Below, piece after piece: positions 1 to 64,000 of a stretch of DNA of 64,000 bases. Origin of the DNA: Galbibacter pacificus (GTDB lineage Bacteria; Bacteroidota; Bacteroidia; Flavobacteriales; Flavobacteriaceae); the NCBI RefSeq assembly GCF_029603165.1, contig NZ_JAQSVC010000003.1, positions 248,001-312,000 on the forward strand. Direction: 5' to 3'. Under the pieces are notes generated by a model. The model made no database searches. It was not told where the DNA came from and saw only the letters and a list, made by a program, of their open reading frames with translations. The position numbers and the translations under genes were made by a program. Position 1 is the stretch's first letter. Every line of letters starts with the position of its first letter.

Positions 1-61
1 AAAGGGAAGTACATTTGTTTTAAAAATCCCCGTTTAAGCAATAATAATTATTCATAAAACA

Positions 62-742
62 ATGATTAAGGTATTAATAGTTGAAGACGATCTGGACTTG
101 GGCGATTTGCTAAAGCAATACCTGGAATTAAATAAATTTAAGGTTCAGCGGGTATTTAATGGTATTGAGGCACGCGAAGCTTTAAAAGAAAGCACCTTTA
201 GTATACTCGTTCTGGATGTAATGATGCCCGAAGAAGACGGCTTTACATTAGCTCAAAAGCTTCAACTTCAATATCCCGGATTGCCCTTTCTTTTTGTTAC
301 GGCCCGAAAAATGAAAGAAGACATTTTAACGGGGCTGAAACTTGGTGCCGATGATTACATTCTCAAACCCTTTGATGCCGATGAACTTATTCTTCGTATA
401 AAAAATATACTGAAACGCAAACCCCTTATTAGTGAAATTAAAGCCGAAGTATACACCATCGGGAAATACACGTTTGAGCCTAAAAATTTATTGCTTAAAA
501 CTTCGGACTCAGAAAAAACACTTACTGAAAAAGAAGCTCAGCTTTTGAATTTTTTATATCAAAACAAGAAACAGGTTATACGCCGGGAAGACATTCTCAA
601 TCATTTGTGGGAAGAAACCGACTTCTTTTCCGGGCGGAGCTTGGATGTGTTTATCAGCCGGTTAAGAAAATACCTTTCAGCAGACAGATCCATTCAAATT
701 GAAAGTCTTCGCGGTATTGGGTTTCGGTTTTTAACTGAATAA
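62..742 (+). CDS. OmpR/PhoB-family two-component response regulator
   Basis: DNA-binding response regulator of 226 residues. The receiver domain (about 1-120) shows the acidic pair E8/D9/D10, the phospho-acceptor D52 in LVLDVMMP, T80 and K102 in LKPF. A winged-helix output domain (about 130-226) ends in the typical RGIGFRF. The Met start fits the family length. It probably pairs with a sensor histidine kinase lying before the window, because no kinase follows. About 100 non-coding bases separate it from the next gene, so it appears to end its operon. The signal sensed and the target genes cannot be read from the sequence. Confidence 0.95.
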   Translation: MIKVLIVEDDLDLGDLLKQYLELNKFKVQRVFNGIEAREALKESTFSILVLDVMMPEEDGFTLAQKLQLQYPGLPFLFVTARKMKEDILTGLKLGADDYILKPFDADELILRIKNILKRKPLISEIKAEVYTIGKYTFEPKNLLLKTSDSEKTLTEKEAQLLNFLYQNKKQVIRREDILNHLWEETDFFSGRSLDVFISRLRKYLSADRSIQIESLRGIGFRFLTE

Positions 743-850
743 TTCATAAAGCAGAAAAACTACATATTATCCCTTTTTCAATAAATAATTATTGTTTTTC
801 AATAATTTTATATTATTTTTGTATATATTTCATTTTTTAAATCATGTGTC

Positions 851-1408
851 ATGGTGAAACAGATATCCAACATTTTACATATAATGCTACTTGTATTTCA
901 AATATTTATTTTCTTTTTAACTATTGGAGAAATTATTCATTTTGCAGAAAAATTTGATAAAATCCACAACGATTATTTTTTTGGCATTCATTTATCAGAA
1001 AGTGACACCCCATTAACACATATCATTGTTTTTTGTATTACTATTTTAGTAATGAGCCTTTTGTTTTACCTTTTAAATTTATTTAGAAAAGTCATTTTGG
1101 ATTTTAGAAAAGAATTTGTTTTTACCGAAAAAAATGGAAAGCAATTGAGAAAAATAGCCTTTGGATTAATTATAATTGGTTTGACCATATTAACGGTCTT
1201 TCTAATATTTTTCCCTTATAAGACTAATTATGAAATATCTAATGCCAATGACAATACAATTAGATGGGTATACAATTTAGGACTATTCGTTGGAAAATTA
1301 ACTTCTTTGCTATTTCCCATTTTTATTCCGGCACTCTTTTTTATGCTAATCTCAAAATTGATCAAAGAAGGTAACATTATTAAAACCGAAAACGACTTAA
1401 CCATATAG
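851..1408 (+). CDS. DUF2975-type integral membrane protein
   Basis: Protein of 185 residues with four predicted transmembrane segments (about 10-30, 55-78, 98-120, 145-168) and a short cytoplasmic tail. This layout, together with the small Xre regulator starting two bases after its stop, is the usual setting of the DUF2975 family. Function is unknown; such pairs are generally assumed to be a membrane sensor or stress module with its own regulator. A TATTTTTG box at 824-831 is a plausible -7 element. Base composition is more A/T-rich than the preceding gene. The family call rests on fold pattern and neighbour, not on a catalytic motif. Confidence 0.7.
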   Translation: MVKQISNILHIMLLVFQIFIFFLTIGEIIHFAEKFDKIHNDYFFGIHLSESDTPLTHIIVFCITILVMSLLFYLLNLFRKVILDFRKEFVFTEKNGKQLRKIAFGLIIIGLTILTVFLIFFPYKTNYEISNANDNTIRWVYNLGLFVGKLTSLLFPIFIPALFFMLISKLIKEGNIIKTENDLTI

Positions 1409-1410
1409 TT

Positions 1411-1614
1411 ATGCCCATAATTATTAATCTTGATGTAATGCTTGCCAAACGAAAAATGCAGAGCAATGAGCTTGCCGAAAAAATAGGCATCACGACCGCA
1501 AACCTTTCAATTTTAAAAACGGGAAAGGCTAAGGCTATCCGGTTTTCAACTTTAGAAGCTATATGCAAGGAGTTAGACTGTCAACCGGGTGATATTTTGG
1601 AATACAACCAATAA
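1411..1614 (+). CDS. small Xre/Cro-type HTH transcriptional regulator
   Basis: Regulator of 67 residues that is essentially one helix-turn-helix domain. It contains the sequence NELAEKIGITTANLSILKTG (recognition helix about 28-42) and ends with the ELDCQPGDILEY signature of YozG-like Cro/C1 regulators. It starts two bases after the stop of the DUF2975 membrane protein and is probably translationally coupled to it. The usual inference is that it represses its own operon, possibly under control of the membrane partner. A strong terminator follows directly after the stop codon. Confidence 0.9.
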   Translation: MPIIINLDVMLAKRKMQSNELAEKIGITTANLSILKTGKAKAIRFSTLEAICKELDCQPGDILEYNQ

Positions 1615-1645
1615 AAAACGTCCCGCAATTGCGGGACGTTTTTTT
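1613..1645. terminator. bidirectional intrinsic terminator (xre / atpC)
   Basis: A perfect 20-base palindrome at 1619-1638 (CGTCCCGC mirrored by GCGGGACG) is flanked by an A-run on the left and a T-run on the right. It can terminate both the plus-strand regulator and the minus-strand atpC, which converge here. Confidence 0.92.
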
Positions 1646-1671
1646 ATATATTTTTGTTTGTTTATGCTAAA

Positions 1672-1950
1672 TTAATCTGCTAAAACAATCACTTTATTGT
1701 TGTTCATTTCTACGGTTCCGCTGTTTATTGGCAATAAGGTTATCCCCTTTTCGCCTTTCGAAAATTTAGAGGCAACTTCTTTCCCTAATTGAATATCCCC
1801 ATAGATTTTCACGTTCCCCTTGCCCAATAAAGATACGATAGGCGCGTGATTATCCAACATTTGAAATTCCCCATCTACGCCCGGCACAACAACCGAAGTA
1901 ACTTTTCCTTTAAACAATGTAGCCTCGGGGGTTACTATTTCAAGAATCAT
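1672..1950 (-). CDS. atpC: F1F0 ATP synthase epsilon subunit (short form)
   Basis: Central-stalk epsilon subunit that couples F1 rotation to the c-ring. The 92 residues cover only the N-terminal beta-sandwich (VTPEATLFKGKV near the start, then GEFQMLDNHAP). The C-terminal two-helix domain found in the roughly 135-residue enterobacterial protein is absent. This short form is normal in many Bacteroidota, so I do not read it as a truncation. It lies 90 bases downstream of atpD. The remaining ATP synthase genes are not in the window, as expected for the split operons of this phylum. Confidence 0.95.
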   Translation of the reverse strand: MILEIVTPEATLFKGKVTSVVVPGVDGEFQMLDNHAPIVSLLGKGNVKIYGDIQLGKEVASKFSKGEKGITLLPINSGTVEMNNNKVIVLAD

Positions 1951-2040
1951 AGTTATTTGTTTATTTGTTAATTATCAATTGTTATTTATCAACAAGATAA
2001 ATACTACCTTATTAACATATAACTATTAACTTCAAGCCAA

Positions 2041-3552
<1,512 letters not shown>

Positions 3553-3630
3553 TTAAGTGTTTAATGTTAAGCTTATTATTTGCAGAAAAGGATTCATAAA
3601 AATAATTTTAATCATCCTTTTTTCGCGGTG

Positions 3631-3638
3631 CAAAGATA
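3631..3638 (-). promoter_or_regulatory. atpD promoter, -7 box
   Basis: Read on the minus strand this is TATCTTTG followed by CACCGCG, a textbook Bacteroidota TAnnTTTG -7 element. It leaves a leader of roughly 75-80 bases before atpD. No clear -33 TTTG is visible. Confidence 0.6.
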
Positions 3639-3820
3639 TATTTTTAATTGAAAAAATAACCCGATTTAAACATTTTTTTTTCCTGTGCTATCAGCTTGTT
3701 TTTTTGAGGGTTATACCGCTTGTCCAAAAAATATATTCCCGCCCTGTTTTTCCCGTTTCACATTCTTGTCAGAAGCATCTTTTATGCGCTTATTTATTTT
3801 AGTATTTGCCTGCTTCCCCC

Positions 3821-3881
3821 ACTACACGCCCCGATGCTCACGATTGGGGCGGGGTAGTTGGCTCAATCAGGGCTAGCAGCC
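3821..3881 (-). repeat. composite two-hairpin dispersed repeat, copy A
   Basis: Read on the minus strand it has a mini-hairpin (GGCT-N3-AGCC), a GATTGA spacer, then a large imperfect palindrome with left arm CTACCCCGCCCC and right arm GGGGCGTGTAGT. The same block occurs in opposite orientation at 49922-49984, with arms conserved and loop diverged. This is the behaviour of a REP/BIME-like mobile palindrome. Confidence 0.7.
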
Positions 3882-4043
3882 AAGGCTTTTTTACTTTTAC
3901 CAACAAAGAACATAACACCGCTTTACATTTTATTGTTCATAGCACACTCGTTGGCTTGGTGCATACTTTTATAACAAATTTGTTCTTTTTATGCTTTTTA
4001 CTCACGCAGCGACCCCGGTGTTTATCGGATAAAGCACTAGAAT

Positions 4044-4078
4044 GCTTCCTTGCCCATATGGCATGGCAAACGGGAAGC
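4044..4078. repeat. isolated hairpin downstream of the GDSL gene
   Basis: GCTTCC-TTGCC pairs with GGCAA-(acg)-GGAAGC across a 10-base loop, giving 11 base pairs with a 3-base bulge. There is no T-run on either side, so it is not a standard terminator. It lies 28 bases past the stop of the minus-strand lipoprotein gene and may stabilise that mRNA end. Confidence 0.4.
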
Positions 4079-4105
4079 CTTCCTTTTCAATGCCCTGCTC
4101 TTTTT

Positions 4106-5602
4106 TTATGGTAATTGTGCTGGGTAAAGCGTATTATAGTCTGCCGCCTTCAATCTTGGTAAAGTAGCCTCATATTCAACTTCGATGGCCTCTAGAAATT
4201 TGTTGGCCAGATAGGCATACCCTCTTGCCGTTGGATGGATCCCATCCAACGAAAAGGCGCCCCCAAAAATCAGATCGTCGTTCAAAACAAATTCATCAAA
4301 AGGCACCCCGCCCTCTTGAGACAATGCGGTTAATATTGCGTTTGCATCCACCAATGCCAATCCATGCTGTTCTGCAACCGCCTGTATTGTGGCATTGTAT
4401 GCCTGTGTTGCGGTTTTTACGTGCATTTGTTCAGATGGTATCAATACCTGGCCGTCGTCTAACGGAACACCAACACCAATAACAGACTGCGGATTGTTCG
4501 GGTCGGCCAGTGTACCTAAAACAGAAGACACCGGCAGGGGTATCAAATCCTCCTCGGTTGCCTGCCGCATATTTATCAAGGCAGGATTTACACCTGTTAA
4601 ATCGGTTAAATCTTCGTCTATCAATACAACTGCATTTTGTCCGGCACTAAAATTAATCGTCCGTTTTTCTACTTCTTCAGCAGTAATCAAACCAAAACCT
4701 TGCGCCTGCACCAATCCGCCATTATATGCAGCGTAAGCCCCATTAATGGCATCGGCAGTATTTTCATCTAAAGGAATGGCGTTATAAGGCACGGTTGTAA
4801 AATAAGGAATCGATGTTATGTCTGGAATATTGGCCACAATTCCCTTAGCATCGTTTTGCACCAATTGAGAAACAATATTGGCATACATTTGCGCAAACAC
4901 ATCTGGATCGGTAATATCGTTGGTGGCATAGGTGGTAAAGTCAAGGTTGCCCGTTTGATCTATACCAACGCCCCCGCCAGTAGCATAGCCCAGCACGTCA
5001 TTGTTCCCTATCCAAAGGCTAAAAAAAGTAGGGTTTTGCGCAACCGCATCGGCAATAACGCTGGTTGATGGGCTTGACGAAAAACGCACAAAATAGGGAT
5101 TGGCGCTCCCAGTTTGTAGCCCAGCGATATTACCATAACCCGGTATTACCAAATGATAACTTAAAGCACCCGGGACCCCCATGTTATTATAGTTCCCCGA
5201 AAGTATTTGCGATATATCGGTAGTTGGCATGCCCGGTAAGCGTACCGGGCCCGAGCCATTAAAATACAGTCGGTTTTCAAATCCGGGCAAAGGATTACCC
5301 CCTAAAAGCAATCCTCCCAAATTACCGTTCATTAAGGGCTGATTAAATTCTCCTCCTCCCACTAAAGAAAATTGTGTTGCCAATATATTGGGCAACGAAT
5401 TTGTTTGTCCGGCAATGAAAAGAGCCCCATCGGTATATCCAGCGGTTAGGGAATTTCCCACCGACACATAATTTGAAAAATCGGCTGCTCCGGCAGAATA
5501 TTCTTCTTCAGGACCGTGCATTGTTCCGGAATCGTCATCAGAGCTACAGGAATATAATCCTAAAAGCAACAGCAATAGCAAACTTATATAGTTGGTATTC
5601 AT
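4106..5602 (-). CDS. SGNH/GDSL hydrolase-family lipoprotein
   Basis: Outer-membrane or surface lipoprotein of 498 residues. The signal peptide ends in lipobox LYSC (Cys19) and an acidic SSDDDSG stretch follows. SGNH block I is SVGNSLTAGY with the expected nucleophile Ser51 (GNSL instead of GDSL). Block III is seen as IGNNDVLGY, and block V is DGIHPTARG with D453 and H456, so the catalytic set looks complete. It starts 22 bases after the TonB-dependent receptor stop and must be co-transcribed with it. An ester (lipid, acylated glycan or similar) is the likely substrate, released or processed for the partner transporter. The actual substrate is unknown. Confidence 0.85.
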   Translation of the reverse strand: MNTNYISLLLLLLLGLYSCSSDDDSGTMHGPEEEYSAGAADFSNYVSVGNSLTAGYTDGALFIAGQTNSLPNILATQFSLVGGGEFNQPLMNGNLGGLLLGGNPLPGFENRLYFNGSGPVRLPGMPTTDISQILSGNYNNMGVPGALSYHLVIPGYGNIAGLQTGSANPYFVRFSSSPSTSVIADAVAQNPTFFSLWIGNNDVLGYATGGGVGIDQTGNLDFTTYATNDITDPDVFAQMYANIVSQLVQNDAKGIVANIPDITSIPYFTTVPYNAIPLDENTADAINGAYAAYNGGLVQAQGFGLITAEEVEKRTINFSAGQNAVVLIDEDLTDLTGVNPALINMRQATEEDLIPLPVSSVLGTLADPNNPQSVIGVGVPLDDGQVLIPSEQMHVKTATQAYNATIQAVAEQHGLALVDANAILTALSQEGGVPFDEFVLNDDLIFGGAFSLDGIHPTARGYAYLANKFLEAIEVEYEATLPRLKAADYNTLYPAQLP

Positions 5603-5624
5603 AAAATATCGTATTATAATTAGC

Positions 5625-8372
5625 TTAAAAGTTATTGATTGTCCAAGACACGTAGAGTTGTGTTCCTATTAACCCTGTTCCGTAAGCAGTGTAATATTCT
5701 TCTCCAGACAGGTTAGCGGCACCCACCTTAAAAATAGATTTTATGCTTGGCACTGTATAGTTTAACTGTGCGTCCATAACCGTAATCGAAGGGATGTTTC
5801 CATCGCCAAAACCTGCCTGCCAGAAAAAGGCATCGCTCCACCGGTAACTAAAGTTGAACCCAAAATTCTTCACCAGTTCTGTATGCCCAAAAGAAGCTTT
5901 GAATTTATGTTTTGGCGTATTAAATCCCGCTCTAAATTCGGGATCGTCTTGATCAAAATCGGCATAGGTGTAATTTCCGCTTAAATCAAATCCATTAAAA
6001 ACTTTAGTCGAAACAGCAATAGAAGCTCCATACGATTGTACACCGGATTTTGCATTGGTGTAGGTTTGAAACACTTTATAGTCGCCACTTTGTATGGCTA
6101 CCAATGATTGCGAATTGTCTCCAACTTCTCCGTATAATGGAGCAACTACATTTTGAGTTGCAATAAAGTCGGTATAATCGGTGTAATACCCGCTTAGATC
6201 AATGCTTACTTTCCCTAATTGACCTCTATAGCCAATCTCGTATGCAATGGCCTGTTCCGGTTTTACCAAATCGACATCTGAAGCTACCGGAGCACCTGCC
6301 TGGACCGAAGCTGCGGAAAATGAATTTTCGTAAGCATTTCTTCCACTTATGGTTGCAGTAGGGTTTCCGCCGTTGGCTGCTTGATTATTTACGTCAAAGG
6401 TGCGTACATATCTGTCCAGATTATCTTCGGCCGAACCTACCAATATAGCCCTTCCTACATCTAACCCAATATATAAATCTTGTGTGGTCGGGTTTCTAAA
6501 GGCCGTTTGTATAGATGCCCTAAAGTTGTGGTTTCTATTTTCGCCTGCTGTATATCCCACAGAAAAACGGGGCGTTACCTGCCCGTTAAACAATTCGGAT
6601 TTATCATAACGCAACGAACCGGTAAGCTTCAACCGCTCATCCATTAATTGTTTTTGAATTTGCGTATACAGCCCTAATTCATTATAACTTATGGGGCCAT
6701 CGTAATCAGTAAAAATAGTTCCGAAGGAATTCAAACGATACGTCCTAAAAGAACCGCCCACTTGAATGTCGGCAAAATCAACCAAATGCGAAAAGTTGTA
6801 ATTGGCATCTGCATGGTACAATTGCGATCCGTCCCTAAACTGAGACCCGGAAGCCAAATCGGGATTGGTAGTTACGGTATTAAATGCCTGTTGAAATTCC
6901 GGCGTCCCTGGAATAAGCCTGCCTGTGTCGGCCGTTTGCCTGGCAATTGTATGCGCTTGTTCGCTGGATGCCCCACTTAAAGTTGCTTGCACATATGCAC
7001 CTGCATATTCGCCAAACCATTGTTGGTCTCCCTTCCAATAACGATTTACGTTAATCCCGGTGAATCGCATATCGTAGGAATCTCCCGCATCCTCATCGGT
7101 CATATATCCTCTTACAAAAAAATTGTCATTACGGACTTCTATTTTGTGTTGTTGCAAGAAGAAGTTTTTCAATGAATATCTATTGGAACCTTGATAAATA
7201 GTAGCTCCCTTACCAATTTTTCCTTGGTAAATAATTTCCAAATCATCGGCAAATGGGCGATAATGTAACGCTGCATCAAACTTTACGCTCTCTGCTTCGT
7301 AATTTGTTAAGTTGCTTTCAAGATAACCTGTTCTACTTACATTTTCATTGGGCAGTAAATTAACCGCTCCTTCCGGAATGATCCCGTTTTCTGCAAGGGC
7401 AATACCTACAGCGCGAATATTGGTGCTTACCTCATCGCCATATACGTTTAACCCATCGTAATCGGGCATTTCACGACCAGTTCCCGGATTTAGTACATTT
7501 TCTTGACTTACCGCAAACCAATCGGTTCCTTTTAAATAAGAAAAGTTGGCTTTGGCGGCAAATTTATCAGAAAACTTTTTGGCAACGCGTATTCCCAAGT
7601 CCCAAAAAACATTATCTCCGGCAGCTTCTTGTGATGTCATTCCCGATTTGGCATAAGCGCTTATTCCTTCAAAATCGAACGGGCTTTTACTCCGCATAAA
7701 CAAAATTCCATTAAACGCATTGGCTCCATACAAGGCAGACGATGCACCGGGCAATAATTCCACGCTTTGCACATCTATCTCTGTCATTCCCAATAAATTA
7801 CCCAAAGGAAAATTCAAGGCCGGTGCCGCATTGTCCATTCCATCAATTAACTGGACAAAACGTGTATTGGCAAAAGCCGCAAATCCACGGGTGTTAATTG
7901 ATTTAAAGGTTAAACTATTGGTATTGATATCTACCCCCTTAAGATTTTCCAGGCCATCGTAAAAATCGACAGAAGCCGTATTTTTTATTTCTTTCAGGCC
8001 AAATCGTTCCACTGTAACGGGCGACTCAAAAATACGTTCGGGTGTCCTCGATGCCGAGATAACAATTTCTCCCAAGTTGGTAGTTTCTTCTTTTAGTTGA
8101 ATTTGCAATGACCGTGCCGTTGACAACGCAATCGTTTGCGGAGCAAAGCCAATGCTAGAAACTTTAATATTGAACGGATATTCATCTTCTATTGATAGTG
8201 AAAAATTCCCCTCAAAGTCGGTTACGGTTCCAACTGTTGTTCCCATCACTTGCACATTTGCTCCGGGAATGGGCTGGTTTTGTTCATCAACCACTTTTCC
8301 GGAAATAGTAGTCTGGGCAACTCCCAATGCACTAAAGAGAAAAGTGAGCACAAAAAAAATTGTTCTTATCAT
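5625..8372 (-). CDS. TonB-dependent outer-membrane receptor
   Basis: Protein of 915 residues with a cleavable signal peptide (about 1-19, ending GVAQ). A carboxypeptidase-regulatory-like domain (about 22-105, GKVVDEQNQPIPGANV) is followed by a plug (about 120-230, with VELLPGASSALYGANAFNGI) and a long beta-barrel ending in aromatic residues (SWTINNF). It is not a SusC-type protein: there is no SusD partner, and a GDSL-type lipoprotein gene follows at 22 bases. It energises uptake of an unknown ligand across the outer membrane with TonB/ExbBD. The start Met has a long A/T-rich leader with no clear promoter box. Confidence 0.93.
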   Translation of the reverse strand: MIRTIFFVLTFLFSALGVAQTTISGKVVDEQNQPIPGANVQVMGTTVGTVTDFEGNFSLSIEDEYPFNIKVSSIGFAPQTIALSTARSLQIQLKEETTNLGEIVISASRTPERIFESPVTVERFGLKEIKNTASVDFYDGLENLKGVDINTNSLTFKSINTRGFAAFANTRFVQLIDGMDNAAPALNFPLGNLLGMTEIDVQSVELLPGASSALYGANAFNGILFMRSKSPFDFEGISAYAKSGMTSQEAAGDNVFWDLGIRVAKKFSDKFAAKANFSYLKGTDWFAVSQENVLNPGTGREMPDYDGLNVYGDEVSTNIRAVGIALAENGIIPEGAVNLLPNENVSRTGYLESNLTNYEAESVKFDAALHYRPFADDLEIIYQGKIGKGATIYQGSNRYSLKNFFLQQHKIEVRNDNFFVRGYMTDEDAGDSYDMRFTGINVNRYWKGDQQWFGEYAGAYVQATLSGASSEQAHTIARQTADTGRLIPGTPEFQQAFNTVTTNPDLASGSQFRDGSQLYHADANYNFSHLVDFADIQVGGSFRTYRLNSFGTIFTDYDGPISYNELGLYTQIQKQLMDERLKLTGSLRYDKSELFNGQVTPRFSVGYTAGENRNHNFRASIQTAFRNPTTQDLYIGLDVGRAILVGSAEDNLDRYVRTFDVNNQAANGGNPTATISGRNAYENSFSAASVQAGAPVASDVDLVKPEQAIAYEIGYRGQLGKVSIDLSGYYTDYTDFIATQNVVAPLYGEVGDNSQSLVAIQSGDYKVFQTYTNAKSGVQSYGASIAVSTKVFNGFDLSGNYTYADFDQDDPEFRAGFNTPKHKFKASFGHTELVKNFGFNFSYRWSDAFFWQAGFGDGNIPSITVMDAQLNYTVPSIKSIFKVGAANLSGEEYYTAYGTGLIGTQLYVSWTINNF

Positions 8373-8458
8373 AATATGTTAGTTTTTGATAAGAACAATA
8401 TACATATTTTTTCAATTACGTAACTTTTTAATTAAAAAATTACGAAATTATCACTCAT

Positions 8459-10306
8459 TCACTCAACCGTTACAGATTTTGCAAGATTACGGGGTTGATC
8501 TACATTACACCCTCTCATCACTGCAATATGATAAGAAAGCAATTGCAGTGGAATTGTAGTTAACAATGGCGTCAAGCCTTCTAATGTTTCAGGCACTTCG
8601 ATGACAAAATCGGCCATTGAACGAACTTCCTCATCGCCTTCGGTAACAATTCCGATGATTTTTCCTTTTCTGGATTTGATTTCCTGAATATTACTTACCA
8701 CTTTTTCATAATGCCCTTTTTTGGTAGCAATTACTACAACCGGCATCTGTTCATCAATTAAGGCAATAGGCCCGTGTTTCATTTCGGCGGCCGGATATCC
8801 TTCCGCATGGATATAAGAAATCTCCTTAAGCTTTAAAGCACCTTCTAATGCTACCGGGAAGTTGTAACCCCTTCCCAAGTACAGAAAATTAGGAGAGTCT
8901 TTATATATTGATGAAATATATTTTACATGGTCGTCTATTTTTAAACATTTCTCCACTTTGGCAGGAATGGCCTCCATTTCTGCAAGGTATTGCTGAAATT
9001 CTGTTTTGGAAAGCATCCCTTTAGACTGTGCCAACTTCAAGGCGATCAATGTTAAAACAGTAATCTGTGTTGTAAACGCTTTGGTTGAAGCTACCCCGAT
9101 TTCTGGTCCGGCATGGGTATAGGCCCCTGCATGGGATTCCCTTGCGATAGAAGATCCTACCACGTTGCATACGCCAAATACAAAAGCTCCGTTTTGTTTG
9201 GCCAATTTTATAGCAGCCAGTGTATCGGCAGTTTCCCCAGATTGCGATATGGCAATAACCACATCGTTTGAAGTAATTACGGGGTTTCTATATCTAAATT
9301 CTGATGCATATTCGACCTCAACGGGAATACGCACCAAGTCTTCAAAAATATATTCGGCCACCAAACCAGCATGCCACGATGTCCCGCAGGCCACAATAAT
9401 TATCCTGTTGGCCTTTAATATTTTTTCAAGGTTATCTTCTATTCCGGCCATTTTTATAATGCCTTCGTTTATCCTTAAACGACCCCGATAAGTGTCTTTT
9501 ATCGCTTCGGGCTGTTCATGGATTTCTTTCAGCATAAAATGGTCGTACCCATTTTTTTCAATTTGCTCAAGGCTCAACTGAAGCTCGTGCACATATGGGG
9601 CTACCGCCTTATCGTCTTTTATTTGCCGTATTTTAACATCGCGTCCCAGACGGACGATGGCCATTTGCTCGTCTTCCAGATAAATGGCATTGTTGGTATA
9701 TTCAATAAAAGGAGAAGCATCGGAGGCGATAAAAAATTCGTCCTCGCCCACACCAATGGCCAATGGGCTCCCTAATTTAGCCGTTACTATTTCATCGGGT
9801 TTAGATTTGTCGAAAACTGCAATCGCATAAGCCCCTATTACTTGGTTTAAAGCTATTTGAACTGCTTTTCCTAATTTTACGTTCTCATTTTTTTTGATGT
9901 CCTCAATTAAGTTCACCAACACCTCGGTATCGGTATCAGACTCAAATTTATAGCCTCTTTTCTGGAGTGCTTTTTTTATAGATCCGTAGTTTTCTATAAT
10001 TCCGTTATGGATTATCACCAAGTTCCCGGAATTTGAATAATGCGGATGTGCGTTTACATCGTTTGGGATACCGTGCGTTGCCCAACGGGTATGGCCCAAG
10101 CCAATACTTCCATTGGTTGTATTTTCGCTTTCTGCCTTAGCTTTTAAATCGGCTACCTTCCCTTTTGTTTTGCACAAATTTGTGTCTTCACCATCGTAAA
10201 GAACAATCCCTGCACTGTCATACCCTCTGTATTCTAACCTTTCAAGGCCTTTGGTAATAATTGGATATGCTTGCCGTGCACCTATATAACCTACAATTCC
10301 ACACAT
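8459..10306 (-). CDS. glmS: glutamine--fructose-6-phosphate aminotransferase (isomerizing)
   Basis: Makes glucosamine-6-phosphate from fructose-6-phosphate and glutamine, the entry to peptidoglycan and LPS amino sugars. The start MCGIVGYIG exposes the catalytic Cys2 after Met removal. The class II glutaminase domain covers about 1-220 (GHTRWATHG, HNGIIENY). Two SIS domains follow (CGTSWHAG near 310, the ISQSGETADT segment, GRGYNFPVALEGALKLKE), and the C-terminus NLAKSVTVE is family-typical. Length 615 is normal. It follows the DUF4270 lipoprotein gene by 16 bases and is the last gene of the glgA-DUF4270-glmS operon. No glmS ribozyme was seen upstream. Confidence 0.98.
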   Translation of the reverse strand: MCGIVGYIGARQAYPIITKGLERLEYRGYDSAGIVLYDGEDTNLCKTKGKVADLKAKAESENTTNGSIGLGHTRWATHGIPNDVNAHPHYSNSGNLVIIHNGIIENYGSIKKALQKRGYKFESDTDTEVLVNLIEDIKKNENVKLGKAVQIALNQVIGAYAIAVFDKSKPDEIVTAKLGSPLAIGVGEDEFFIASDASPFIEYTNNAIYLEDEQMAIVRLGRDVKIRQIKDDKAVAPYVHELQLSLEQIEKNGYDHFMLKEIHEQPEAIKDTYRGRLRINEGIIKMAGIEDNLEKILKANRIIIVACGTSWHAGLVAEYIFEDLVRIPVEVEYASEFRYRNPVITSNDVVIAISQSGETADTLAAIKLAKQNGAFVFGVCNVVGSSIARESHAGAYTHAGPEIGVASTKAFTTQITVLTLIALKLAQSKGMLSKTEFQQYLAEMEAIPAKVEKCLKIDDHVKYISSIYKDSPNFLYLGRGYNFPVALEGALKLKEISYIHAEGYPAAEMKHGPIALIDEQMPVVVIATKKGHYEKVVSNIQEIKSRKGKIIGIVTEGDEEVRSMADFVIEVPETLEGLTPLLTTIPLQLLSYHIAVMRGCNVDQPRNLAKSVTVE

Positions 10307-10322
10307 TTTTTTTAAGTTTTAT

Positions 10323-11972
10323 TTAGTCTTCTTTTGGTTTGGTATAAAAAATTTCTAATTGTAACTTTTTATCATTACCTGCATTGTTTCCAAACAACAC
10401 AGTTCCGTATTGGTTTGGTATGGAGGCTTGGGGAATTTTTATTTTTAGGTCTTCGTCGGTTTCTGCACTACCATCTTGAACCTTATATGCTGAAACGTTC
10501 GTTGAGTTTAAGATACTATTAGTCGTTGTCAAGGCCAATCGTGTATTGGTTGAATCCTTACGGATAATATCATTTATATATTCTGTAATCCTAAACTTAT
10601 ATTGAATCCCTTTTTCATTATCTGCATCCAATATACCCCCAAATATAGTCTTAGTGGTAGAATCTATACCTGTATTTGTGTCCAAAACGTTATTATAATC
10701 GACCAAAACCCTTTCATTGCTGAGATCATACAAATACAATCGTTTTGGCAGGGTTAATTTTGACTCCTCTGTCAGGCTTTCTTCATCTACATAAAAAACA
10801 AGGTTTGCCTCGTTTATTAACCAATCATTTTCTTCGGCTTCTTGAAATGCAACATCGGGGTCTTGACCGCCCAACATGTCCAACTCTACATATGTCCCAC
10901 TTCCGCCCCGTACATATAAATTTGAAGCATTGGCATTGTTAAACTGATCTAAAACAGTGGCAGGATATGCGGCTTCATCTATATAATTTACCTTGTTACC
11001 GTTCAAGCTTAACTTAAAAGTCGAGTTTTCCACAACGGCTTCATCATCATCGTTTGTTGTATCGTAGTCATATTGAATTTCTACATATGCGTTTGCTACA
11101 TTTAAGAGCATTGCCAGTTCGTGGTTGGCAGATTCCATGGAAATATAAAGCCCGCGCAAAAATTCCTTGAAGTTGTTCTGACTGGCCAAAACGCTCGCCC
11201 CTTCATTGTCCAATATTTTTTCCTGAAAAAATTGTTTATCCAATTCAACCCATATTCCAGGTGAAAGTCTTTCTGAAGGAACGGTAACCGACTCGTCTTC
11301 ATCTTCAGTATCGGGATCGTCTTCCCCGTTAAAAAATAAAATTTCCTCTTCGTCTATTGTGTAACTGTCTTCATACAAAACAGTAGTCACAAAAGACGTA
11401 GGGTCTTCGCTTGAAAAATATTCCTGGGCATCTTGAAAATTTGACCCGGGGTCAAGGTCACGTAAAAACTTGGTATATTCCTGTACCTTTAACGTAAAAG
11501 GCGTGTTTCGGTTCCCGTAAATTGAATCTATACGATAGGGTTTTGGTTCATTTTCGTCCAAATCGGTGGTATCGGTTAACGCCGTACTGAAAAAAGGAAT
11601 GTATAAATATACTGCCGTTGCACGCTCGTTTTCCTGTCCTTCGGCATTTTCATCGATCTGGCTCTTTTCTCCAAAAGTTGGATCAGTCGTACCTAAAAGC
11701 ATCTGGCCCACAAACGATGTTTGCTCAAGTCCGTATACGGGCTGGTTAAAGTCGCTCAGTTGATAGGCCGTAAGGCCATCTGTCCTTACACTTTCCAGTT
11801 TTCGGTTATAGGTAAACACATCGTATTTTACACTATTTGTTACCGTGCTTCCATCGTCTATAAGGTCTACGCCAATGGTATTGTAGTCTCTTTCACATGC
11901 TGTAAAAAAAATAACACTACCCGTTACAAGTAGTGCCGTAAGCATATAACTTCCTTTAAAAATCTTCTTCAT
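10323..11972 (-). CDS. DUF4270-family lipoprotein
   Basis: Lipoprotein of 549 residues with signal peptide and lipobox FTAC (Cys26), followed by ERDYNTIGVDLIDD, the N-terminal signature I associate with DUF4270. The rest is rich in Asp/Glu and beta-strand-like, with no catalytic motif recognised. It sits 13 bases after the glgA-like gene and 16 bases before glmS, an order that recurs in Flavobacteriaceae. The position between sugar-nucleotide genes suggests a role in the cell envelope, but the function is unknown. Confidence 0.85.
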   Translation of the reverse strand: MKKIFKGSYMLTALLVTGSVIFFTACERDYNTIGVDLIDDGSTVTNSVKYDVFTYNRKLESVRTDGLTAYQLSDFNQPVYGLEQTSFVGQMLLGTTDPTFGEKSQIDENAEGQENERATAVYLYIPFFSTALTDTTDLDENEPKPYRIDSIYGNRNTPFTLKVQEYTKFLRDLDPGSNFQDAQEYFSSEDPTSFVTTVLYEDSYTIDEEEILFFNGEDDPDTEDEDESVTVPSERLSPGIWVELDKQFFQEKILDNEGASVLASQNNFKEFLRGLYISMESANHELAMLLNVANAYVEIQYDYDTTNDDDEAVVENSTFKLSLNGNKVNYIDEAAYPATVLDQFNNANASNLYVRGGSGTYVELDMLGGQDPDVAFQEAEENDWLINEANLVFYVDEESLTEESKLTLPKRLYLYDLSNERVLVDYNNVLDTNTGIDSTTKTIFGGILDADNEKGIQYKFRITEYINDIIRKDSTNTRLALTTTNSILNSTNVSAYKVQDGSAETDEDLKIKIPQASIPNQYGTVLFGNNAGNDKKLQLEIFYTKPKED

Positions 11973-11985
11973 TGTATCCGCTGGA

Positions 11986-12795
11986 TTAACTTAATACTTT
12001 TGTTTCGTAAAATTGATTGTACGCCTCTTCAAATTCATAAATTGAAACATAAGGCTGTACTGGTTTTGAAAGCGAGTCGATATGTTTTTTTAGGTCGTCG
12101 GGGAGTTCTTCAGAGGCAACAACTACCGCATCCGAATGATCTACGGCAACTTTTAAAACATTGCTGTACGTAGGGTCTTCCAGTGCTTTTATTGCTCCTT
12201 CCTCTATACCATCAAATTTAACTTTCGCCAACATTTCTTTATCTAACGTTCCCTCAAAACCTTTGTTGTATACAGACGTAACTATTTTACTTTCTGCAAA
12301 AAGGGGCTCGTCTGCGTAATATTTTTTAAGGTACAACGGCAATAAAGAAGCCATCCATCCATGAACATGGATAATATCTGGATTCCAATTGAGTTTTTTT
12401 ACCGTTTCCACAACCCCTTTGGCAAAGAAAATTGCGCGTTCATCGTTGTCGGGAAATAAATTACCTTCTTCATCGGTAAAAGTTGCCTTTCTTTTAAAGT
12501 ATTCTTCGTTGTCTATAAAGTAAACTTGGATTCTTTCTTTGGGAATAGAGGCAACTTTAATGATAAGCGGCATATCCATATCGTTTACCACCAAATTCAT
12601 TCCCGATAAGCGAATTACTTCGTGCAGTTGATGCCTTCTTTCATTAATATTACCAAAACGAGGCATAAAGATTCGTATTTGTCCTCCTCTGTCATTCACC
12701 ATTCTTGGACTCTCATAAGCCATTGATGACACTTCATTTTCAGGTAAATAAGGAACCATTTCAGAAGCGACAAATAATACTCTTTTGTCTGTCAT
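11986..12795 (-). CDS. glgA: glycogen/starch synthase-like protein, N-terminal GT5 domain only
   Basis: Protein of 269 residues matching the starch-synthase catalytic (GT5 N-terminal) domain: KRVLFVASEMVPYLPE at the start, GGQIRIFMPRFGNINERR, and DIIHVHGWMASLLPLYLK. Full glycogen synthase is near 480 residues. The C-terminal GT-B half with the E-x7-E nucleotide-sugar site is missing, and no second half follows. The start at 12795 (MTDKRV) is preferred over a TTG at 12837, because that TTG lies inside a good TATTTTTG -7 box (12842-12835). First gene of the operon with DUF4270 and glmS. Since it lacks half of the active site, glycosyltransferase activity is doubtful; the gene symbol reflects family only. 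Confidence 0.82.
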   Translation of the reverse strand: MTDKRVLFVASEMVPYLPENEVSSMAYESPRMVNDRGGQIRIFMPRFGNINERRHQLHEVIRLSGMNLVVNDMDMPLIIKVASIPKERIQVYFIDNEEYFKRKATFTDEEGNLFPDNDERAIFFAKGVVETVKKLNWNPDIIHVHGWMASLLPLYLKKYYADEPLFAESKIVTSVYNKGFEGTLDKEMLAKVKFDGIEEGAIKALEDPTYSNVLKVAVDHSDAVVVASEELPDDLKKHIDSLSKPVQPYVSIYEFEEAYNQFYETKVLS

Positions 12796-12834
12796 AAAAT
12801 CAATTTGTTTCTTTAGACTAAGGGTTAAAGCATG

Positions 12835-12881
12835 CAAAAATACAAAAAATATGCCTAATTAGTTTAATTTATATAGCTTTG
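12835..12881. promoter_or_regulatory. divergent promoters for glgA-DUF4270-glmS and panC-panD
   Basis: Minus strand: TATTTTTG at 12842-12835, placed to start transcription about 30 bases before the ATG at 12795. Plus strand: TAGCTTTG at 12874-12881, about 22 bases before the panC ATG. Both fit the Bacteroidota TAnnTTTG -7 consensus. Confidence 0.6.
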
Positions 12882-12903
12882 CACGCTGTTAATTTTTTAT
12901 AAA

Positions 12904-13752
12904 ATGCAAATTTTTAATCAAAAAGAAGCATTAACCCAATTCCTTCAAAAGGAAAAAAAGGAACATAAAACCATTGGTTTGGTCCCCACTATGGGCGCCC
13001 TTCATAAAGGTCATTTGTCACTGGTACACAATGCTTTAAACCAAAACGATATTGTTGTTGTGAGTATTTTTGTAAACCCCACACAGTTTGACAATAAAAC
13101 GGATCTTGAGAAATACCCTAAAACAATGGAAAAAGATTTAAAAATTCTTGAAGATTTAAGTCACAACCTTGTTGTTTTTACTCCAAACGCCCATGAAATT
13201 TACGATAACAATATTGCATCGGAAAAGTTTGATTTTGATGGTTTGGAACATGAAATGGAAGGAAAGTTCAGGACCGGCCATTTTGACGGTGTTGGAACGA
13301 TTGTAAAAAAATTATTTAGTATCGTCATGCCCGATAATGCTTATTTTGGTGAAAAAGATTTTCAGCAGCTCCAAATCATTAAAAAAATGGTGCAAAAGCA
13401 CCGCATTCCCGTTAATGTAATTGGATGCCCCATTAGCAGGGAAGCAAACGGACTGGCCATGAGCTCCCGTAATGAAAGACTCTCTGCCGAGCTGCGCGAA
13501 GAAGCTTCGTTTATATACAAAACCATCACAGCGGCCAAAAATAAGTTTGGCACAGAAAGTGCAGAAGATACGGTAAAATGGATTGAAGGCATGTTTAGCA
13601 ATAATCCAAGCTTAAGCTTGGAATATGCTGAGATTGCTGATGAAAATACGTTAAAACCTGTTAAAACGAAAGAAGAAAACAAACACTACCGGCTTTTTGT
13701 TGCAGTTTATGCAAATGACATAAGGCTAATAGATAATGTTGCTCTAAATTAA
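12904..13752 (+). CDS. panC: pantothenate synthetase
   Basis: ATP-dependent condensation of pantoate and beta-alanine in the cytoplasm, the last step of vitamin B5 synthesis. The 282 residues match the family length. Visible motifs are VPTMGALHKGHLSLV (HIGH-like ATP site), FVNPTQFDNKTDLEKYP, YFGEKDFQQL and the KMSKS-like MSSRNERLS. panD, which makes the beta-alanine substrate, starts 12 bases after its stop. A TAGCTTTG -7 box lies just upstream. Confidence 0.98.
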   Translation: MQIFNQKEALTQFLQKEKKEHKTIGLVPTMGALHKGHLSLVHNALNQNDIVVVSIFVNPTQFDNKTDLEKYPKTMEKDLKILEDLSHNLVVFTPNAHEIYDNNIASEKFDFDGLEHEMEGKFRTGHFDGVGTIVKKLFSIVMPDNAYFGEKDFQQLQIIKKMVQKHRIPVNVIGCPISREANGLAMSSRNERLSAELREEASFIYKTITAAKNKFGTESAEDTVKWIEGMFSNNPSLSLEYAEIADENTLKPVKTKEENKHYRLFVAVYANDIRLIDNVALN

Positions 13753-13764
13753 TACCTTTGTAAC

Positions 13765-14115
13765 ATGCAAATTGAAGTAGTAAAGTCTAAAATTCACAGA
13801 GTTACGGTTACCGGTGCCGACCTAAATTATATAGGGAGCATTACCATTGACGAAGCGCTGATGGAAGCCTCCAACATTATTGAAGGCGAAAAAGTACAGA
13901 TTGTCAATATCAACAACGGCGAACGGCTCGAAACATATGCCATTAAAGGAACTAAAAACAGTGGCGAAATAACGTTGAACGGCCCTGCTGCCCGCCGTGT
14001 ACAACGTGGTGATGTTATTATTATTATTTCTTACGGAATCATGGATTTTGAAGAAGCAAAAAACTTTAAGCCTTCCATTATTTTCCCGAACGAAAAAGAC
14101 AATACCCTTACATAA
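13765..14115 (+). CDS. panD: aspartate 1-decarboxylase (pyruvoyl enzyme precursor)
   Basis: Converts L-aspartate to beta-alanine for PanC. The 116-residue proenzyme has the self-cleavage site YIGSITID, where the Gly-Ser bond (near residues 24-25) is cut to give the pyruvoyl group. The NGER(L)ETYAIKG and [21 protein letters not shown] segments are typical. The ATG lies exactly four bases after a TACCTTTG box (13753-13760). The gene may therefore have its own leaderless transcript as well as read-through from panC. Confidence 0.98.
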
Positions 14116-14116
14116 G

Positions 14117-15094
14117 TTGAATAAAAAGCTTGTCAACATACTTAAAAACACACTCCCACTATTGCTGGGAGTTTTTTTAATTTGGTATTCGTACTCGCAT
14201 ACCACGCCCGAAGACCGTACCAATATTATAAACGCCGTAAAAGAAGCCAACTACGTCTGGGTATTGGTTTCATTACTTTTGGGCTTCCTAAGCCATTTAT
14301 CGCGGGCACTGCGGTGGAATTTAATATTGGCCCCCATGGGCTACAAACCCAGTCTTGCCAATAACATCATGGCTATTTTTGTGGCTTATTTGGCAAATCT
14401 TGGCGTTCCCCGTTCTGGGGAAGTATTAAGGGCCACCACCATTAGTACCTACGAAAAAATCCCTTTCCAGAAAGCCTTTGGCACCATCATAGCCGAACGC
14501 GTTATAGATGTTATCATGTTGCTTCTGGTAGTTTTGGTAACCGGAATCCTGCAAACAGAAATTATTGCCGATTTTTTCCTGAGCAAAAACATTAATTATG
14601 TACAATTAATTCTCTTAGGAGTTGCCGCCGCGGCAATTGGCATAACTTTTTTGGTGCTGATCAAAAGGGCAAAAAGCGGCTTTCTGGCCAAAATAAAAAC
14701 CTTTGTATTTGGTATCATAGAAGGTCTTACCAGTATTTTTAAAATGAAGGACAAATGGCTTTTCCTTTTCTATACGCTTTGTATCTGGACATTGTACATT
14801 GCCATGTTCTGGGTTATTAAATTTTCCCTTCCCGAAACCTTAAACCTGCCCATAAGTGCTATTTTGGCAGCTTTTGTTGCCGGCGCCTTTGCCATGAGCG
14901 CTACAAATGGCGGTATTGGCCTGTACCCGCTAGCGGTAAGCAAGATATTGCTTATTTATGGTATTGGCAAAGCTTCCGGAGATGCTTTTGGTTGGATTAT
15001 GTGGAGCGCACAGACATTAATGGTCGTGATTTTTGGCGCATTGTCGTTTCTTTTTCTTCCTATATACAATTCTTCGAAAAAAGCGAGTAAGTAA
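14117..15094 (+). CDS. flippase-like / lysylphosphatidylglycerol synthase-TM family membrane protein
   Basis: Polytopic membrane protein of about 325 residues and roughly eight transmembrane segments. It carries the UPF0104/LPG_synthase_TM signature: RALRWNLILAPMGYKP, LGVPRSGEVLRA and PLAVSKILLIYG. The start is assigned to TTG at 14117, one base after the panD stop. The frame is open further upstream into panD, but the earlier Met would overlap panD almost entirely, and the first downstream Met would delete a transmembrane segment. It lacks the GNAT-like synthase domain of MprF, so lysyl transfer is unlikely. A role in lipid or lipid-linked substrate translocation is inferred from family only. 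Confidence 0.8.
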   Translation: MNKKLVNILKNTLPLLLGVFLIWYSYSHTTPEDRTNIINAVKEANYVWVLVSLLLGFLSHLSRALRWNLILAPMGYKPSLANNIMAIFVAYLANLGVPRSGEVLRATTISTYEKIPFQKAFGTIIAERVIDVIMLLLVVLVTGILQTEIIADFFLSKNINYVQLILLGVAAAAIGITFLVLIKRAKSGFLAKIKTFVFGIIEGLTSIFKMKDKWLFLFYTLCIWTLYIAMFWVIKFSLPETLNLPISAILAAFVAGAFAMSATNGGIGLYPLAVSKILLIYGIGKASGDAFGWIMWSAQTLMVVIFGALSFLFLPIYNSSKKASK

Positions 15095-15336
15095 AAGGGG
15101 GGCACTTAGAACAAGCCCTTGGTTTTTTATAAATTAATCCTTCCCTTTTAAATAATTGATTTTAAAATTTCTGAATCGTAGTAATGCCCTTGTTCAGCCT
15201 AAACTGATACAAAACAACAGTATGCTGATTTTAAAATTAATACATATTACTATTTTTGTGTAAAATATAAGCGACATTCACATATTTAAGTATTGTTAAT
15301 CAGTATTTTATTAAATCGGTTATAGTATATATTTTT

Positions 15337-15783
15337 ATGAGTTTTTTGAGTGTTCAAATTCAGGCGCAAGTGACCTTGGTTACGGGCGATTCGTACAAAC
15401 TGAACGAGAAAAGGGAAATTAGCTTTTATGTTCCCGAAGATTATTCCAAAGAAAAAACATACCCCTTATTGTTGTGTTAGATGCCGACTATTTGTTTGAT
15501 ATGCTAGTGGACAATGTAAAATTCTATACCTACAACAAAAAATACAACGATATTGAAACCTTATACGGATTAAAAAATCAAGTCAGCATCAACGACATGA
15601 TGGCCATTTATGCAGGCATTAAGAAAAAGGAAGAATGGGTGTCATTAAACGGATTGAGCAGGATTGCAAAAAAAGAACATCCACATGTACGAAAAAGCAT
15701 TTGTATTGGAAGAAATAGATTTTCTCGACAAAGAGTTTCTTCTTGAGCGCATAGATAAGTTAAAAGCAGACTTTGGTTATTAG
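15337..15783 (+). pseudogene. decayed copy of the adjacent esterase-fold gene
   Basis: The fragment aligns to the intact gene at 15943-17088 but is broken in three ways. (1) A one-base deletion near 15465 turns the YPLIVVLDAD region into a frame ending in TAG (15478-15480). (2) The middle is missing: the codons for KFYTY are followed at once by those for NKKYNDIETLYG, which removes about 210 residues. (3) After KEHPH a second deletion shifts the frame, and the tail (YEKAF, ERIDKLKADFGY) continues to TAG at 15783. The copy therefore began as a tandem duplicate of the neighbour and has been lost. The original start ATG and the end of a signal peptide (QIQAQV) can still be seen. Confidence 0.88.
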
Positions 15784-15942
15784 CCTTTATTTCATCACTC
15801 TTGCCCTTGTTGTACATCCCTAAAGCTTTTTCATAGCTATTTGTCGTAATTTTTGGTGGTGTGGCGTTTCTTTTTCTTTCAACATGCCATAAAAGCAAAT
15901 AATTTTTTATCTTTCGGTCACCAAATCTAATTCCATTTTACT

Positions 15943-17088
15943 ATGAAAAAGTTCGCATTATGCTGTGGCCTTATCATTTTATGTGCTTTTAATGCCATTG
16001 CACAGGTTACCACCACTTCTTTAGATTCATATAAATTAGGCGAAAAAAGAAATGTACGCTTGTATGTTCCCGAAGATTATTCAGCAGAAAAAGTATATCC
16101 CCTTATTGTTGTTCTGGATGCCGATTACCTATTCGACCTGGTAGTGGGCAATGCTAAATTTTATACCTACAAAGATGAAATGCCCAAGAGTATCATTGTA
16201 GGAATTGACCAAAATGAAACCCGATACGAAGATTGCTTTTACAGTGATGAAAACGGGCTTCCGGACAAAAAAGGAAATGCCTTCTTTGAATTTATCGGCA
16301 TGGAGCTTATACCGATGATTGAAAAAAACTACAACCTTGCAAATTTCAAGGCAATTGTTGGACATGGCGTTACTGCCAATTTTGCCGATTATTATTTGTT
16401 TAAGGACAATCCATTGTTTAATGCCTACGTAATTCTTTCTCCTACATTTGCCCCGACCATGGAAAGCAATACCCCTAAAAGGTTGAGCGAGCTTCAGGAA
16501 ATGATTTTTTATTACCTGGCTACCGGGGAACACGACGCTAAAGAAAGCCAGCAACGCATCAATGTTTTTAATAACCAGATGAAAGGGTACACCAACGATA
16601 ATTTGCATTATTATTATGATAACTTTACCAATGCCAGCCATTTCAGCGTGGCTTCATACGGCATCCCGAAAGCGCTGGATCAATTCTTTACCATTTATAA
16701 GCCCATAAGTGTAGAAGAATACAAAAAAGATGTATTGGCTTATGAAGGACCTGTAATTGATTACCTTACCAACAAATACAACACCATTGAAACCTTGTTT
16801 GGCTTTAAAAAGCAGGTAAGCCTTAACGATATGATGGCAATTTATGCGGCCACTAAAAAGAAAGAAGACCTGGAATCTCTAAACGAATTAAGCAAGATTG
16901 CAAAAAAGGAATACCCCGACACCATGCTCGGATTCTTTTGGGAAGCCGAATACTTTGAGCAAATGGGCGAACCCAAAAAGGCTATGCGAACCTACGAAAA
17001 GGCTTTTGGCATGCCCGAAATAGACTTTGCTACCAAAGATTTGGCTCTGGAACGCATCGATGCCTTAAAAGCCGATTTTGGTTGGTGA
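15943..17088 (+). CDS. secreted alpha/beta-hydrolase-fold (IroE/Fes-like) protein lacking the usual Ser nucleophile
   Basis: Exported protein of 381 residues with signal peptide 1-20 (ending AIAQ). The esterase-D-like region shows YVPEDYSAEKVYPLIVVLDA and GIDQNETRYEDC. The nucleophile elbow, normally GHSxGG, reads VGHGVTANF, so Gly142 replaces the catalytic Ser. A candidate catalytic His is present in NASHFS. The C-terminus (about 300-381) contains a TPR-like helical pair (GEPKKAMRTYEKAFG). It may be a non-catalytic member or use another residue. It is the intact partner of the upstream pseudogene and stands alone transcriptionally; a weak TATCTTTC box lies at 15908-15915. Confidence 0.8.
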   Translation: MKKFALCCGLIILCAFNAIAQVTTTSLDSYKLGEKRNVRLYVPEDYSAEKVYPLIVVLDADYLFDLVVGNAKFYTYKDEMPKSIIVGIDQNETRYEDCFYSDENGLPDKKGNAFFEFIGMELIPMIEKNYNLANFKAIVGHGVTANFADYYLFKDNPLFNAYVILSPTFAPTMESNTPKRLSELQEMIFYYLATGEHDAKESQQRINVFNNQMKGYTNDNLHYYYDNFTNASHFSVASYGIPKALDQFFTIYKPISVEEYKKDVLAYEGPVIDYLTNKYNTIETLFGFKKQVSLNDMMAIYAATKKKEDLESLNELSKIAKKEYPDTMLGFFWEAEYFEQMGEPKKAMRTYEKAFGMPEIDFATKDLALERIDALKADFGW

Positions 17089-17112
17089 TTTTTTTGAAGG
17101 TTCACAAAAAAT

Positions 17113-17625
17113 TTAAATGTTGCCCCGTGCCTTTTCCCGAACCCATTCTATATAATCTGTTTGCTGTATTTTGGCAACGTCCAATTGGCGTAGCATCATA
17201 ACTACTTGCCCCCGATGGAAACTACCATGGTTAAAAACCGTTTGTATGATTTCTCTTGATGGTATTGAAAAATTATCGCCTTTGCTTTCAAATTGAATTT
17301 CTTTTTCCAAATCTACGGTTTCTGTAAATTCTTTGAAATTTTTAGACGTTGCCTGCCATTGACTAAAAAGCGCTTTATTGTCTCCTGAAAAACTTGTAAC
17401 AGCTTCTGCACCGTTTCCATCTCCTTTTAAACGGGAAAGCCATATTGTTTCGGCATACCAAATATGTTTAACAGTAGCGCATATGGTAGGAAAACTTCCC
17501 ACAAATTCCTTGTATAAAAGCTTGTCGTTTAATAATGTTAGATCCGTTATCAATCTATTATTGGCCCAAATATTATAGGTAGCGTAATCTATATATCTTT
17601 TGTTTATTTCTTTAATTTCACACAT
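17113..17625 (-). CDS. DinB-family protein
   Basis: Protein of 170 residues with the four-helix DinB/YfiT fold. An N-terminal YATYNIWANNRLI helix, a His in CATVKHIWYAE and the pair VFNHGSFHRGQVVMML supply the three-His metal site expected of the family (one His in helix 2, two near residues 130-134). DinB-like proteins are often thiol-dependent transferases or remain uncharacterised; no specific substrate can be given. It is transcribed alone, divergent from radA. Confidence 0.88.
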   Translation of the reverse strand: MCEIKEINKRYIDYATYNIWANNRLITDLTLLNDKLLYKEFVGSFPTICATVKHIWYAETIWLSRLKGDGNGAEAVTSFSGDNKALFSQWQATSKNFKEFTETVDLEKEIQFESKGDNFSIPSREIIQTVFNHGSFHRGQVVMMLRQLDVAKIQQTDYIEWVREKARGNI

Positions 17626-17798
17626 AAGTCTTTTGTCTATTTTTTATTAGTTGAATATAGCTATTTTTAACTATTCATCTTTGTTTGGTTATTACAGTTT
17701 CACAAAACATAAACTGTTTTTATTCATTGGTACGGGCATGTAACTCAAAACTTACTTATCTTCTTTGTATCTTTCAGCTTTAAAAATTAAAAACCCGA

Positions 17799-19160
17799 AT
17801 GGCAAAGGTAAAAACAACTTTTTTCTGCCAGAATTGTGGCGCTCAATACGCTAAATGGCAAGGGCAATGTTCTTCTTGTAAAGAATGGAATACCCTTGTA
17901 GAGGAAATTGTACAAAAAGAAGACAAAAAAGGTTGGAAAACCACTGACACTTCATCTAAAAGAACCGCAAAACCGCTAAAAATTAAAGAAATAGACGGTT
18001 CGCAGGAAATGCGCATGTCATCCGGCGGCATGGAATTCGATCGTGTGCTGGGAGGTGGCATTGTTCCGGGTTCAGTAATCCTTTTGGGCGGAGAACCAGG
18101 CATAGGCAAAAGTACCCTCCTGTTGCAAATAGCATTGCATTTGCCGTTTAAAACTTTATATGTTTCGGGAGAAGAAAGCCAGAAACAAATAAAAATGCGT
18201 GCCGAACGTATTTTTCCCGACAGTGAGCAATGTTACATCCTTACCGAAACCAAAACACAGAATATTTATAAACAAATTGAAGGTATCGAGCCCGATATTT
18301 TAATTATAGATTCCATCCAAACCCTGCATACCGATTATATAGAATCGTCTGCGGGAAGCATCAGCCAGATTCGCGAATGCACTTCCGAGCTCATAAAATT
18401 TGCCAAGGAAACGGGTACGCCCGTAATACTTATTGGGCATATCACCAAAGATGGGCACATTGCCGGTCCCAAAATATTGGAGCATATGGTAGATACCGTA
18501 CTTCAGTTTGAAGGCGACCGAAATCATGTTTACCGCATTTTACGCTCCTTAAAAAACCGCTTTGGCTCTACGGCCGAGCTTGGCATATACGAAATGCTGG
18601 GAAAAGGGCTCCGGGAGGTAAGCAACCCATCTGAAATATTAATCTCCAAAACCGAAGAAGACCTCAGTGGCACGGCTATTGCCGCAACCCTTGAAGGCAT
18701 GCGCCCGTTAATGATTGAAGTACAGGCGCTGGTAAGCACGGCTGTATATGGCACGCCCCAACGCACCACCACGGGCTACAATGTAAAACGCCTGAACATG
18801 CTTTTGGCTGTACTGGAAAAGCGTGCAGGGTTTAGACTGGGCGCAAAAGACGTTTTTTTAAATATTACCGGGGGTATCTCCATAGACGAACCCGCAATAG
18901 ATATGGCCGTTGTTGCTGCCATACTTTCCAGCAATGAAGATATTGCCATAGAAAAAGATATTTGTTTTGCCGCCGAAATAGGCCTTGCTGGGGAAATAAG
19001 ACCAGTGCAACGTGTGGAACAAAGAATTCTGGAAGCCGAAAAATTAGGGTTTTCGACTATTTTTGTATCTAAACTGAATAAAATAGCAATTAAAAATCCA
19101 AAAATAAATATTAGAAAGGTTAGTAAAATTGAAGATGTAGTCGGATATTTATTTGGATAA
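17799..19160 (+). CDS. radA: DNA repair protein RadA
   Basis: RecA-like branch-migration helicase that helps process recombination intermediates. The 453 residues contain an N-terminal C4 zinc finger (FFCQNCGAQ and GQCSSCKEW), the P-loop GGEPGIGKSTLL near residue 97, the RadA-specific KNRFGSTAELG motif and a C-terminal Lon-like domain (GGISIDEPAIDMAVVAAILSS, IGLAGEIRPV). Start and length agree with the family. A near-consensus TATCTTTC box occurs about 30 bases before the ATG. The META-domain lipoprotein gene follows 8 bases after the stop and is probably co-transcribed. Confidence 0.98.
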   Translation: MAKVKTTFFCQNCGAQYAKWQGQCSSCKEWNTLVEEIVQKEDKKGWKTTDTSSKRTAKPLKIKEIDGSQEMRMSSGGMEFDRVLGGGIVPGSVILLGGEPGIGKSTLLLQIALHLPFKTLYVSGEESQKQIKMRAERIFPDSEQCYILTETKTQNIYKQIEGIEPDILIIDSIQTLHTDYIESSAGSISQIRECTSELIKFAKETGTPVILIGHITKDGHIAGPKILEHMVDTVLQFEGDRNHVYRILRSLKNRFGSTAELGIYEMLGKGLREVSNPSEILISKTEEDLSGTAIAATLEGMRPLMIEVQALVSTAVYGTPQRTTTGYNVKRLNMLLAVLEKRAGFRLGAKDVFLNITGGISIDEPAIDMAVVAAILSSNEDIAIEKDICFAAEIGLAGEIRPVQRVEQRILEAEKLGFSTIFVSKLNKIAIKNPKINIRKVSKIEDVVGYLFG

Positions 19161-19168
19161 AATATGTA

Positions 19169-19957
19169 ATGATGAAAAAAGTTATAGTAACATTTGTAGT
19201 AATTGTAAGCCTAATGGCTTGTAAAGACGCTAAAAAGAATCAAAAAAACACTTTTGAAACCAAAGAAGTGGTAAAAATAACCCAAAAAGAAAAAACCAAA
19301 ATCCCGGAAGGTGTAGATTTTATTGCTTCGGGAGACAACCCATCCTGGAGCCTGTTGATAGATTTTGATAATGCCATGAATTTTACATCGCTCGATAGAC
19401 CAAAAAAATTAACAACCCCGGTACCGGAGCCAAACATTCCTCAAGACACAAATGCTTTAAACTATTTGGCAGAAACAGAAGCGGGTATTTTGCAGGTAAC
19501 AATCTTTAAAAAGCCCTGCATTACCAATGCCAACGAAGATTTTTCATACAAAGTCTATATCGAAGCCAAAGAAAAAGACATGGAAAATTACAAAACTTTT
19601 GAAGGCTGCGGAAAATATATTGGCGATTATAGGCTAAACGATATCTGGGCATTGGAAACCATTGATGGCAAGGCAATAGATAAAACCATGAAACGCCCTA
19701 ATTTGGAATTCAATTTAAGAAACGGACAAGTTTTTGGGTTTGGTGGTTGCAACCGTATTAACGGAACACTGGTGGTTGAAAAGGACTCGCTTGCAATTGG
19801 GGCTTTGGCCAGCACAAAAATGATGTGCCCGAATGCCGAACTTGAAACCCAGTTTTTGCAGATTGTAAACAATATGAAGTTTCACTACAAATATAAAAAC
19901 CTCATTTTAACCCTTACTTCAGCAGAACATACACTTACTTTTAGAAAAGTAGATTGA
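19169..19957 (+). CDS. META-domain lipoprotein
   Basis: Protein of 262 residues with a signal peptide and lipobox SLMAC (Cys18 counting from the first of two adjacent Met codons). An N-terminal region of about 110 residues resembles the COG3650-type domain often fused to META. The C-terminal META domain (about 150-260) is recognised by DIWALETIDGKAI, FGFGGCNRINGTL and ALASTKMMCPN. META proteins such as HslJ are linked to heat or novobiocin resistance, but the molecular function is unknown. It follows radA by 8 bases, probably as a read-through gene. Confidence 0.88.
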   Translation: MMKKVIVTFVVIVSLMACKDAKKNQKNTFETKEVVKITQKEKTKIPEGVDFIASGDNPSWSLLIDFDNAMNFTSLDRPKKLTTPVPEPNIPQDTNALNYLAETEAGILQVTIFKKPCITNANEDFSYKVYIEAKEKDMENYKTFEGCGKYIGDYRLNDIWALETIDGKAIDKTMKRPNLEFNLRNGQVFGFGGCNRINGTLVVEKDSLAIGALASTKMMCPNAELETQFLQIVNNMKFHYKYKNLILTLTSAEHTLTFRKVD

Positions 19958-20175
19958 TGATTAGATTCAGCTGAAAAAAAGTCTTCATTAACCTGAGTTT
20001 CGATTTAAGGTGTGTTTTAAAAACCTCTATGTTAAAAACAACTATGAAGCCAATAGCTCGACCGTACATTGGTAATTTGCAACCAACTATATCTCAACTA
20101 CAAACATGCCGAAGAACCCATGTTAATTAAAAACAGAGCAACTTAGCAACCTTCAAAAGTATTAGTTTTTAACTT

Positions 20176-21216
20176 CTATGGCGCGGGATTTGGAATGCTT
20201 GCGTGTATGCTGTTAATTTCATTTATAACTTCAGCATCCAATTCCATGTTGATACTTGCTATATTTTCCTTAAGCTGATCCATTTTGGTAGCTCCAATAA
20301 TATTACTGGTAACAAAAGGCCGGGAATTTACAAATGCCAAAGCTAAAGTAGCCATGGAAATCTTGTGTTTTTTGGCCAATGCATAATACTTTTGCGTGGC
20401 TTTTAAGGCATTTTCACCATTGTATCTGCCCATTTCGGGAAACAAGGTAATCCTTGCATCTTCTATCCCTTTTTTCTCGATAAATTTATCGGTAAGCCTT
20501 CCAAAGGCCAAAGGAGAATATGGGAGTAGCCCAACATTTTCTTTCATTGATATTTCTGCAAGGCCAATTTCATAAGTCCTATTCAATAAATTATATGGGT
20601 TTTGAACTGTTGCAATACGTGGTAGGCCATTGTATTTGTTTTCTTCCAGATAGCGCATTACGCTCCACGGTACGTCATTTGAAAGTCCAATGTGCCTAAT
20701 TTTACCTTCTTTTATATATCCTTCCAAAATATTTAAAATTTCATGGATATTATCTTTCCATTGCTCGGTTTGGTCATATTGGTAATCGCGTTTGCCAAAA
20801 AAATTGGATTTTCGGTCGGGCCAATGCAATTGGTACAAATCGATATAATCGGTTTGCAGTCTTTGTAAGCTTGTATGTATAGCCTCGTTAAATGCTTTTT
20901 TGGTAAAGCCGCCGTTGCGTATATAATGCTCGTTAAACTCGGATGGGCCGGCAATTTTAGAAGCCAGCACGATTTTATCCCGATTTCCGGTTTTTTTAAA
21001 CCATTCTCCAATAATTGTCTCGGTTACGCCCTGTGTTTCTTTTTCCTTCGGAATTGCATACAATTCGGCCGTGTCAAAAAAATTCACCCCGTTTGCCAAG
21101 GCATAATCCATTTGTTCATGGCCATCTTCTTTGGTATTTTGTTTACCCCATGTCATGGTCCCGAGGCAAATTTTACTTACTTCTATATTGGAGTTGGGTA
21201 GTTTTGTATACTTCAT
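20176..21216 (-). CDS. aldo/keto reductase, Tas-like
   Basis: NADPH-dependent oxidoreductase of 346 residues with a TIM-barrel AKR fold. It shows FFDTAELYAIPKEKETQG (catalytic Asp and Tyr), VLASKIAGP (Lys), YQLHWPD (His) and a C-terminal NIIGATKMDQLKENI cofactor loop. The N-terminus (KLPNSNIEVSKICLGTMTWG) and the whole pattern resemble E. coli Tas. The start at 21216 (MKYTKLP) is chosen because the frame upstream to 21291 has no family sequence. The physiological substrate is unknown. It is flanked by over 200 bases without genes downstream and is transcribed alone. Confidence 0.92.
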   Translation of the reverse strand: MKYTKLPNSNIEVSKICLGTMTWGKQNTKEDGHEQMDYALANGVNFFDTAELYAIPKEKETQGVTETIIGEWFKKTGNRDKIVLASKIAGPSEFNEHYIRNGGFTKKAFNEAIHTSLQRLQTDYIDLYQLHWPDRKSNFFGKRDYQYDQTEQWKDNIHEILNILEGYIKEGKIRHIGLSNDVPWSVMRYLEENKYNGLPRIATVQNPYNLLNRTYEIGLAEISMKENVGLLPYSPLAFGRLTDKFIEKKGIEDARITLFPEMGRYNGENALKATQKYYALAKKHKISMATLALAFVNSRPFVTSNIIGATKMDQLKENIASINMELDAEVINEINSIHASIPNPAP

Positions 21217-21318
21217 TGAATGCGATTTTTTATAATGAAAGAAGATTTCTAAAAGGGATTGTAAAAACTCCACTTTCAGAAATCTTCTCAAAAATACAAA
21301 ATTAAGGAATAGTAATTC

Positions 21319-22278
21319 CTACATATCGTTTAGCAGTTTGGTAACCTCATCGAGCTTTGGTGTCAAGATTACTTCAATCCTACGGTTTTTTGCTTTCCCT
21401 TCGGTAGTTGTATTGCTGGCAACCGGCACATATTCGCCCCTTCCCGCCGCGGTGAGGTTTGCAGGGTCTATTTGGCTATTTTCCTGTAAAATCTGTACAA
21501 TGGAAGTTGCCCTTTTTGTAGAAAGATCCCAATTGTTTTGCAAAGGTCCATTGCCCCTGTATGGCACATTATCGGTATGTCCTTCAATAAGCACATTTAT
21601 ATCCGGGTTTTGGGCGAGCACATTCCCTAATTGTTGTACCGCCTTGCGACCATTGGCATTTACCGCCCAACTACCACTTTGGAACAATAATTTATTCTCC
21701 ATGGAAACATACACTTTTCCGCCGCGTTGTTCCACGGTAAGCCCTTTTCCTTCAAAATCAAGCAATGCCCTGGAAATGGCATCTTTTAAATTTTTCATGG
21801 CCGCATCCTTAGCGGCAATAAGCCCTTCGAGTTCGTCTACCCTTTTAGACCGCGCGTCCAGCTGTTGCTTAAGTGTTTCAAGCCTTGCGTTTTCTGCGGC
21901 CAGGGCTTTTTCCTTCTCTTCCAATTGGCGGAGCAGTTCCCTGTTTTTTTCAGAATTGGCCGCAATTGCTGCACTGCTGTTTTTTTCCAATGCATTATAG
22001 GAAGCCTGAAGATTGTCTAAATTATTCTTTGTGGCCGTATAATCTTGCTGTAATTGATTGCGTTCGGCCAAAACTTTATCATATTTTTTCTGAAGCGCGT
22101 CAAGATCGTTCTGCAACCGATTGTTATCGGTATCCAATTGTTGGTTTTCTGCCGAAAGATTTTCTTTTTCTTCTTTTAAAGCATCGTACCTGCCCTGAAG
22201 GTCGTTATATACCTTTGAAGATACACAGGATGCGTTTATTGCTACAAGGAACAATCCTATAAAAACTTTCTTTATCAT
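21319..22278 (-). CDS. OmpA-family peptidoglycan-associated lipoprotein with coiled coil
   Basis: Protein of 319 residues with lipobox NASC (Cys18), a long heptad-rich coiled coil (about 25-165, many LQ/LE/LR repeats) and a C-terminal OmpA domain (about 190-310). The OmpA domain contains LIEGHTDNVPY, the NWDLSTKRA motif and the NRRIEVIL end that bind meso-diaminopimelate in peptidoglycan. It probably links the outer membrane to the cell wall. It starts 6 bases after the xth stop and shares its transcript. Confidence 0.93.
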   Translation of the reverse strand: MIKKVFIGLFLVAINASCVSSKVYNDLQGRYDALKEEKENLSAENQQLDTDNNRLQNDLDALQKKYDKVLAERNQLQQDYTATKNNLDNLQASYNALEKNSSAAIAANSEKNRELLRQLEEKEKALAAENARLETLKQQLDARSKRVDELEGLIAAKDAAMKNLKDAISRALLDFEGKGLTVEQRGGKVYVSMENKLLFQSGSWAVNANGRKAVQQLGNVLAQNPDINVLIEGHTDNVPYRGNGPLQNNWDLSTKRATSIVQILQENSQIDPANLTAAGRGEYVPVASNTTTEGKAKNRRIEVILTPKLDEVTKLLNDM

Positions 22279-22284
22279 ATTAAA

Positions 22285-23049
22285 TTAATCTTCTATTTCA
22301 ACTAAAATAGGGCAATGATCGCTATGTTTTGCCTCTGGTAATATAACGGCTCTTTTCAACTTTTCTTGTAAGGGTTTGGCTACCATGTTGTAGTCTATAC
22401 GCCATCCTTTATTATTGGCCCTAGCATTGGCACGGTAGCTCCACCAACTATAATTATGTGGTTCTTTGTTGAAAAAACGAAAGCTGTCGATAAATCCACT
22501 GTCGATAAATTCGCCAATCCATTCCCTTTCCACCGGTAAAAAACCGGAGACCTTGGCATTTCGTATCGGGTCGTGAATGTCTATGGCTTCGTGACAAATG
22601 TTATAATCGCCACAAATAATCAAATTAGGAACTTCATGCTTCAGTGCATTTATATATTTTTGAAAATCTGCCATGTACGTCAATTTATGTTCCAACCGGG
22701 CAATGTTGGTCCCCGACGGTAAGTAAAGGCTCATAATCGAGCATGTATCAAAATCGGCGCGCAGGTTTCTTCCTTCGGCGTCCATATAATCGATTCCTGT
22801 TCCATAGGTTACGCTATTGGGCTGGGTTTTGGACAAAATAGCAACCCCGCTATACCCCTTTTTTTCGGCGCTGTACCAATAATGATACGGATAACCGACA
22901 TTTTCAAAAACCGAAAGGTCCAGTTGCTCTTTGTTTGCTTTTATTTCCTGCAAGCATATTACATCTGGGTCGGCCGATTGTAGCCAATCTAAAAATCCCT
23001 TATTAATAGCTGCGCGTATTCCGTTTACGTTGTACGATATAATTTTCAC
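22285..23049 (-). CDS. xth: exodeoxyribonuclease III / AP endonuclease
   Basis: Base-excision repair nuclease of the exonuclease III family, 254 residues. Metal and phosphate-site motifs are visible: YNVNGIRAA, ICLQEIKANKEQ (Glu metal ligand), GDYNICHEAIDIHDP, GWRIDYNM and the C-terminal HSDHCPI with the catalytic His. An AGGAGA ribosome-binding site precedes the ATG. It leads the two-gene unit with the OmpA-like lipoprotein. Confidence 0.96.
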   Translation of the reverse strand: MKIISYNVNGIRAAINKGFLDWLQSADPDVICLQEIKANKEQLDLSVFENVGYPYHYWYSAEKKGYSGVAILSKTQPNSVTYGTGIDYMDAEGRNLRADFDTCSIMSLYLPSGTNIARLEHKLTYMADFQKYINALKHEVPNLIICGDYNICHEAIDIHDPIRNAKVSGFLPVEREWIGEFIDSGFIDSFRFFNKEPHNYSWWSYRANARANNKGWRIDYNMVAKPLQEKLKRAVILPEAKHSDHCPILVEIED

Positions 23050-23134
23050 TCTCCTAAATATTTAAATGTAAAAAAGCTAAAATAAGGATAGTTTAAGAAA
23101 AAGTAATAGCGTTGTTGATAAGAAGATAAATTAT

Positions 23135-23593
23135 TTAGGATTCGTGCTGTGCTACTTCAATTACTTTTCCATTTTTAAAAATTACATCTAAAACATCTGG
23201 GTCTATATTAAATAATCCCGGCACAAAACCAAGGGTATAAGCTATATGATTTTCATTATATATATAAAATTCTTTTCCCAACAAGACTATTATTTCTGCT
23301 TTGGTTTTACCTATTAACATTTGGCTTTCTATAATATGTTTAGACATTTTATATCTTTCTTCGACATTTGTATCCCATTCCTTTTTATAAAATTCTTCTG
23401 AAGGGTAATACGAGGCCGAAAACATCCATAAAAAAATAATGCCAAAATAAATAAAAGGACTTGCTATTAATGCTGAAAAAATAGCCGTGGAATTCCTACT
23501 GTTTTTACTTCCAACCTTTAATTTCTTCAAAATCCATTTTAAGAAAAAAAATGTTAGAAAAGCAATAATCGAGATTCCTATAAACGCGTCCAT
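23135..23593 (-). CDS. small membrane-anchored protein with BamE/SmpA-like C-terminus
   Basis: Protein of 152 residues, not assigned to a named family. Two transmembrane segments (about 3-20 and 37-60) are followed by a C-terminal domain of about 65 residues. This runs MLIGKTKAEIIVLLGKEF, then YTLGF, then DVLDVIFKNGKV, the pattern of short two-helix three-strand BamE/SmpA-like domains. It sits 26 bases downstream of the umuD-like gene on the same strand and may be read through from it. No catalytic residues are evident. Confidence 0.65.
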   Translation of the reverse strand: MDAFIGISIIAFLTFFFLKWILKKLKVGSKNSRNSTAIFSALIASPFIYFGIIFLWMFSASYYPSEEFYKKEWDTNVEERYKMSKHIIESQMLIGKTKAEIIVLLGKEFYIYNENHIAYTLGFVPGLFNIDPDVLDVIFKNGKVIEVAQHES

Positions 23594-23619
23594 GCTTATT
23601 TCTTTTATAATTAAAAACC

Positions 23620-24057
23620 CTACACTTTTTTAATAACATAGGTAACTATGCCCCATATAATAAGCTTGTTTTCTTCTTCTATTTTTAGCGGCTTATACTT
23701 TTTGTTTTCTGGCATTAAAAGCAATCCTTCTTTCCCTATTTTTAACCGTTTTACGGTAAATTCGCCATCGATAAAGCATACGGCTATTTTTCCATCAATA
23801 GGCTCCAAACTTTTATCAATTATTAAAAGGTCGCCATCGTCGAGGCCGGCACCTTCCATAGATTGACCGCTCACACGTGCATAAAAGGTTGCTTCGGTAT
23901 TTTTTATTAGTTCTTTATTGAGGTCTATGCGTGTTTCCTTAAAATCTTCGGCAGGCGATGGAAATCCGGCGGAAATCCCGCCATCTACCAATTCTAATGA
24001 CGACCGGGTTGTTTTGTCCGGTTTAAAAAATTGAAGATTTCTTTTTTTGTCATCCAT
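23620..24057 (-). CDS. umuD: UmuD-like self-cleaving S24 protease subunit
   Basis: LexA-fold translesion accessory protein of 145 residues. The cleavage site ISAG-FPSPAED has the Ala30-Gly31 bond typical of UmuD. Catalytic Ser66 (SGQSMEG) and Lys103 (FTVKRL) are both present. After RecA-stimulated cleavage it should join UmuC as a mutagenic polymerase. Its ATG overlaps the umuC stop by one base (TAATG), so translation is coupled. The order umuC then umuD is the reverse of the usual umuDC order. Confidence 0.94.
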   Translation of the reverse strand: MDDKKRNLQFFKPDKTTRSSLELVDGGISAGFPSPAEDFKETRIDLNKELIKNTEATFYARVSGQSMEGAGLDDGDLLIIDKSLEPIDGKIAVCFIDGEFTVKRLKIGKEGLLLMPENKKYKPLKIEEENKLIIWGIVTYVIKKV

Positions 24058-25319
24058 TATTTCACCCGTATTATTTCGTCTATATTGGTAGTATATCTTG
24101 GCGAAAGATGTTCTTGGCGCATTTTCCAGGTACGCTTTAAATCTTGATTGGCAATTTTTATTTTAAGGGTTCCATACTTATTGTTGATGCCATCTATGAT
24201 TTTCATCAAACTGTGGTGTTTGGGGTCTTCTTCCAAGAACATATCCAGCTGACGTGCATTGGTGGGCACCAGCCCGGAAACAATTACCCCTGCTTTTTTA
24301 TACTTTATTCCATATTTATAAATGCCCTCTACGGCGTTCACTGCATATTTTACCAAGGTAAGCGACGAATCGGTAGGATAGGGCAAGGTAACCAAAAGTC
24401 CGCCGCGGTGCTGTTCTTCATCTGCTTTATGCCGATCGCTCTTTAAAAAAACATACATAAAATTACAACTGCTATGTTGTTTGCGCAATTTCTCTGCACA
24501 ACTTCCGGCAAAGGTAGAAATGCGTTCTTTAAGGTTATCCAGGTTGGAATATGTATATTCGAAACTTCGGGTAGTTGCAATGGCTTTTTTGGGTGCCGTA
24601 ACATCATTCTCCAATTCTAATGTGGGCTGTCCTTCCAAATCCTTTTTCAAACGAAGTCCCGTAACTCCCATTTCTGAGCGCACCCATACATCGCTTAACA
24701 ATGTAAAATCGAAAGCCGTTTTTACGCCTTTTGATTGCAATCGTTTACTGTGCCCTCTTCCAATACCCCAAACCGATTCGATTGCGATCCATCGTAATGC
24801 TTTAATGCGTTTTTCTTCAGCATCTATTACATAAACGCCATTTGTCCTGTCTTTATATTTCTTGGCAATTTTATTGGCCACTTTGGTCAAGGCCTTGGTA
24901 CGGGCTATCCCGATGCTAATGGGCATTCCCGTCCATTTAAAAACACGTTCTTTTATTTGTTTTCCTACGGAAGTATAATCGGTTGCCTTATCAACATCAA
25001 ACTTTAGAAAAGCTTCATCTATGCTGTAATGTTCCACCAATGGGGTAAATTGCCGTAAAATATTCATCACCCGTGTGCTCATGTCGCCATACAACGGATA
25101 ATTGGAAGAAAACACATGAATACTCTTTTCAGCAAAAAAACTTTTATACTTAAAAGCCGGAGCTCCCATGGGTAATCCCAGCTCTTTAGCTTCATCGCTT
25201 CGGGAAATTACGCACCCATCATTATTGGAAAGTATGGCTATAGGTTTATTATTGAGATGCGGTTGAAACACCCGCTCACATGAAGCATAAAAATTATTAC
25301 AATCTACCAAAGCATACAT
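24057..25319 (-). CDS. umuC: Y-family DNA polymerase V catalytic subunit UmuC
   Basis: Error-prone translesion polymerase of 420 residues. It has the catalytic Asp6 in MYALVDCNNFYASCERVF, the YSIDEAFL motif with D101/E102, an HhH-like fingers region (IESVWGIGRGHSKRL) and the UmuC-specific C-terminal domain. The start is firm: a TATCTTTG box (minus strand, 25331-25324) ends four bases before the ATG, predicting a leaderless transcript. umuD overlaps its stop. I saw no canonical LexA operator upstream. Confidence 0.96.
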   Translation of the reverse strand: MYALVDCNNFYASCERVFQPHLNNKPIAILSNNDGCVISRSDEAKELGLPMGAPAFKYKSFFAEKSIHVFSSNYPLYGDMSTRVMNILRQFTPLVEHYSIDEAFLKFDVDKATDYTSVGKQIKERVFKWTGMPISIGIARTKALTKVANKIAKKYKDRTNGVYVIDAEEKRIKALRWIAIESVWGIGRGHSKRLQSKGVKTAFDFTLLSDVWVRSEMGVTGLRLKKDLEGQPTLELENDVTAPKKAIATTRSFEYTYSNLDNLKERISTFAGSCAEKLRKQHSSCNFMYVFLKSDRHKADEEQHRGGLLVTLPYPTDSSLTLVKYAVNAVEGIYKYGIKYKKAGVIVSGLVPTNARQLDMFLEEDPKHHSLMKIIDGINNKYGTLKIKIANQDLKRTWKMRQEHLSPRYTTNIDEIIRVK

Positions 25320-25323
25320 AATG

Positions 25324-25331
25324 CAAAGATA
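25324..25331 (-). promoter_or_regulatory. umuC promoter, -7 box directly before ATG
   Basis: Minus-strand TATCTTTG followed by CATT and then ATG. The transcription start expected from this box coincides with the start codon. A -33 element is not obvious. Confidence 0.5.
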
Positions 25332-25443
25332 CTGATTTGGGATTTTATTATGCTATGTTGCTATGGACTATGGAGGATACGATTAAAATATACCTCCGAA
25401 AAATGTAGCGCTTAACCCCTTAATTCTTCTCTTTTAACCCAAC

Positions 25444-26622
25444 TTACTTAAATGCTTGTTCACCGGTAATATCGGCTCCTGTAATTAATAAATGAATATC
25501 GTGTGTGCCTTCATATGTAATTACGCTTTCCAAATTCATCATATGGCGCATAATGCTATATTCTCCGGTAATTCCCATGGCCCCCAATACTTGTCGTGCT
25601 TCACGTGCAATATTTAAAGCCATTGCTACATTATTGCGTTTGGCCATCGATATTTGGGCAGTGGTTGCACGTCCTTCATTTTTTAGCTGCCCCAAACGAA
25701 AGGCCAACAGTTGTGCCTTTGTTATTTCAGTGACCATTTCGGCCAATTTTTTTTGTTGCAATTGTGTAGCGGCAATGGGCTTGTCAAATTGAATTCGCTC
25801 TTTGGCATAACGCAATGCCGTATCGTAGCAATCCATTGCTGCGCCAATGGCGCCCCAGGCTATTCCATAACGTGCCGAATCTAAACAGCCAAGCGGTGCG
25901 CCCAATCCGTTTTTACCCGGCAATAAATTTTCTTTGGGGACCTTTACATTGTCAAAGATAAGTTCTCCGGTTGCCGAAGCACGAAGCGACCATTTATTAT
26001 GTGTCTCCGGCGTAGAAAAGCCCTCCATGCCCCGTTCTACTATTAAACCATGAATACGACCTTCTTCGTTTTTTGCCCATACCACCGCAATATCTGCAAA
26101 AGGTGCATTGGAAATCCATAATTTGGCACCATTCAACACATAATAATCCCCAGCATCTTTAAACTTCGTTTCCATTCCACCCGGATTCGAACCGTGATTG
26201 GGCTCGGTTAAGCCAAAACACCCCATAAATTCGCCCGTAGCCAATTTTGGCAGATATTTTTTACATTGCTCCTCAGTTCCATATTTCCAAATGGGGTACA
26301 TTACCAAAGACGATTGAACTGATGCTGTTGAACGTACACCGCTATCGCCACGTTCTATTTCCTGCATAATGAGGCCATAACTTATTTGGTCAAGACCAGC
26401 CCCTCCATATTCTTCCGGAATATAGGGCCCAAAAGCCCCTATTTCTGCCAATCCTTTTAATAATTGCTTTGGAAATTCTGCTTTTTGGGCAAAATTTTCA
26501 ATGATAGGAGATACTTCTTTCTTCACCCATGTTCTGGCCGCATCGCGAACCAATTTATGTTCGTCTGAAAGAAGGTCGTCTAAATTATAATAATCGGGTG
26601 CTTCAAAAAGGTCTGGTTTCAT
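25444..26622 (-). CDS. acyl-CoA dehydrogenase, glutaryl-CoA dehydrogenase type
   Basis: FAD enzyme of 392 residues. Motifs are YIPEEYGGAGLDQISYGL, CFGLTEPNHGSNPGGMET (FAD/substrate site), LWISNAPFADIAVVWA, and the C-terminal TYEGTHDIHLLITG, whose Glu is the catalytic base in the glutaryl-CoA dehydrogenase branch. It probably oxidises and decarboxylates glutaryl-CoA to crotonyl-CoA in lysine or aromatic breakdown, but a related acyl-CoA cannot be excluded. It is a single gene with a TATATTTG box (minus strand, 26647-26640) 18 bases upstream. Confidence 0.9.
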   Translation of the reverse strand: MKPDLFEAPDYYNLDDLLSDEHKLVRDAARTWVKKEVSPIIENFAQKAEFPKQLLKGLAEIGAFGPYIPEEYGGAGLDQISYGLIMQEIERGDSGVRSTASVQSSLVMYPIWKYGTEEQCKKYLPKLATGEFMGCFGLTEPNHGSNPGGMETKFKDAGDYYVLNGAKLWISNAPFADIAVVWAKNEEGRIHGLIVERGMEGFSTPETHNKWSLRASATGELIFDNVKVPKENLLPGKNGLGAPLGCLDSARYGIAWGAIGAAMDCYDTALRYAKERIQFDKPIAATQLQQKKLAEMVTEITKAQLLAFRLGQLKNEGRATTAQISMAKRNNVAMALNIAREARQVLGAMGITGEYSIMRHMMNLESVITYEGTHDIHLLITGADITGEQAFK

Positions 26623-26828
26623 TGCGAAATTGGTTTTCTCAAATATAAATATAAGTAATTTAACAAAACAAGGTCTTGGTGTTATATTTATAAAACTAAG
26701 GCAATATCGTGCAAATAAGACAAGTATGGGAAATTTTTAATATAATTTTAAGTCATATATAGAAAAATTTTCTTGCTGTTGATAAATATTTTAAGTAAGA
26801 TTGCATAGCCCCTTTCACTAGTTAACAT

Positions 26829-27287
26829 ATGAATAAACTTACTTCCATACTGTCTAAAATTGCCGCCACATTAAATATTGATACGCCCGATAAAAAGGGC
26901 GCCCATAATATTGTTGGAAAATGGAAAGCCCTTACATATACCGAAAAGCTTTATGAGAATGACAAACTGATAAATGAAGATGATTTTTCTTACAACGGCG
27001 ACAATGCGTTTTATATGGTATTTAGGAAAAATGGAAATTTTATACAAAACGAACATTCAAAAGATATACAAAATAATTCCTTGGAAAAAACAACCAAAAA
27101 GGGAACTTATACCGTTGAGGGGGATAAAGTAATTCTTACCTACGGAAGCGTTCACAATGATAAAAACGTAATTGCTTTGTTGTATACCATCAATGAAAAC
27201 AAGCTTACCACTGTTAACGATTACAAACAAAAGGATATTGATGATGTATATCACCACGTAAGTACAAGAACCTTTATAAAAGAATAA
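26829..27287 (+). CDS. lipocalin-like small protein
   Basis: Protein of 152 residues without signal peptide. A lipocalin-like pattern is visible: IVGKWKALTYTEKLY (the GxW opening motif), then alternating strands including MVFRKNGNFI, KKGTYTVEGDKVILTY and NKLTTVNDY. No ligand can be suggested. It is a single gene, and a long hairpin (27286-27316) overlaps its last codon and serves as terminator. Neighbours on both sides run on the opposite strand. Confidence 0.6.
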   Translation: MNKLTSILSKIAATLNIDTPDKKGAHNIVGKWKALTYTEKLYENDKLINEDDFSYNGDNAFYMVFRKNGNFIQNEHSKDIQNNSLEKTTKKGTYTVEGDKVILTYGSVHNDKNVIALLYTINENKLTTVNDYKQKDIDDVYHHVSTRTFIKE

Positions 27288-27316
27288 AGAGCATCCAAAA
27301 ATTTTGGACACTCTTT
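27286..27316. terminator. hairpin terminator after lipocalin-like gene
   Basis: AAAGAG-ca-TCCAAAA pairs with TTTTGGA-ca-CTCTTT in a symmetric stem overlapping the stop codon region. It can act for both converging genes. Confidence 0.7.
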
Positions 27317-27359
27317 AGTATTAAACTCATTCTAAAACTCTTTTCTATTTATATGATAA

Positions 27360-28073
27360 TTACACCTCGTAATTATCCCAATTGGCTATTTCTTGGCGCT
27401 CTTCCGGTTTAATACACACATCCAGTGTACGCTGGTCGTATTTCATGTTGTACTGTGACAATACATCGTCTGGAACACCATCCCAAACATTTGGTGTATT
27501 ACCAACATAGCCCAGATATTCAATTCCTTCCTTGCTGGTAAAATATCCTGTTGAAACTAGGTCCCTTAACCGAGAGAAAAAGCGTTCCCCTTGGACGTGT
27601 TCCGGTTTTACTTCCTCTGGATAGGCAATATCGTCCACAATGGCGATCTGTTCTTCTTTTGAAGCGTTTTTAAACACTTTATTGTAGCGCTTATTGCTTT
27701 CATGGTCTATCCACATAATTCCGCCGCGTAATGGCAATTGATGGTGCGGCATGTCAAGCACAATATATGCTATAAAGTCGACTACGCCCACTTCGCTGGC
27801 CGCATGATATTCTCCTTCTGCGGGGATAATGATATCGGCCAGAACGGTAAGTGTTTCCAGTTCGTGGTCGTTAAAGTATTTTTGGTCCCTTAATTCCTTT
27901 TCGCGAGCTAATTCCTCGACAGTCCGGGTAGTGTCGTAATTATTGTCACTATCGGCAGGGGCATCGGTTTTGGCAATCGTTTTTTCTTCGGAATCCGTGA
28001 GGCATGCCGAAAACATAAATCCGGATGTTACGGTTCCAGCTACCATAGCCTTTAAACTTTTTCTTCTATCCAT
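27360..28073 (-). CDS. gluconate 2-dehydrogenase subunit 3-like protein, Tat lipoprotein
   Basis: Small (gamma-type) subunit of a GMC-family sugar or sugar-acid dehydrogenase, 237 residues. The N-terminus MDRRKSLKAMVAG carries the twin arginine (R3, R4), a hydrophobic stretch and a lipobox FSAC (Cys24), so it should be exported folded by Tat and lipid-anchored. The domain (about 65-230) contains LTVLADIIIPA, the family's recognisable motif. It begins 12 bases after the GMC gene. The GMC protein has no signal peptide of its own, so this subunit probably carries it across the membrane, as in Burkholderia FAD-glucose dehydrogenase. Confidence 0.88.
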   Translation of the reverse strand: MDRRKSLKAMVAGTVTSGFMFSACLTDSEEKTIAKTDAPADSDNNYDTTRTVEELAREKELRDQKYFNDHELETLTVLADIIIPAEGEYHAASEVGVVDFIAYIVLDMPHHQLPLRGGIMWIDHESNKRYNKVFKNASKEEQIAIVDDIAYPEEVKPEHVQGERFFSRLRDLVSTGYFTSKEGIEYLGYVGNTPNVWDGVPDDVLSQYNMKYDQRTLDVCIKPEERQEIANWDNYEV

Positions 28074-28085
28074 GATTCTAATGTT

Positions 28086-29828
28086 TTAAATATTCATTTT
28101 TTTCATCTCTTGGGTCAAATACTCTGATGCTCTCCAGGCAAGGGCCAAGATAGTCCATGTCGGGTTTTTATCAGCTTGCGATACAAAAGCACCACCGTCC
28201 ATTACAAATAAGTTGGGGACATCGTGTGCTTGGTTGTACTTGTTCAATACAGAGGTTTTAGGATCGTCTCCCATACGGGTTGTACCTACTTCGTGAATAA
28301 TTCTACCGGGAGCTTCCAAGCCGTGGTCGCTTTCTTCGCCCGGTTTATCGCCAAGTGGCGTAGCGCCCATGTTATGGAACAGCTCTTCAAAGGTATCCTG
28401 CATATGCTTGGCTTGTTTACGCTCGTCGTCTGTCCAGTTGTAGTTAAAACGAAGTACAGGAATACCGAATTTATCAACTACATTAGGATCTATCTCACAA
28501 TAATTATCTTTTTGAGGGATACTTTCGCCCCTTCCGGCCATTCCAACCATGGCTCCGTAATATTTGTAGACGTCTTCTTTTAACCCTACACCATATCCTC
28601 CTGCCTTCTTCTTGTTTTCACCTTTGCGCTGAAATCTTCCATTTAGGTTTTGAATGCCCATCCCTGCTCCGTATGAAGGCATGCCCATGCCTCCCCAAAA
28701 CTCAATGTGGTATCCTCTAGAAAAGCCTAGGTTTTTCTTATCGTTTAGCCACCATGGCACGTACATGTGCATTCCGCCAACTCCATCTTCGTTATAACGT
28801 TTTCTATCCATTAACTCCGGAATTATAGCCGATCTTGATGCTCCGGTGGAATCGTGCAGGTATCTTCCCACAACACCACTTGAATTTGCCAATCCTTCAG
28901 GGAACCTTTCTGATTTTGAATTCAGTAAAATTCGGGCAGAACCACAAGCACTTGCCGCCAAAATAACCACTTTGGCCTTTACGGTATATTCTTGAAGGTC
29001 TTCCTTATTTACATATGAAACGCCTGTTGCCTTGCCGCTATCGTCTGTTAAAACTTCACGTACCATTGCATTTACGTACAGGTCTACATTGTCATATTCC
29101 AACGCGGGTTTTACAAGTACTGAAGAAGACGAAAAATCTCCATAAATACTGCATGAACGCGAACATTGACTACAATAAAAACAAGCACCTCTGCGATTAT
29201 CAACACGTTTGGTTAAGATGGACAATCTGGAAGGAATTACAGGAAGCCCCATTTTCCCGCCTGCTTTTTGTAAATACAATTCGTGCAAACGCGGTTTTGG
29301 GGGCGGCAAAAAGTATCCATCGGGCTCGTTTGGAATATTCTCTTTGGTACCGAAAACACCCACTAGTTTATCAACCTTATCGTAATAAGGCCTTACATCT
29401 TCGTAGCCAATAGGCCAATTGTCTCCCTTACCGTCGAAATCTTTTCTTTTATAGTCCAAAGGTCCAAAGCGAAGCGATATACGCCCCCAATGGTTGGTTC
29501 TACCACCCAACATTCTGGAACGGAACCAATCGAACTTAGTTCCATTTTTATGTGTATACGGTTCTCCGTCCAGCTCCCACCCTCCGTAGGCCATGTCAAA
29601 ATCACCAAAGGCACGGGTAGTACTTGCCCCTCTTCTCGGCGATTCGTATGGCCATTTAAACTGAGTTTGTTGTTCTGGGTTGGCGGGGTCGAAATTTGGA
29701 CCTGCTTCTAAAACCGCTATGTTAAAGCCAGCTTCAGAAAGTATTTTTGTAGCCATTCCACCACCCGCTCCCGATCCTACAATAAGTACATCGTAGACTT
29801 TGGAAGCTTCTTTAATTTGAAAAGACAT
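28086..29828 (-). CDS. GMC-family FAD oxidoreductase with four-Cys cluster
   Basis: Catalytic subunit of 580 residues. The FAD Rossmann motif VLIVGSGAGGGMA is near residues 14-26. The GMC region MLGGRTNHWGR lies at 106-116. The C-terminal GMC domain has HEVGTTRMGDDP and NPTWTILALA with the catalytic His/Asn pair. A Cys motif C216-x2-C219-x2-C222-x3-C226 sits where the alpha subunit of bacterial FAD-glucose dehydrogenase binds a 3Fe-4S cluster. There is no signal peptide. It lies 12 bases before its Tat-targeted small subunit and downstream of two GH92 genes, so a monosaccharide released from mannan, or a related sugar, is a reasonable substrate. No cytochrome subunit is adjacent. Confidence 0.92.
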   Translation of the reverse strand: MSFQIKEASKVYDVLIVGSGAGGGMATKILSEAGFNIAVLEAGPNFDPANPEQQTQFKWPYESPRRGASTTRAFGDFDMAYGGWELDGEPYTHKNGTKFDWFRSRMLGGRTNHWGRISLRFGPLDYKRKDFDGKGDNWPIGYEDVRPYYDKVDKLVGVFGTKENIPNEPDGYFLPPPKPRLHELYLQKAGGKMGLPVIPSRLSILTKRVDNRRGACFYCSQCSRSCSIYGDFSSSSVLVKPALEYDNVDLYVNAMVREVLTDDSGKATGVSYVNKEDLQEYTVKAKVVILAASACGSARILLNSKSERFPEGLANSSGVVGRYLHDSTGASRSAIIPELMDRKRYNEDGVGGMHMYVPWWLNDKKNLGFSRGYHIEFWGGMGMPSYGAGMGIQNLNGRFQRKGENKKKAGGYGVGLKEDVYKYYGAMVGMAGRGESIPQKDNYCEIDPNVVDKFGIPVLRFNYNWTDDERKQAKHMQDTFEELFHNMGATPLGDKPGEESDHGLEAPGRIIHEVGTTRMGDDPKTSVLNKYNQAHDVPNLFVMDGGAFVSQADKNPTWTILALAWRASEYLTQEMKKMNI

Positions 29829-29873
29829 TTTGAGTTTGTGTTTAATTAATATTCTATTACGTTCTTTCTATGC

Positions 29874-32258
29874 TTAGTTGGTTGTATACAGGTTTTTGTT
29901 GGGGCTATTGCTCATATAAAAATGCAATTCCCCGCCCTGCATTATATCGCTGTGTTTTATAAAAGGTGCTTTTAGTTCCTTTCCGTTAAGGGTTACCTTA
30001 TCGACAAACACATTTTTTTCTGATTGATTTTCGGCTACGACTGTAAAAGTATTGCCGTTTTCCAGTTGAATTTTTGCACTTTTCATGGCTGGGCTCCCAA
30101 GAGCATATACATCAGATCCCGGTGCTACGGGGTAAAATCCTAGCGTACTAAAAATGTACCAGGCACTCATTTGCCCAAAATCGTCATTGCCGCCCAATCC
30201 ATCTTCTTTTGCTTGGTACATGGCCTTAAGGATCATCCTAATTTTATCCTGCGATTTCCATGGTGTATCTGTCCAATTGTACAAATAAACTACGTGGTGA
30301 GAGGGCTCGTTACCATGTACATAATTCCCTATTATCCCTTCTCTGGAAATGTCTTCGGTATTGGCAAAATATTTATCGGGCAATTCCATGGAAAACAACG
30401 AATCCAGATGTTGCGAAAATTGCTTTTTTCCGCCCATCAATTCTATTATGGTCTTAGGGTCGTGCGGCACATACAAGCTATAATTCCATGAATTTCCTTC
30501 GATAAAACCTTGCCCGTGCGTATCCAATGGATCGAATTGTTTCTTGAAAGAGCCATCGTCTAATTTAGGACGCATAAAACCACTGTTTTTATCAAATACA
30601 TTTTTATAATTTTCAGAACGCTTTATAAATTCATCATAAACGGCTTCATTCTCCATTTTTTTGGCTGCCTGTGCTATGGCCCAATCATCGTATGCATATT
30701 CCAGGGTTTTAGAAACCGAAGCTCCATTTTTATCTTCTGGAACATAGCCTTTTTCCATATAATATTTCAATCCGTCGTAATAGGGCACTTTAGCCGTGTG
30801 TACACTAGCGGCCAAAGCTGCTTTGGCATCGAAACCTGTATTGCCTTTTACAATGGCATCGGCAATAACCGACACGCTATGGTAACCAATCATGCACCAG
30901 TTTTCGTTGGCATAATGCGACCATACAGGCAACATTCCATGCACGCTTTGATCGTAATGTGCAATCATGGAATTAATCATGTCTGAATTTCGTTTGGGCT
31001 GTAATACATTAAACAATGGGTGCAAGGCCCGGTATGTGTCCCAAAGCGAAAAACTTGTATAATTGGTAAACCCGTTGGCTTGATGAATGTTCATATCCAA
31101 TCCACGGTATTTTCCATCTACATCCATATATTCGGTTGGCCCTAAAAAGGCATGATACATGGCGGTGTAAAAGTTAATCATTTCGGCATTGTTTATGGGC
31201 TCTATTTGAACTTTATTAAGCTCTTTGTTCCATTTTTCCTGACTTTCTGTTTTTACTTTATCAAAATCCCAATGCGGAATTTCTGCTTTCATATTTTTAA
31301 TGGCCCCTATTGTACTAACCGGTGATATGGCAAATTTGATTTTTATTTTTTCTCCTTCAGAAGTATTAAAATCGAAATATGTTTTTAAGTTTTCGCCGGC
31401 CATTTCGGGGAAGTTTGTGTTCTGGTCGAACTTTCTCCAAAACCCTTTATACACATTATTGTCATAATTAACCTGCCCATATTTGGCAACAGGCTTGTTA
31501 AAACTCATGGCAAAATAAACGGTACGGGTCCGTGCCCACCCATTGGTTTGGCGATAACCTGTTACCAGTGTATCGTTTTCTACGCGTACAAAGGTCCATA
31601 CATTTTTGTTATCGTAATTATAGATCCCCGATGTTAAATCTAAAATGATATGCGCCTGCTCCGACTTTGGAAATGTATACTGATGCATTCCCACACGGGT
31701 AGTTGCCGTTAATTCGGCCTTAATATTGTAATCGTCTAAAATTACACTATAATAAGCCGGCTCGGCATCTTCCTTATCATGAGAAAAACGGGAACGATAG
31801 CCACTATCGGGATTGGTTTCGGTACCCGGATTCATTTGGAGCTCCCCGGTTGTTGGCATAATAAGGAAATCTCCTAAATCAGAATGGCCCGTACCGCTAA
31901 AATGCGTATGACTGAACCCTACGATTGTAGGGTCGTCGTACTGATATCCTGCGCAATATCTATACACATCCGGATTGTAATGCCCATCTACCCCATACGG
32001 AATCGTATCGGTATCCGGACTTAACTGTATACTCCCAAAAGGAACGGTGGCGCCGGGATAGGTATGCCCCATTTTGGCGGTGCCAATCATGGGGTCTACG
32101 TATTGTACCAAATCTTTTTCATCAAAATTTTTGGTTTCTGATGTTCCATTAGCACCTGTTTTTTTTTCTTCTGAAGAACATCCAACCGCAGTTATTATAA
32201 CAACCATTGCGAAACCCTTTATAATAGCTCCGCCTATATATTGTCGAAATCTTTTCAT
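29874..32258 (-). CDS. GH92 alpha-mannosidase lipoprotein
   Basis: Exo-acting, calcium-dependent alpha-mannosidase family, 794 residues with lipobox AVGC (Cys27), so cell-surface or periplasmic. GH92 landmarks are YVDPMIGT near residue 52, SHTHFSGTGHSDLGDF, FIEGNSWNYSLYVPHD, HGNEPSHHVVYLYNW and GLGGNDDFGQMSAWY. The latter blocks hold the calcium ligands and catalytic acids of the family. It is the second GH92 of the locus, 97 bases after the first and 45 before the GMC gene. The two enzymes differ in the active-site block (GNDDFGQ here, GDEDNGQ in the other), suggesting different linkage specificity. Confidence 0.96.
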   Translation of the reverse strand: MKRFRQYIGGAIIKGFAMVVIITAVGCSSEEKKTGANGTSETKNFDEKDLVQYVDPMIGTAKMGHTYPGATVPFGSIQLSPDTDTIPYGVDGHYNPDVYRYCAGYQYDDPTIVGFSHTHFSGTGHSDLGDFLIMPTTGELQMNPGTETNPDSGYRSRFSHDKEDAEPAYYSVILDDYNIKAELTATTRVGMHQYTFPKSEQAHIILDLTSGIYNYDNKNVWTFVRVENDTLVTGYRQTNGWARTRTVYFAMSFNKPVAKYGQVNYDNNVYKGFWRKFDQNTNFPEMAGENLKTYFDFNTSEGEKIKIKFAISPVSTIGAIKNMKAEIPHWDFDKVKTESQEKWNKELNKVQIEPINNAEMINFYTAMYHAFLGPTEYMDVDGKYRGLDMNIHQANGFTNYTSFSLWDTYRALHPLFNVLQPKRNSDMINSMIAHYDQSVHGMLPVWSHYANENWCMIGYHSVSVIADAIVKGNTGFDAKAALAASVHTAKVPYYDGLKYYMEKGYVPEDKNGASVSKTLEYAYDDWAIAQAAKKMENEAVYDEFIKRSENYKNVFDKNSGFMRPKLDDGSFKKQFDPLDTHGQGFIEGNSWNYSLYVPHDPKTIIELMGGKKQFSQHLDSLFSMELPDKYFANTEDISREGIIGNYVHGNEPSHHVVYLYNWTDTPWKSQDKIRMILKAMYQAKEDGLGGNDDFGQMSAWYIFSTLGFYPVAPGSDVYALGSPAMKSAKIQLENGNTFTVVAENQSEKNVFVDKVTLNGKELKAPFIKHSDIMQGGELHFYMSNSPNKNLYTTN

Positions 32259-32355
32259 TTTAATTTATTACTTCTATTTTCAACTTCGCTCCAATTTATC
32301 ACTTTTTCAGCATTCGTAGAATTATCAACTCAATAATTTTATATGAAGCTTTTTA

Positions 32356-34641
32356 TTATTCATTTGATAATGAATAAGGTGCATCTTCTTTTGCTGTACC
32401 TCTTTTTTTGTTTGGTGCGGTACCCATCTCAAAATCTATTGTTGCGCCTTTCATTAGTTCTTGATGACTAACATAATTTTTTGAATATTCCTTTCCGTTG
32501 AAAGTCATCTTCTGGATGTATTTATTTTCATGGTCGTTTGTAGGTGCATTTATAGTAACTTCTTTACCATTTTGAAGCGACAATGTCATTTTTTTAAACA
32601 AAGGCGTTCCTACTACATATTCGTCGGTAGCAGGACAAACAGGATAGAAGCCCATCGCTGAAAACACGTACCATGCTGATGTTTGGCCATTATCTTCATC
32701 TCCACAATATCCATCTGAAGTTGGTCGGTACATCCTGTCCATTGTTTCACGGATCCAATATTGCGCTTTCCAGGGTTGTCCGGCAAAATCATATAAATAT
32801 ATCATATGCTGGATGGGCTGGTTTCCATGTGCATATTGCCCCATGTTGGCTATTTGCATTTCACGGATTTCGTGAATTACGCCCCCGTAATAACTTTCAT
32901 CAAAAACAGGTGGCAATGAAAACACCTCATCCAATTGGGCAGCAAATGCTTCCTTGCCCCCCATGAGGTCCATTAACCCCTGAATATCGTGAAAAACAGA
33001 CCATGTGTAATGCCAGCTATTTCCTTCGGTGAAGGCATCGCCCCATTTAAATGGGTTAAAGGGCGCCATGAAGTCGCCATTTTTGTTCTTTCCACGCATT
33101 AATTTTGTTTCGGGATCAAATAATTTCTTATAGTTTAAGCTGCGTTTTTTGTAAAGTTTGATTTCTTTTTTAGGTTTTCCAAGGGCTTTTGCCAATTGAT
33201 AAATGGCAAAATCATCGTAAGCATACTCTAAAGTCCGAGCAGCATTTTCATTAATATCAACATCGTAAGGCACATAACCTAATTCTTTGTAATATGATGC
33301 TCCGGCACGCCCAACAGCAGTTAGTGGCCCTGCATTGTTGGCCCCGTGTATTACGGCTTCATATAATGTTTCAATATCGTATTTGGCGTTTTTATTTTTT
33401 AGGTAAGCATCTGCAACTACAGAAGCCGAGTTGTTCCCGACCATTACGTTGCGCAAACCTGGGCTTGCCCATTCCGGCAACCAACCACTTTCTTTGTATG
33501 CATTTGCTAAGCCTTCCTGCATTTGGTTGTTCAATTCTGGGTACATAAGGTTCAAGAAAGGAAATAACGAACGGAAGGTGTCCCAAAACCCGGTGTCGGT
33601 AAACATATATCCCGGAAGCACTTTTCCATTGTAGGGGCTATAATGTACCACGTTCCCGTCTTTATCATATTCAAAGAATTTTCTTGGGAAAAGCAGCGAC
33701 CTGTACAAGCAGGAGTAAAAAGTACGGAATTGATCTATGGAGCCGCCTTCGACTTTAATTCGGTTTAGCTCTTTGTTCCAAATTTTCCTCCCTTCAGCTT
33801 TTAAGGCATCGAAGTCTTTAGCCCCGATTTCATTTAAATTAAGGGCCGCCTGTTCATGGCTAATAAAAGAAGAAGCTACTCTTGCGTTTACAATTTCACC
33901 TTTATTGGTTTTAAAGCCAATTACGGCGCCCACATGATCGGCTTCTGCCTCCATGTCACCGCTTAAATTTCCGCCATTAAAAGTATGTGTGTTGGCAAAA
34001 GGCTTATCGAACTCAATTACAAAATAATTTTTAAAGTTTTTTGGAACACCACCGCTATTTTTAGTTGTGTACCCTATAACTTTGTTTTCTTCCGGGAGAA
34101 TTTTAATATACGAGCCCTTATCCAATGCATCTATAACCACGTAAGAGCTATCGGTTTCCGGGAAAGTAAACCTAAAACGTGCTGTCCTTTCGGTTGGGGT
34201 AATTTCGGTAGTTACATCGTGATCTGCCAGATATACACTGTAATAATGCGGTTTTACAATTTCTGATTTATGCGAAAACCAACTTGCCCTTTCATCTTCA
34301 TTGAAAACGAGCTTACCCGTAACGGGCATAATGGCAAACTGGCCATAATCGTTCATCCACGGGGAAGGTTGATGTGTTTGTTTAAAACCCCTTAATTTAT
34401 CAGCATCATAGACATAGGCCCATCCATCGCCCATTTTTCCCGATTGCGGTGTCCAAAAATTCATGCCCCAAGGCATTGCAATGGCCGGATATACATTTCC
34501 GTTGGACATGCTCGGCTTAGAATCTGTCCCCATAAGCGGGTTAACGTAATCTATTGGGTTGTCTATGGCGTTAATTTGTTGTTGCTGGCCAAAAGAAAAG
34601 CCGCAAAAAAGTAGAAAAATTGTAATTGATAAAGATTTCAT
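32356..34641 (-). CDS. GH92 alpha-mannosidase, secreted
   Basis: Second GH92 family member, 761 residues with a type I signal peptide (about 1-18, ending SFGQ) and no lipobox, so probably periplasmic. Family blocks are YVNPLMGTDSKPSMSNGNVYP, FTEGNSWHYTWSVFHD, HGNQPIQHMIYLYDF and CGDEDNGQTSAWYVFSAMG. It is the first enzyme gene after susD, separated by 225 bases that contain a hairpin. With its partner it should trim alpha-mannosides taken up through the SusC/SusD pair. Confidence 0.96.
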   Translation of the reverse strand: MKSLSITIFLLFCGFSFGQQQQINAIDNPIDYVNPLMGTDSKPSMSNGNVYPAIAMPWGMNFWTPQSGKMGDGWAYVYDADKLRGFKQTHQPSPWMNDYGQFAIMPVTGKLVFNEDERASWFSHKSEIVKPHYYSVYLADHDVTTEITPTERTARFRFTFPETDSSYVVIDALDKGSYIKILPEENKVIGYTTKNSGGVPKNFKNYFVIEFDKPFANTHTFNGGNLSGDMEAEADHVGAVIGFKTNKGEIVNARVASSFISHEQAALNLNEIGAKDFDALKAEGRKIWNKELNRIKVEGGSIDQFRTFYSCLYRSLLFPRKFFEYDKDGNVVHYSPYNGKVLPGYMFTDTGFWDTFRSLFPFLNLMYPELNNQMQEGLANAYKESGWLPEWASPGLRNVMVGNNSASVVADAYLKNKNAKYDIETLYEAVIHGANNAGPLTAVGRAGASYYKELGYVPYDVDINENAARTLEYAYDDFAIYQLAKALGKPKKEIKLYKKRSLNYKKLFDPETKLMRGKNKNGDFMAPFNPFKWGDAFTEGNSWHYTWSVFHDIQGLMDLMGGKEAFAAQLDEVFSLPPVFDESYYGGVIHEIREMQIANMGQYAHGNQPIQHMIYLYDFAGQPWKAQYWIRETMDRMYRPTSDGYCGDEDNGQTSAWYVFSAMGFYPVCPATDEYVVGTPLFKKMTLSLQNGKEVTINAPTNDHENKYIQKMTFNGKEYSKNYVSHQELMKGATIDFEMGTAPNKKRGTAKEDAPYSLSNE

Positions 34642-34800
34642 CTGTTATTGTTTATTGTTTTTCAACGGTTGGGTAATGTGCCGCTATTGTAATTCCGGTC
34701 GATATTCAAAATTTAATTAGCCTTGAAAAGGGCCTGTCCTTTTGTTTTAAATTGATTTATAAAAATACTCCTTTCCCATTGAAAACCCCTCTAAAAAAGT

Positions 34801-34836
34801 GATTCTCCCGCTTTTAATTCTAAAAACGGGAGGATC
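34801..34836. other. hairpin between susD and first GH92 gene
   Basis: GATTCTCCCG pairs with CGGGAGGATC around a 16-base A/T loop, 30 bases after the susD stop. There is no strong T-run on the minus strand, so it is more likely a processing or 3'-end stabilising hairpin, or a leaky terminator, that sets susCD expression above the enzymes. Confidence 0.5.
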
Positions 34837-34866
34837 CTCAACTAACTAATTATAAAGAACAATGTT

Positions 34867-36366
34867 TTACCAGTCTGGATTTTGTGTTAGTTCTTTGTTG
34901 TTGTTTACTTCTCTTAACGGAATAGGGAACAACAAATATTTTTCGGTTAAAGTAGGGCCATAAGAAAATTCATGTCCGACATAATCTTCAAAAACACCCG
35001 TTTCAAGGTTCAACGCCTTTCTTCTCCTCACCATATCAAACCAATATTTATTTTCGAAAGAAAGCTCATAAAATCTTTCTTTCCAAATATCTTCTTCTGT
35101 AATACTGGCATCGTAAAGAGGCAAATTTGCCCTTTCCCTTATTTGATTTATTGCATCAAGCACTTCTGCTGTTGCGCCATAAGCTTTATACCCAGCTTCG
35201 GCATATGTAAGAAGAACCTCGGCATATCTAAAGAATGTCCACCCCAAACTACTTTGAGCTGTTCTTAACACAGCATCTTCATCAAAATATTTGTAGATAT
35301 AAGTTGCACTAAAGTCTACTGTATCATTTGGATCTTCAATAGAAGGATACTTTGTGTAATAAAATTCCTGTTCTTCTAAACGCTTATCTCCGCTTTCATG
35401 TGCATCTATAAATTGCTGGGTAGGATATAATGCCCCATATTCATCAGAGAATTGAGATATCCCTCTAGATCTAGGCAACATCCAAGCAGTTAATCCACTT
35501 GTTGCAAACCCAACCAAATATTGGCTTTGAAAAATCAGCTCACCTGTATTTGTTATTGCTGGATCATGCAACTGGTCATAATCTTCAAAAAGAGAAAAAG
35601 CATTACTATCTATTACTTCTTTTGCTTTATCGGCTGCCAATTTGTAGTAATTATCCCCTGCCTGTAATGGATATCCAGCCATTGTAAGGTACACACTAGA
35701 TAAAAGGGTTTTAATTGCTCCTTGGCTTACGCGCCCTGAGGGATCAGAAAAAGGAAGTCCAGATTTTTCAGCATCCGTCAAATCGGATACAATAGCGTCA
35801 TAAACTTCTTGTTGTGAGCTTCTAGCTGGATATAGCAATTCTGAAGAGGCGTCTACCGGTTCTACAATTAACGGCACGTCTCCAAACAACCTCACCAAAT
35901 GGAAATAATAAAACGCCCGTATAAACTTTGCCTGAGCTATCAAATCATCTTTGTCACTTTGGGGCATATCAATCTCCGGAATTCTAGATATCGCTAGGTT
36001 TGCGTTTGCTATTGCTCTATATGAATTTTGCCACCATGACAACACATATGAATCTTCCGAGTTGGCCGTCAAGTTTCTATATGCATTATTGAACTGACTT
36101 TGACCAACTTCAGTATTGCACAAACCTGTTATAAACTCTAACATCATGAATGGGCTTTCCCCATAAGTTCCTGAACCATCACTTACAAATCTCAATGAAG
36201 CATATAGTGTGTTTATTGCAGATTCTGCTTGCTCTCTTGTTTGAAAGTAATTTTCTTGGGTATAATCAGATTTATTATCCTCAGTTAAAAAATCTGAACA
36301 ACTACTCGCCCCCAATAAAACTAGGCAAAGTAGAATGTTGATATATGTTTTGTTAATTTTCATCAC
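34867..36366 (-). CDS. SusD/RagB-family glycan-binding lipoprotein
   Basis: Surface lipoprotein that forms the lid of the SusC transporter, 499 residues. Signal peptide with lipobox ASSC (Cys23) followed by SDFLTEDNKSDYTQENYF, the standard SusD opening. TPR-like helices follow, including AQAKFIRAFYYFHLVRLFGDVPLI. The C-terminal RagB region has EVLLTYAEAG, NQIRERANLP and WKERFYELSFENKYWFDMVRR. It starts 15 bases after the susC stop. Ligand is inferred as a mannan-derived glycan from the two GH92 genes downstream. Confidence 0.97.
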   Translation of the reverse strand: MMKINKTYINILLCLVLLGASSCSDFLTEDNKSDYTQENYFQTREQAESAINTLYASLRFVSDGSGTYGESPFMMLEFITGLCNTEVGQSQFNNAYRNLTANSEDSYVLSWWQNSYRAIANANLAISRIPEIDMPQSDKDDLIAQAKFIRAFYYFHLVRLFGDVPLIVEPVDASSELLYPARSSQQEVYDAIVSDLTDAEKSGLPFSDPSGRVSQGAIKTLLSSVYLTMAGYPLQAGDNYYKLAADKAKEVIDSNAFSLFEDYDQLHDPAITNTGELIFQSQYLVGFATSGLTAWMLPRSRGISQFSDEYGALYPTQQFIDAHESGDKRLEEQEFYYTKYPSIEDPNDTVDFSATYIYKYFDEDAVLRTAQSSLGWTFFRYAEVLLTYAEAGYKAYGATAEVLDAINQIRERANLPLYDASITEEDIWKERFYELSFENKYWFDMVRRRKALNLETGVFEDYVGHEFSYGPTLTEKYLLFPIPLREVNNNKELTQNPDW

Positions 36367-36381
36367 TATTAGTTTTTCTAT

Positions 36382-39300
36382 TTAAAAAGTAAGATTCAAT
36401 CCTAATGTAAATGTTCTAGGCTTGGGATAATCAAAGAATGTAATTCCTTGAGAAAAAGCGTCTCCATATGTACTTACTTCTGGATCATATCCTGTATAGT
36501 CTGTTACCAAAAAGAAGTTTTGAACAGATGCATATAATCTCAGTCTTTTAAGCTTAAATTTATCCAGTATATCTTGTGAAAAATTATAACCTAATATCAA
36601 GTTACGACCTCTAATAAAAGAAGCGTCTTCAACCATATGGGAATCTATAGTCGACCTATAATAAGCACTTGACGGTCTGTTTTGTGCTATCATGGTATCT
36701 TGGTTGTCTGGAGTCCATCCATCCAACACAGTAGCATAACTATTTGCTTGTCCGGTTCTATCCTCGCCAGAGTGTCTGGACAAATTTAAAACATCGTTTC
36801 CATAAGAGAACTGAAGGTCTAATGTTAAGTCTAAATTTTTGTATTTAAATGTATTAAACAAGGATCCAAACCCTTTTGGATAACCGTTTCCAATTATTTC
36901 ACGGTCTGCAGCATTTATTTCTCCATCATCGTTTAAGTCTTTATGCTTAATATCTCCCGGCAACAACCCATATACAGCTGCCTCATCGGCTTCATCGCTT
37001 CCCCATGTACCTTCTCTTACCAAACCATAGAAAGAGCCAACCGATTCGCCTACTCTTAAAATATTTGTATCAGACAAAAATCCTGGGCCTGGGAAAATAT
37101 CATCATCTTCTTCGCCCAATGCCAATATTTCGTTTTTATTTAATGATATATTGAATGTAGTTGACCAAGAAAAATCGTCTGTAAGTACATTTATGGTATT
37201 TAAGGTAAATTCCAAACCTTTATTCTCCATACTACCTATGTTTGAATAAATATTTGAGTAACCACTTGACGTAGGTATAGGAGCATTTAGCAACATATCT
37301 GTTGTTTTCTTGTAATAAACATCAGTTTCCAGTTCTATTCTGTTATTAAATAGCCCTAATTCTATACCTGCATCAAACTGTGCAGTTTTTTCCCACTTTA
37401 AATTGCGATTTGCAAGCGTCCCGATTCCTACCCCAGGATATCTTTCGCCTCCCAAAACTGCGGTATTTGACCCCAAGCTAGCCAAAGACTGGTATACTCC
37501 AATCTCAGAGTTTCCAGTTTCACCATAACTTGTTCTAAATTTAAGGTTTGAGATGGCCTCACTGTCTTTCAAGAAATCTTCTTCCGAAACCTTCCATGCA
37601 AATGCTGCCGAAGGAAAGAATGCCCGCTTATTATCTTCTCCAAATTTTGAAGAACCATCCAAACGTCCCGTTACAGTGAACAAATACTTATTCATTAAGT
37701 TATAATTAACCCTTCCGAAGAAAGAGTTAAGGGTCCATTGATACGTGTCCGACTCTGGAGTTAATGGATTGGCGCCTACACCTAAGTTATTGTATTGATA
37801 AAAATCATCTGTGAACCCTTGAGACCCACCGCGTGAAGTAAAATAATCGTATTGTTGCCAACTCAAACCACCTAACGCTGTAATTTTATTATTTTCGTTA
37901 ATTTCCAAGTTATACGTTAAATAGTTCTCAAATTGCCAATAGTTTGTTCTTGTATTTCTAATAGCTGCCTCACCTTGAACATTGGCGCTTAGATTATTTA
38001 GGTCCCTTCCTGAATAATAATCATCTTGTATATTATTAATATTAGCCCCTAAACTACTTCTTAATTCTAAGTTATCGGTTATATTAATATTTGCATATAC
38101 GTCTCCTAAGAAAGTTTGTGTTTTTAATATATTGGTACGGTTTAAAAGAATATTAACGGGATTCTCACCACCCTCCATATTTGGATAATCGGCATTTGTT
38201 CCATATTCTCCATCAGGGTATTTAACAGGCACAATCGGCAATGTTTCAACCATCATTCTTAATGCCGTTAAACCTCCAACGCCACCATCAACTCTATTTT
38301 CTTCTACATTGTTAAAAGTGAAGCTCCCTCCAACTTTTAGCCAATCTTTTACTTGCCCATCAAGCACTAACCTTCCAGAATACCTTTTTAAATAAGATTC
38401 TAAAAGAAGCCCTTCTTGATCTGAATGGTTTAAGTACAACCCATAAGAAGTTTTTTCATTTCCTCCCGTAAAAGACAAGTTATGGTTCTGTGTTATAGCA
38501 GTCCTAGTAGCTTCTTCTTGCCAATCTGTATCGTACAACGGATTACCTTCAGCATCAAATAGAGTCCTGTCGCTCCTGTAGTTCATTGGATTCTCATACT
38601 TTCCATTAGCCCAACCGACAGGGTCGTATTTTTGGGCATTATTATATGAGTTCATTTCAACTTGTAAAAATTCTTCGGAATTAAGCACATCGAGCTTTCT
38701 TACCATTTCCCCGATGCTAATAAAAGAATCATAACTTACTTGACCTCCGGTTTGCGATCCCCTTTTTGTAGTTACAATAATAACACCATTAGCACCTCTA
38801 GCACCATATATTGCCGTAGCCGAAGCATCTTTCAACACCTCCATTGACTTTATGTCATTAGGGTTTAAGTAGTTTATCGGTCCAGCTCCAATTACACCAT
38901 CAACAACATATAAAGGAGAATTATTTGCATTTATGGAGTTATTACCACGTATTCTTACATTTGTATTTCCCCCTGGTCTTCCCGAGTTTGTCGATACATT
39001 AACCCCAGCAGCCCTACCTGCTAAGGCCTGCTCCGGGTTTGTAGTAGGCATTTCCTCTATCGACTGACTACTTATTGTTGACACAGAACCTGTTAGGTCT
39101 GATTTACGCTGCGTACCGTAACCTACCACCACAACTTCGTCTAACGCTTGTGTATCTGGCTGTAGTGTAACGTTAATTGTCGTTTGTCCGTTAACAGCAA
39201 CTTCCTTTGTTTTAAAACTGACATAACTGAAAACCAGTGTAGCATCGTCTGGTACGTCTGCAAGCTGGTAATTTCCGTCAAAATCTGTTTGAGTTCCATT

Positions 39301-39444
39301 GGTTGTTCCTTTAACCAATACGTTTGCGCCCGGTAGCGGGCCATTTTCATCTGATACAGTTCCTGAGACTGTCTGTGCCTGTGTATACCCAAAGCATAAC
39401 AATGCAATTGGTAACACAAACCTCTTGAATAGATTTGTTTTCAT
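36382..39444 (-). CDS. SusC/RagA-family TonB-linked outer-membrane transporter
   Basis: Glycan importer of 1020 residues. Signal peptide about 1-23 (ending TQAQ). Carboxypeptidase-regulatory-like domain 25-100 (GTVSDENGPLPGANVLVKGT). TonB-box/plug region begins with LDEVVVVGYGTQRKSDLTGS and includes the IRGNNSINANNSPLYVVDG stretch and VLKDASATAIYGARGANGVI. The beta-barrel ends with RTFTLGLNLTF. It heads the locus, with susD 15 bases downstream. Three LacI-type palindromes lie upstream, suggesting repression by a LacI-family regulator encoded elsewhere. No HTCS, SusR or sigma/anti-sigma regulator adjoins. Confidence 0.98.
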   Translation of the reverse strand: MKTNLFKRFVLPIALLCFGYTQAQTVSGTVSDENGPLPGANVLVKGTTNGTQTDFDGNYQLADVPDDATLVFSYVSFKTKEVAVNGQTTINVTLQPDTQALDEVVVVGYGTQRKSDLTGSVSTISSQSIEEMPTTNPEQALAGRAAGVNVSTNSGRPGGNTNVRIRGNNSINANNSPLYVVDGVIGAGPINYLNPNDIKSMEVLKDASATAIYGARGANGVIIVTTKRGSQTGGQVSYDSFISIGEMVRKLDVLNSEEFLQVEMNSYNNAQKYDPVGWANGKYENPMNYRSDRTLFDAEGNPLYDTDWQEEATRTAITQNHNLSFTGGNEKTSYGLYLNHSDQEGLLLESYLKRYSGRLVLDGQVKDWLKVGGSFTFNNVEENRVDGGVGGLTALRMMVETLPIVPVKYPDGEYGTNADYPNMEGGENPVNILLNRTNILKTQTFLGDVYANINITDNLELRSSLGANINNIQDDYYSGRDLNNLSANVQGEAAIRNTRTNYWQFENYLTYNLEINENNKITALGGLSWQQYDYFTSRGGSQGFTDDFYQYNNLGVGANPLTPESDTYQWTLNSFFGRVNYNLMNKYLFTVTGRLDGSSKFGEDNKRAFFPSAAFAWKVSEEDFLKDSEAISNLKFRTSYGETGNSEIGVYQSLASLGSNTAVLGGERYPGVGIGTLANRNLKWEKTAQFDAGIELGLFNNRIELETDVYYKKTTDMLLNAPIPTSSGYSNIYSNIGSMENKGLEFTLNTINVLTDDFSWSTTFNISLNKNEILALGEEDDDIFPGPGFLSDTNILRVGESVGSFYGLVREGTWGSDEADEAAVYGLLPGDIKHKDLNDDGEINAADREIIGNGYPKGFGSLFNTFKYKNLDLTLDLQFSYGNDVLNLSRHSGEDRTGQANSYATVLDGWTPDNQDTMIAQNRPSSAYYRSTIDSHMVEDASFIRGRNLILGYNFSQDILDKFKLKRLRLYASVQNFFLVTDYTGYDPEVSTYGDAFSQGITFFDYPKPRTFTLGLNLTF

Positions 39445-39473
39445 TTGTGTAGCTAGTTAAAAATTACATTATA

Positions 39474-39487
39474 CTAAAACGTTTTAT
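39474..39487. promoter_or_regulatory. LacI-type operator 1 (susC proximal)
   Basis: CTAAAACGTTTTAT, a near-perfect palindrome centred on CG, 30 bases before the susC ATG. It matches the generic LacI/GalR operator shape. Confidence 0.5.
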
Positions 39488-39557
39488 TATAGAGCGCAAC
39501 AACCATCGGTTTCGCAACTTTCAACTACCATTTATATAGTTGATTTTTTAACAATTG

Positions 39558-39571
39558 CTAAAACGATTTAG
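39558..39571. promoter_or_regulatory. LacI-type operator 2
   Basis: CTAAAACGATTTAG, centred 84 bases from operator 1, which is close to eight helical turns and would place both sites on the same DNA face. Confidence 0.5.
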
Positions 39572-39612
39572 CCGAGACCGCTAAAAAAACAGCCGGTTAG
39601 GACCATTTTGTG

Positions 39613-39626
39613 TTAAAACGATTTAG
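39613..39626. promoter_or_regulatory. LacI-type operator 3
   Basis: TTAAAACGATTTAG, identical to operator 2 at 13 of 14 positions and centred 55 bases from it. Confidence 0.5.
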
Positions 39627-39760
39627 TATGAAATGCTATATTACGAAAAAATAAGATTGTCACAAAATAATTCCATTAATTTTAAAGAAAAATCAATTTC
39701 ATATAACAAAAGATGAATTATAACAATATATCCGTAAATAAATTTAATTCCTCCGGTATG

Positions 39761-40480
39761 CTACATTTTTAAATAAAAATCTTTTGTAAGTTGAACATAA
39801 TCAGCTGTATACTCATGTCTTGCATGCTCTATAACCAGCTCATCTTTTACACAATTAGGCAATTTAGAAAATGTAAACTCCAACAGGCTTCGTTTGGTTT
39901 CGGCGGCAACATTGCCTTTTACATGTGTAATTCGGGAAGGGAAGAGCTTATATTTTGAGGCTATTTCTCTAAAATTTGCTTCTTCTTTGTATGGGACAAC
40001 AACATTAAATGTGCCTTTGGGATCCAGCAATTTGGCCACCCCTTTCATCAATTCGTCAAAGGGTAATGAAAAGTTGTTCCTGGCCACATCTCTTTGCATG
40101 CTGCCAGAAGTTACCGCTTCAGAATAAAATGGTGGGTTGGATATAATCAAATCATATTTATCGTCTATTTCGTCTACAAATTCATCAAATCCCGCATGAT
40201 AACAAAACAGACGGTCGTTCCATGCCGATGCTTCGAAATTTTCCGTGCACTGCTCATAGGCATTGTCGTCTATTTCAATGGCATCGATAAGTTCTGCGGT
40301 ACTTCTTTGTGCCATCATTAAAGACAACAGCCCGGTGCCAGCACCTATATCCAAAACAGAAAAAGGCTGTCTTTCCAATGAGGCCCATGCCCCCAAAAGA
40401 ACACCATCCGTACCCACTTTCATGGCACAGCGGTCTTGATAAATTGAAAATTGTTTAAACTGGAACGGTTTTTTTGCCAT
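39761..40480 (-). CDS. trmN6: tRNA1(Val) (adenine(37)-N6)-methyltransferase
   Basis: SAM-dependent methyltransferase of 239 residues of the YfiC/TrmN6 family. SAM motif VLDIGAGTGLLSLMMAQR near residues 42-59 and catalytic motif IISNPPFYSEAV with the NPPF tetrad used by N6-adenine methylases. The opening FQFKQFSIYQDRCAMKVGTDGVLLG is characteristic of the family. It is the last gene of rpsP-rimM-trmN6, 22 bases after rimM, so all three act in translation. Confidence 0.93.
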   Translation of the reverse strand: MAKKPFQFKQFSIYQDRCAMKVGTDGVLLGAWASLERQPFSVLDIGAGTGLLSLMMAQRSTAELIDAIEIDDNAYEQCTENFEASAWNDRLFCYHAGFDEFVDEIDDKYDLIISNPPFYSEAVTSGSMQRDVARNNFSLPFDELMKGVAKLLDPKGTFNVVVPYKEEANFREIASKYKLFPSRITHVKGNVAAETKRSLLEFTFSKLPNCVKDELVIEHARHEYTADYVQLTKDFYLKM

Positions 40481-40502
40481 TTGGGTACAACTTTGGCATT
40501 GC

Positions 40503-41027
40503 CTATAAATAGAGCTCTATAAGACCTTCGGGGGTTTTAACGATAATTTCCCTGGCACCTCTATTGATCTCTTGTATAAATTCGTCGTTCATGGGGATTA
40601 AAATTTGCTTCCCTTCATTTTCAACTTCAAATAGGGCCTGTGCGGTATTGTCGTTCACCGAAGTAATAACCCCTACTTTTCCGTAATTTACATCGGTCAT
40701 TGTAAAGCCAATAATCTCGTGAAAGTAAAATTTGTTTCCCGAGAGCTTGGGCAAAAATTCCAATGGCAAATAGAGTTCGGCTTTTAAAATAGCTTCGGCT
40801 TCGGCTTCTGTAGCCACATCCTCTAAACGCATCCGCAACAAGGTGGATTTATGCAACGAGGATTTTTCAATAAAAAAAGGAACCAGATTATTGCCAATGG
40901 CAATAAATACTGATTCCAAGTTTTTGTATAGTTCGGGTTCATCGGTATCCAGCTTTGCCAGCACCTCCCCTTTAAAGCCGTACTTTTTAACTATTTTACC
41001 GAGATAGAAGCAATCTTCTTTTCTCAT
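40503..41027 (-). CDS. rimM: 16S rRNA processing protein RimM
   Basis: 30S subunit maturation factor that binds ribosomal protein S19. 174 residues: N-terminal RimM domain (CFYLGKIVKKYGFKGEVLAKLDTD) and C-terminal PRC-barrel (FYFHEIIGFTMTDVNYGKVG, IPMNDEFIQEIN). The start is set at MRKEDCFYLG (41027), ten bases after the rpsP stop. An earlier in-frame Met at 41090 would overlap the rpsP tail and add a Lys/Arg-rich segment foreign to the family. The rpsP-rimM pairing is widely conserved. Confidence 0.94.
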   Translation of the reverse strand: MRKEDCFYLGKIVKKYGFKGEVLAKLDTDEPELYKNLESVFIAIGNNLVPFFIEKSSLHKSTLLRMRLEDVATEAEAEAILKAELYLPLEFLPKLSGNKFYFHEIIGFTMTDVNYGKVGVITSVNDNTAQALFEVENEGKQILIPMNDEFIQEINRGAREIIVKTPEGLIELYL

Positions 41028-41037
41028 GTAAATATTA

Positions 41038-41622
41038 TTAAGCGTCTGCTTTCTTTTCTTCTTCAGCCTCTTCCGCAGCTTCTTCTGCAACGGGCTCTTG
41101 AGCTTCTGCTTCGGCCTCTGGCGCAGCTTCTTCTGCTACTTCTTCTTTGGCTTCGGCCGTAGCTTCTGCCTCGGCTTCAGTAGCCGCAGCTATACGCTTG
41201 GCATTAATTTCTTTTTCAGCTTCCAAAGTTTTTGCTTTTGCTTCTTCTTTAGCTTTCACTAAATCTTCTTTCTTAGCATCTACTTTTCCGGTTTTTTCTT
41301 CAACCCAAGCTTCAAATTTCTTTTGTGCTTCTTCTTCGGTTAAAGCTCCTTTTGCTACCCCACCTAACAAGTGGTGCTTCAACAAAACGCCTTTGTACGA
41401 TAGAATTCTTCTAGCGGTATCAGTTGGCTGGGCACCGTTCTGAAGCCATTTTACAGATCCGTCAACATCTAATTCAATTTGAGCCGGATTTGTTGTTGGA
41501 TTGTAAGTTCCTAGTTTTTCAAGAAACTTACCATCTCTTTTTGAGCGGGCATCTGCCGCCACTACCCAATAAAAAGGTTTTCCTTTTTTACCGTGTCTTT
41601 GTAATCTAATTTTTACTGGCAT
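41038..41622 (-). CDS. rpsP: 30S ribosomal protein S16 with long acidic C-terminal extension
   Basis: The S16 core covers about residues 1-85 (MPVKIRLQRHGKKGKPFYWVV, LGTYNP, GAQPTDTARRILS). The remaining 110 residues form an extension: first a Lys/Glu helical part (about 105-150), then an Ala/Glu low-complexity tail (AEEAAPEAEAEAQEP and similar). S16 elsewhere is usually 80-90 residues; Bacteroidota commonly carry such tails. First gene of the operon, with a TATATTTG box (41705-41698) about 76 bases upstream and a leader hairpin between. Confidence 0.97.
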   Translation of the reverse strand: MPVKIRLQRHGKKGKPFYWVVAADARSKRDGKFLEKLGTYNPTTNPAQIELDVDGSVKWLQNGAQPTDTARRILSYKGVLLKHHLLGGVAKGALTEEEAQKKFEAWVEEKTGKVDAKKEDLVKAKEEAKAKTLEAEKEINAKRIAAATEAEAEATAEAKEEVAEEAAPEAEAEAQEPVAEEAAEEAEEEKKADA

Positions 41623-41637
41623 AATCCATTAATTAGT

Positions 41638-41652
41638 GGGGTTCACGACCCC
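41638..41652 (-). promoter_or_regulatory. rpsP leader hairpin
   Basis: In the rpsP mRNA leader GGGGT-CGTGA-ACCCC folds into a five-pair stem 16 bases before the start codon. It is a candidate site for autogenous control of the ribosomal operon; this role is inference. Confidence 0.4.
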
Positions 41653-41697
41653 TATTATTAATAATAAAATTCGCCCGCCACTTGGCTAAAGCGGGTG

Positions 41698-41705
41698 CAA
41701 ATATA
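41698..41705 (-). promoter_or_regulatory. rpsP-rimM-trmN6 promoter, -7 box
   Basis: Minus-strand TATATTTG followed by CACCC, with a TTG 16 bases upstream as a possible -33 element. It predicts a leader of roughly 70 bases. Confidence 0.6.
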
Positions 41706-41904
41706 CGCTATTTATTGTATACAACTAACTATTATTATAATTTTTTGTTTCAATAAACTGTGAATCAAAGACATGATTTTAAGTTTTGTGAGTTAACTAA
41801 ACTAATATTTATGATGAACAACGGATTTTACATGGAAGTTTTCGATATATTTTGTACTATTATAATAGTTCTCCCTTAAAAACATTCAAAAAATATTTGC
41901 TCAC

Positions 41905-42038
41905 ATTAAATTGTTTGCCTAGACAAAACTTGTCGAGCCCTGCTCGTCCCCCCTGTCTACAGTCATTAAACCCAACTTGGCACATGCTTGTGCTATGTTG
42001 ACTTTAGTTAAAAAAGCCCGAAATTCGGGCTTTTTTTA
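41905..42038 (+). ncRNA. candidate structured small RNA with intrinsic terminator
   Basis: Not recognised as a known RNA. Three consecutive structures are seen. (1) TAGACA (41920-41925) pairs with TGTCTA (41954-41959), enclosing a CGAGC-CCT-GCTCG hairpin. (2) CAAC-ttg-GCACA pairs with TGTGC-tat-GTTG around a TGCT loop (41973-42000), with a symmetric 3x3 internal loop. (3) A perfect terminator follows at 42011-42038. An alternative stem GACAA/TTGTC (41922-41934) competes with stem 1. A terminator placed between two divergently transcribed genes needs a transcript of its own. No start codon with a ribosome-binding site was found. The 5' end is a guess. Confidence 0.55.
42011..42038. terminator. 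intrinsic terminator between rpsP and hemW
   Basis: GCCCGAA-A-TTCGGGC (42017-42031) flanked by an A-run and a T-run, a strong bidirectional terminator. Neither neighbouring gene ends here, which points to the candidate small RNA as its client. Confidence 0.85.
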
Positions 42039-42103
42039 AGGCACGCCCATAATTGCCTGTTTGTAATTAACCAATAAACAATATGTATCTAGCGCCAAAG
42101 TAA

Positions 42104-42111
42104 TACTTTTG
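42104..42111 (+). promoter_or_regulatory. hemW promoter, -7 box directly before ATG
   Basis: TACTTTTG followed by TATC and the ATG at 42116. The same four-base spacing occurs at panD and umuC, predicting a leaderless mRNA. Confidence 0.5.
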
Positions 42112-42115
42112 TATC

Positions 42116-43255
42116 ATGGCCGGAATTTATATCCATATACCCTTTTGTAAACAGGCATGCCATTATTGCGATTTTCATTTTTCGACTTCCATGAAAAAGA
42201 AAACCGAAATGATCGAGGCATTGGCCAAAGAAATTATTATAAGAAAAGAGGAGTTTTCAGAAAAAATTGAAACCATTTATTTTGGTGGTGGCACACCGAG
42301 CCTTCTTTTGGTTGATGAAATTAATTTTTTAATCGGCACCATTTATAATAATTACAAGGTTGATGCAAAACCGGAAATTACATTGGAAGCCAATCCAGAC
42401 GACCTGAACGGTGAAAAAATCAAGGCATTGGCCCAAACAAAAATAAACCGGTTGAGCATTGGCGTGCAATCTTTTTTTGAAGACGATTTAAAACTTATGA
42501 ACCGTGCCCATAATGCCAAGGAAGCACTTCGCTGTTTGGATAGTGCCACAAAATATTTTTCTAATATTTCTATTGATTTAATTTACGGCATTCAACACAT
42601 GTCTGTAGAAAAATGGAAAAAAAACATCCACACGGCCATGTCTTTCAATATTCCACATATTTCCAGTTATGCACTTACCGTCGAGCCCAAAACGGCTTTG
42701 GCAAAGTTTATAAAAACGGGCGTCATGCCCGATGTGGATGATGAATTGGCACAGCAACATTTCGAAATTCTTGTAGAAATGCTCGAAAAAAATGGTTTTG
42801 TACATTACGAGCTCTCCAACTTTGGCAAAGAAGGCTATTTTAGCAGGAACAATACTGCCTATTGGCTTGGCAAAAAATATATGGGGATTGGCCCTTCAGC
42901 ACATAGCTTTGATGGCAAAAACCGTAGCTGGAACATAAACAACAATACTAAGTACCTTAGCAGCATCCATAATGGCGTTTTGCCTAAAGAAACGGAAAGA
43001 CTATCGGTTACCGATCGGTACAACGAGGCTGTAATGACCGGTTTACGGACCATCTGGGGGATTTCCTTACATCAAATTGAAAACGAATATGGAAAACCCT
43101 ACAAAGATTATCTTTTAAAACAGGCAGCTAAGTATATTAAAGAAGAATTGTTAACTTTTACTGATAATAAACAGATCCTTAAAACCGGGAAAAAAGGAAA
43201 ATTCCTGGCCGACGGTATTGCTTCCGACTTATTTATGCTAAAAGATATTGCATAA
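42116..43255 (+). CDS. hemW: radical SAM heme chaperone HemW
   Basis: Heme chaperone related to coproporphyrinogen III oxidase HemN, 379 residues. Radical SAM cluster C11-x3-C15-x2-C18 (PFCKQACHYCDF), GGGTPSLL, LEANPDDL, RLSIGVQSF and a HemN C-terminal region (GIGPSAHSFDG). The three-Cys motif is followed by DFHF without the extra N-terminal residues of true HemN, which favours HemW over an oxygen-independent oxidase. First gene of a five-gene run with little or no spacing. Confidence 0.95.
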   Translation: MAGIYIHIPFCKQACHYCDFHFSTSMKKKTEMIEALAKEIIIRKEEFSEKIETIYFGGGTPSLLLVDEINFLIGTIYNNYKVDAKPEITLEANPDDLNGEKIKALAQTKINRLSIGVQSFFEDDLKLMNRAHNAKEALRCLDSATKYFSNISIDLIYGIQHMSVEKWKKNIHTAMSFNIPHISSYALTVEPKTALAKFIKTGVMPDVDDELAQQHFEILVEMLEKNGFVHYELSNFGKEGYFSRNNTAYWLGKKYMGIGPSAHSFDGKNRSWNINNNTKYLSSIHNGVLPKETERLSVTDRYNEAVMTGLRTIWGISLHQIENEYGKPYKDYLLKQAAKYIKEELLTFTDNKQILKTGKKGKFLADGIASDLFMLKDIA

Positions 43256-43292
43256 AAAACAGGGCATTAAATAAGTTTTAATTTGTAAAAAT

Positions 43293-44048
43293 ATGATTAA
43301 AACCACTATAGAAATCAATCAGGACACATATACAATAGATGTTTCCAAACCCATTGATGTTTCCATTCCGCTTCGCGGTGAAAAAAGCAACCCCACGGCC
43401 TGGTATGTAGGCCCGCCCGAAATAGCTCCGGTTACCGATGGCAATTTTACGGGAAGTGTTGCTTCGGGGGCCTCGACCAATTTCAACAATATTTTTTTTA
43501 ACCCGCACGCCCATGGCACACATACCGAATGTATTGGGCATATCACAAAGGAATTTCATAGCATAAACGATTGCCTGACACGATTTTTCTTTTTGGCCGA
43601 ACTGATCTCGGTAACCCCCGAAGAAACAAACGGAGATAGGGTGATTACCAAAAAAATGATTGAAAATGCGCTAAAAAACAATTCGCCCGAAGCAGTTTTA
43701 ATACGTACATTACCAAATTCCGAAGAAAAACTCACCCATCAATACTCGCACACCAATCCGCCGTATCTTCTGGAAGAAACAGCATTGTTCCTTCGTGAAA
43801 AGGGCATAAAACATTTGTTGATAGACCTCCCTTCGGTAGACAAAGAAAAAGACGAAGGCAAATTATTGGCACATAAAGCTTTTTGGAACTTTAACAAAAA
43901 ACAACGGCTCGATGCCACCATTACCGAATTTATATTTGTACCCGATCATGTTGTGGACGGAACCTTTTTTTTAAATTTACAAATAGCATCTTTTGTAAAC
44001 GATGCCTCCCCCAGCAAACCTATTTTGTATAAAATAATTGAAAAATGA
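43293..44048 (+). CDS. cyclase-family (kynurenine formamidase-like) metal-dependent hydrolase
   Basis: Protein of 251 residues of the cyclase/arylformamidase superfamily. The metal-binding stretch is HAHGTHTECIGHI (about 72-84), a variant of the usual HxGTHxDxxxH motif with Glu instead of Asp. LLIDLPSVDKEKDEG and HKAFWNF in the second half are also typical of flavobacterial members. The substrate is unknown; no other tryptophan-degradation gene is adjacent. It ends in an ATGA overlap with the next gene, so it is translated as part of the hemW run. Confidence 0.85.
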   Translation: MIKTTIEINQDTYTIDVSKPIDVSIPLRGEKSNPTAWYVGPPEIAPVTDGNFTGSVASGASTNFNNIFFNPHAHGTHTECIGHITKEFHSINDCLTRFFFLAELISVTPEETNGDRVITKKMIENALKNNSPEAVLIRTLPNSEEKLTHQYSHTNPPYLLEETALFLREKGIKHLLIDLPSVDKEKDEGKLLAHKAFWNFNKKQRLDATITEFIFVPDHVVDGTFFLNLQIASFVNDASPSKPILYKIIEK

Positions 44049-44398
44049 AGTACAGTTTAAAACTTGAAGAGTTGGCAATGTTTTTACTGGGCATTTTTAT
44101 GTTCAGCAAACTTTCGTTAAGCTGGTGGTTTTTTATTGGCCTTTTCTTTGTTCCGGATATTGGAATGTTTGGATATATTGTCAATCAAAAAACAGGAGCA
44201 TTTACGTACAATTTGTTTCACCACAAGGGAATAGCATTGGTTTTATATTTTGTGGGAATATGGCAACAAAGCGAATGGCTTCAATTTATCGGGATAATAT
44301 TGTTTGCCCATGTATCGTTCGACAGAATGCTGGGCTATGGCTTGAAATACAAGGATAATTTTAATAATACACATTTAGGAAAAATAGGAAATCAATGA
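44045..44398 (+). CDS. DUF4260-family small membrane protein
   Basis: Protein of 117 residues with three or four transmembrane segments. The motifs SWWFFIGLFFVPDIGMFGYIV and FDRMLGYGLKYKDNFNNTHLG are the hallmarks of DUF4260. The function is unknown. It overlaps the cyclase stop and the next start by four bases each (ATGA), so the group is translationally coupled. Confidence 0.85.
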   Translation: MKYSLKLEELAMFLLGIFMFSKLSLSWWFFIGLFFVPDIGMFGYIVNQKTGAFTYNLFHHKGIALVLYFVGIWQQSEWLQFIGIILFAHVSFDRMLGYGLKYKDNFNNTHLGKIGNQ

Positions 44399-45030
44399 GC
44401 GACATTGTTCAAATATCGGTAGGCTTGTTATTAGGAGTTTTTGGCTCGTATTGGCTGTTTACGGTTTTTAGAAAGAAAAAATCAACAGAAAATACCGAAA
44501 AGCAATCGGTTATTTTACTGGAAAAAATAAGGAACGTTTATAAATTGATAACTGTTGAAGGCGAATTTGCAGAGATTTACCATTATGAAAATGTACGGGA
44601 GCATTTTATGCGCCTCATCAGCAGTAAAAAAAAGGCTTTGTTGGTTATAAATGCCAAGGTAAACATAGGTTTCGACCTTAAAAAGATAGAAATGCATGCC
44701 GACCCCAATGCAAAAAAAATCATTTTAACGGCTTTCCCGCAACCGGAAGTGCTCAGCATTGAACCCGATGTAAAATATTACGATATCAAAGAAGGGCTTT
44801 TTAACTGGTTTAAATCCGACGACCTTTCGGCCATAAACAGCGAAGCCAAAGAACACATCCTGAAAAAAATTCCGGACAGCGGACTTTTGGACTCGGCCAA
44901 AAAAGAAGCTTTGGATGCCGTGCATATGATTGAAAGCATGGTGCAGGCCATTGGCTGGAAACTGGACTATAAAACCCTCGAAATCGATCAAAAAAGTATT
45001 TTAAAGGAACATACAAAAAAAGACAAATGA
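44395..45030 (+). CDS. DUF4230-family membrane-anchored protein
   Basis: Protein of 211 residues with one N-terminal transmembrane helix (about 5-22) and a DUF4230-type domain. The features LLVINAKVNIGFDLKKIE and PQPEVLSIEPDVKYYDIKEGLFNWF are typical of this family, found widely in Bacteroidota and Firmicutes. No function is established. It overlaps both neighbours by four bases. Confidence 0.85.
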   Translation: MSDIVQISVGLLLGVFGSYWLFTVFRKKKSTENTEKQSVILLEKIRNVYKLITVEGEFAEIYHYENVREHFMRLISSKKKALLVINAKVNIGFDLKKIEMHADPNAKKIILTAFPQPEVLSIEPDVKYYDIKEGLFNWFKSDDLSAINSEAKEHILKKIPDSGLLDSAKKEALDAVHMIESMVQAIGWKLDYKTLEIDQKSILKEHTKKDK

Positions 45031-45392
45031 ACATAGAGGAACTATACCAATATTGCACCGCAAAAAAAGCAGTAACCGAAGATTTTCCCTTTGATAAAAA
45101 CACATTGGTTTTTAAGGTCGCCGGAAAAATGTTTGCGCTATGCGGCTTGGAAAAATGGGAAAAAGGCGAAAAAAGCATCAACTTAAAATGCGATCCGGAC
45201 AAGGCCGTTGAATTAAGGGCTTCTTATAAAAGCATCAATCCTGGCTATCATATGAGTAAAACACATTGGAACACGGTTTCTTTAAACTCCAATGAAATAA
45301 GTCCGGAATTTTTAAGGGAGCTCATAGATCATTCCTATGAAATGGTAGTAAAAGGCCTGCCCAAAAAACTTCAAAAGGAAATATGGGAATAG
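45027..45392 (+). CDS. MmcQ/YjbR-family protein
   Basis: Protein of 121 residues of the YjbR fold: YCTAKKAVTEDFPFDKNTLVFKV at the start, then KMFALCGLE, LKCDPDKAVELRASYKSINPGYHMSKTHWNTV and LIDHSYEMVVKGLPKK at the end. The family has a double-wing DNA-binding-like fold, and the function is not settled. Last gene of the ATGA-coupled run that begins at hemW. Confidence 0.93.
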   Translation: MNIEELYQYCTAKKAVTEDFPFDKNTLVFKVAGKMFALCGLEKWEKGEKSINLKCDPDKAVELRASYKSINPGYHMSKTHWNTVSLNSNEISPEFLRELIDHSYEMVVKGLPKKLQKEIWE

Positions 45393-45563
45393 CATTTAAC
45401 TTTTCTTCATTTTAAAATGTTACCTTATTCACTCATTCAACAGTATAAAACACCAAAATAGGGTAATATTTGCATGGTTTTGGATAAAATGCTTGAATTT
45501 TTGCCCGATTCATTACGGTAATTTTGTATTGAATTTTTGTGAAGAACATAAAATACAAGAAAT

Positions 45564-46493
45564 ATGCAAGTAAAATGGGAAGGCGTAATGCCGGCAGTAA
45601 CTACAAAGTTTAATGAGAATGATACATTAGACTTAAAAATGTTTGAGGTAAACATCAAAGCGCAACTCGATGCTGGTGTAACCGGAATTATTTTGGGCGG
45701 AACTTTGGGGGAAGCAAGTACTTTGACCGATGATGAAAAAGTCACTTTAATAAAAGAAACGGTCCGCATCGTGGACCATAAAATCCCGGTAATAATCAAC
45801 ATTGCCGAGCAAACCACAAAAGGCGCAATTGAAGCCGCTGCAATAGCCAAAGAAAACGGAGCAAGCGGACTCATGATGCTCCCGCCTATGCGCTACAAGG
45901 CAAACGACTTTGAAACCGTTACTTATTTTAAGGAAGTGGCCAACAGTACCGACCTCCCCATTATGATATACAACAACCCTGTTGATTATAATATTGAAGT
46001 GACCTTGGACATGTTTGAGGAATTGTTGAAGTGCAACAATATCCAGGCAGTGAAAGAGTCTACAAGAGATATTTCTAATGTAACCCGGATAAAAAACAGG
46101 TTTGGAGACCGTTTAAAAGTACTCACCGGGGTTGATACCTTAGGCCTTGAAAGCATTTTTATGGGTGCCGATGGCTGGGTTGCAGGCTTGGTTTGTGCAT
46201 TTCCTGCCGAAACCGTAGCCATTTATGAATTGGCAAAAGCAGGGAAAAACGAAGCGGCTATTGCTATTTACCGTTGGTTTTTACCTTTGTTAGAGCTGGA
46301 TATTAGTCCGCAGTTGGTACAAAACATCAAATTGGCCGAAGTTGCAACCAAAATAGGTACAGAAACCGTTAGGGCTCCAAGATTGCCATTACAAGGCAAG
46401 GAGCGCAAGCGTGTATTAAAAATTATAGAAGAAAGTGTAAAAAGCCGTCCGCAACTACCAAATTACAAAGCATTGAAAGCAACGGCAATATAA
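45564..46493 (+). CDS. DapA-family lyase, probable 1-pyrroline-4-hydroxy-2-carboxylate deaminase
   Basis: Class I aldolase-fold enzyme of 309 residues. Schiff-base Lys164 (AVKESTRDI), Tyr136 (IMIYNNP) and the GGTLGEASTLT block resemble dihydrodipicolinate synthase. The context (2-oxoglutarate semialdehyde dehydrogenase, hydroxyproline epimerase and D-amino-acid oxidase nearby) points instead to the hydroxyproline pathway deaminase, which converts Pyr4H2C to 2-oxoglutarate semialdehyde. First gene of the catabolic cluster. A nested palindrome separates it from the dehydrogenase gene. Confidence 0.88.
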   Translation: MQVKWEGVMPAVTTKFNENDTLDLKMFEVNIKAQLDAGVTGIILGGTLGEASTLTDDEKVTLIKETVRIVDHKIPVIINIAEQTTKGAIEAAAIAKENGASGLMMLPPMRYKANDFETVTYFKEVANSTDLPIMIYNNPVDYNIEVTLDMFEELLKCNNIQAVKESTRDISNVTRIKNRFGDRLKVLTGVDTLGLESIFMGADGWVAGLVCAFPAETVAIYELAKAGKNEAAIAIYRWFLPLLELDISPQLVQNIKLAEVATKIGTETVRAPRLPLQGKERKRVLKIIEESVKSRPQLPNYKALKATAI

Positions 46494-46503
46494 GGCTATG
46501 CCT

Positions 46504-46580
46504 CCTGCAAGGCTCCAAAAAACCTTGTAGGTATTCAAAACAATACTAATCCCTACAAGGTTAAAAAAAGACTTTGCAGG
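46504..46580. repeat. nested palindromic repeat element
   Basis: Outer arms CCTGCAAGG / CTTTGCAGG (8 of 9 paired) and inner perfect 11-base arms AACCTTGTAGG / CCTACAAGGTT, with a central A/T spacer. It fills the gap between the deaminase and dehydrogenase genes. The CCTGCAAGG-type arms resemble dispersed palindromes I associate with flavobacterial genomes. No second copy was noticed in the window. Confidence 0.65.
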
Positions 46581-46593
46581 AAAAAATTTTAAA

Positions 46594-48177
46594 ATGATTA
46601 CAGGAAAGAATTTTATAGGAAACAAAACCTCATCAAAAGGAACAATTACCTACAAAACCTTCAACCCGGTTCTAAACAAAGAAACCCCGTGGACGTTCAA
46701 AGAGGCAACTTCAGACGAAATAAACGAAGCTGTTTCTTTGGCTGTTGAAGCATTCAAGGAATATAAAAGTTGTTCTGGGGCAAAAAAGGCAACCTTTTTA
46801 AATGCCATTGCCGATGAGATTGAAGCCTTGGGAGATAGTTTAATTGAAACGTATACAGCAGAATCCGGTTTACCCGAAGGCAGGGCCAAAGGTGAACGCG
46901 GAAGGACCATGGGGCAATTGCGTGCCTTTGCAACGCTCTTGGAAGAAGGCTCTTGGGTGGAAGCCACTATAGACACAGCCCAACCCGAAAGACAACCATT
47001 ACCAAAACCCGATATCAGGAAAATGCAGTTCCCAATAGGTCCCGTTGTGGTATTTGGAACCAGTAATTTTCCCTTGGCATTTTCTACGGCAGGTGGCGAT
47101 ACGGCAAGCGCTTTGGCCGCCGGATGCCCCGTAATTGTAAAAAGTCATCCCATGCATGCGGCCACAGGCGAGTTGGTATCGGCGGCCATTACCAAAGCTG
47201 CCGAAAAAACGGGAATGCCAAAAGGTGTTTTTTCAAACATAAACAGCAAAGGCATTGAAGTAGGCAAACAATTGGTCATGCACCCAAAAATAAAGGCCGT
47301 TGGTTTTACGGGAAGCATAAAAGGAGGAACGGCATTGTACGAACTTGCTTCTCAACGAAAAGAGCCTATTCCCGTGTATGCAGAAATGGGAAGCATCAAT
47401 CCGGTGATTGCTTTTCCATCGGCTTTAATGGAAAAGGGGGATTTTTGGGCAAAGCAATATGCAGGCTCCATTACTTTAGGCGCCGGGCAATTTTGTACCA
47501 ATCCGGGATTGATTCTTGGGGTTAAAAGCGATGCACTTACAAAGTTTATAAACACCTTGGGCAAAGAAATTTCTCAAATCGAACCCACGCCCATGTTACA
47601 CCCAAATATCCATAAAGCATACAAGACAGGCATGGAAACCGCTTCTTCGCAAGCGCAGACAAAAGAAGTAGCCGCTTACACAGGCAAAGCAAACCCAAAC
47701 TACGGAAAGGCCAAGGTTTTAACCGTTGATGGCAATGTATTTTTAAACAACACGGTATTGCACCAAGAGGTTTTTGGGCCATATTCTATTATAGTTCAAT
47801 GTGAAAACGATACCGAACTGGAAAATATACTGAATGCTTTGGAAGGACAGTTAACGGGAACCATTTTAGGAAATGCCGAAGAATTAACCCAAAAATCCAA
47901 AATTGTAGATGCTTTAAAAGAAAAAGTAGGCCGACTCATTCTCAACAGTGTCCCAACAGGGGTAGAAGTTTGTCCGGCAATGCACCACGGAGGCCCTTTT
48001 CCTGCAACTACCGATGCCAAATATACATCTGTTGGAGTTTCGGCCGTAAAAAGATGGGTATGTCCCGTGGCATACCAAAATTGGCCATTGGAGCTGTTGC
48101 CCGATGCTTTAAAAAACGAAAACCCGCTACAAATTACACGTATTGTAAACGGAATTTATACAGATAAAAAGGTTTAA
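46594..48177 (+). CDS. 2,5-dioxovalerate (2-oxoglutarate semialdehyde) dehydrogenase
   Basis: NAD(P)-dependent aldehyde dehydrogenase of 527 residues, longer than standard ALDH as is usual for this branch. Motifs are FGTSNFPLAFSTAGGDTASALAA, the AEMGSINPV block with the general-base Glu, GAGQFCTNPGL with the catalytic Cys, and EVFGPYSIIV. It oxidises 2-oxoglutarate semialdehyde to 2-oxoglutarate, the last step of hydroxyproline catabolism. The next gene starts one base after its stop. Confidence 0.93.
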   Translation: MITGKNFIGNKTSSKGTITYKTFNPVLNKETPWTFKEATSDEINEAVSLAVEAFKEYKSCSGAKKATFLNAIADEIEALGDSLIETYTAESGLPEGRAKGERGRTMGQLRAFATLLEEGSWVEATIDTAQPERQPLPKPDIRKMQFPIGPVVVFGTSNFPLAFSTAGGDTASALAAGCPVIVKSHPMHAATGELVSAAITKAAEKTGMPKGVFSNINSKGIEVGKQLVMHPKIKAVGFTGSIKGGTALYELASQRKEPIPVYAEMGSINPVIAFPSALMEKGDFWAKQYAGSITLGAGQFCTNPGLILGVKSDALTKFINTLGKEISQIEPTPMLHPNIHKAYKTGMETASSQAQTKEVAAYTGKANPNYGKAKVLTVDGNVFLNNTVLHQEVFGPYSIIVQCENDTELENILNALEGQLTGTILGNAEELTQKSKIVDALKEKVGRLILNSVPTGVEVCPAMHHGGPFPATTDAKYTSVGVSAVKRWVCPVAYQNWPLELLPDALKNENPLQITRIVNGIYTDKKV

Positions 48178-48178
48178 T

Positions 48179-49912
48179 ATGATAAAAAACAGCTTTTTAC
48201 TTTTATGCTTGACAACCGGCTTTATGCTTGGTTCGTGTACCAATAACAGAAAACAGCATACATCTTCTGATGCGTTGACGGCCGTAATCGATACCGTTGA
48301 AAACTTTGAACTGTACAATCGGGAAGAACACCCTTTGGGGCGTTTTGAAAAAGAACTCTATAAAAAAGATGCCGATTTTGCCAAGCAACAACTAGAAAAG
48401 CTGAATAAAATTGATACATCCAACTTGGCTGAAACCGAATTGATTTCATGGGAATTACTTAAATTCAAACTTCAGGACCGTGTAGATTTTTACGATTATG
48501 AAATGTTCCTAAATCCTATTCAGGCAGATCAAGGGTTTCATTTAAACTTGAATTATCGTATAAAACTGATATTGAGTTATGATGATGCCCGAGAATATTT
48601 AAATCTCCTGAACGACATTCCAAATTTTGTAGATCAAAACTTGGTTTTAATCCGCGAAGGCATTAAAAAAGGGATATCGCAACCCAAGGTTATTTTTAAG
48701 GGTTACGAAACTACTTATAACGAACATATTGTAACCAATGCTTCTGAAAGTTATTTTTATTCGCCTTTTAAAAAACTTCCGGAAACAATGACGGAAGCCC
48801 AAAAAGATTCGGTATTAGCAGCAGCAACAGAAGCGATTGAAAAAAGTGTGGTGCCTTCGTTTAAAAAAGTGAAAACGTTTTTTGAAGAAGAATACATCCC
48901 AAACACCCGAACGGCAATTGGTGTTTCTGAAACGCCGGGCGGAAAAGAATTTTATCAAAACCGTATTGATTTTTACACGACTTCCAAGGCATATACTGCC
49001 GATGATATTCACAAATTAGGTTTGCAGGAAGTGGCTCGGATTAAAGCCGAAATGGAAAAAATTATTGAAAAAGTAGGCTTTAAAGGCAGTTTTGAAGAAT
49101 TTTTGGAGTTTTTGCGAACCGACAAACAGTTTTATGTAAGCACTGGAAGGGAGTTGCTAAAAGAAGCCCGGGATATTGCAAAACGCATCGATGCCGAGCT
49201 TCCCAAGTATTTTAAAACCCTGCCAAGAAAACCTTATGGAGTAATTAAAGTCCCCGATGCCATTGCACCAAAATATACGGGAGGCCGGTATTCGGGAACA
49301 TCGAGCAGTACCGAGCCCGGTTATTACCTGGTAAACACATACAAATTGGAGAGTAGGCCTTTGTATAACCTTCCTGCGTTAACGGCGCATGAGGCCGTTC
49401 CGGGGCATCATTTACAGGGGTCGCTTAATAATGAAATGGGCGACAGCATTCCAAAATTCCGCAAGCATATGTATTTATCGGCATATGGCGAAGGCTGGGC
49501 ACTTTATACCGAGTTTTTGGCTGATGAAATGGGCATTTATACAACCCCTTATGAAGAATTTGGAAAGCTTACATACGAAATGTGGCGCGCCTGCCGGCTG
49601 GTGGTAGACACAGGAATTCATGCCAAGGGCTGGACACGTGAGCAGGTAGTAGATTATATGAAATCGAACACGGCCTTGTCTGAACATGAAATCAATACCG
49701 AAACCGACCGCTATATTGCATGGCCTGGGCAGGCCATCTCGTATAAAATGGGCGAGCTGAAAATTAGGGAACTTAGGAAAAAGACCAAAAAAGAACTGGG
49801 ATCCGATTTTGACATCCGGGAATTCCACGAAATAATTTTAGGGCAAGGTACCGTAACCTTACCTATTTTAGAGAGACGGGTTAACAAGTATATTAAAAAG
49901 AAAAAGGAGTAG
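48179..49912 (+). CDS. DUF885-family metallopeptidase-like lipoprotein
   Basis: Lipoprotein of 577 residues (lipobox LGSC, Cys20). The zinc motif HEAVPGHH at 404-411 is the DUF885 version of HExxH. YGEGWALYTEFLADEMG (second-shell Glu ligand region) and the IAWPGQAISYKMGELKI C-terminal block are also family-typical. It sits one base after the dehydrogenase gene inside the hydroxyproline cluster, so it may be a surface or periplasmic peptidase releasing hydroxyproline or proline-containing peptides. That role is inferred from context only. Confidence 0.88.
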   Translation: MIKNSFLLLCLTTGFMLGSCTNNRKQHTSSDALTAVIDTVENFELYNREEHPLGRFEKELYKKDADFAKQQLEKLNKIDTSNLAETELISWELLKFKLQDRVDFYDYEMFLNPIQADQGFHLNLNYRIKLILSYDDAREYLNLLNDIPNFVDQNLVLIREGIKKGISQPKVIFKGYETTYNEHIVTNASESYFYSPFKKLPETMTEAQKDSVLAAATEAIEKSVVPSFKKVKTFFEEEYIPNTRTAIGVSETPGGKEFYQNRIDFYTTSKAYTADDIHKLGLQEVARIKAEMEKIIEKVGFKGSFEEFLEFLRTDKQFYVSTGRELLKEARDIAKRIDAELPKYFKTLPRKPYGVIKVPDAIAPKYTGGRYSGTSSSTEPGYYLVNTYKLESRPLYNLPALTAHEAVPGHHLQGSLNNEMGDSIPKFRKHMYLSAYGEGWALYTEFLADEMGIYTTPYEEFGKLTYEMWRACRLVVDTGIHAKGWTREQVVDYMKSNTALSEHEINTETDRYIAWPGQAISYKMGELKIRELRKKTKKELGSDFDIREFHEIILGQGTVTLPILERRVNKYIKKKKE

Positions 49913-49921
49913 ACAAACAAT

Positions 49922-49984
49922 GGCTTATAGCCCCGATTGAACAAATCTACCCCGCCCCGGTCATGAAATGCCGGGGCGTGTAGT
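49922..49984 (+). repeat. composite two-hairpin dispersed repeat, copy B
   Basis: GGCTTATAGCC mini-hairpin (49922-49932), a GATTGA spacer, then arms CTACCCCGCCCC (49947-49958) and GGGGCGTGTAG (49973-49983). It matches copy A at 3821-3881 in inverse orientation. It begins 10 bases after the DUF885 stop codon. Confidence 0.7.
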
Positions 49985-50059
49985 TGTGAAAGCGGGCAAC
50001 AGCGATACATGCAATACGCAAGCATACATGCTACTTACATAAAAGAGAAGAAAAAATTA

Positions 50060-51067
50060 ATGGCAAGAAAAACTTTTTTTTGTGTAGATGCCCATACCTG
50101 TGGTAATCCGGTACGGGTAATTGCCGGTGGCGGTCCTAATTTGGAAGGCAAGAACATGAGTGAAAAGCGGCAACATTTTATGAAGGAATTCGACTGGATC
50201 CGCAAAGGATTGATGTTCGAGCCCCGCGGGCATGACATGATGAGCGGGAGCATTTTGTACCCCCCGAATAATCCCGAAAACGATTTTGGAATTATTTTTA
50301 TTGAAACCAGCGGTTGTTTGCCCATGTGCGGGCACGGAACCATTGGCACGATTACCATTGCCATTGAAGAAGGTTTGGTAACGCCAAAAATTCCCGGTAA
50401 AATCCGCATGGAAGCTCCCGCCGGTTTGATTGAAATTGACTACCAGCAAACCGGAAAAAAAGTGGACTGGGTAAAATTGACCAACGTGAAGTCGTATTTG
50501 GCAGCTACGGAACTGACCATTGAATGCAGTGGTTTGGGCGAACTGGTTTTTGATGTTGCCTATGGCGGAAATTTTTATGCCATTGTAGACCCGCAAAAGA
50601 ACTTTTCGGGGGTTCATGATTTTTCGGCGAGTGAACTGATTCATTTTAGTCAGGAAGTCCGCCAAAAAATCAACACAAAGTACAAGGAAATGTTTGTGCA
50701 TCCAGAAGATGCAACCATAAACGGGGTAAGCCATATGCTTTGGACCGGAAACACCATTAACCCAAAATCTACGGCCAGAAATGCCGTTTTTTATGGCGAT
50801 AAGGCCATTGACCGTTCGCCGTGTGGCACCGGGACATCGGCACGAATGGCACAATGGTATACCAAAGGGTTACTAAAGCCGGGAGACGATTTTGTACACG
50901 AGAGTTTTATTGGTTCGCAATTTATTGGTAACATTGAAAAAGAAACTACCTTAGCGGGCAAGAAAGCCATTGTGCCAAGCATTCAAGGCTGGGCCAGGGT
51001 TTATGGATACAACAACATTATTATTGACGACGACGATCCGTATGCACACGGGTTTCAAGTAATTTAA
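50060..51067 (+). CDS. 4-hydroxyproline 2-epimerase (proline racemase family)
   Basis: Converts trans-4-hydroxy-L-proline to cis-4-hydroxy-D-proline, step one of the catabolic route. 335 residues with both catalytic cysteines: Cys90 in LPMCGHGT and Cys255 in DRSPCGTGTSARM. This two-Cys set separates epimerases from the dehydratases, which have Thr in place of the second Cys. The start at 50060 (MARKTFFCVDAHTCGNP) is preferred over the upstream Met at 50009, because it follows a purine-rich GAGAAG site and matches the family N-terminus. The oxidase gene starts two bases after the stop. Confidence 0.94.
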   Translation: MARKTFFCVDAHTCGNPVRVIAGGGPNLEGKNMSEKRQHFMKEFDWIRKGLMFEPRGHDMMSGSILYPPNNPENDFGIIFIETSGCLPMCGHGTIGTITIAIEEGLVTPKIPGKIRMEAPAGLIEIDYQQTGKKVDWVKLTNVKSYLAATELTIECSGLGELVFDVAYGGNFYAIVDPQKNFSGVHDFSASELIHFSQEVRQKINTKYKEMFVHPEDATINGVSHMLWTGNTINPKSTARNAVFYGDKAIDRSPCGTGTSARMAQWYTKGLLKPGDDFVHESFIGSQFIGNIEKETTLAGKKAIVPSIQGWARVYGYNNIIIDDDDPYAHGFQVI

Positions 51068-51069
51068 AT

Positions 51070-52320
51070 ATGCAAAAAAATATTGTTATTATCGGGGGCG
51101 GGATTATAGGCCTTTCATCTGCGTATTACCTTCAAAAAGAAGGGCACCAGGTAACGGTTATCGATAAATCGGATATTTCTGAAGGAGCTTCTTTTGTTAA
51201 TGCCGGGTATATTACACCAAGTCATATTATCCCTTTGGCATCGCCGGGAATGATTGCCAAAGGAATTAAATGGATGTTCAATTCTTCCAGTCCCTTTTAT
51301 ATGAAACCTCGTTGGGATGCCGACTTTTTTAAATGGTCGTGGTATTTCCATAAATCGTCGACCCCCGAAAAGGTAGCTAAAGCCATTCCGGTAATTAGCG
51401 AAATTAATGTTTTAAGCAGAACATTGTACAAAGATTTGATAGCCTCTCGAGATTTGGGGCAATTTCATTGGGAGCACAAAGGCCTTTTAATGTTATACAA
51501 AACAGACAAGGCAGGTGAAAGTGAAATGGCGGTTGCCGAAAAAGCCAAAAAAGAAGGATTGGAGGCCCGCCATGTAGATAAAAATGACTTAAAAGTTTTA
51601 GAACCCAACGTAACCATAGATGCCAAAGGTGCCATTTTTTATGAATGCGATGCACATAGCACGCCTACCGAAATCATGCCCAAACTGGTAGCGTTTCTTA
51701 AAAAAAATGGTGTTGCCATTAAAACAAACGAAACTGTTGAAAATATGGTCATTGACGGCAATAAAGTAAAAATCATACAAACAAATAAGGCTTTTTACAA
51801 TGCCGATGAAATGGTAATTGCTGCCGGTTCATGGAGTGAAGGGCTGGCAAAAAAACTAGGATTGAAGCTCCCCGTTCAGGCAGGAAAGGGATACCGAATT
51901 GATTTGCACAGACCTACTGGCATTGAGCTGCCCGCTATTTTAATGGAAGCCAAAGCCGCCATGACGCCCATGAACGGGTTTACGCGATTTGCTGGAACCA
52001 TGGAATTTTCAGGAATCAATAAGACCATACGCAAAGAACGTGTCGAGGCCATTGCCCGTGCCGCCAAAGCTTATTATCCGGAAATTGAAATTACTCCCGA
52101 TGAAAAAAACAACGCTCAAAGTGGGTTACGCCCCGTGTCGCCCGACGGGCTTCCTTATATTGGGTGTTCTTCAAAATACAAGAACATTACCTTTGCAACC
52201 GGGCATGCCATGATGGGGTGGAGCTTGGGTCCGGCAACAGGAAAATTGGTATCTGAAATTATTGACGGAAAGAAATTATCCATGAATATTGATGCTTTTC
52301 ATCCAGACAGGAAGTTTTAG
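51070..52320 (+). CDS. FAD-dependent D-amino-acid dehydrogenase/oxidase (cis-4-hydroxy-D-proline)
   Basis: DadA-like flavoprotein of 416 residues. FAD motif VIIGGGIIGLSSAYYL at the N-terminus, GASFVNAGYITPSHIIPLASPG, and the C-terminal GLRPVSPDGLPYIG and GHAMMGWSLGPATGKLV blocks. Directly downstream of the epimerase gene, it should oxidise cis-4-hydroxy-D-proline to 1-pyrroline-4-hydroxy-2-carboxylate, the substrate of the DapA-like enzyme. No signal peptide is seen; it is probably peripheral to the inner membrane. Confidence 0.92.
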   Translation: MQKNIVIIGGGIIGLSSAYYLQKEGHQVTVIDKSDISEGASFVNAGYITPSHIIPLASPGMIAKGIKWMFNSSSPFYMKPRWDADFFKWSWYFHKSSTPEKVAKAIPVISEINVLSRTLYKDLIASRDLGQFHWEHKGLLMLYKTDKAGESEMAVAEKAKKEGLEARHVDKNDLKVLEPNVTIDAKGAIFYECDAHSTPTEIMPKLVAFLKKNGVAIKTNETVENMVIDGNKVKIIQTNKAFYNADEMVIAAGSWSEGLAKKLGLKLPVQAGKGYRIDLHRPTGIELPAILMEAKAAMTPMNGFTRFAGTMEFSGINKTIRKERVEAIARAAKAYYPEIEITPDEKNNAQSGLRPVSPDGLPYIGCSSKYKNITFATGHAMMGWSLGPATGKLVSEIIDGKKLSMNIDAFHPDRKF

Positions 52321-52377
52321 CCTTAAAAATTTAATTTTTTAACCTTATTTAACATATTTTCTCGATTATTCTTTTAT

Positions 52378-52394
52378 ATTATACATAGTATAAT
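52378..52394. promoter_or_regulatory. inverted repeat upstream of rpsU
   Basis: ATTATAC-ATA-GTATAAT, a perfect seven-base inverted repeat 15 bases before the rpsU ATG. It may be an operator or a leader hairpin; it could also arise by chance in A/T-rich DNA. Confidence 0.35.
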
Positions 52395-52409
52395 CTTATA
52401 AATAAATAT

Positions 52410-52604
52410 ATGTTAAAAACAGTTATCAAAGAAGGTGAGAATATTGAAAGGGCGCTTAAAAGGTTTAAAAGAAAATATAAAAAAACCAAAGTGCTTCAGG
52501 AGTTACGGGAAAGACAACAATATACCAAACCTTCTCAAGCAAGAAGAGAAATAAAGCAAAAAGCAGCTTATAAAGAGAAATACCTCCGTAGTTTAGAAGA
52601 ATAA
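52410..52604 (+). CDS. rpsU: 30S ribosomal protein S21
   Basis: Small basic protein of 64 residues: MLKTVIKEGENIERALKRFK at the start, then a Lys/Arg-rich helix and KPSQARREIKQKAAYK, the normal S21 pattern. In Bacteroidota, S21 interacts with the 3' end of 16S rRNA and helps hide the anti-Shine-Dalgarno sequence (established for the phylum). It stands between the hydroxyproline cluster and the MutS-like gene, 55 bases before the latter. Confidence 0.96.
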   Translation: MLKTVIKEGENIERALKRFKRKYKKTKVLQELRERQQYTKPSQARREIKQKAAYKEKYLRSLEE

Positions 52605-52659
52605 TTAAATGGCGGTTACATGTAGAATATTTAGTAGCTTTAATGCCTAAATATGCTAA

Positions 52660-54429
52660 ATGAAAAACCCGTCTCAATATTATAAAAATAAGCTTCAGCT
52701 TTTTAATCAACAATATACGGCAGTCAAAAAATCACTGGTCATAATCAGTTTTTTTAGGCTGCTTTCTTTTTTACTGATTGTATTTTTTATTTATTGGTTT
52801 TGGGGAGTCTTATCAATAATGATTCCTTGTATAATTGTTTCCATTGCCCTATTTCTTTTTTTGGTAACAAAATATAGTGTTTTTAAGTACAAAAGGGATA
52901 AAATCCGAGAACGTATCCATATCAACAAGGCCGAATTAAAAGTTCTTGAAAAAAATTTCTCCTTTCTTCCAAGCGGAAAAGAATTCTCTAATTATACGCA
53001 TGATTATAGCCATGATATTGACCTATTTGGTAAAGGAAGCTTTTTTCAATACAGTAATAGGACTGCAACCAAAGCAGGAACAGAAACATTGGCAAATTTA
53101 TATGCCGAAAACGCTGTTGACCGAATTCCCGAAAAACAAGAAGCAATACGGGAACTCGCCAAAAAAGTAGAATGGCGCCAAGATTACAGCGCAACTGCAA
53201 CACTCGTAAAAGTAAAAGTTTCGGCAAAAAAGATTGCCAAATGGCTACAATCGCATCAACCCATTGTTAAAAAAAGCCTTGTTTGGCTCCCTTACGCTTT
53301 TTCGGCATGCTCGATGGCCATAATTACCTTGGCCGTTTTTAATATTGTTCCCAGCTCCCTTATTATGTATTGGTTTGTTTTGGGCTTGGGGGTTTCCGGT
53401 TCGTATGTAAAAAAGGTAAATCAGTTGGCTCAAAACACTTCAAAAGCTCAAGACACTTTTCAGCAATATCATCAACTTATTGCCAAAATAGAATCCGAAA
53501 CTTTTTCTTCAACTTTATTAAAGGAAAAACAACAAATTGTTTTAGGGCAACACAAATCTACTTCCCTGCTTATAAAAAAATTCTCCAAAGCACTCGATGC
53601 ATTGGAACAACGGGCCAATATATTAATTTCAATCCCGGCAAATGCCTTTTTGTTGATGGACTTATACAATATACACAGGATTGAAAAATGGATCCATCAG
53701 CACAAAAATAAAGTAGAAAAATGGTTTGAGGTTATCGCCTTTTTTGATGCCTACAATTCTTTGGGCAACTTTACTTTTAATCATCCGCATTATGCATTCC
53801 CGGCAATTAATATAAATGAAACGGTAATAAACGCCAAGGCAATGGGGCACCCGCTTATTCAAGAAACAAAGTTGGTTTATAATGATTTTAAGATTATCCG
53901 GGAGCATTTTTTTGTAATTACTGGTGCTAACATGGCCGGAAAAAGCACCTTTTTACGCACTGTTTCCTTGCACATTGTAATGGCCAATTGCGGCTTGCCT
54001 GTTTGTGCAGCTTCCAGTGAATATTCTCCTATAAAACTTATCACCAGCATGCGTACTGCTGATTCGCTTACGGACGATGCATCTTATTTTTATGCGGAAT
54101 TAAAACGGCTGAAGCTCATTGTAGATAAAATTAAAACCGATACTTATTTTGTGGTGCTGGACGAAATTTTAAAAGGCACCAACAGTAAAGACAAAGCCAT
54201 TGGCTCCAAAAAGTTTATTCAAAAGTTATCGGCTTCTAGGTCAACGGGAATTATTGCGACACACGATTTAAGCCTGTGCCAAGTTGCCAATAACAACGAT
54301 AAAGTAGCCAACTATTTCTTTGAAGCCTTTATAGACGGAAAAGCACTTACTTTCGATTATACTTTTAAAGAAGGAATTTGTGAGAACATGAACGCCTCTT
54401 TTCTTTTGGAGAATATGGGGATTGTTTAA
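52660..54429 (+). CDS. membrane-anchored MutS-family ATPase
   Basis: Protein of 589 residues with the MutS ATPase module at the C-terminus: Walker A TGANMAGKST (421-430), signature region SLTDDASYFYAELKRLK, Walker B YFVVLDE (496-502) and THDL. It lacks the mismatch-recognition domain I of MutS. Instead it has two pairs of hydrophobic segments (about 25-71 and 206-250) that predict an inner-membrane protein with four helices. The middle (about 255-410) is a reduced lever/core region. It is not the canonical mismatch repair protein. The family is common in Bacteroidota but I know of no defined function. Confidence 0.9.
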   Translation: MKNPSQYYKNKLQLFNQQYTAVKKSLVIISFFRLLSFLLIVFFIYWFWGVLSIMIPCIIVSIALFLFLVTKYSVFKYKRDKIRERIHINKAELKVLEKNFSFLPSGKEFSNYTHDYSHDIDLFGKGSFFQYSNRTATKAGTETLANLYAENAVDRIPEKQEAIRELAKKVEWRQDYSATATLVKVKVSAKKIAKWLQSHQPIVKKSLVWLPYAFSACSMAIITLAVFNIVPSSLIMYWFVLGLGVSGSYVKKVNQLAQNTSKAQDTFQQYHQLIAKIESETFSSTLLKEKQQIVLGQHKSTSLLIKKFSKALDALEQRANILISIPANAFLLMDLYNIHRIEKWIHQHKNKVEKWFEVIAFFDAYNSLGNFTFNHPHYAFPAININETVINAKAMGHPLIQETKLVYNDFKIIREHFFVITGANMAGKSTFLRTVSLHIVMANCGLPVCAASSEYSPIKLITSMRTADSLTDDASYFYAELKRLKLIVDKIKTDTYFVVLDEILKGTNSKDKAIGSKKFIQKLSASRSTGIIATHDLSLCQVANNNDKVANYFFEAFIDGKALTFDYTFKEGICENMNASFLLENMGIV

Positions 54430-54484
54430 AGCTCGATGTCGGTTTTAATAAGCCAATTGTAAATAAAAAGATAAATTCTAAAAA

Positions 54485-54528
54485 TTCAAAATGTCATCCT
54501 TTTAACATGCTCAGGATGACATTTTGAA
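54485..54528. terminator. 16-bp perfect inverted repeat between converging genes
   Basis: TTCAAAATGTCATCCT and its exact complement AGGATGACATTTTGAA surround a 12-base loop, between the MutS-like gene and tyrS. The GTCATCCT...AGGATGAC core is a widespread repetitive palindrome. Here it probably works as a two-way terminator. Confidence 0.7.
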
Positions 54529-54551
54529 GATTCGATTATAAAAAACAGTGG

Positions 54552-55865
54552 TTAAACCACCCTAATTATAAAATAATTTTTCTTCCCGCGCTGCAATAAA
54601 ACAAACTTGTCATTTATTAAATCGTCTTTGGTAATGGTGTAATCTTCTTTTACCTTGTCTTTATTTACCGAAATGGAGTTTTCCTTAAGTGCCCGTCTGG
54701 CTTCTCCATTGGATTTAAGAAAATTGGTTTTTGCCGCCAAGGCCGCAATTACATCCAGTCCTTCGTTTATTTCATCCCTTTGGATTTCTGCTTGCGGAAC
54801 ACCGTCAAAAACATCCAAGAACGTTTTTTCGTTTAGCTGCTTCAAATCTTCTGCCGAACCTCCAAATAGAATATTGGATGCCTTTACGGCATTTTCATAT
54901 TCTTCTTTGGCATGTACAAACGTGGTTACTTCCTCCGCTAAACGTTTTTGGAGCAATCGCATGTGCGGCGCTTCGTTGTGTTCTTTAATGAGGGCATCGA
55001 TTGTTTCTTTGTCTAAAAATGTAAAAATCTTAATATATTTTTCGGCATCCCCGTCTGAGGTGTTCAACCAAAACTGATAAAATTTATAAGGCGATGTTTT
55101 GTCGGCGTCCAACCAAACGTTCCCGCCTTCTGACTTTCCAAATTTTGACCCGTCTGCTTTTGTTATTAACGGGCATGTCATTGCAAATGCTCTTGCAGGC
55201 TCGTCATCATTTTCTCCGGCATTCATGCGCCTTACCAATTCGGTTCCGGTGGTAATGTTCCCCCATTGGTCGCTACCTCCCATTTGAAGCATACAGCCAA
55301 ATTCTTTATGCAAATGGTAAAAATCGTATCCTTGAATAAGCTGGTATGTAAACTCGGTAAACGACATGCCCACGCCCGAATCGGAACTTAAGCGTTTTTT
55401 AACCGAATCTTTTGCCATCATATAATTTACCGTAATTCGCTTTCCTACGTCTCTGGCAAATTCAATAAAAGAAAAATCCTTCATCCAGTCGTAATTATTG
55501 ACCAACAAAGGTGCATTTTCAGCTTTCGAATCAAAATCCAAATATTTGGAAAGCACTCCTTTAATTCCCGCTACATTTTTTGCCAGCGTGGCCTCGTCCA
55601 ATAAATTACGCTCATCCGACTTGCCCGAAGGGTCCCCAATCATACCGGTAGCACCTCCTATCAAAGCAATGGGCCTGTGCCCGGCTTTGTACAAATGACA
55701 CAATAAAATAATGGGCACCAAGCTACCAATATGCAAAGAATCCGACGTTGGGTCGAACCCAATATACGCAGTGGTCATTTCTTTGTTGAGTTGTTCTTCG
55801 GTTCCGGGCATAATATCGTGCACCATGCCCCTCCATTTTAATTCTTCTACCAGATTTACGGTCAT
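54552..55865 (-). CDS. tyrS: tyrosyl-tRNA synthetase
   Basis: Class I aminoacyl-tRNA synthetase of 437 residues. HIGH motif [12 protein letters not shown] (about 38-49), KMSKS-like [13 protein letters not shown], tyrosine pocket [22 protein letters not shown] (about 175-195) and a C-terminal S4 RNA-binding domain (from about 370). A TATCTTTG box (minus strand, 55896-55889) lies 24 bases upstream. Confidence 0.98.
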
Positions 55866-55888
55866 TTCAATACTATTTTTAACAGGCG

Positions 55889-55896
55889 CAAAGATA
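55889..55896 (-). promoter_or_regulatory. tyrS promoter, -7 box
   Basis: Minus-strand TATCTTTG followed by CGCC, giving a leader of about 18 bases before tyrS. Confidence 0.55.
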
Positions 55897-56024
55897 AAAC
55901 AATGTTGTTATGTGGTAAAGTTATTTGCTGTTAAAGCGACATTAATCCATTATTCCATAATCTATGTTTTCTATAATTTAAGTTGCATGCTTCATGTTTA
56001 TGCCGATAATTGTATTTTAGCTGT

Positions 56025-57020
56025 ATGATATTAGTAACCGGTGGCACAGGACTTATAGGAGCCCATTTGCTCTTGGAACTTTCCCTAAAGGAAGATGGGA
56101 TTCGTGCAATTTATCGAAATAAGACAAAAATAGATGCCGTTAAAACCTTTTTTAACAAGGAAGGTGCCATACGCCGTTTTGAAAAAATAGAATGGGTTGA
56201 AGCCGATATTACCGATATTCCCGCTTTGCAAAATGCCTTCATAGGAATTGAAAAAGTATATCATTGTGCAGGGCTTATTTCTTTTGACCCAAAGGATTAT
56301 CATTTATTACGGAAAACCAATATTGAAGGAACCTCCAATATGGTAAACCTTTGCATAGCCCATAACGTGCATAAGCTTTGCTACCTAAGCTCCATTGCAA
56401 CTTTGGGGAATAAAATTGACAATAAAACCGTTGATGAAGATGTATACTGGAACCCCGAAGCCGAAAATAATGTATACGCCATTACCAAATACGGTGCCGA
56501 AATGCAGGCATGGCGCGGCACACAAGAAGGCTTGCCTACTGTAATATTAAATCCGGGCGTTGTGTTTGGCGAAGGTTTTCAAGAAGCCCCAAGCAGTGGT
56601 TTTTTTAAAAAAGTACAAAAAGGCCTTTCTTTTTATCCGCCTGGCGGCACTGGCTTTGTAGATGTGAAAAATGTTGTTGAAGCTTTGGTATCTGGCATGG
56701 ATACTCCTATTTGCAACGAGCGTTTTATCCTTGTTGGAGAAAATGCAACTTACCAAGACGTCCTGTTGAAAATAGCGCTCGCCCTAAACAAAAAGCCTCC
56801 ACATAAAAAAATAAAACCATGGCAGCTTGCACTTTTTTGGCGACTGGACTGGTTTTTGAGCTTTTTTCCCGGGAGAAAGCGCAAATTAACCCGTAATGCT
56901 GCACATGCACTGCTATCGCAAACATTATACAGTAACGATAAAGCAAAGAAAAAACTTAACCTACAATTTACCCCGTTGGAAACAACCATACAGCGAATTG
57001 CCAAAAAGCTTACTTTTTAG
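56025..57020 (+). CDS. NAD-dependent epimerase/dehydratase (extended SDR)
   Basis: Extended short-chain dehydrogenase of about 331 residues. NAD motif VTGGTGLIGAHLL at the N-terminus, ADITD, catalytic region LSSIATLG with Ser and YAITKYGAE with the YxxxK pair, then ILNPGVVFGEG. The start at 56025 (MILVTGGTG) is chosen because the Met five codons earlier adds no family sequence. A TATTTTAG box ends four bases before the ATG. Its substrate is unknown. Its 3' end overlaps the DUF4296 gene by 11 bases in convergent orientation. Confidence 0.93.
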   Translation: MILVTGGTGLIGAHLLLELSLKEDGIRAIYRNKTKIDAVKTFFNKEGAIRRFEKIEWVEADITDIPALQNAFIGIEKVYHCAGLISFDPKDYHLLRKTNIEGTSNMVNLCIAHNVHKLCYLSSIATLGNKIDNKTVDEDVYWNPEAENNVYAITKYGAEMQAWRGTQEGLPTVILNPGVVFGEGFQEAPSSGFFKKVQKGLSFYPPGGTGFVDVKNVVEALVSGMDTPICNERFILVGENATYQDVLLKIALALNKKPPHKKIKPWQLALFWRLDWFLSFFPGRKRKLTRNAAHALLSQTLYSNDKAKKKLNLQFTPLETTIQRIAKKLTF

Positions 57021-57414
57021 CACCTGGCTTTTTGACCGGCTGTTGCTTTTTTACGTTTTTTTCCTGCTTCTTTTTCAATTTTCCGTCTATTGTGTCTTTT
57101 AATTTTTGCAACCGCTCTTCAACTTCTGTAAACATTTCCAACTGTAGGGCAGGGTTCGATGTATAATAAACGCTGCTTTGCGCCAAAAGGGTGCTGTCTA
57201 TATCATATTTCTTATATAGATATTCAATAGGATCGATGTCGTTTTCTTCCAGTTTGTTTACGGCACTGGATTTTGCGGCATTTAAAATGGCAATATCATA
57301 ATAAATATCCACCATTGTTTTTTTTGAAATCAGGTTTTCAGGCTTGTCCACAACATCCTCCTTGCAGGAAACAAGCAATACAAAAACCAACAAAAGCACA
57401 ATAACCCTCTTCAT
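57010..57414 (-). CDS. DUF4296-family lipoprotein
   Basis: Lipoprotein of 134 residues, lipobox LVSC (Cys17). The helical domain contains KPENLISKKTMVDIYYDIAILNA, DIDPIEYLYKKYDID and LAQSSVYYTSNPALQLEMF, the DUF4296 signature. The tail is Lys-rich (KKKQEKNVKKQQPVKKPGAKK). Function unknown. It starts five bases after the pyrC stop and ends the GT2-pyrC-DUF4296 operon, an order common in Flavobacteriaceae. Confidence 0.88.
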   Translation of the reverse strand: MKRVIVLLLVFVLLVSCKEDVVDKPENLISKKTMVDIYYDIAILNAAKSSAVNKLEENDIDPIEYLYKKYDIDSTLLAQSSVYYTSNPALQLEMFTEVEERLQKLKDTIDGKLKKKQEKNVKKQQPVKKPGAKK

Positions 57415-57419
57415 GTTCT

Positions 57420-58757
57420 CTAATCTCTGTTAAAAGTAAGTCGTTTTACGTTTCTTTTTTTGGAAAACTCTCCATTATGGTAAGCTAAATTTCCATTTAC
57501 AAAGGTGTGGGTAACCTTGGTCGAGAACGTTGTGCCCTCAAAAGGAGACCACCCGCATTTGTATAAAATATTGTTCTTATTAACTGTCCAATTCGTCACC
57601 GGATCTACCAATACAAGATCGGCATAATATCCTTCCCTTACAAATCCCCTTTTTGCAATATTGAACAATATGGCCGGGTTGTGACACATTTTTTGGATTA
57701 ATTTTTCCAAGGAAATCTTCCCTTCCTTTTGTTTTTCCATTAATGCCGCCAGCGTATGTTGAACAAGTGGCCCCCCGGAAGGGGCATCTGTATAAATGTT
57801 CTGTTTTTCTTCAAGTGTATGTGGTGCATGGTCGGTTGCTAGCACGTCTATCCTATTGTCCAGTAAAGCCTCCCAAAGTGCTTCTCTGTCTTTGGCCGTT
57901 TTTACTGCCGGGTTCCACTTTATAAAAGTGCCTTTTTCATTATAATCTGCATCCGAGAACCAAAGGTGATGCGTACAAACTTCTGCTGTTATCCTTTTTT
58001 CTTCTAACGGAATGTCGTTTCTAAAAAGCTCTGTTTCCTTTGCTGTGGACACATGGAACACATGTAAGCGCGCATTGGTTTTTCTGGCCAATGCTATTGC
58101 TTTTGACGATGACAAATAGCACGCATCCGCACTGCGGATAATTGGATGGTATTTTATGGGTATATCGTTACCAAACTCAGCCTTATATTTTTCCAAGTTG
58201 TTCTTTATGGTTGTTTCGTCTTCACAATGGGCAGAAATTACCATTTCGGTGTTAGAAAATATCTTTTCAATTACGGCTTCGTTATCAACCAGCATATTTC
58301 CGGTAGAAGACCCTAAAAACAATTTCACCCCGGCACATGCATTTTTGTCTAAACGTTTTAATTCTTCCAAATTATCGTTGGTCCCCCCAAACATAAACGA
58401 ATAATTGGCATAGGCTGTTTGCTTACCGATCTCCATTTTCTCTTCAAGTTTTTCAATGGTAACCGTTTGCGGATTGGTATTTGGCTGTTCTATAAATGTG
58501 GTTACACCTCCGGCAATGGCCGCTCTGCTTTCTGTGGCTATATTTCCTTTGTGGGTAAGCCCGGGCTCCCTAAAATGTACTTGATCGTCTATAATTCCGG
58601 GCATTAAAATTTTTCCGTTGGCATCGATTATTACGGCATGGGCATCAGTAATATCTTTTCCTATCTTCTTGATATATTCGCCTTCAATAAGCACGTCGCC
58701 TTCAAAAACCTTTTCTTCATTAACTATGGTGGCATTTTTTATTATGGTCTTCTTCAT
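57420..58757 (-). CDS. pyrC: dihydroorotase
   Basis: Zinc amidohydrolase of pyrimidine synthesis (carbamoyl aspartate to dihydroorotate), 445 residues. Metal motif DDQVHFREPGLTHKG, GGVTTFIEQPNTNP, the Lys in GVKLFLGSSTG, HCEDE, HVFHVSTA and ATDHAPHT cover the expected ligands. Length and motifs fit the class I type. It follows the glycosyltransferase gene by 20 bases. Confidence 0.95.
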   Translation of the reverse strand: MKKTIIKNATIVNEEKVFEGDVLIEGEYIKKIGKDITDAHAVIIDANGKILMPGIIDDQVHFREPGLTHKGNIATESRAAIAGGVTTFIEQPNTNPQTVTIEKLEEKMEIGKQTAYANYSFMFGGTNDNLEELKRLDKNACAGVKLFLGSSTGNMLVDNEAVIEKIFSNTEMVISAHCEDETTIKNNLEKYKAEFGNDIPIKYHPIIRSADACYLSSSKAIALARKTNARLHVFHVSTAKETELFRNDIPLEEKRITAEVCTHHLWFSDADYNEKGTFIKWNPAVKTAKDREALWEALLDNRIDVLATDHAPHTLEEKQNIYTDAPSGGPLVQHTLAALMEKQKEGKISLEKLIQKMCHNPAILFNIAKRGFVREGYYADLVLVDPVTNWTVNKNNILYKCGWSPFEGTTFSTKVTHTFVNGNLAYHNGEFSKKRNVKRLTFNRD

Positions 58758-58777
58758 TTCTTAAAAATATAGCTTGA

Positions 58778-59500
58778 TTACTTAAAAAAGCTATTCCATT
58801 TTAGCGAGAGCACGCCAAAAATAGCTTCGTTTATAATTTTCCCGTTCATTTTAGATTTCCCCCTGGTACGGTCTTTAAAAATAATGGGGACTTCTATCAT
58901 TTTAAACTGCTGCAAATGTGCTTTAAACTTCATTTCAATCTGGAAAGCATAACCAACAAACTTAATTTTGTCCAGGTCAATTGTTTCTATTACCTCCCTT
59001 TTATAGCAAACAAACCCAGCAGTTGGGTCGTGTATTTTCATACCCGTAATGGTTTTAACATACATGGAGGCCCCATAGGAAAGCAGCACTCTTTGCAAGG
59101 GCCAGTTAACCACATTTACACCCTTTACATAACGCGAACCTATGGCCATGCTAGCGCCATGGCGCACGCAGGCATTGTAAAGCCTGACAAGGTCACGTGG
59201 ATTATGCGAGAAATCGGCATCCATTTCAAAAACATATTCGTAATCTTTATCCAGTGCCCATTTAAATCCGTGAATATATGCCGTTCCCAAACCCGATTTT
59301 TCTTTTCTTACTTCCAAATGAAGTGCCTGCGGATACTTCTCTTGCAGTTCTTCTACCTTTTGCGCGGTTCCGTCGGGAGAATTATCGTCTACAATAAGGA
59401 TATGAAAAGATTTTTTAAGTTGAAATACAGCCGTGATTATAATTTCTACATTTTCAATTTCGTTGTATGTAGGTATAATTACTAAACTATCTGATTGCAT
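58778..59500 (-). CDS. GT2 polyprenol-phosphate mannose synthase-like glycosyltransferase
   Basis: Cytoplasmic or membrane-associated transferase of 240 residues. IIPTYNEIENV, VDDNSPDGTAQKV, the DxD-type EMDADFSHNPRDL, SRYVKGVNVVNWPL and FKDRTRGKSKMN match the dolichol-phosphate mannose synthase family. It has no C-terminal membrane helices. The lipid-linked sugar it makes could be the donor for the GT39 enzyme encoded divergently next door. A TATTTTTG box lies on the minus strand at 59527-59520. Confidence 0.92.
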   Translation of the reverse strand: MQSDSLVIIPTYNEIENVEIIITAVFQLKKSFHILIVDDNSPDGTAQKVEELQEKYPQALHLEVRKEKSGLGTAYIHGFKWALDKDYEYVFEMDADFSHNPRDLVRLYNACVRHGASMAIGSRYVKGVNVVNWPLQRVLLSYGASMYVKTITGMKIHDPTAGFVCYKREVIETIDLDKIKFVGYAFQIEMKFKAHLQQFKMIEVPIIFKDRTRGKSKMNGKIINEAIFGVLSLKWNSFFK

Positions 59501-59585
59501 GCTATCTTTCTTGATGCCACAAAAATAGCATTAAATAAAAAGTATTTGCGATATCTTTTAGTTTTTTAAACTGATTTTAAGGAAT

Positions 59586-59613
59586 TTTGCATGCGAATAT
59601 TTATGTATTTTTA
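59586..59613 (+). promoter_or_regulatory. GT39 gene promoter
   Basis: TTTG (59586-59589) and TATTTTTA (59606-59613), 16 bases apart, fit the Bacteroidota -33/-7 layout with one mismatch. This promoter overlaps the first codons of the longer reading frame and supports the start at 59638. Confidence 0.45.
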
Positions 59614-59637
59614 CCAAACAATCTGGAATTAACTATA

Positions 59638-61311
59638 ATGAACAAAGCACTTTCAATCAAAATACTCATTGGTTTTTTAATTGTTATTACTATTGTCAAT
59701 CTCATACAAAGTGCTTATACCGGAATTATTTTTGACGAGGCTTATTACTGGTATTTTGCCAAAAACTTAAGCTGGGGGTATTTTGACCACCCCCCGATGG
59801 TTGCTTTTTTGGTTAAATTGGGCACCCTTTTATTTCAAGGGGAATTGGGCGTGCGCCTTGCCGCCCCTTTTCTATATAGTGCCAATGTAATATTGTTATG
59901 GTTCTTGATAGATAGCGAAAAAAAATACCGCTACATCTGGCTTTTTATAATGTTTGTAAGCAGCGTGGGGCTTTTAACGGCATATGGCTTTATGATTTTG
60001 CCCGACACTCCATTAATAACTTTTAGCTTGCTGTTTTTATGGGCATACAAACGTTTTTTATACCAGCAGGACAGTATTGCCGTTTTGATGCTCGGTTTTA
60101 GTATGGCAGCTGTTATGTACTGTAAGTATCATGGAGTGCTTTTAATAGGCTTTGTACTTTTCTCGAACCTGTCTTTACTCAAAAACGGCAAGTTTTGGCT
60201 GGCCGTTTTATTTTCATTAATCCTTTATATACCTCATCTCATTTGGCTCTATGAAGCTGATTTTGCGCCTTTAAGGTACCATCTCTTCGATCGTGCCAAT
60301 AGTGCCTATAAAATTAAGTTTACTTTAAATTACCTTACCAATTGTATTGCCGTAGCGGGATTGGCATTTCCTTTTATGTATTGGTCGTTGTATGCATTGG
60401 CCTCAAAAGATAAATTTGACAAGGCACTGAAATTTGTTGCATATGGCGTATTTGCTTTTTTCCTGTTTTCCAGTTTTTCAAGAAAAACGCAAGCACAATG
60501 GGTAATTTTAATGGTTATCCCGCTTATTCTTTTTTCGTTAAGATATGCCTTTATCCATACAAAATATCGCAAATGGTTATTCCGTATAAGTGTTTTTTCG
60601 GTAATTTTAATCTGCATCTTAAGGGTTGCCCTTATTTTCCCGTCCATTTCCCCTATAAATTACGAAGCATATGGAAATAAAGAATGGGTAGCCCATTTAA
60701 ACAAGCAGGTTGGGGATATTCCGGTTGTATTTCACAGTTCGTATAGAGATGCTTCTATGTATGCCTTTTATTCTGGAAATACTGTTTATTCGTCTAACGA
60801 TATTGATGCGCGCCAAAATCAGTTTGATATCGACAGCTCCGAATTTAAGGTTCGGAACAAAAAAGTGGCCTACATTACCGGCGACGATAGGTATAAAATA
60901 GATTCCACTATTACATACATCCGGGAATTTAGGCACCACAAATTTAAAGGAACTATTATTGACAATTTCACGAGTTACAGAAAGATGAAATTGTCATTTG
61001 CCAAGAAAACTTTTAAGAAAAACATTCCCAATGCTTTTGCGGCTACTCTTTACAACCCGTACCCAGAAAACATAGGCATTAAAAAATTGACTTTTGAAGG
61101 TATTTCTTTCGATAAGCACAAACGGATTATTAAAACATTTCCGTTAATTATTTCTTCTGAAGAAAATACAATTAGCCCCAAGGGTTCGATCATCCTTAAC
61201 GTGAAAGTTCCCGATACGGTTATTATGCCCAATAGCAAATATTTTAGAATGGGCATTTTAGAGCATGGCATTTACCCAGGATTTCAAGGAAAACTGATAA
61301 AAATCGACTGA
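59638..61311 (+). CDS. GT39/ArnT-like membrane glycosyltransferase
   Basis: Polyprenol-phosphate-sugar-dependent transferase of 557 residues. About ten transmembrane helices occupy the first 360 residues. The periplasmic loop FDEAYYWYFAKNLSWGYFDHPP carries the catalytic acidic pair of the family. A soluble C-terminal domain follows (about 365-557). The start at 59638 (MNKALSIKIL) is preferred because the earlier Met overlaps the promoter. It probably transfers mannose or a related sugar to envelope glycan or protein. The next gene starts one base after its stop. Confidence 0.9.
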   Translation: MNKALSIKILIGFLIVITIVNLIQSAYTGIIFDEAYYWYFAKNLSWGYFDHPPMVAFLVKLGTLLFQGELGVRLAAPFLYSANVILLWFLIDSEKKYRYIWLFIMFVSSVGLLTAYGFMILPDTPLITFSLLFLWAYKRFLYQQDSIAVLMLGFSMAAVMYCKYHGVLLIGFVLFSNLSLLKNGKFWLAVLFSLILYIPHLIWLYEADFAPLRYHLFDRANSAYKIKFTLNYLTNCIAVAGLAFPFMYWSLYALASKDKFDKALKFVAYGVFAFFLFSSFSRKTQAQWVILMVIPLILFSLRYAFIHTKYRKWLFRISVFSVILICILRVALIFPSISPINYEAYGNKEWVAHLNKQVGDIPVVFHSSYRDASMYAFYSGNTVYSSNDIDARQNQFDIDSSEFKVRNKKVAYITGDDRYKIDSTITYIREFRHHKFKGTIIDNFTSYRKMKLSFAKKTFKKNIPNAFAATLYNPYPENIGIKKLTFEGISFDKHKRIIKTFPLIISSEENTISPKGSIILNVKVPDTVIMPNSKYFRMGILEHGIYPGFQGKLIKID

Positions 61312-61312
61312 C

Positions 61313-61975
61313 TTGAACGAAACGTTGCGACATATTGATTTTAACACAGCAGAAACACTTTTACTATTTGCTTCAGTATTGAGTTTAACCATTGCAAAGT
61401 TTATAGACGAGCAAAAGTTCCACTCTTTCATTATGCTCTTTGTTAATTATAAATACCTCAAAATTTTCAGCAAAGAACCAAACCAGACCACCACTCCATT
61501 TAATTTTTTTCTATTTGTCCCTCAATTAATCTGTTTTACCTTAATTGTATGGATTGGTATCGATATTTTTAAACTTCCCATAAATATAAATCCCTATTTA
61601 ATACTTCCATTTTTGTTCCTGTTTATTCTTTTTAAATTCTATTTGGAAAAAATGATAGCAACAATTTTTGATATCACTTCTTTTGTTGAAAGTTTTCATT
61701 TTCATAAAGTAACCTATAGAAACCTTGCTGCACTACTATTGCTCCCGTTAATTAGTTTGCTCATTTACAGTAATTTAAACATTAAAATTATGTTTTATAT
61801 AATTTTAATTGTTTTTATATCTTTAAATATCATCTCTTTAGCACTTACATTAAGAAATCATCAAAAATTAATAGGAAAATATTTGTTTTATTTTATTTTG
61901 TATCTTTGCGCGCTAGAAATAGCCCCTTATTTGATACTAATAAAATTTTATTTTATTGATAAGGCTTCAAACTAA
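61313..61975 (+). CDS. DUF4271-family membrane protein
   Basis: Protein of 220 residues with six predicted transmembrane segments. The region KVTYRNLAALLLLPLISLLI followed by a C-terminal YLCALEIAPYLILIK matches DUF4271. The start is a TTG at 61313, one base after the preceding stop; no ATG is available without losing the first helix. Function unknown. It lies ahead of hemD, an arrangement repeated in this family of bacteria. Its 3' end carries the hemD promoter. Confidence 0.85.
   Translation: MNETLRHIDFNTAETLLLFASVLSLTIAKFIDEQKFHSFIMLFVNYKYLKIFSKEPNQTTTPFNFFLFVPQLICFTLIVWIGIDIFKLPININPYLILPFLFLFILFKFYLEKMIATIFDITSFVESFHFHKVTYRNLAALLLLPLISLLIYSNLNIKIMFYIILIVFISLNIISLALTLRNHQKLIGKYLFYFILYLCALEIAPYLILIKFYFIDKASN
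61882..61908 (+). promoter_or_regulatory. hemD promoter inside the DUF4271 gene
   Basis: TTTG (61882-61885) and TATCTTTG (61901-61908), 15 bases apart, a full consensus match. It would start hemD transcription about 70 bases before its ATG, independent of the upstream gene. Confidence 0.6.
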
Positions 61976-61984
61976 TGGATATTT

Positions 61985-62731
61985 ATGAAAGTTAAGACAA
62001 TACTGGTTTCCCAACCCGAGCCTAAAGTGGAAAATTCCCCATATTTAAGGCTGGTGGAAAAGCAAAAAATCAAGGTAGATTTTAGACCTTTTATTCATGT
62101 TGAAGGAGTTAATGCAAGAGATGTAAGACAGCAAAAAATTGACTTAACGCAATTTACAGCAATCGTACTAACAAGTAGAAACTCTGTAGACCATTTTTTT
62201 AGAATTGCCGAAGAAATGCGGTTCAAGGTGCCGGATTCTATGAAATATTTTTGCCAATCTGAAGCCGTAGCCTATTATTTACAAAAATATGTAGTTTACA
62301 GAAAACGTAAAATTTATGTTGGTAAACGGACTTTTCAAGAACTTGCACCACTTATCAAGAAGTATAAAGATGAAAAGTTCCTGTTACCATCTTCCGATGT
62401 GCTGAAACCTTCTGTTCCGGAAACATTGAACGAACTTAAAGTAGACTGGAAAAGGGCAATCTTATACAAAACCGTTATAAGCGACCTTTCTGACTTAAGA
62501 GATGTTTATTATGACATTCTGGTATTCTTTAGCCCTTCTGGAATTGAATCTTTACTGAAGAATTTTCCCGACTTTAAACAAAACGATACCCGGATTGCCG
62601 TATTTGGAAATACTACCGTTAAAGCGGCAACAGAAGCGGGACTGCGCATAGATATTGAAGCGCCCACTCCCGAAACCCCATCCATGACAATGGCCCTTGA
62701 GAAATACATTGCTCAAGTGAACAAAAAATAA
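61985..62731 (+). CDS. hemD: uroporphyrinogen-III synthase
   Basis: Cyclises hydroxymethylbilane in heme synthesis, 248 residues. HemD is poorly conserved; visible features are ILVSQPEPKVENSPYLRL at the N-terminus, VLTSRNSVDHFF, DVLKPSVPETL, DILVFFSPSGIESLL and the AAPTPET-like IEAPTPETPSM near the end, all typical of flavobacterial HemD. It has its own promoter and ends before a strong terminator. It lies far from hemW in this window. Confidence 0.93.
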   Translation: MKVKTILVSQPEPKVENSPYLRLVEKQKIKVDFRPFIHVEGVNARDVRQQKIDLTQFTAIVLTSRNSVDHFFRIAEEMRFKVPDSMKYFCQSEAVAYYLQKYVVYRKRKIYVGKRTFQELAPLIKKYKDEKFLLPSSDVLKPSVPETLNELKVDWKRAILYKTVISDLSDLRDVYYDILVFFSPSGIESLLKNFPDFKQNDTRIAVFGNTTVKAATEAGLRIDIEAPTPETPSMTMALEKYIAQVNKK

Positions 62732-62755
62732 CATTTAGAATTGCATACCATATAC

Positions 62756-62784
62756 AAAAAGCCTCTGGGAATCCAGAGGCTTTT
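62756..62784. terminator. bidirectional intrinsic terminator (hemD / pckA)
   Basis: GCCTCTGG-GAAT-CCAGAGGC (62761-62780), eight perfect pairs with a tetraloop, flanked by A5 and T4. It serves the converging hemD and pckA. Confidence 0.92.
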
Positions 62785-62834
62785 CTACTAACTATTTGGC
62801 AAGCTCGGGAGGCTTCACTCCCTATAAATTAATG

Positions 62835-64000
62835 TCAGACCAAAGGTCCGCCGACCTTTGTTTCTTCATTGGCATACGATGCAAACTTTTTAAAGTTTTC
62901 CTTAAAGGCATCTGCCAATTGATGGGCTTTTTTGTAATAGCCTTCATCGTTATTCCATGTTTTTCTCGAACTCAATATTTCACTGGGCACATTGGGGCAA
63001 CTTCGTGGCTGCGCCAGCCCAAAAACTGAATGTATATGGTAGTTTTCATAGCAAATTTCTCCCAAATTCCCACTCATGGCGGCTTGAATCATGGCACGTG
63101 TATACTTTAAGGCCATTCTTTTTCCAACACCATACGGACCACCTGTCCATCCGGTGTTTACCAACCATACATTTACGCCAGACTCCTTCATCTTAGCGCT
63201 TAACATTTCGGCATATTTAGCAGGGTGCAATGGCATAAACGGCGCACCAAAACATGCCGAAAACGACGGCACGGGTTCATCTACACCATCTTCGGTTCCC
63301 GCTACTTTGGCGGTATAACCAGAAATAAAATGGTATGCTGCCTGGCCAGGCGTAAGTTTTGAAATTGGTGGCAGTACCCCAAAAGCATCTGCCGTTAAAA
63401 AGAATATGTTTTTGGGCGTATAGCCAATGGAAGGTTGCTGTATATTTTTAATATGATAAATAGGGTAACTTACGCGTGTGTTTGGTGTAATGGACGTATT
63501 GCCAAAATCTACTTCTCCATTCTCTTTTACAACGACATTTTCCAAAAGTGCGCCTTCTTTTATGGCGCCATATATATCGGGTTCGTTTTCTTCTGAAAGA
63601 TTGATTACTTTGGCATAACAGCCACCCTCGAAATTGAAAACTGAATTTTCGCTTGTCCACCCATGCTCGTCATCGCCAATAAGCTTTCTGGTAGGATCTG
63701 CCGAAAGGGTTGTTTTTCCCGTACCGGACAGCCCGAAAAAAATGGAGGTGTCTCCTTTTTTGCCAACATTTGCACTACAGTGCATTGGCAACGTATTTGC
63801 ATATACTGGAAGTAAAAAATTTAAAGCAGAAAAAATACCTTTTTTTATTTCACCGGTATAGCCTGTTCCGCCAATCAAGACAATTTTCCTCTTAAAATTA
63901 AGTATTGCAAAATTATGTTGGCGTGTTCCGTCGGTTTCGGGATTGGCCTTAAATCCAGGCGCATTGACAACCGTCCAATCGGCCGTAAAATTTTCCAAAG
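62835..64000 (-). CDS. pckA: phosphoenolpyruvate carboxykinase (ATP), N-terminus outside window
   Basis: Gluconeogenic enzyme (oxaloacetate + ATP to PEP + CO2 + ADP). The last 388 or so residues are present; the full enzyme is about 535, so the first part lies beyond position 64000. Motifs seen are the P-loop [12 protein letters not shown], the kinase-2-like [39 protein letters not shown] and [15 protein letters not shown]. It ends before the shared terminator with hemD. Confidence 0.97.

Follow-up and report, generated by a model that had tools for sequence, protein, structure and literature searches.

The candidate feature analyzed here lies in a 64,000-nucleotide stretch of the Galbibacter pacificus genome (referred to below as the window), in the 493-base gap between two divergent genes that were named by NCBIfam: rpsP (S16), at 41038-41622 on the minus strand, and hemW, at 42116-43255 on the plus strand. 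The following features were placed between the two genes.

41628-41662, minus strand: rpsP leader, Rfam family S16-Flavobacteria (RF03138), 53.3 bits against a gathering score of 35.7; a known element, outside the candidate.
41705, minus strand: rpsP -7 box TATATTTG, found by letter scan.
41785-41813, plus strand: upstream alternative promoter, TTTG at 41785, a spacer of 17 and TATTTATG at 41806-41813, matching 9 of 10 fixed positions.
41892-41899, plus strand: weaker alternative -7 box AATATTTG, matching 5 of the 6 fixed positions of TAnnTTTG; the start would be 41904.
41907-41914, plus strand: candidate -7 box TAAATTGT, of the form TAnnTTGY (motif SM5), with a predicted start at 41919.
41919-42037, plus strand: candidate small RNA of about 119 nt, both ends predicted; the minimum free energy (MFE) of 41919-42038 is -43.9 kcal/mol.
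41920-41959, plus strand: stem-loop 1, with a TAGACA/TGTCTA outer helix and a CGAGC/GCTCG apical helix; 41905-41960 folded alone gives z -4.06.
41922-41934, plus strand: alternative hairpin pairing GACAA (41922-41926) with TTGTC (41930-41934), which cannot coexist with the outer helix of stem-loop 1.
41965-42008, plus strand: stem-loop 2, with the pairings ATTAAA/TTTAGT, CAAC/GTTG and TGGCACA/TGTGCTA; 41960-42008 folded alone gives z -3.28.
42010-42037, plus strand: intrinsic terminator AAAAAAGCCCGAA-A-TTCGGGCTTTTTT(T), from inverted-repeat and fold evidence; its sequence would serve either strand.
42104-42111, plus strand: hemW -7 box TACTTTTG, with four bases between it and the ATG, hemW being predicted to be near-leaderless.

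The terminator is an inverted repeat matching at 13 of 13 positions (42010-42022 against 42024-42036), followed by a T tail. Its base rate was estimated along the contig (C15, 677,581 bases) with one fixed rule of our own making and crude ORF-based gene calls of about 90 codons or more. By this rule, counted on both strands, the rpsP-hemW gap was the only one among 68 divergent gaps of at least 60 bases to hold such a structure. The main argument of the first-pass annotation, that a strong terminator sits between divergent genes and cannot be attributed to a protein-coding gene, holds because no second case was found in these 68 gaps. A generic terminator scanner omitted the rpsP-hemW terminator and reported stem-loop 2 in its place, since it expects a T run after the stem and here the stem runs into the T run.

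When 41905-42038 was folded with the terminator included, the MFE had a z score of -7.30 and none of 200 dinucleotide shuffles was as good; with the terminator left out, z was -4.13, again with none of 200 shuffles as good. The plus strand folded better than the minus strand over 41905-42008, with z scores of -5.56 versus -2.58 in one run and -4.13 versus -2.92 in the other. We also scanned the gaps of at least 110 bases on the contig, using 30 shuffles per window and ranking only windows at or below -12 kcal/mol. The best window of the rpsP-hemW gap (41898-42001, without the terminator) ranked 12th of 199 gaps by z and second of 51 divergent gaps. The candidate fold is strong yet not unique, and other gaps of the contig fold as well or better. 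One divergent gap elsewhere on the contig (position 595017, plus strand) has a stronger fold (z -6.8) and no terminator by the same rule.

The six-pair stem described earlier as enclosing CGAGC-CCT-GCTCG is present in the predicted structure, where it forms the outer helix of stem-loop 1 (TAGACA at 41920-41925 with TGTCTA at 41954-41959, five of the six pairs having a pair probability of at least 0.9). The C-run on its 3' side (41948-41953) is mostly unpaired, with 41948 pairing at 0.6. The basal stem of stem-loop 2 also has six pairs (41965-41970 with 42003-42008), and the 28-base hairpin above it was recovered at 41973-42000; the symmetric 3x3 internal loop once assigned to this hairpin closes U-A and G-U pairs, leaving a 1x1 mismatch. 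The alternative GACAA/TTGTC stem does exist and is mutually exclusive with the first helix. The conformational switch that had been proposed from it fared worse: forcing the alternative stem costs 4.1 kcal/mol (-24.0 versus -28.1), and a two-state switch at equilibrium is for this reason unsupported. The stem may have a transient role during transcription.

Promoters were sought with exact matches to two -7 motifs and with a sigma-A motif in which mismatches were allowed. The TAnnTTGY box at 41907 corresponds to motif SM5 as described for Flavobacterium psychrophilum (PMC9723704) and would put the first transcribed base immediately ahead of the first helix. This form occurs 44 times on the plus strand of the 64 kb (about 1 per 1,450 bases) and twice in the gap, at 41848 and 41907, and as a candidate promoter the box is suggestive only, with the use of SM5 in this genus taken as an assumption. 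The weaker box at 41892 was absent from a scan requiring a TTTG-like -33 element (3/4). From the upstream site at 41785/41806, transcription would start near 41818 and yield an RNA of about 220 nt; this match is likely due to chance, since the window has 156 sites with 9 of 10 positions, counting both strands. The gap contains no full sigma-A promoter box ahead of the candidate RNA, and a sigma-70-type scan of the surrounding 20 kb was at chance level (60 found versus 54.6 expected).

A TAnnTTTG box ends exactly four bases before the hemW ATG in all seven genomes of the genus that were searched, our own included (L010-L015, read by eye), and in our genome it is the sole plus-strand box of this form within the rpsP-hemW gap. 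In F. psychrophilum the -7 box is reported to occupy positions -12 to -5 (PMC9723704), and by this rule hemW transcription would begin at the A of its ATG. As a side observation, hemW seems to be leaderless across the genus, a class put at only 5.5% of mRNAs in the account of F. psychrophilum (PMC9723704). A 5' leader or attenuator of hemW was considered and rejected, given the box of its own that hemW has at the ATG in 7/7 genomes and the start predicted from it; with this promoter four bases before the ATG, the candidate RNA would not be the hemW leader.

Relatives of the candidate were searched for at several depths. In the six congeners, whose HemW proteins are 66 to 75% identical to that of our genome, it was found neither by DNA nor by structure model, once a model match in congener G005 had been rejected (see below). 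A DNA search of 60 relatives counted seven genomes, including our own, and the other six matched the terminator only (query positions 126-163). Among 397 genomes of the family (own included), a search at E up to 0.1 returned our genome and 24 weak matches in 22 genomes. Loci were available for 19 of these, and 18 were checked for stop-to-stop frames: 17 fell in frames of 196 to 821 codons and one in a 47-codon frame. Four of the 17 share the peptide VLGTQFNV, which we take to be FecR-like. The 19th match (L053) was discarded as a tandem repeat; the array there had prompted the idea of a CRISPR tracrRNA, which was dropped as well, the array being a 65-base tandem repeat of which the window holds no counterpart. 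Plasmids gave two DNA matches, both to the terminator only, phages gave no DNA match to the candidate, and viral contigs gave no match to a single 20-base exact pattern.

The structure model (R1) was built from two copies of the one sequence, with the terminator excluded. In 299 family genomes (own included, and possibly overlapping with the 397 above), it recovered our genome alone at E 0.01 under strict filters. The match in G005 came from a search of 39 relatives at E up to 1 (E 0.016) and was rejected, as it runs antisense in what we recognize as the rpoB-rpoC gap. Matches in genomes G019 (E 0.26) and G042 (E 0.95) were taken as chance from their alignments. Around hemW relatives, 16 loci (L021-L036) gave no match at E up to 1; these are the 18 such loci less two nonflavobacterial ones. 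Stem-loop 2 is nearly palindromic, and for this reason the model hits the minus strand of the candidate as well.

The reading that we favor, with moderate confidence, is that of a free-standing plus-strand small RNA (sRNA) gene that would be restricted to this species or to unsampled close relatives. Of the original proposal, the unannotated small RNA remains the best reading, with its orphan terminator, plus-strand fold, lack of coding signs and lack of an Rfam family; its possible identity as 6S RNA and the switch have not stood.

The surroundings of hemW in the congeners bear on the alternatives. rpsP was found in 4 of 23 hemW loci (L009, L014, L015 and L021); the others were uninformative about the gap because rpsP lay outside the upstream stretch that was fetched (mostly 1.5 or 3 kb). 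The distance between the two genes is 233 bases in G002 and 852 in G001. In G003 and G005, a gene for an FdhF/YdeP-like oxidoreductase lies between rpsP and hemW, directly upstream of the latter, and in G006 and G004 it lies upstream of hemW at 1.4 kb and 4.0 kb, respectively (loci compared, L040-L043). The gene of G002 is on another contig, G001 has a distant match only, and the match in our genome is 27% identical and sits in a longer frame. By gene order, then, the spot between rpsP and hemW is a site of gene turnover. The same terminator rule was applied to the rpsP-hemW regions of G001, G002, G003 and G005 and to the last 3 kb before hemW in G004 and G006, and the only terminator found was in G005, about 2.6 kb before hemW.

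This remodeling of the locus would suit a terminator that acts purely as a transcription barrier, shielding hemW and the rpsP control region, with the hairpins either incidental or aiding termination. Such a barrier would block stray plus-strand transcription from behind the rpsP promoter as well as stray minus-strand transcription, and the structure has A runs and T runs on each flank, a symmetry by which, judged from sequence, it should work in both directions. However, the same rule detects no barrier of this kind in the remaining 67 divergent gaps of the contig or in the rpsP-hemW gaps of G002 and G001, and the z of -4.1 of the terminator-free part would be left unexplained. We regard this explanation as unlikely.

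A terminator might also mark the end of a short mRNA. The gap has 16 listed stop-to-stop frames, of which 5 were run against Pfam and gave no match; the candidate is probably not a protein gene. A small peptide, possibly toxin-like, could nevertheless be encoded just ahead of it, in a 22-codon frame at 41811-41879 or from an inner ATG at 41832. The frame opens with ATG and stops at 41879, before the structured part, its C-terminal half is hydrophobic, and the promoter-like match at TTTG 41785 and TATTTATG 41806 (9/10) would direct a start near 41818, before the inner ATG. Against this, that match is one of 156 of equal score when both strands of the window are counted, no Pfam match was obtained for the 40-codon frame enclosing the peptide, and frames this short would be expected by chance in AT-rich sequence. 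The peptide has no relative in 98 other genomes, although 22 residues make a weak query. Taken together, a peptide mRNA seems quite improbable.

Marginally less credible still is a relic, in which the candidate would be the 3' end of a lost FdhF/YdeP-like oxidoreductase gene. Its appeal is that such a gene lies upstream of hemW in four congeners and has no close copy here, but no terminator separates the oxidoreductase gene from hemW in G003 or G005, and the candidate DNA matches those regions only in the rpsP leader, the hemW promoter and short chance words.

Known RNA families were searched with Rfam. At gathering scores, the scan of the window returned the S16 leader (RF03138) alone and no family over the candidate, and a lax scan of 421 bases (E up to 10) gave 21 matches, none of which came near its gathering score. 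This search, proposed as a check together with the first-pass annotation, leaves the candidate outside any known family and lends no support to the two identities suggested there: neither the 6S families nor the Flavo-1 motif is among the 21 matches, and the 6S-Flavo RNA of the genome (RF01685) is on contig C17 (91.8 bits, gathering score 85). The statement that it is not a tmRNA, RNase P RNA, SRP RNA or tRNA agrees with our results, as the first three are absent from the lax matches and the window contains no tRNA or tmRNA. A second 6S RNA or another known housekeeping RNA would be consistent with the size, the terminator and the internal loop, but it is extremely improbable with 6S-Flavo on C17 and no 6S, Flavo-1, tmRNA, RNase P or SRP RNA among the 21 matches.

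The candidate is best described as a plausible, unproven lineage-specific intergenic sRNA with putative transcription, function and targets. A candidate of this kind is to be expected, since in Bacteroides thetaiotaomicron, of 49 high-confidence intergenic sRNAs ending in terminators, 27 are described as strain specific (PMC7366714), and for F. psychrophilum 45 independent non-antisense transcripts, 18 of them strongly structured, are reported (PMC9723704). The same account counts against it in that those independent transcripts tend to be shared across the species, and for many of them homologues may exist elsewhere in the genus (PMC9723704). The absence of relatives from the genomes searched also counts against the candidate; such absence is common among bacterial sRNAs. 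One of the Rfp sRNAs described there, Rfp18, is likewise an independent small flavobacterial transcript with a strong predicted fold and a third stem-loop mentioned; unlike the candidate, it is conserved in its genus and expressed, and its deletion affects protease mRNAs (PMC9723704). The likeness to Rfp18 is one of description. GibS of B. thetaiotaomicron (145 nt) is also intergenic, terminator ended and of similar size, in a host without an obvious Hfq, but its start, expression and targets have been established (PMC7366714), whereas the candidate is known from sequence alone. The 6S-Flavo RNA (RF01685) shares the character of a small structured flavobacterial RNA, but its model does not match the candidate and its copy is elsewhere. 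In the open-access literature, nothing relevant was found on small RNAs of Joostella or on rpsP and hemW together with a small RNA.

If the free-standing sRNA gene is real, transcription would start near 41919 (or, alternatively, at 41904 or 41818) and stop at 42037 in the terminator; the transcript would measure about 120 nt and form three stem-loops, or reach about 220 nt from the upstream promoter. The terminator would also keep this transcript from running into hemW. The product could act in trans as a base-pairing regulator; the likeliest pairing region is the C-rich strand (41948-41953) in the internal loop of stem-loop 1, or the short single-stranded stretches adjoining it. Regulation would presumably proceed without Hfq, since no match to Hfq was found in our genome (5 of 14 control genomes matched). 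Putative duplexes were scanned against 570 crude gene starts on one contig, and 60 mononucleotide shuffles of the RNA were used as controls. The best duplex (-36.6 kcal/mol) was no better than those of the shuffled RNAs (mean, -37.1 kcal/mol; standard deviation, 2.6), 57% of which reached a value at least as low, and for this reason no target is named. The fuller scenario of a species-specific, Hfq-independent sRNA with an SM5-like promoter, born in a remodeled spot flanked by two housekeeping genes and silencing G-rich translation starts through its C-rich loop strand, is speculative and, taken as a whole, rather improbable.

If transcribed, the candidate would join the lineage-specific sRNAs of a phylum in which few such RNAs have been investigated and for which no partner protein is known; it would alter no concept. 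The result also suggests that, in this genome, sRNA genes could be flagged by orphan terminators between divergent genes, a rare feature judging from the single case in 68 gaps on one contig.

Two other terminator-like hairpins were noticed on the same contig outside the window (158058-158085 and 161241-161267, locus L075). They are near-palindromic, of the CCCTGTAAAA..TTTTACAGGG type, and lie antisense to tandem genes; they could represent a small repeat family or antisense terminators.
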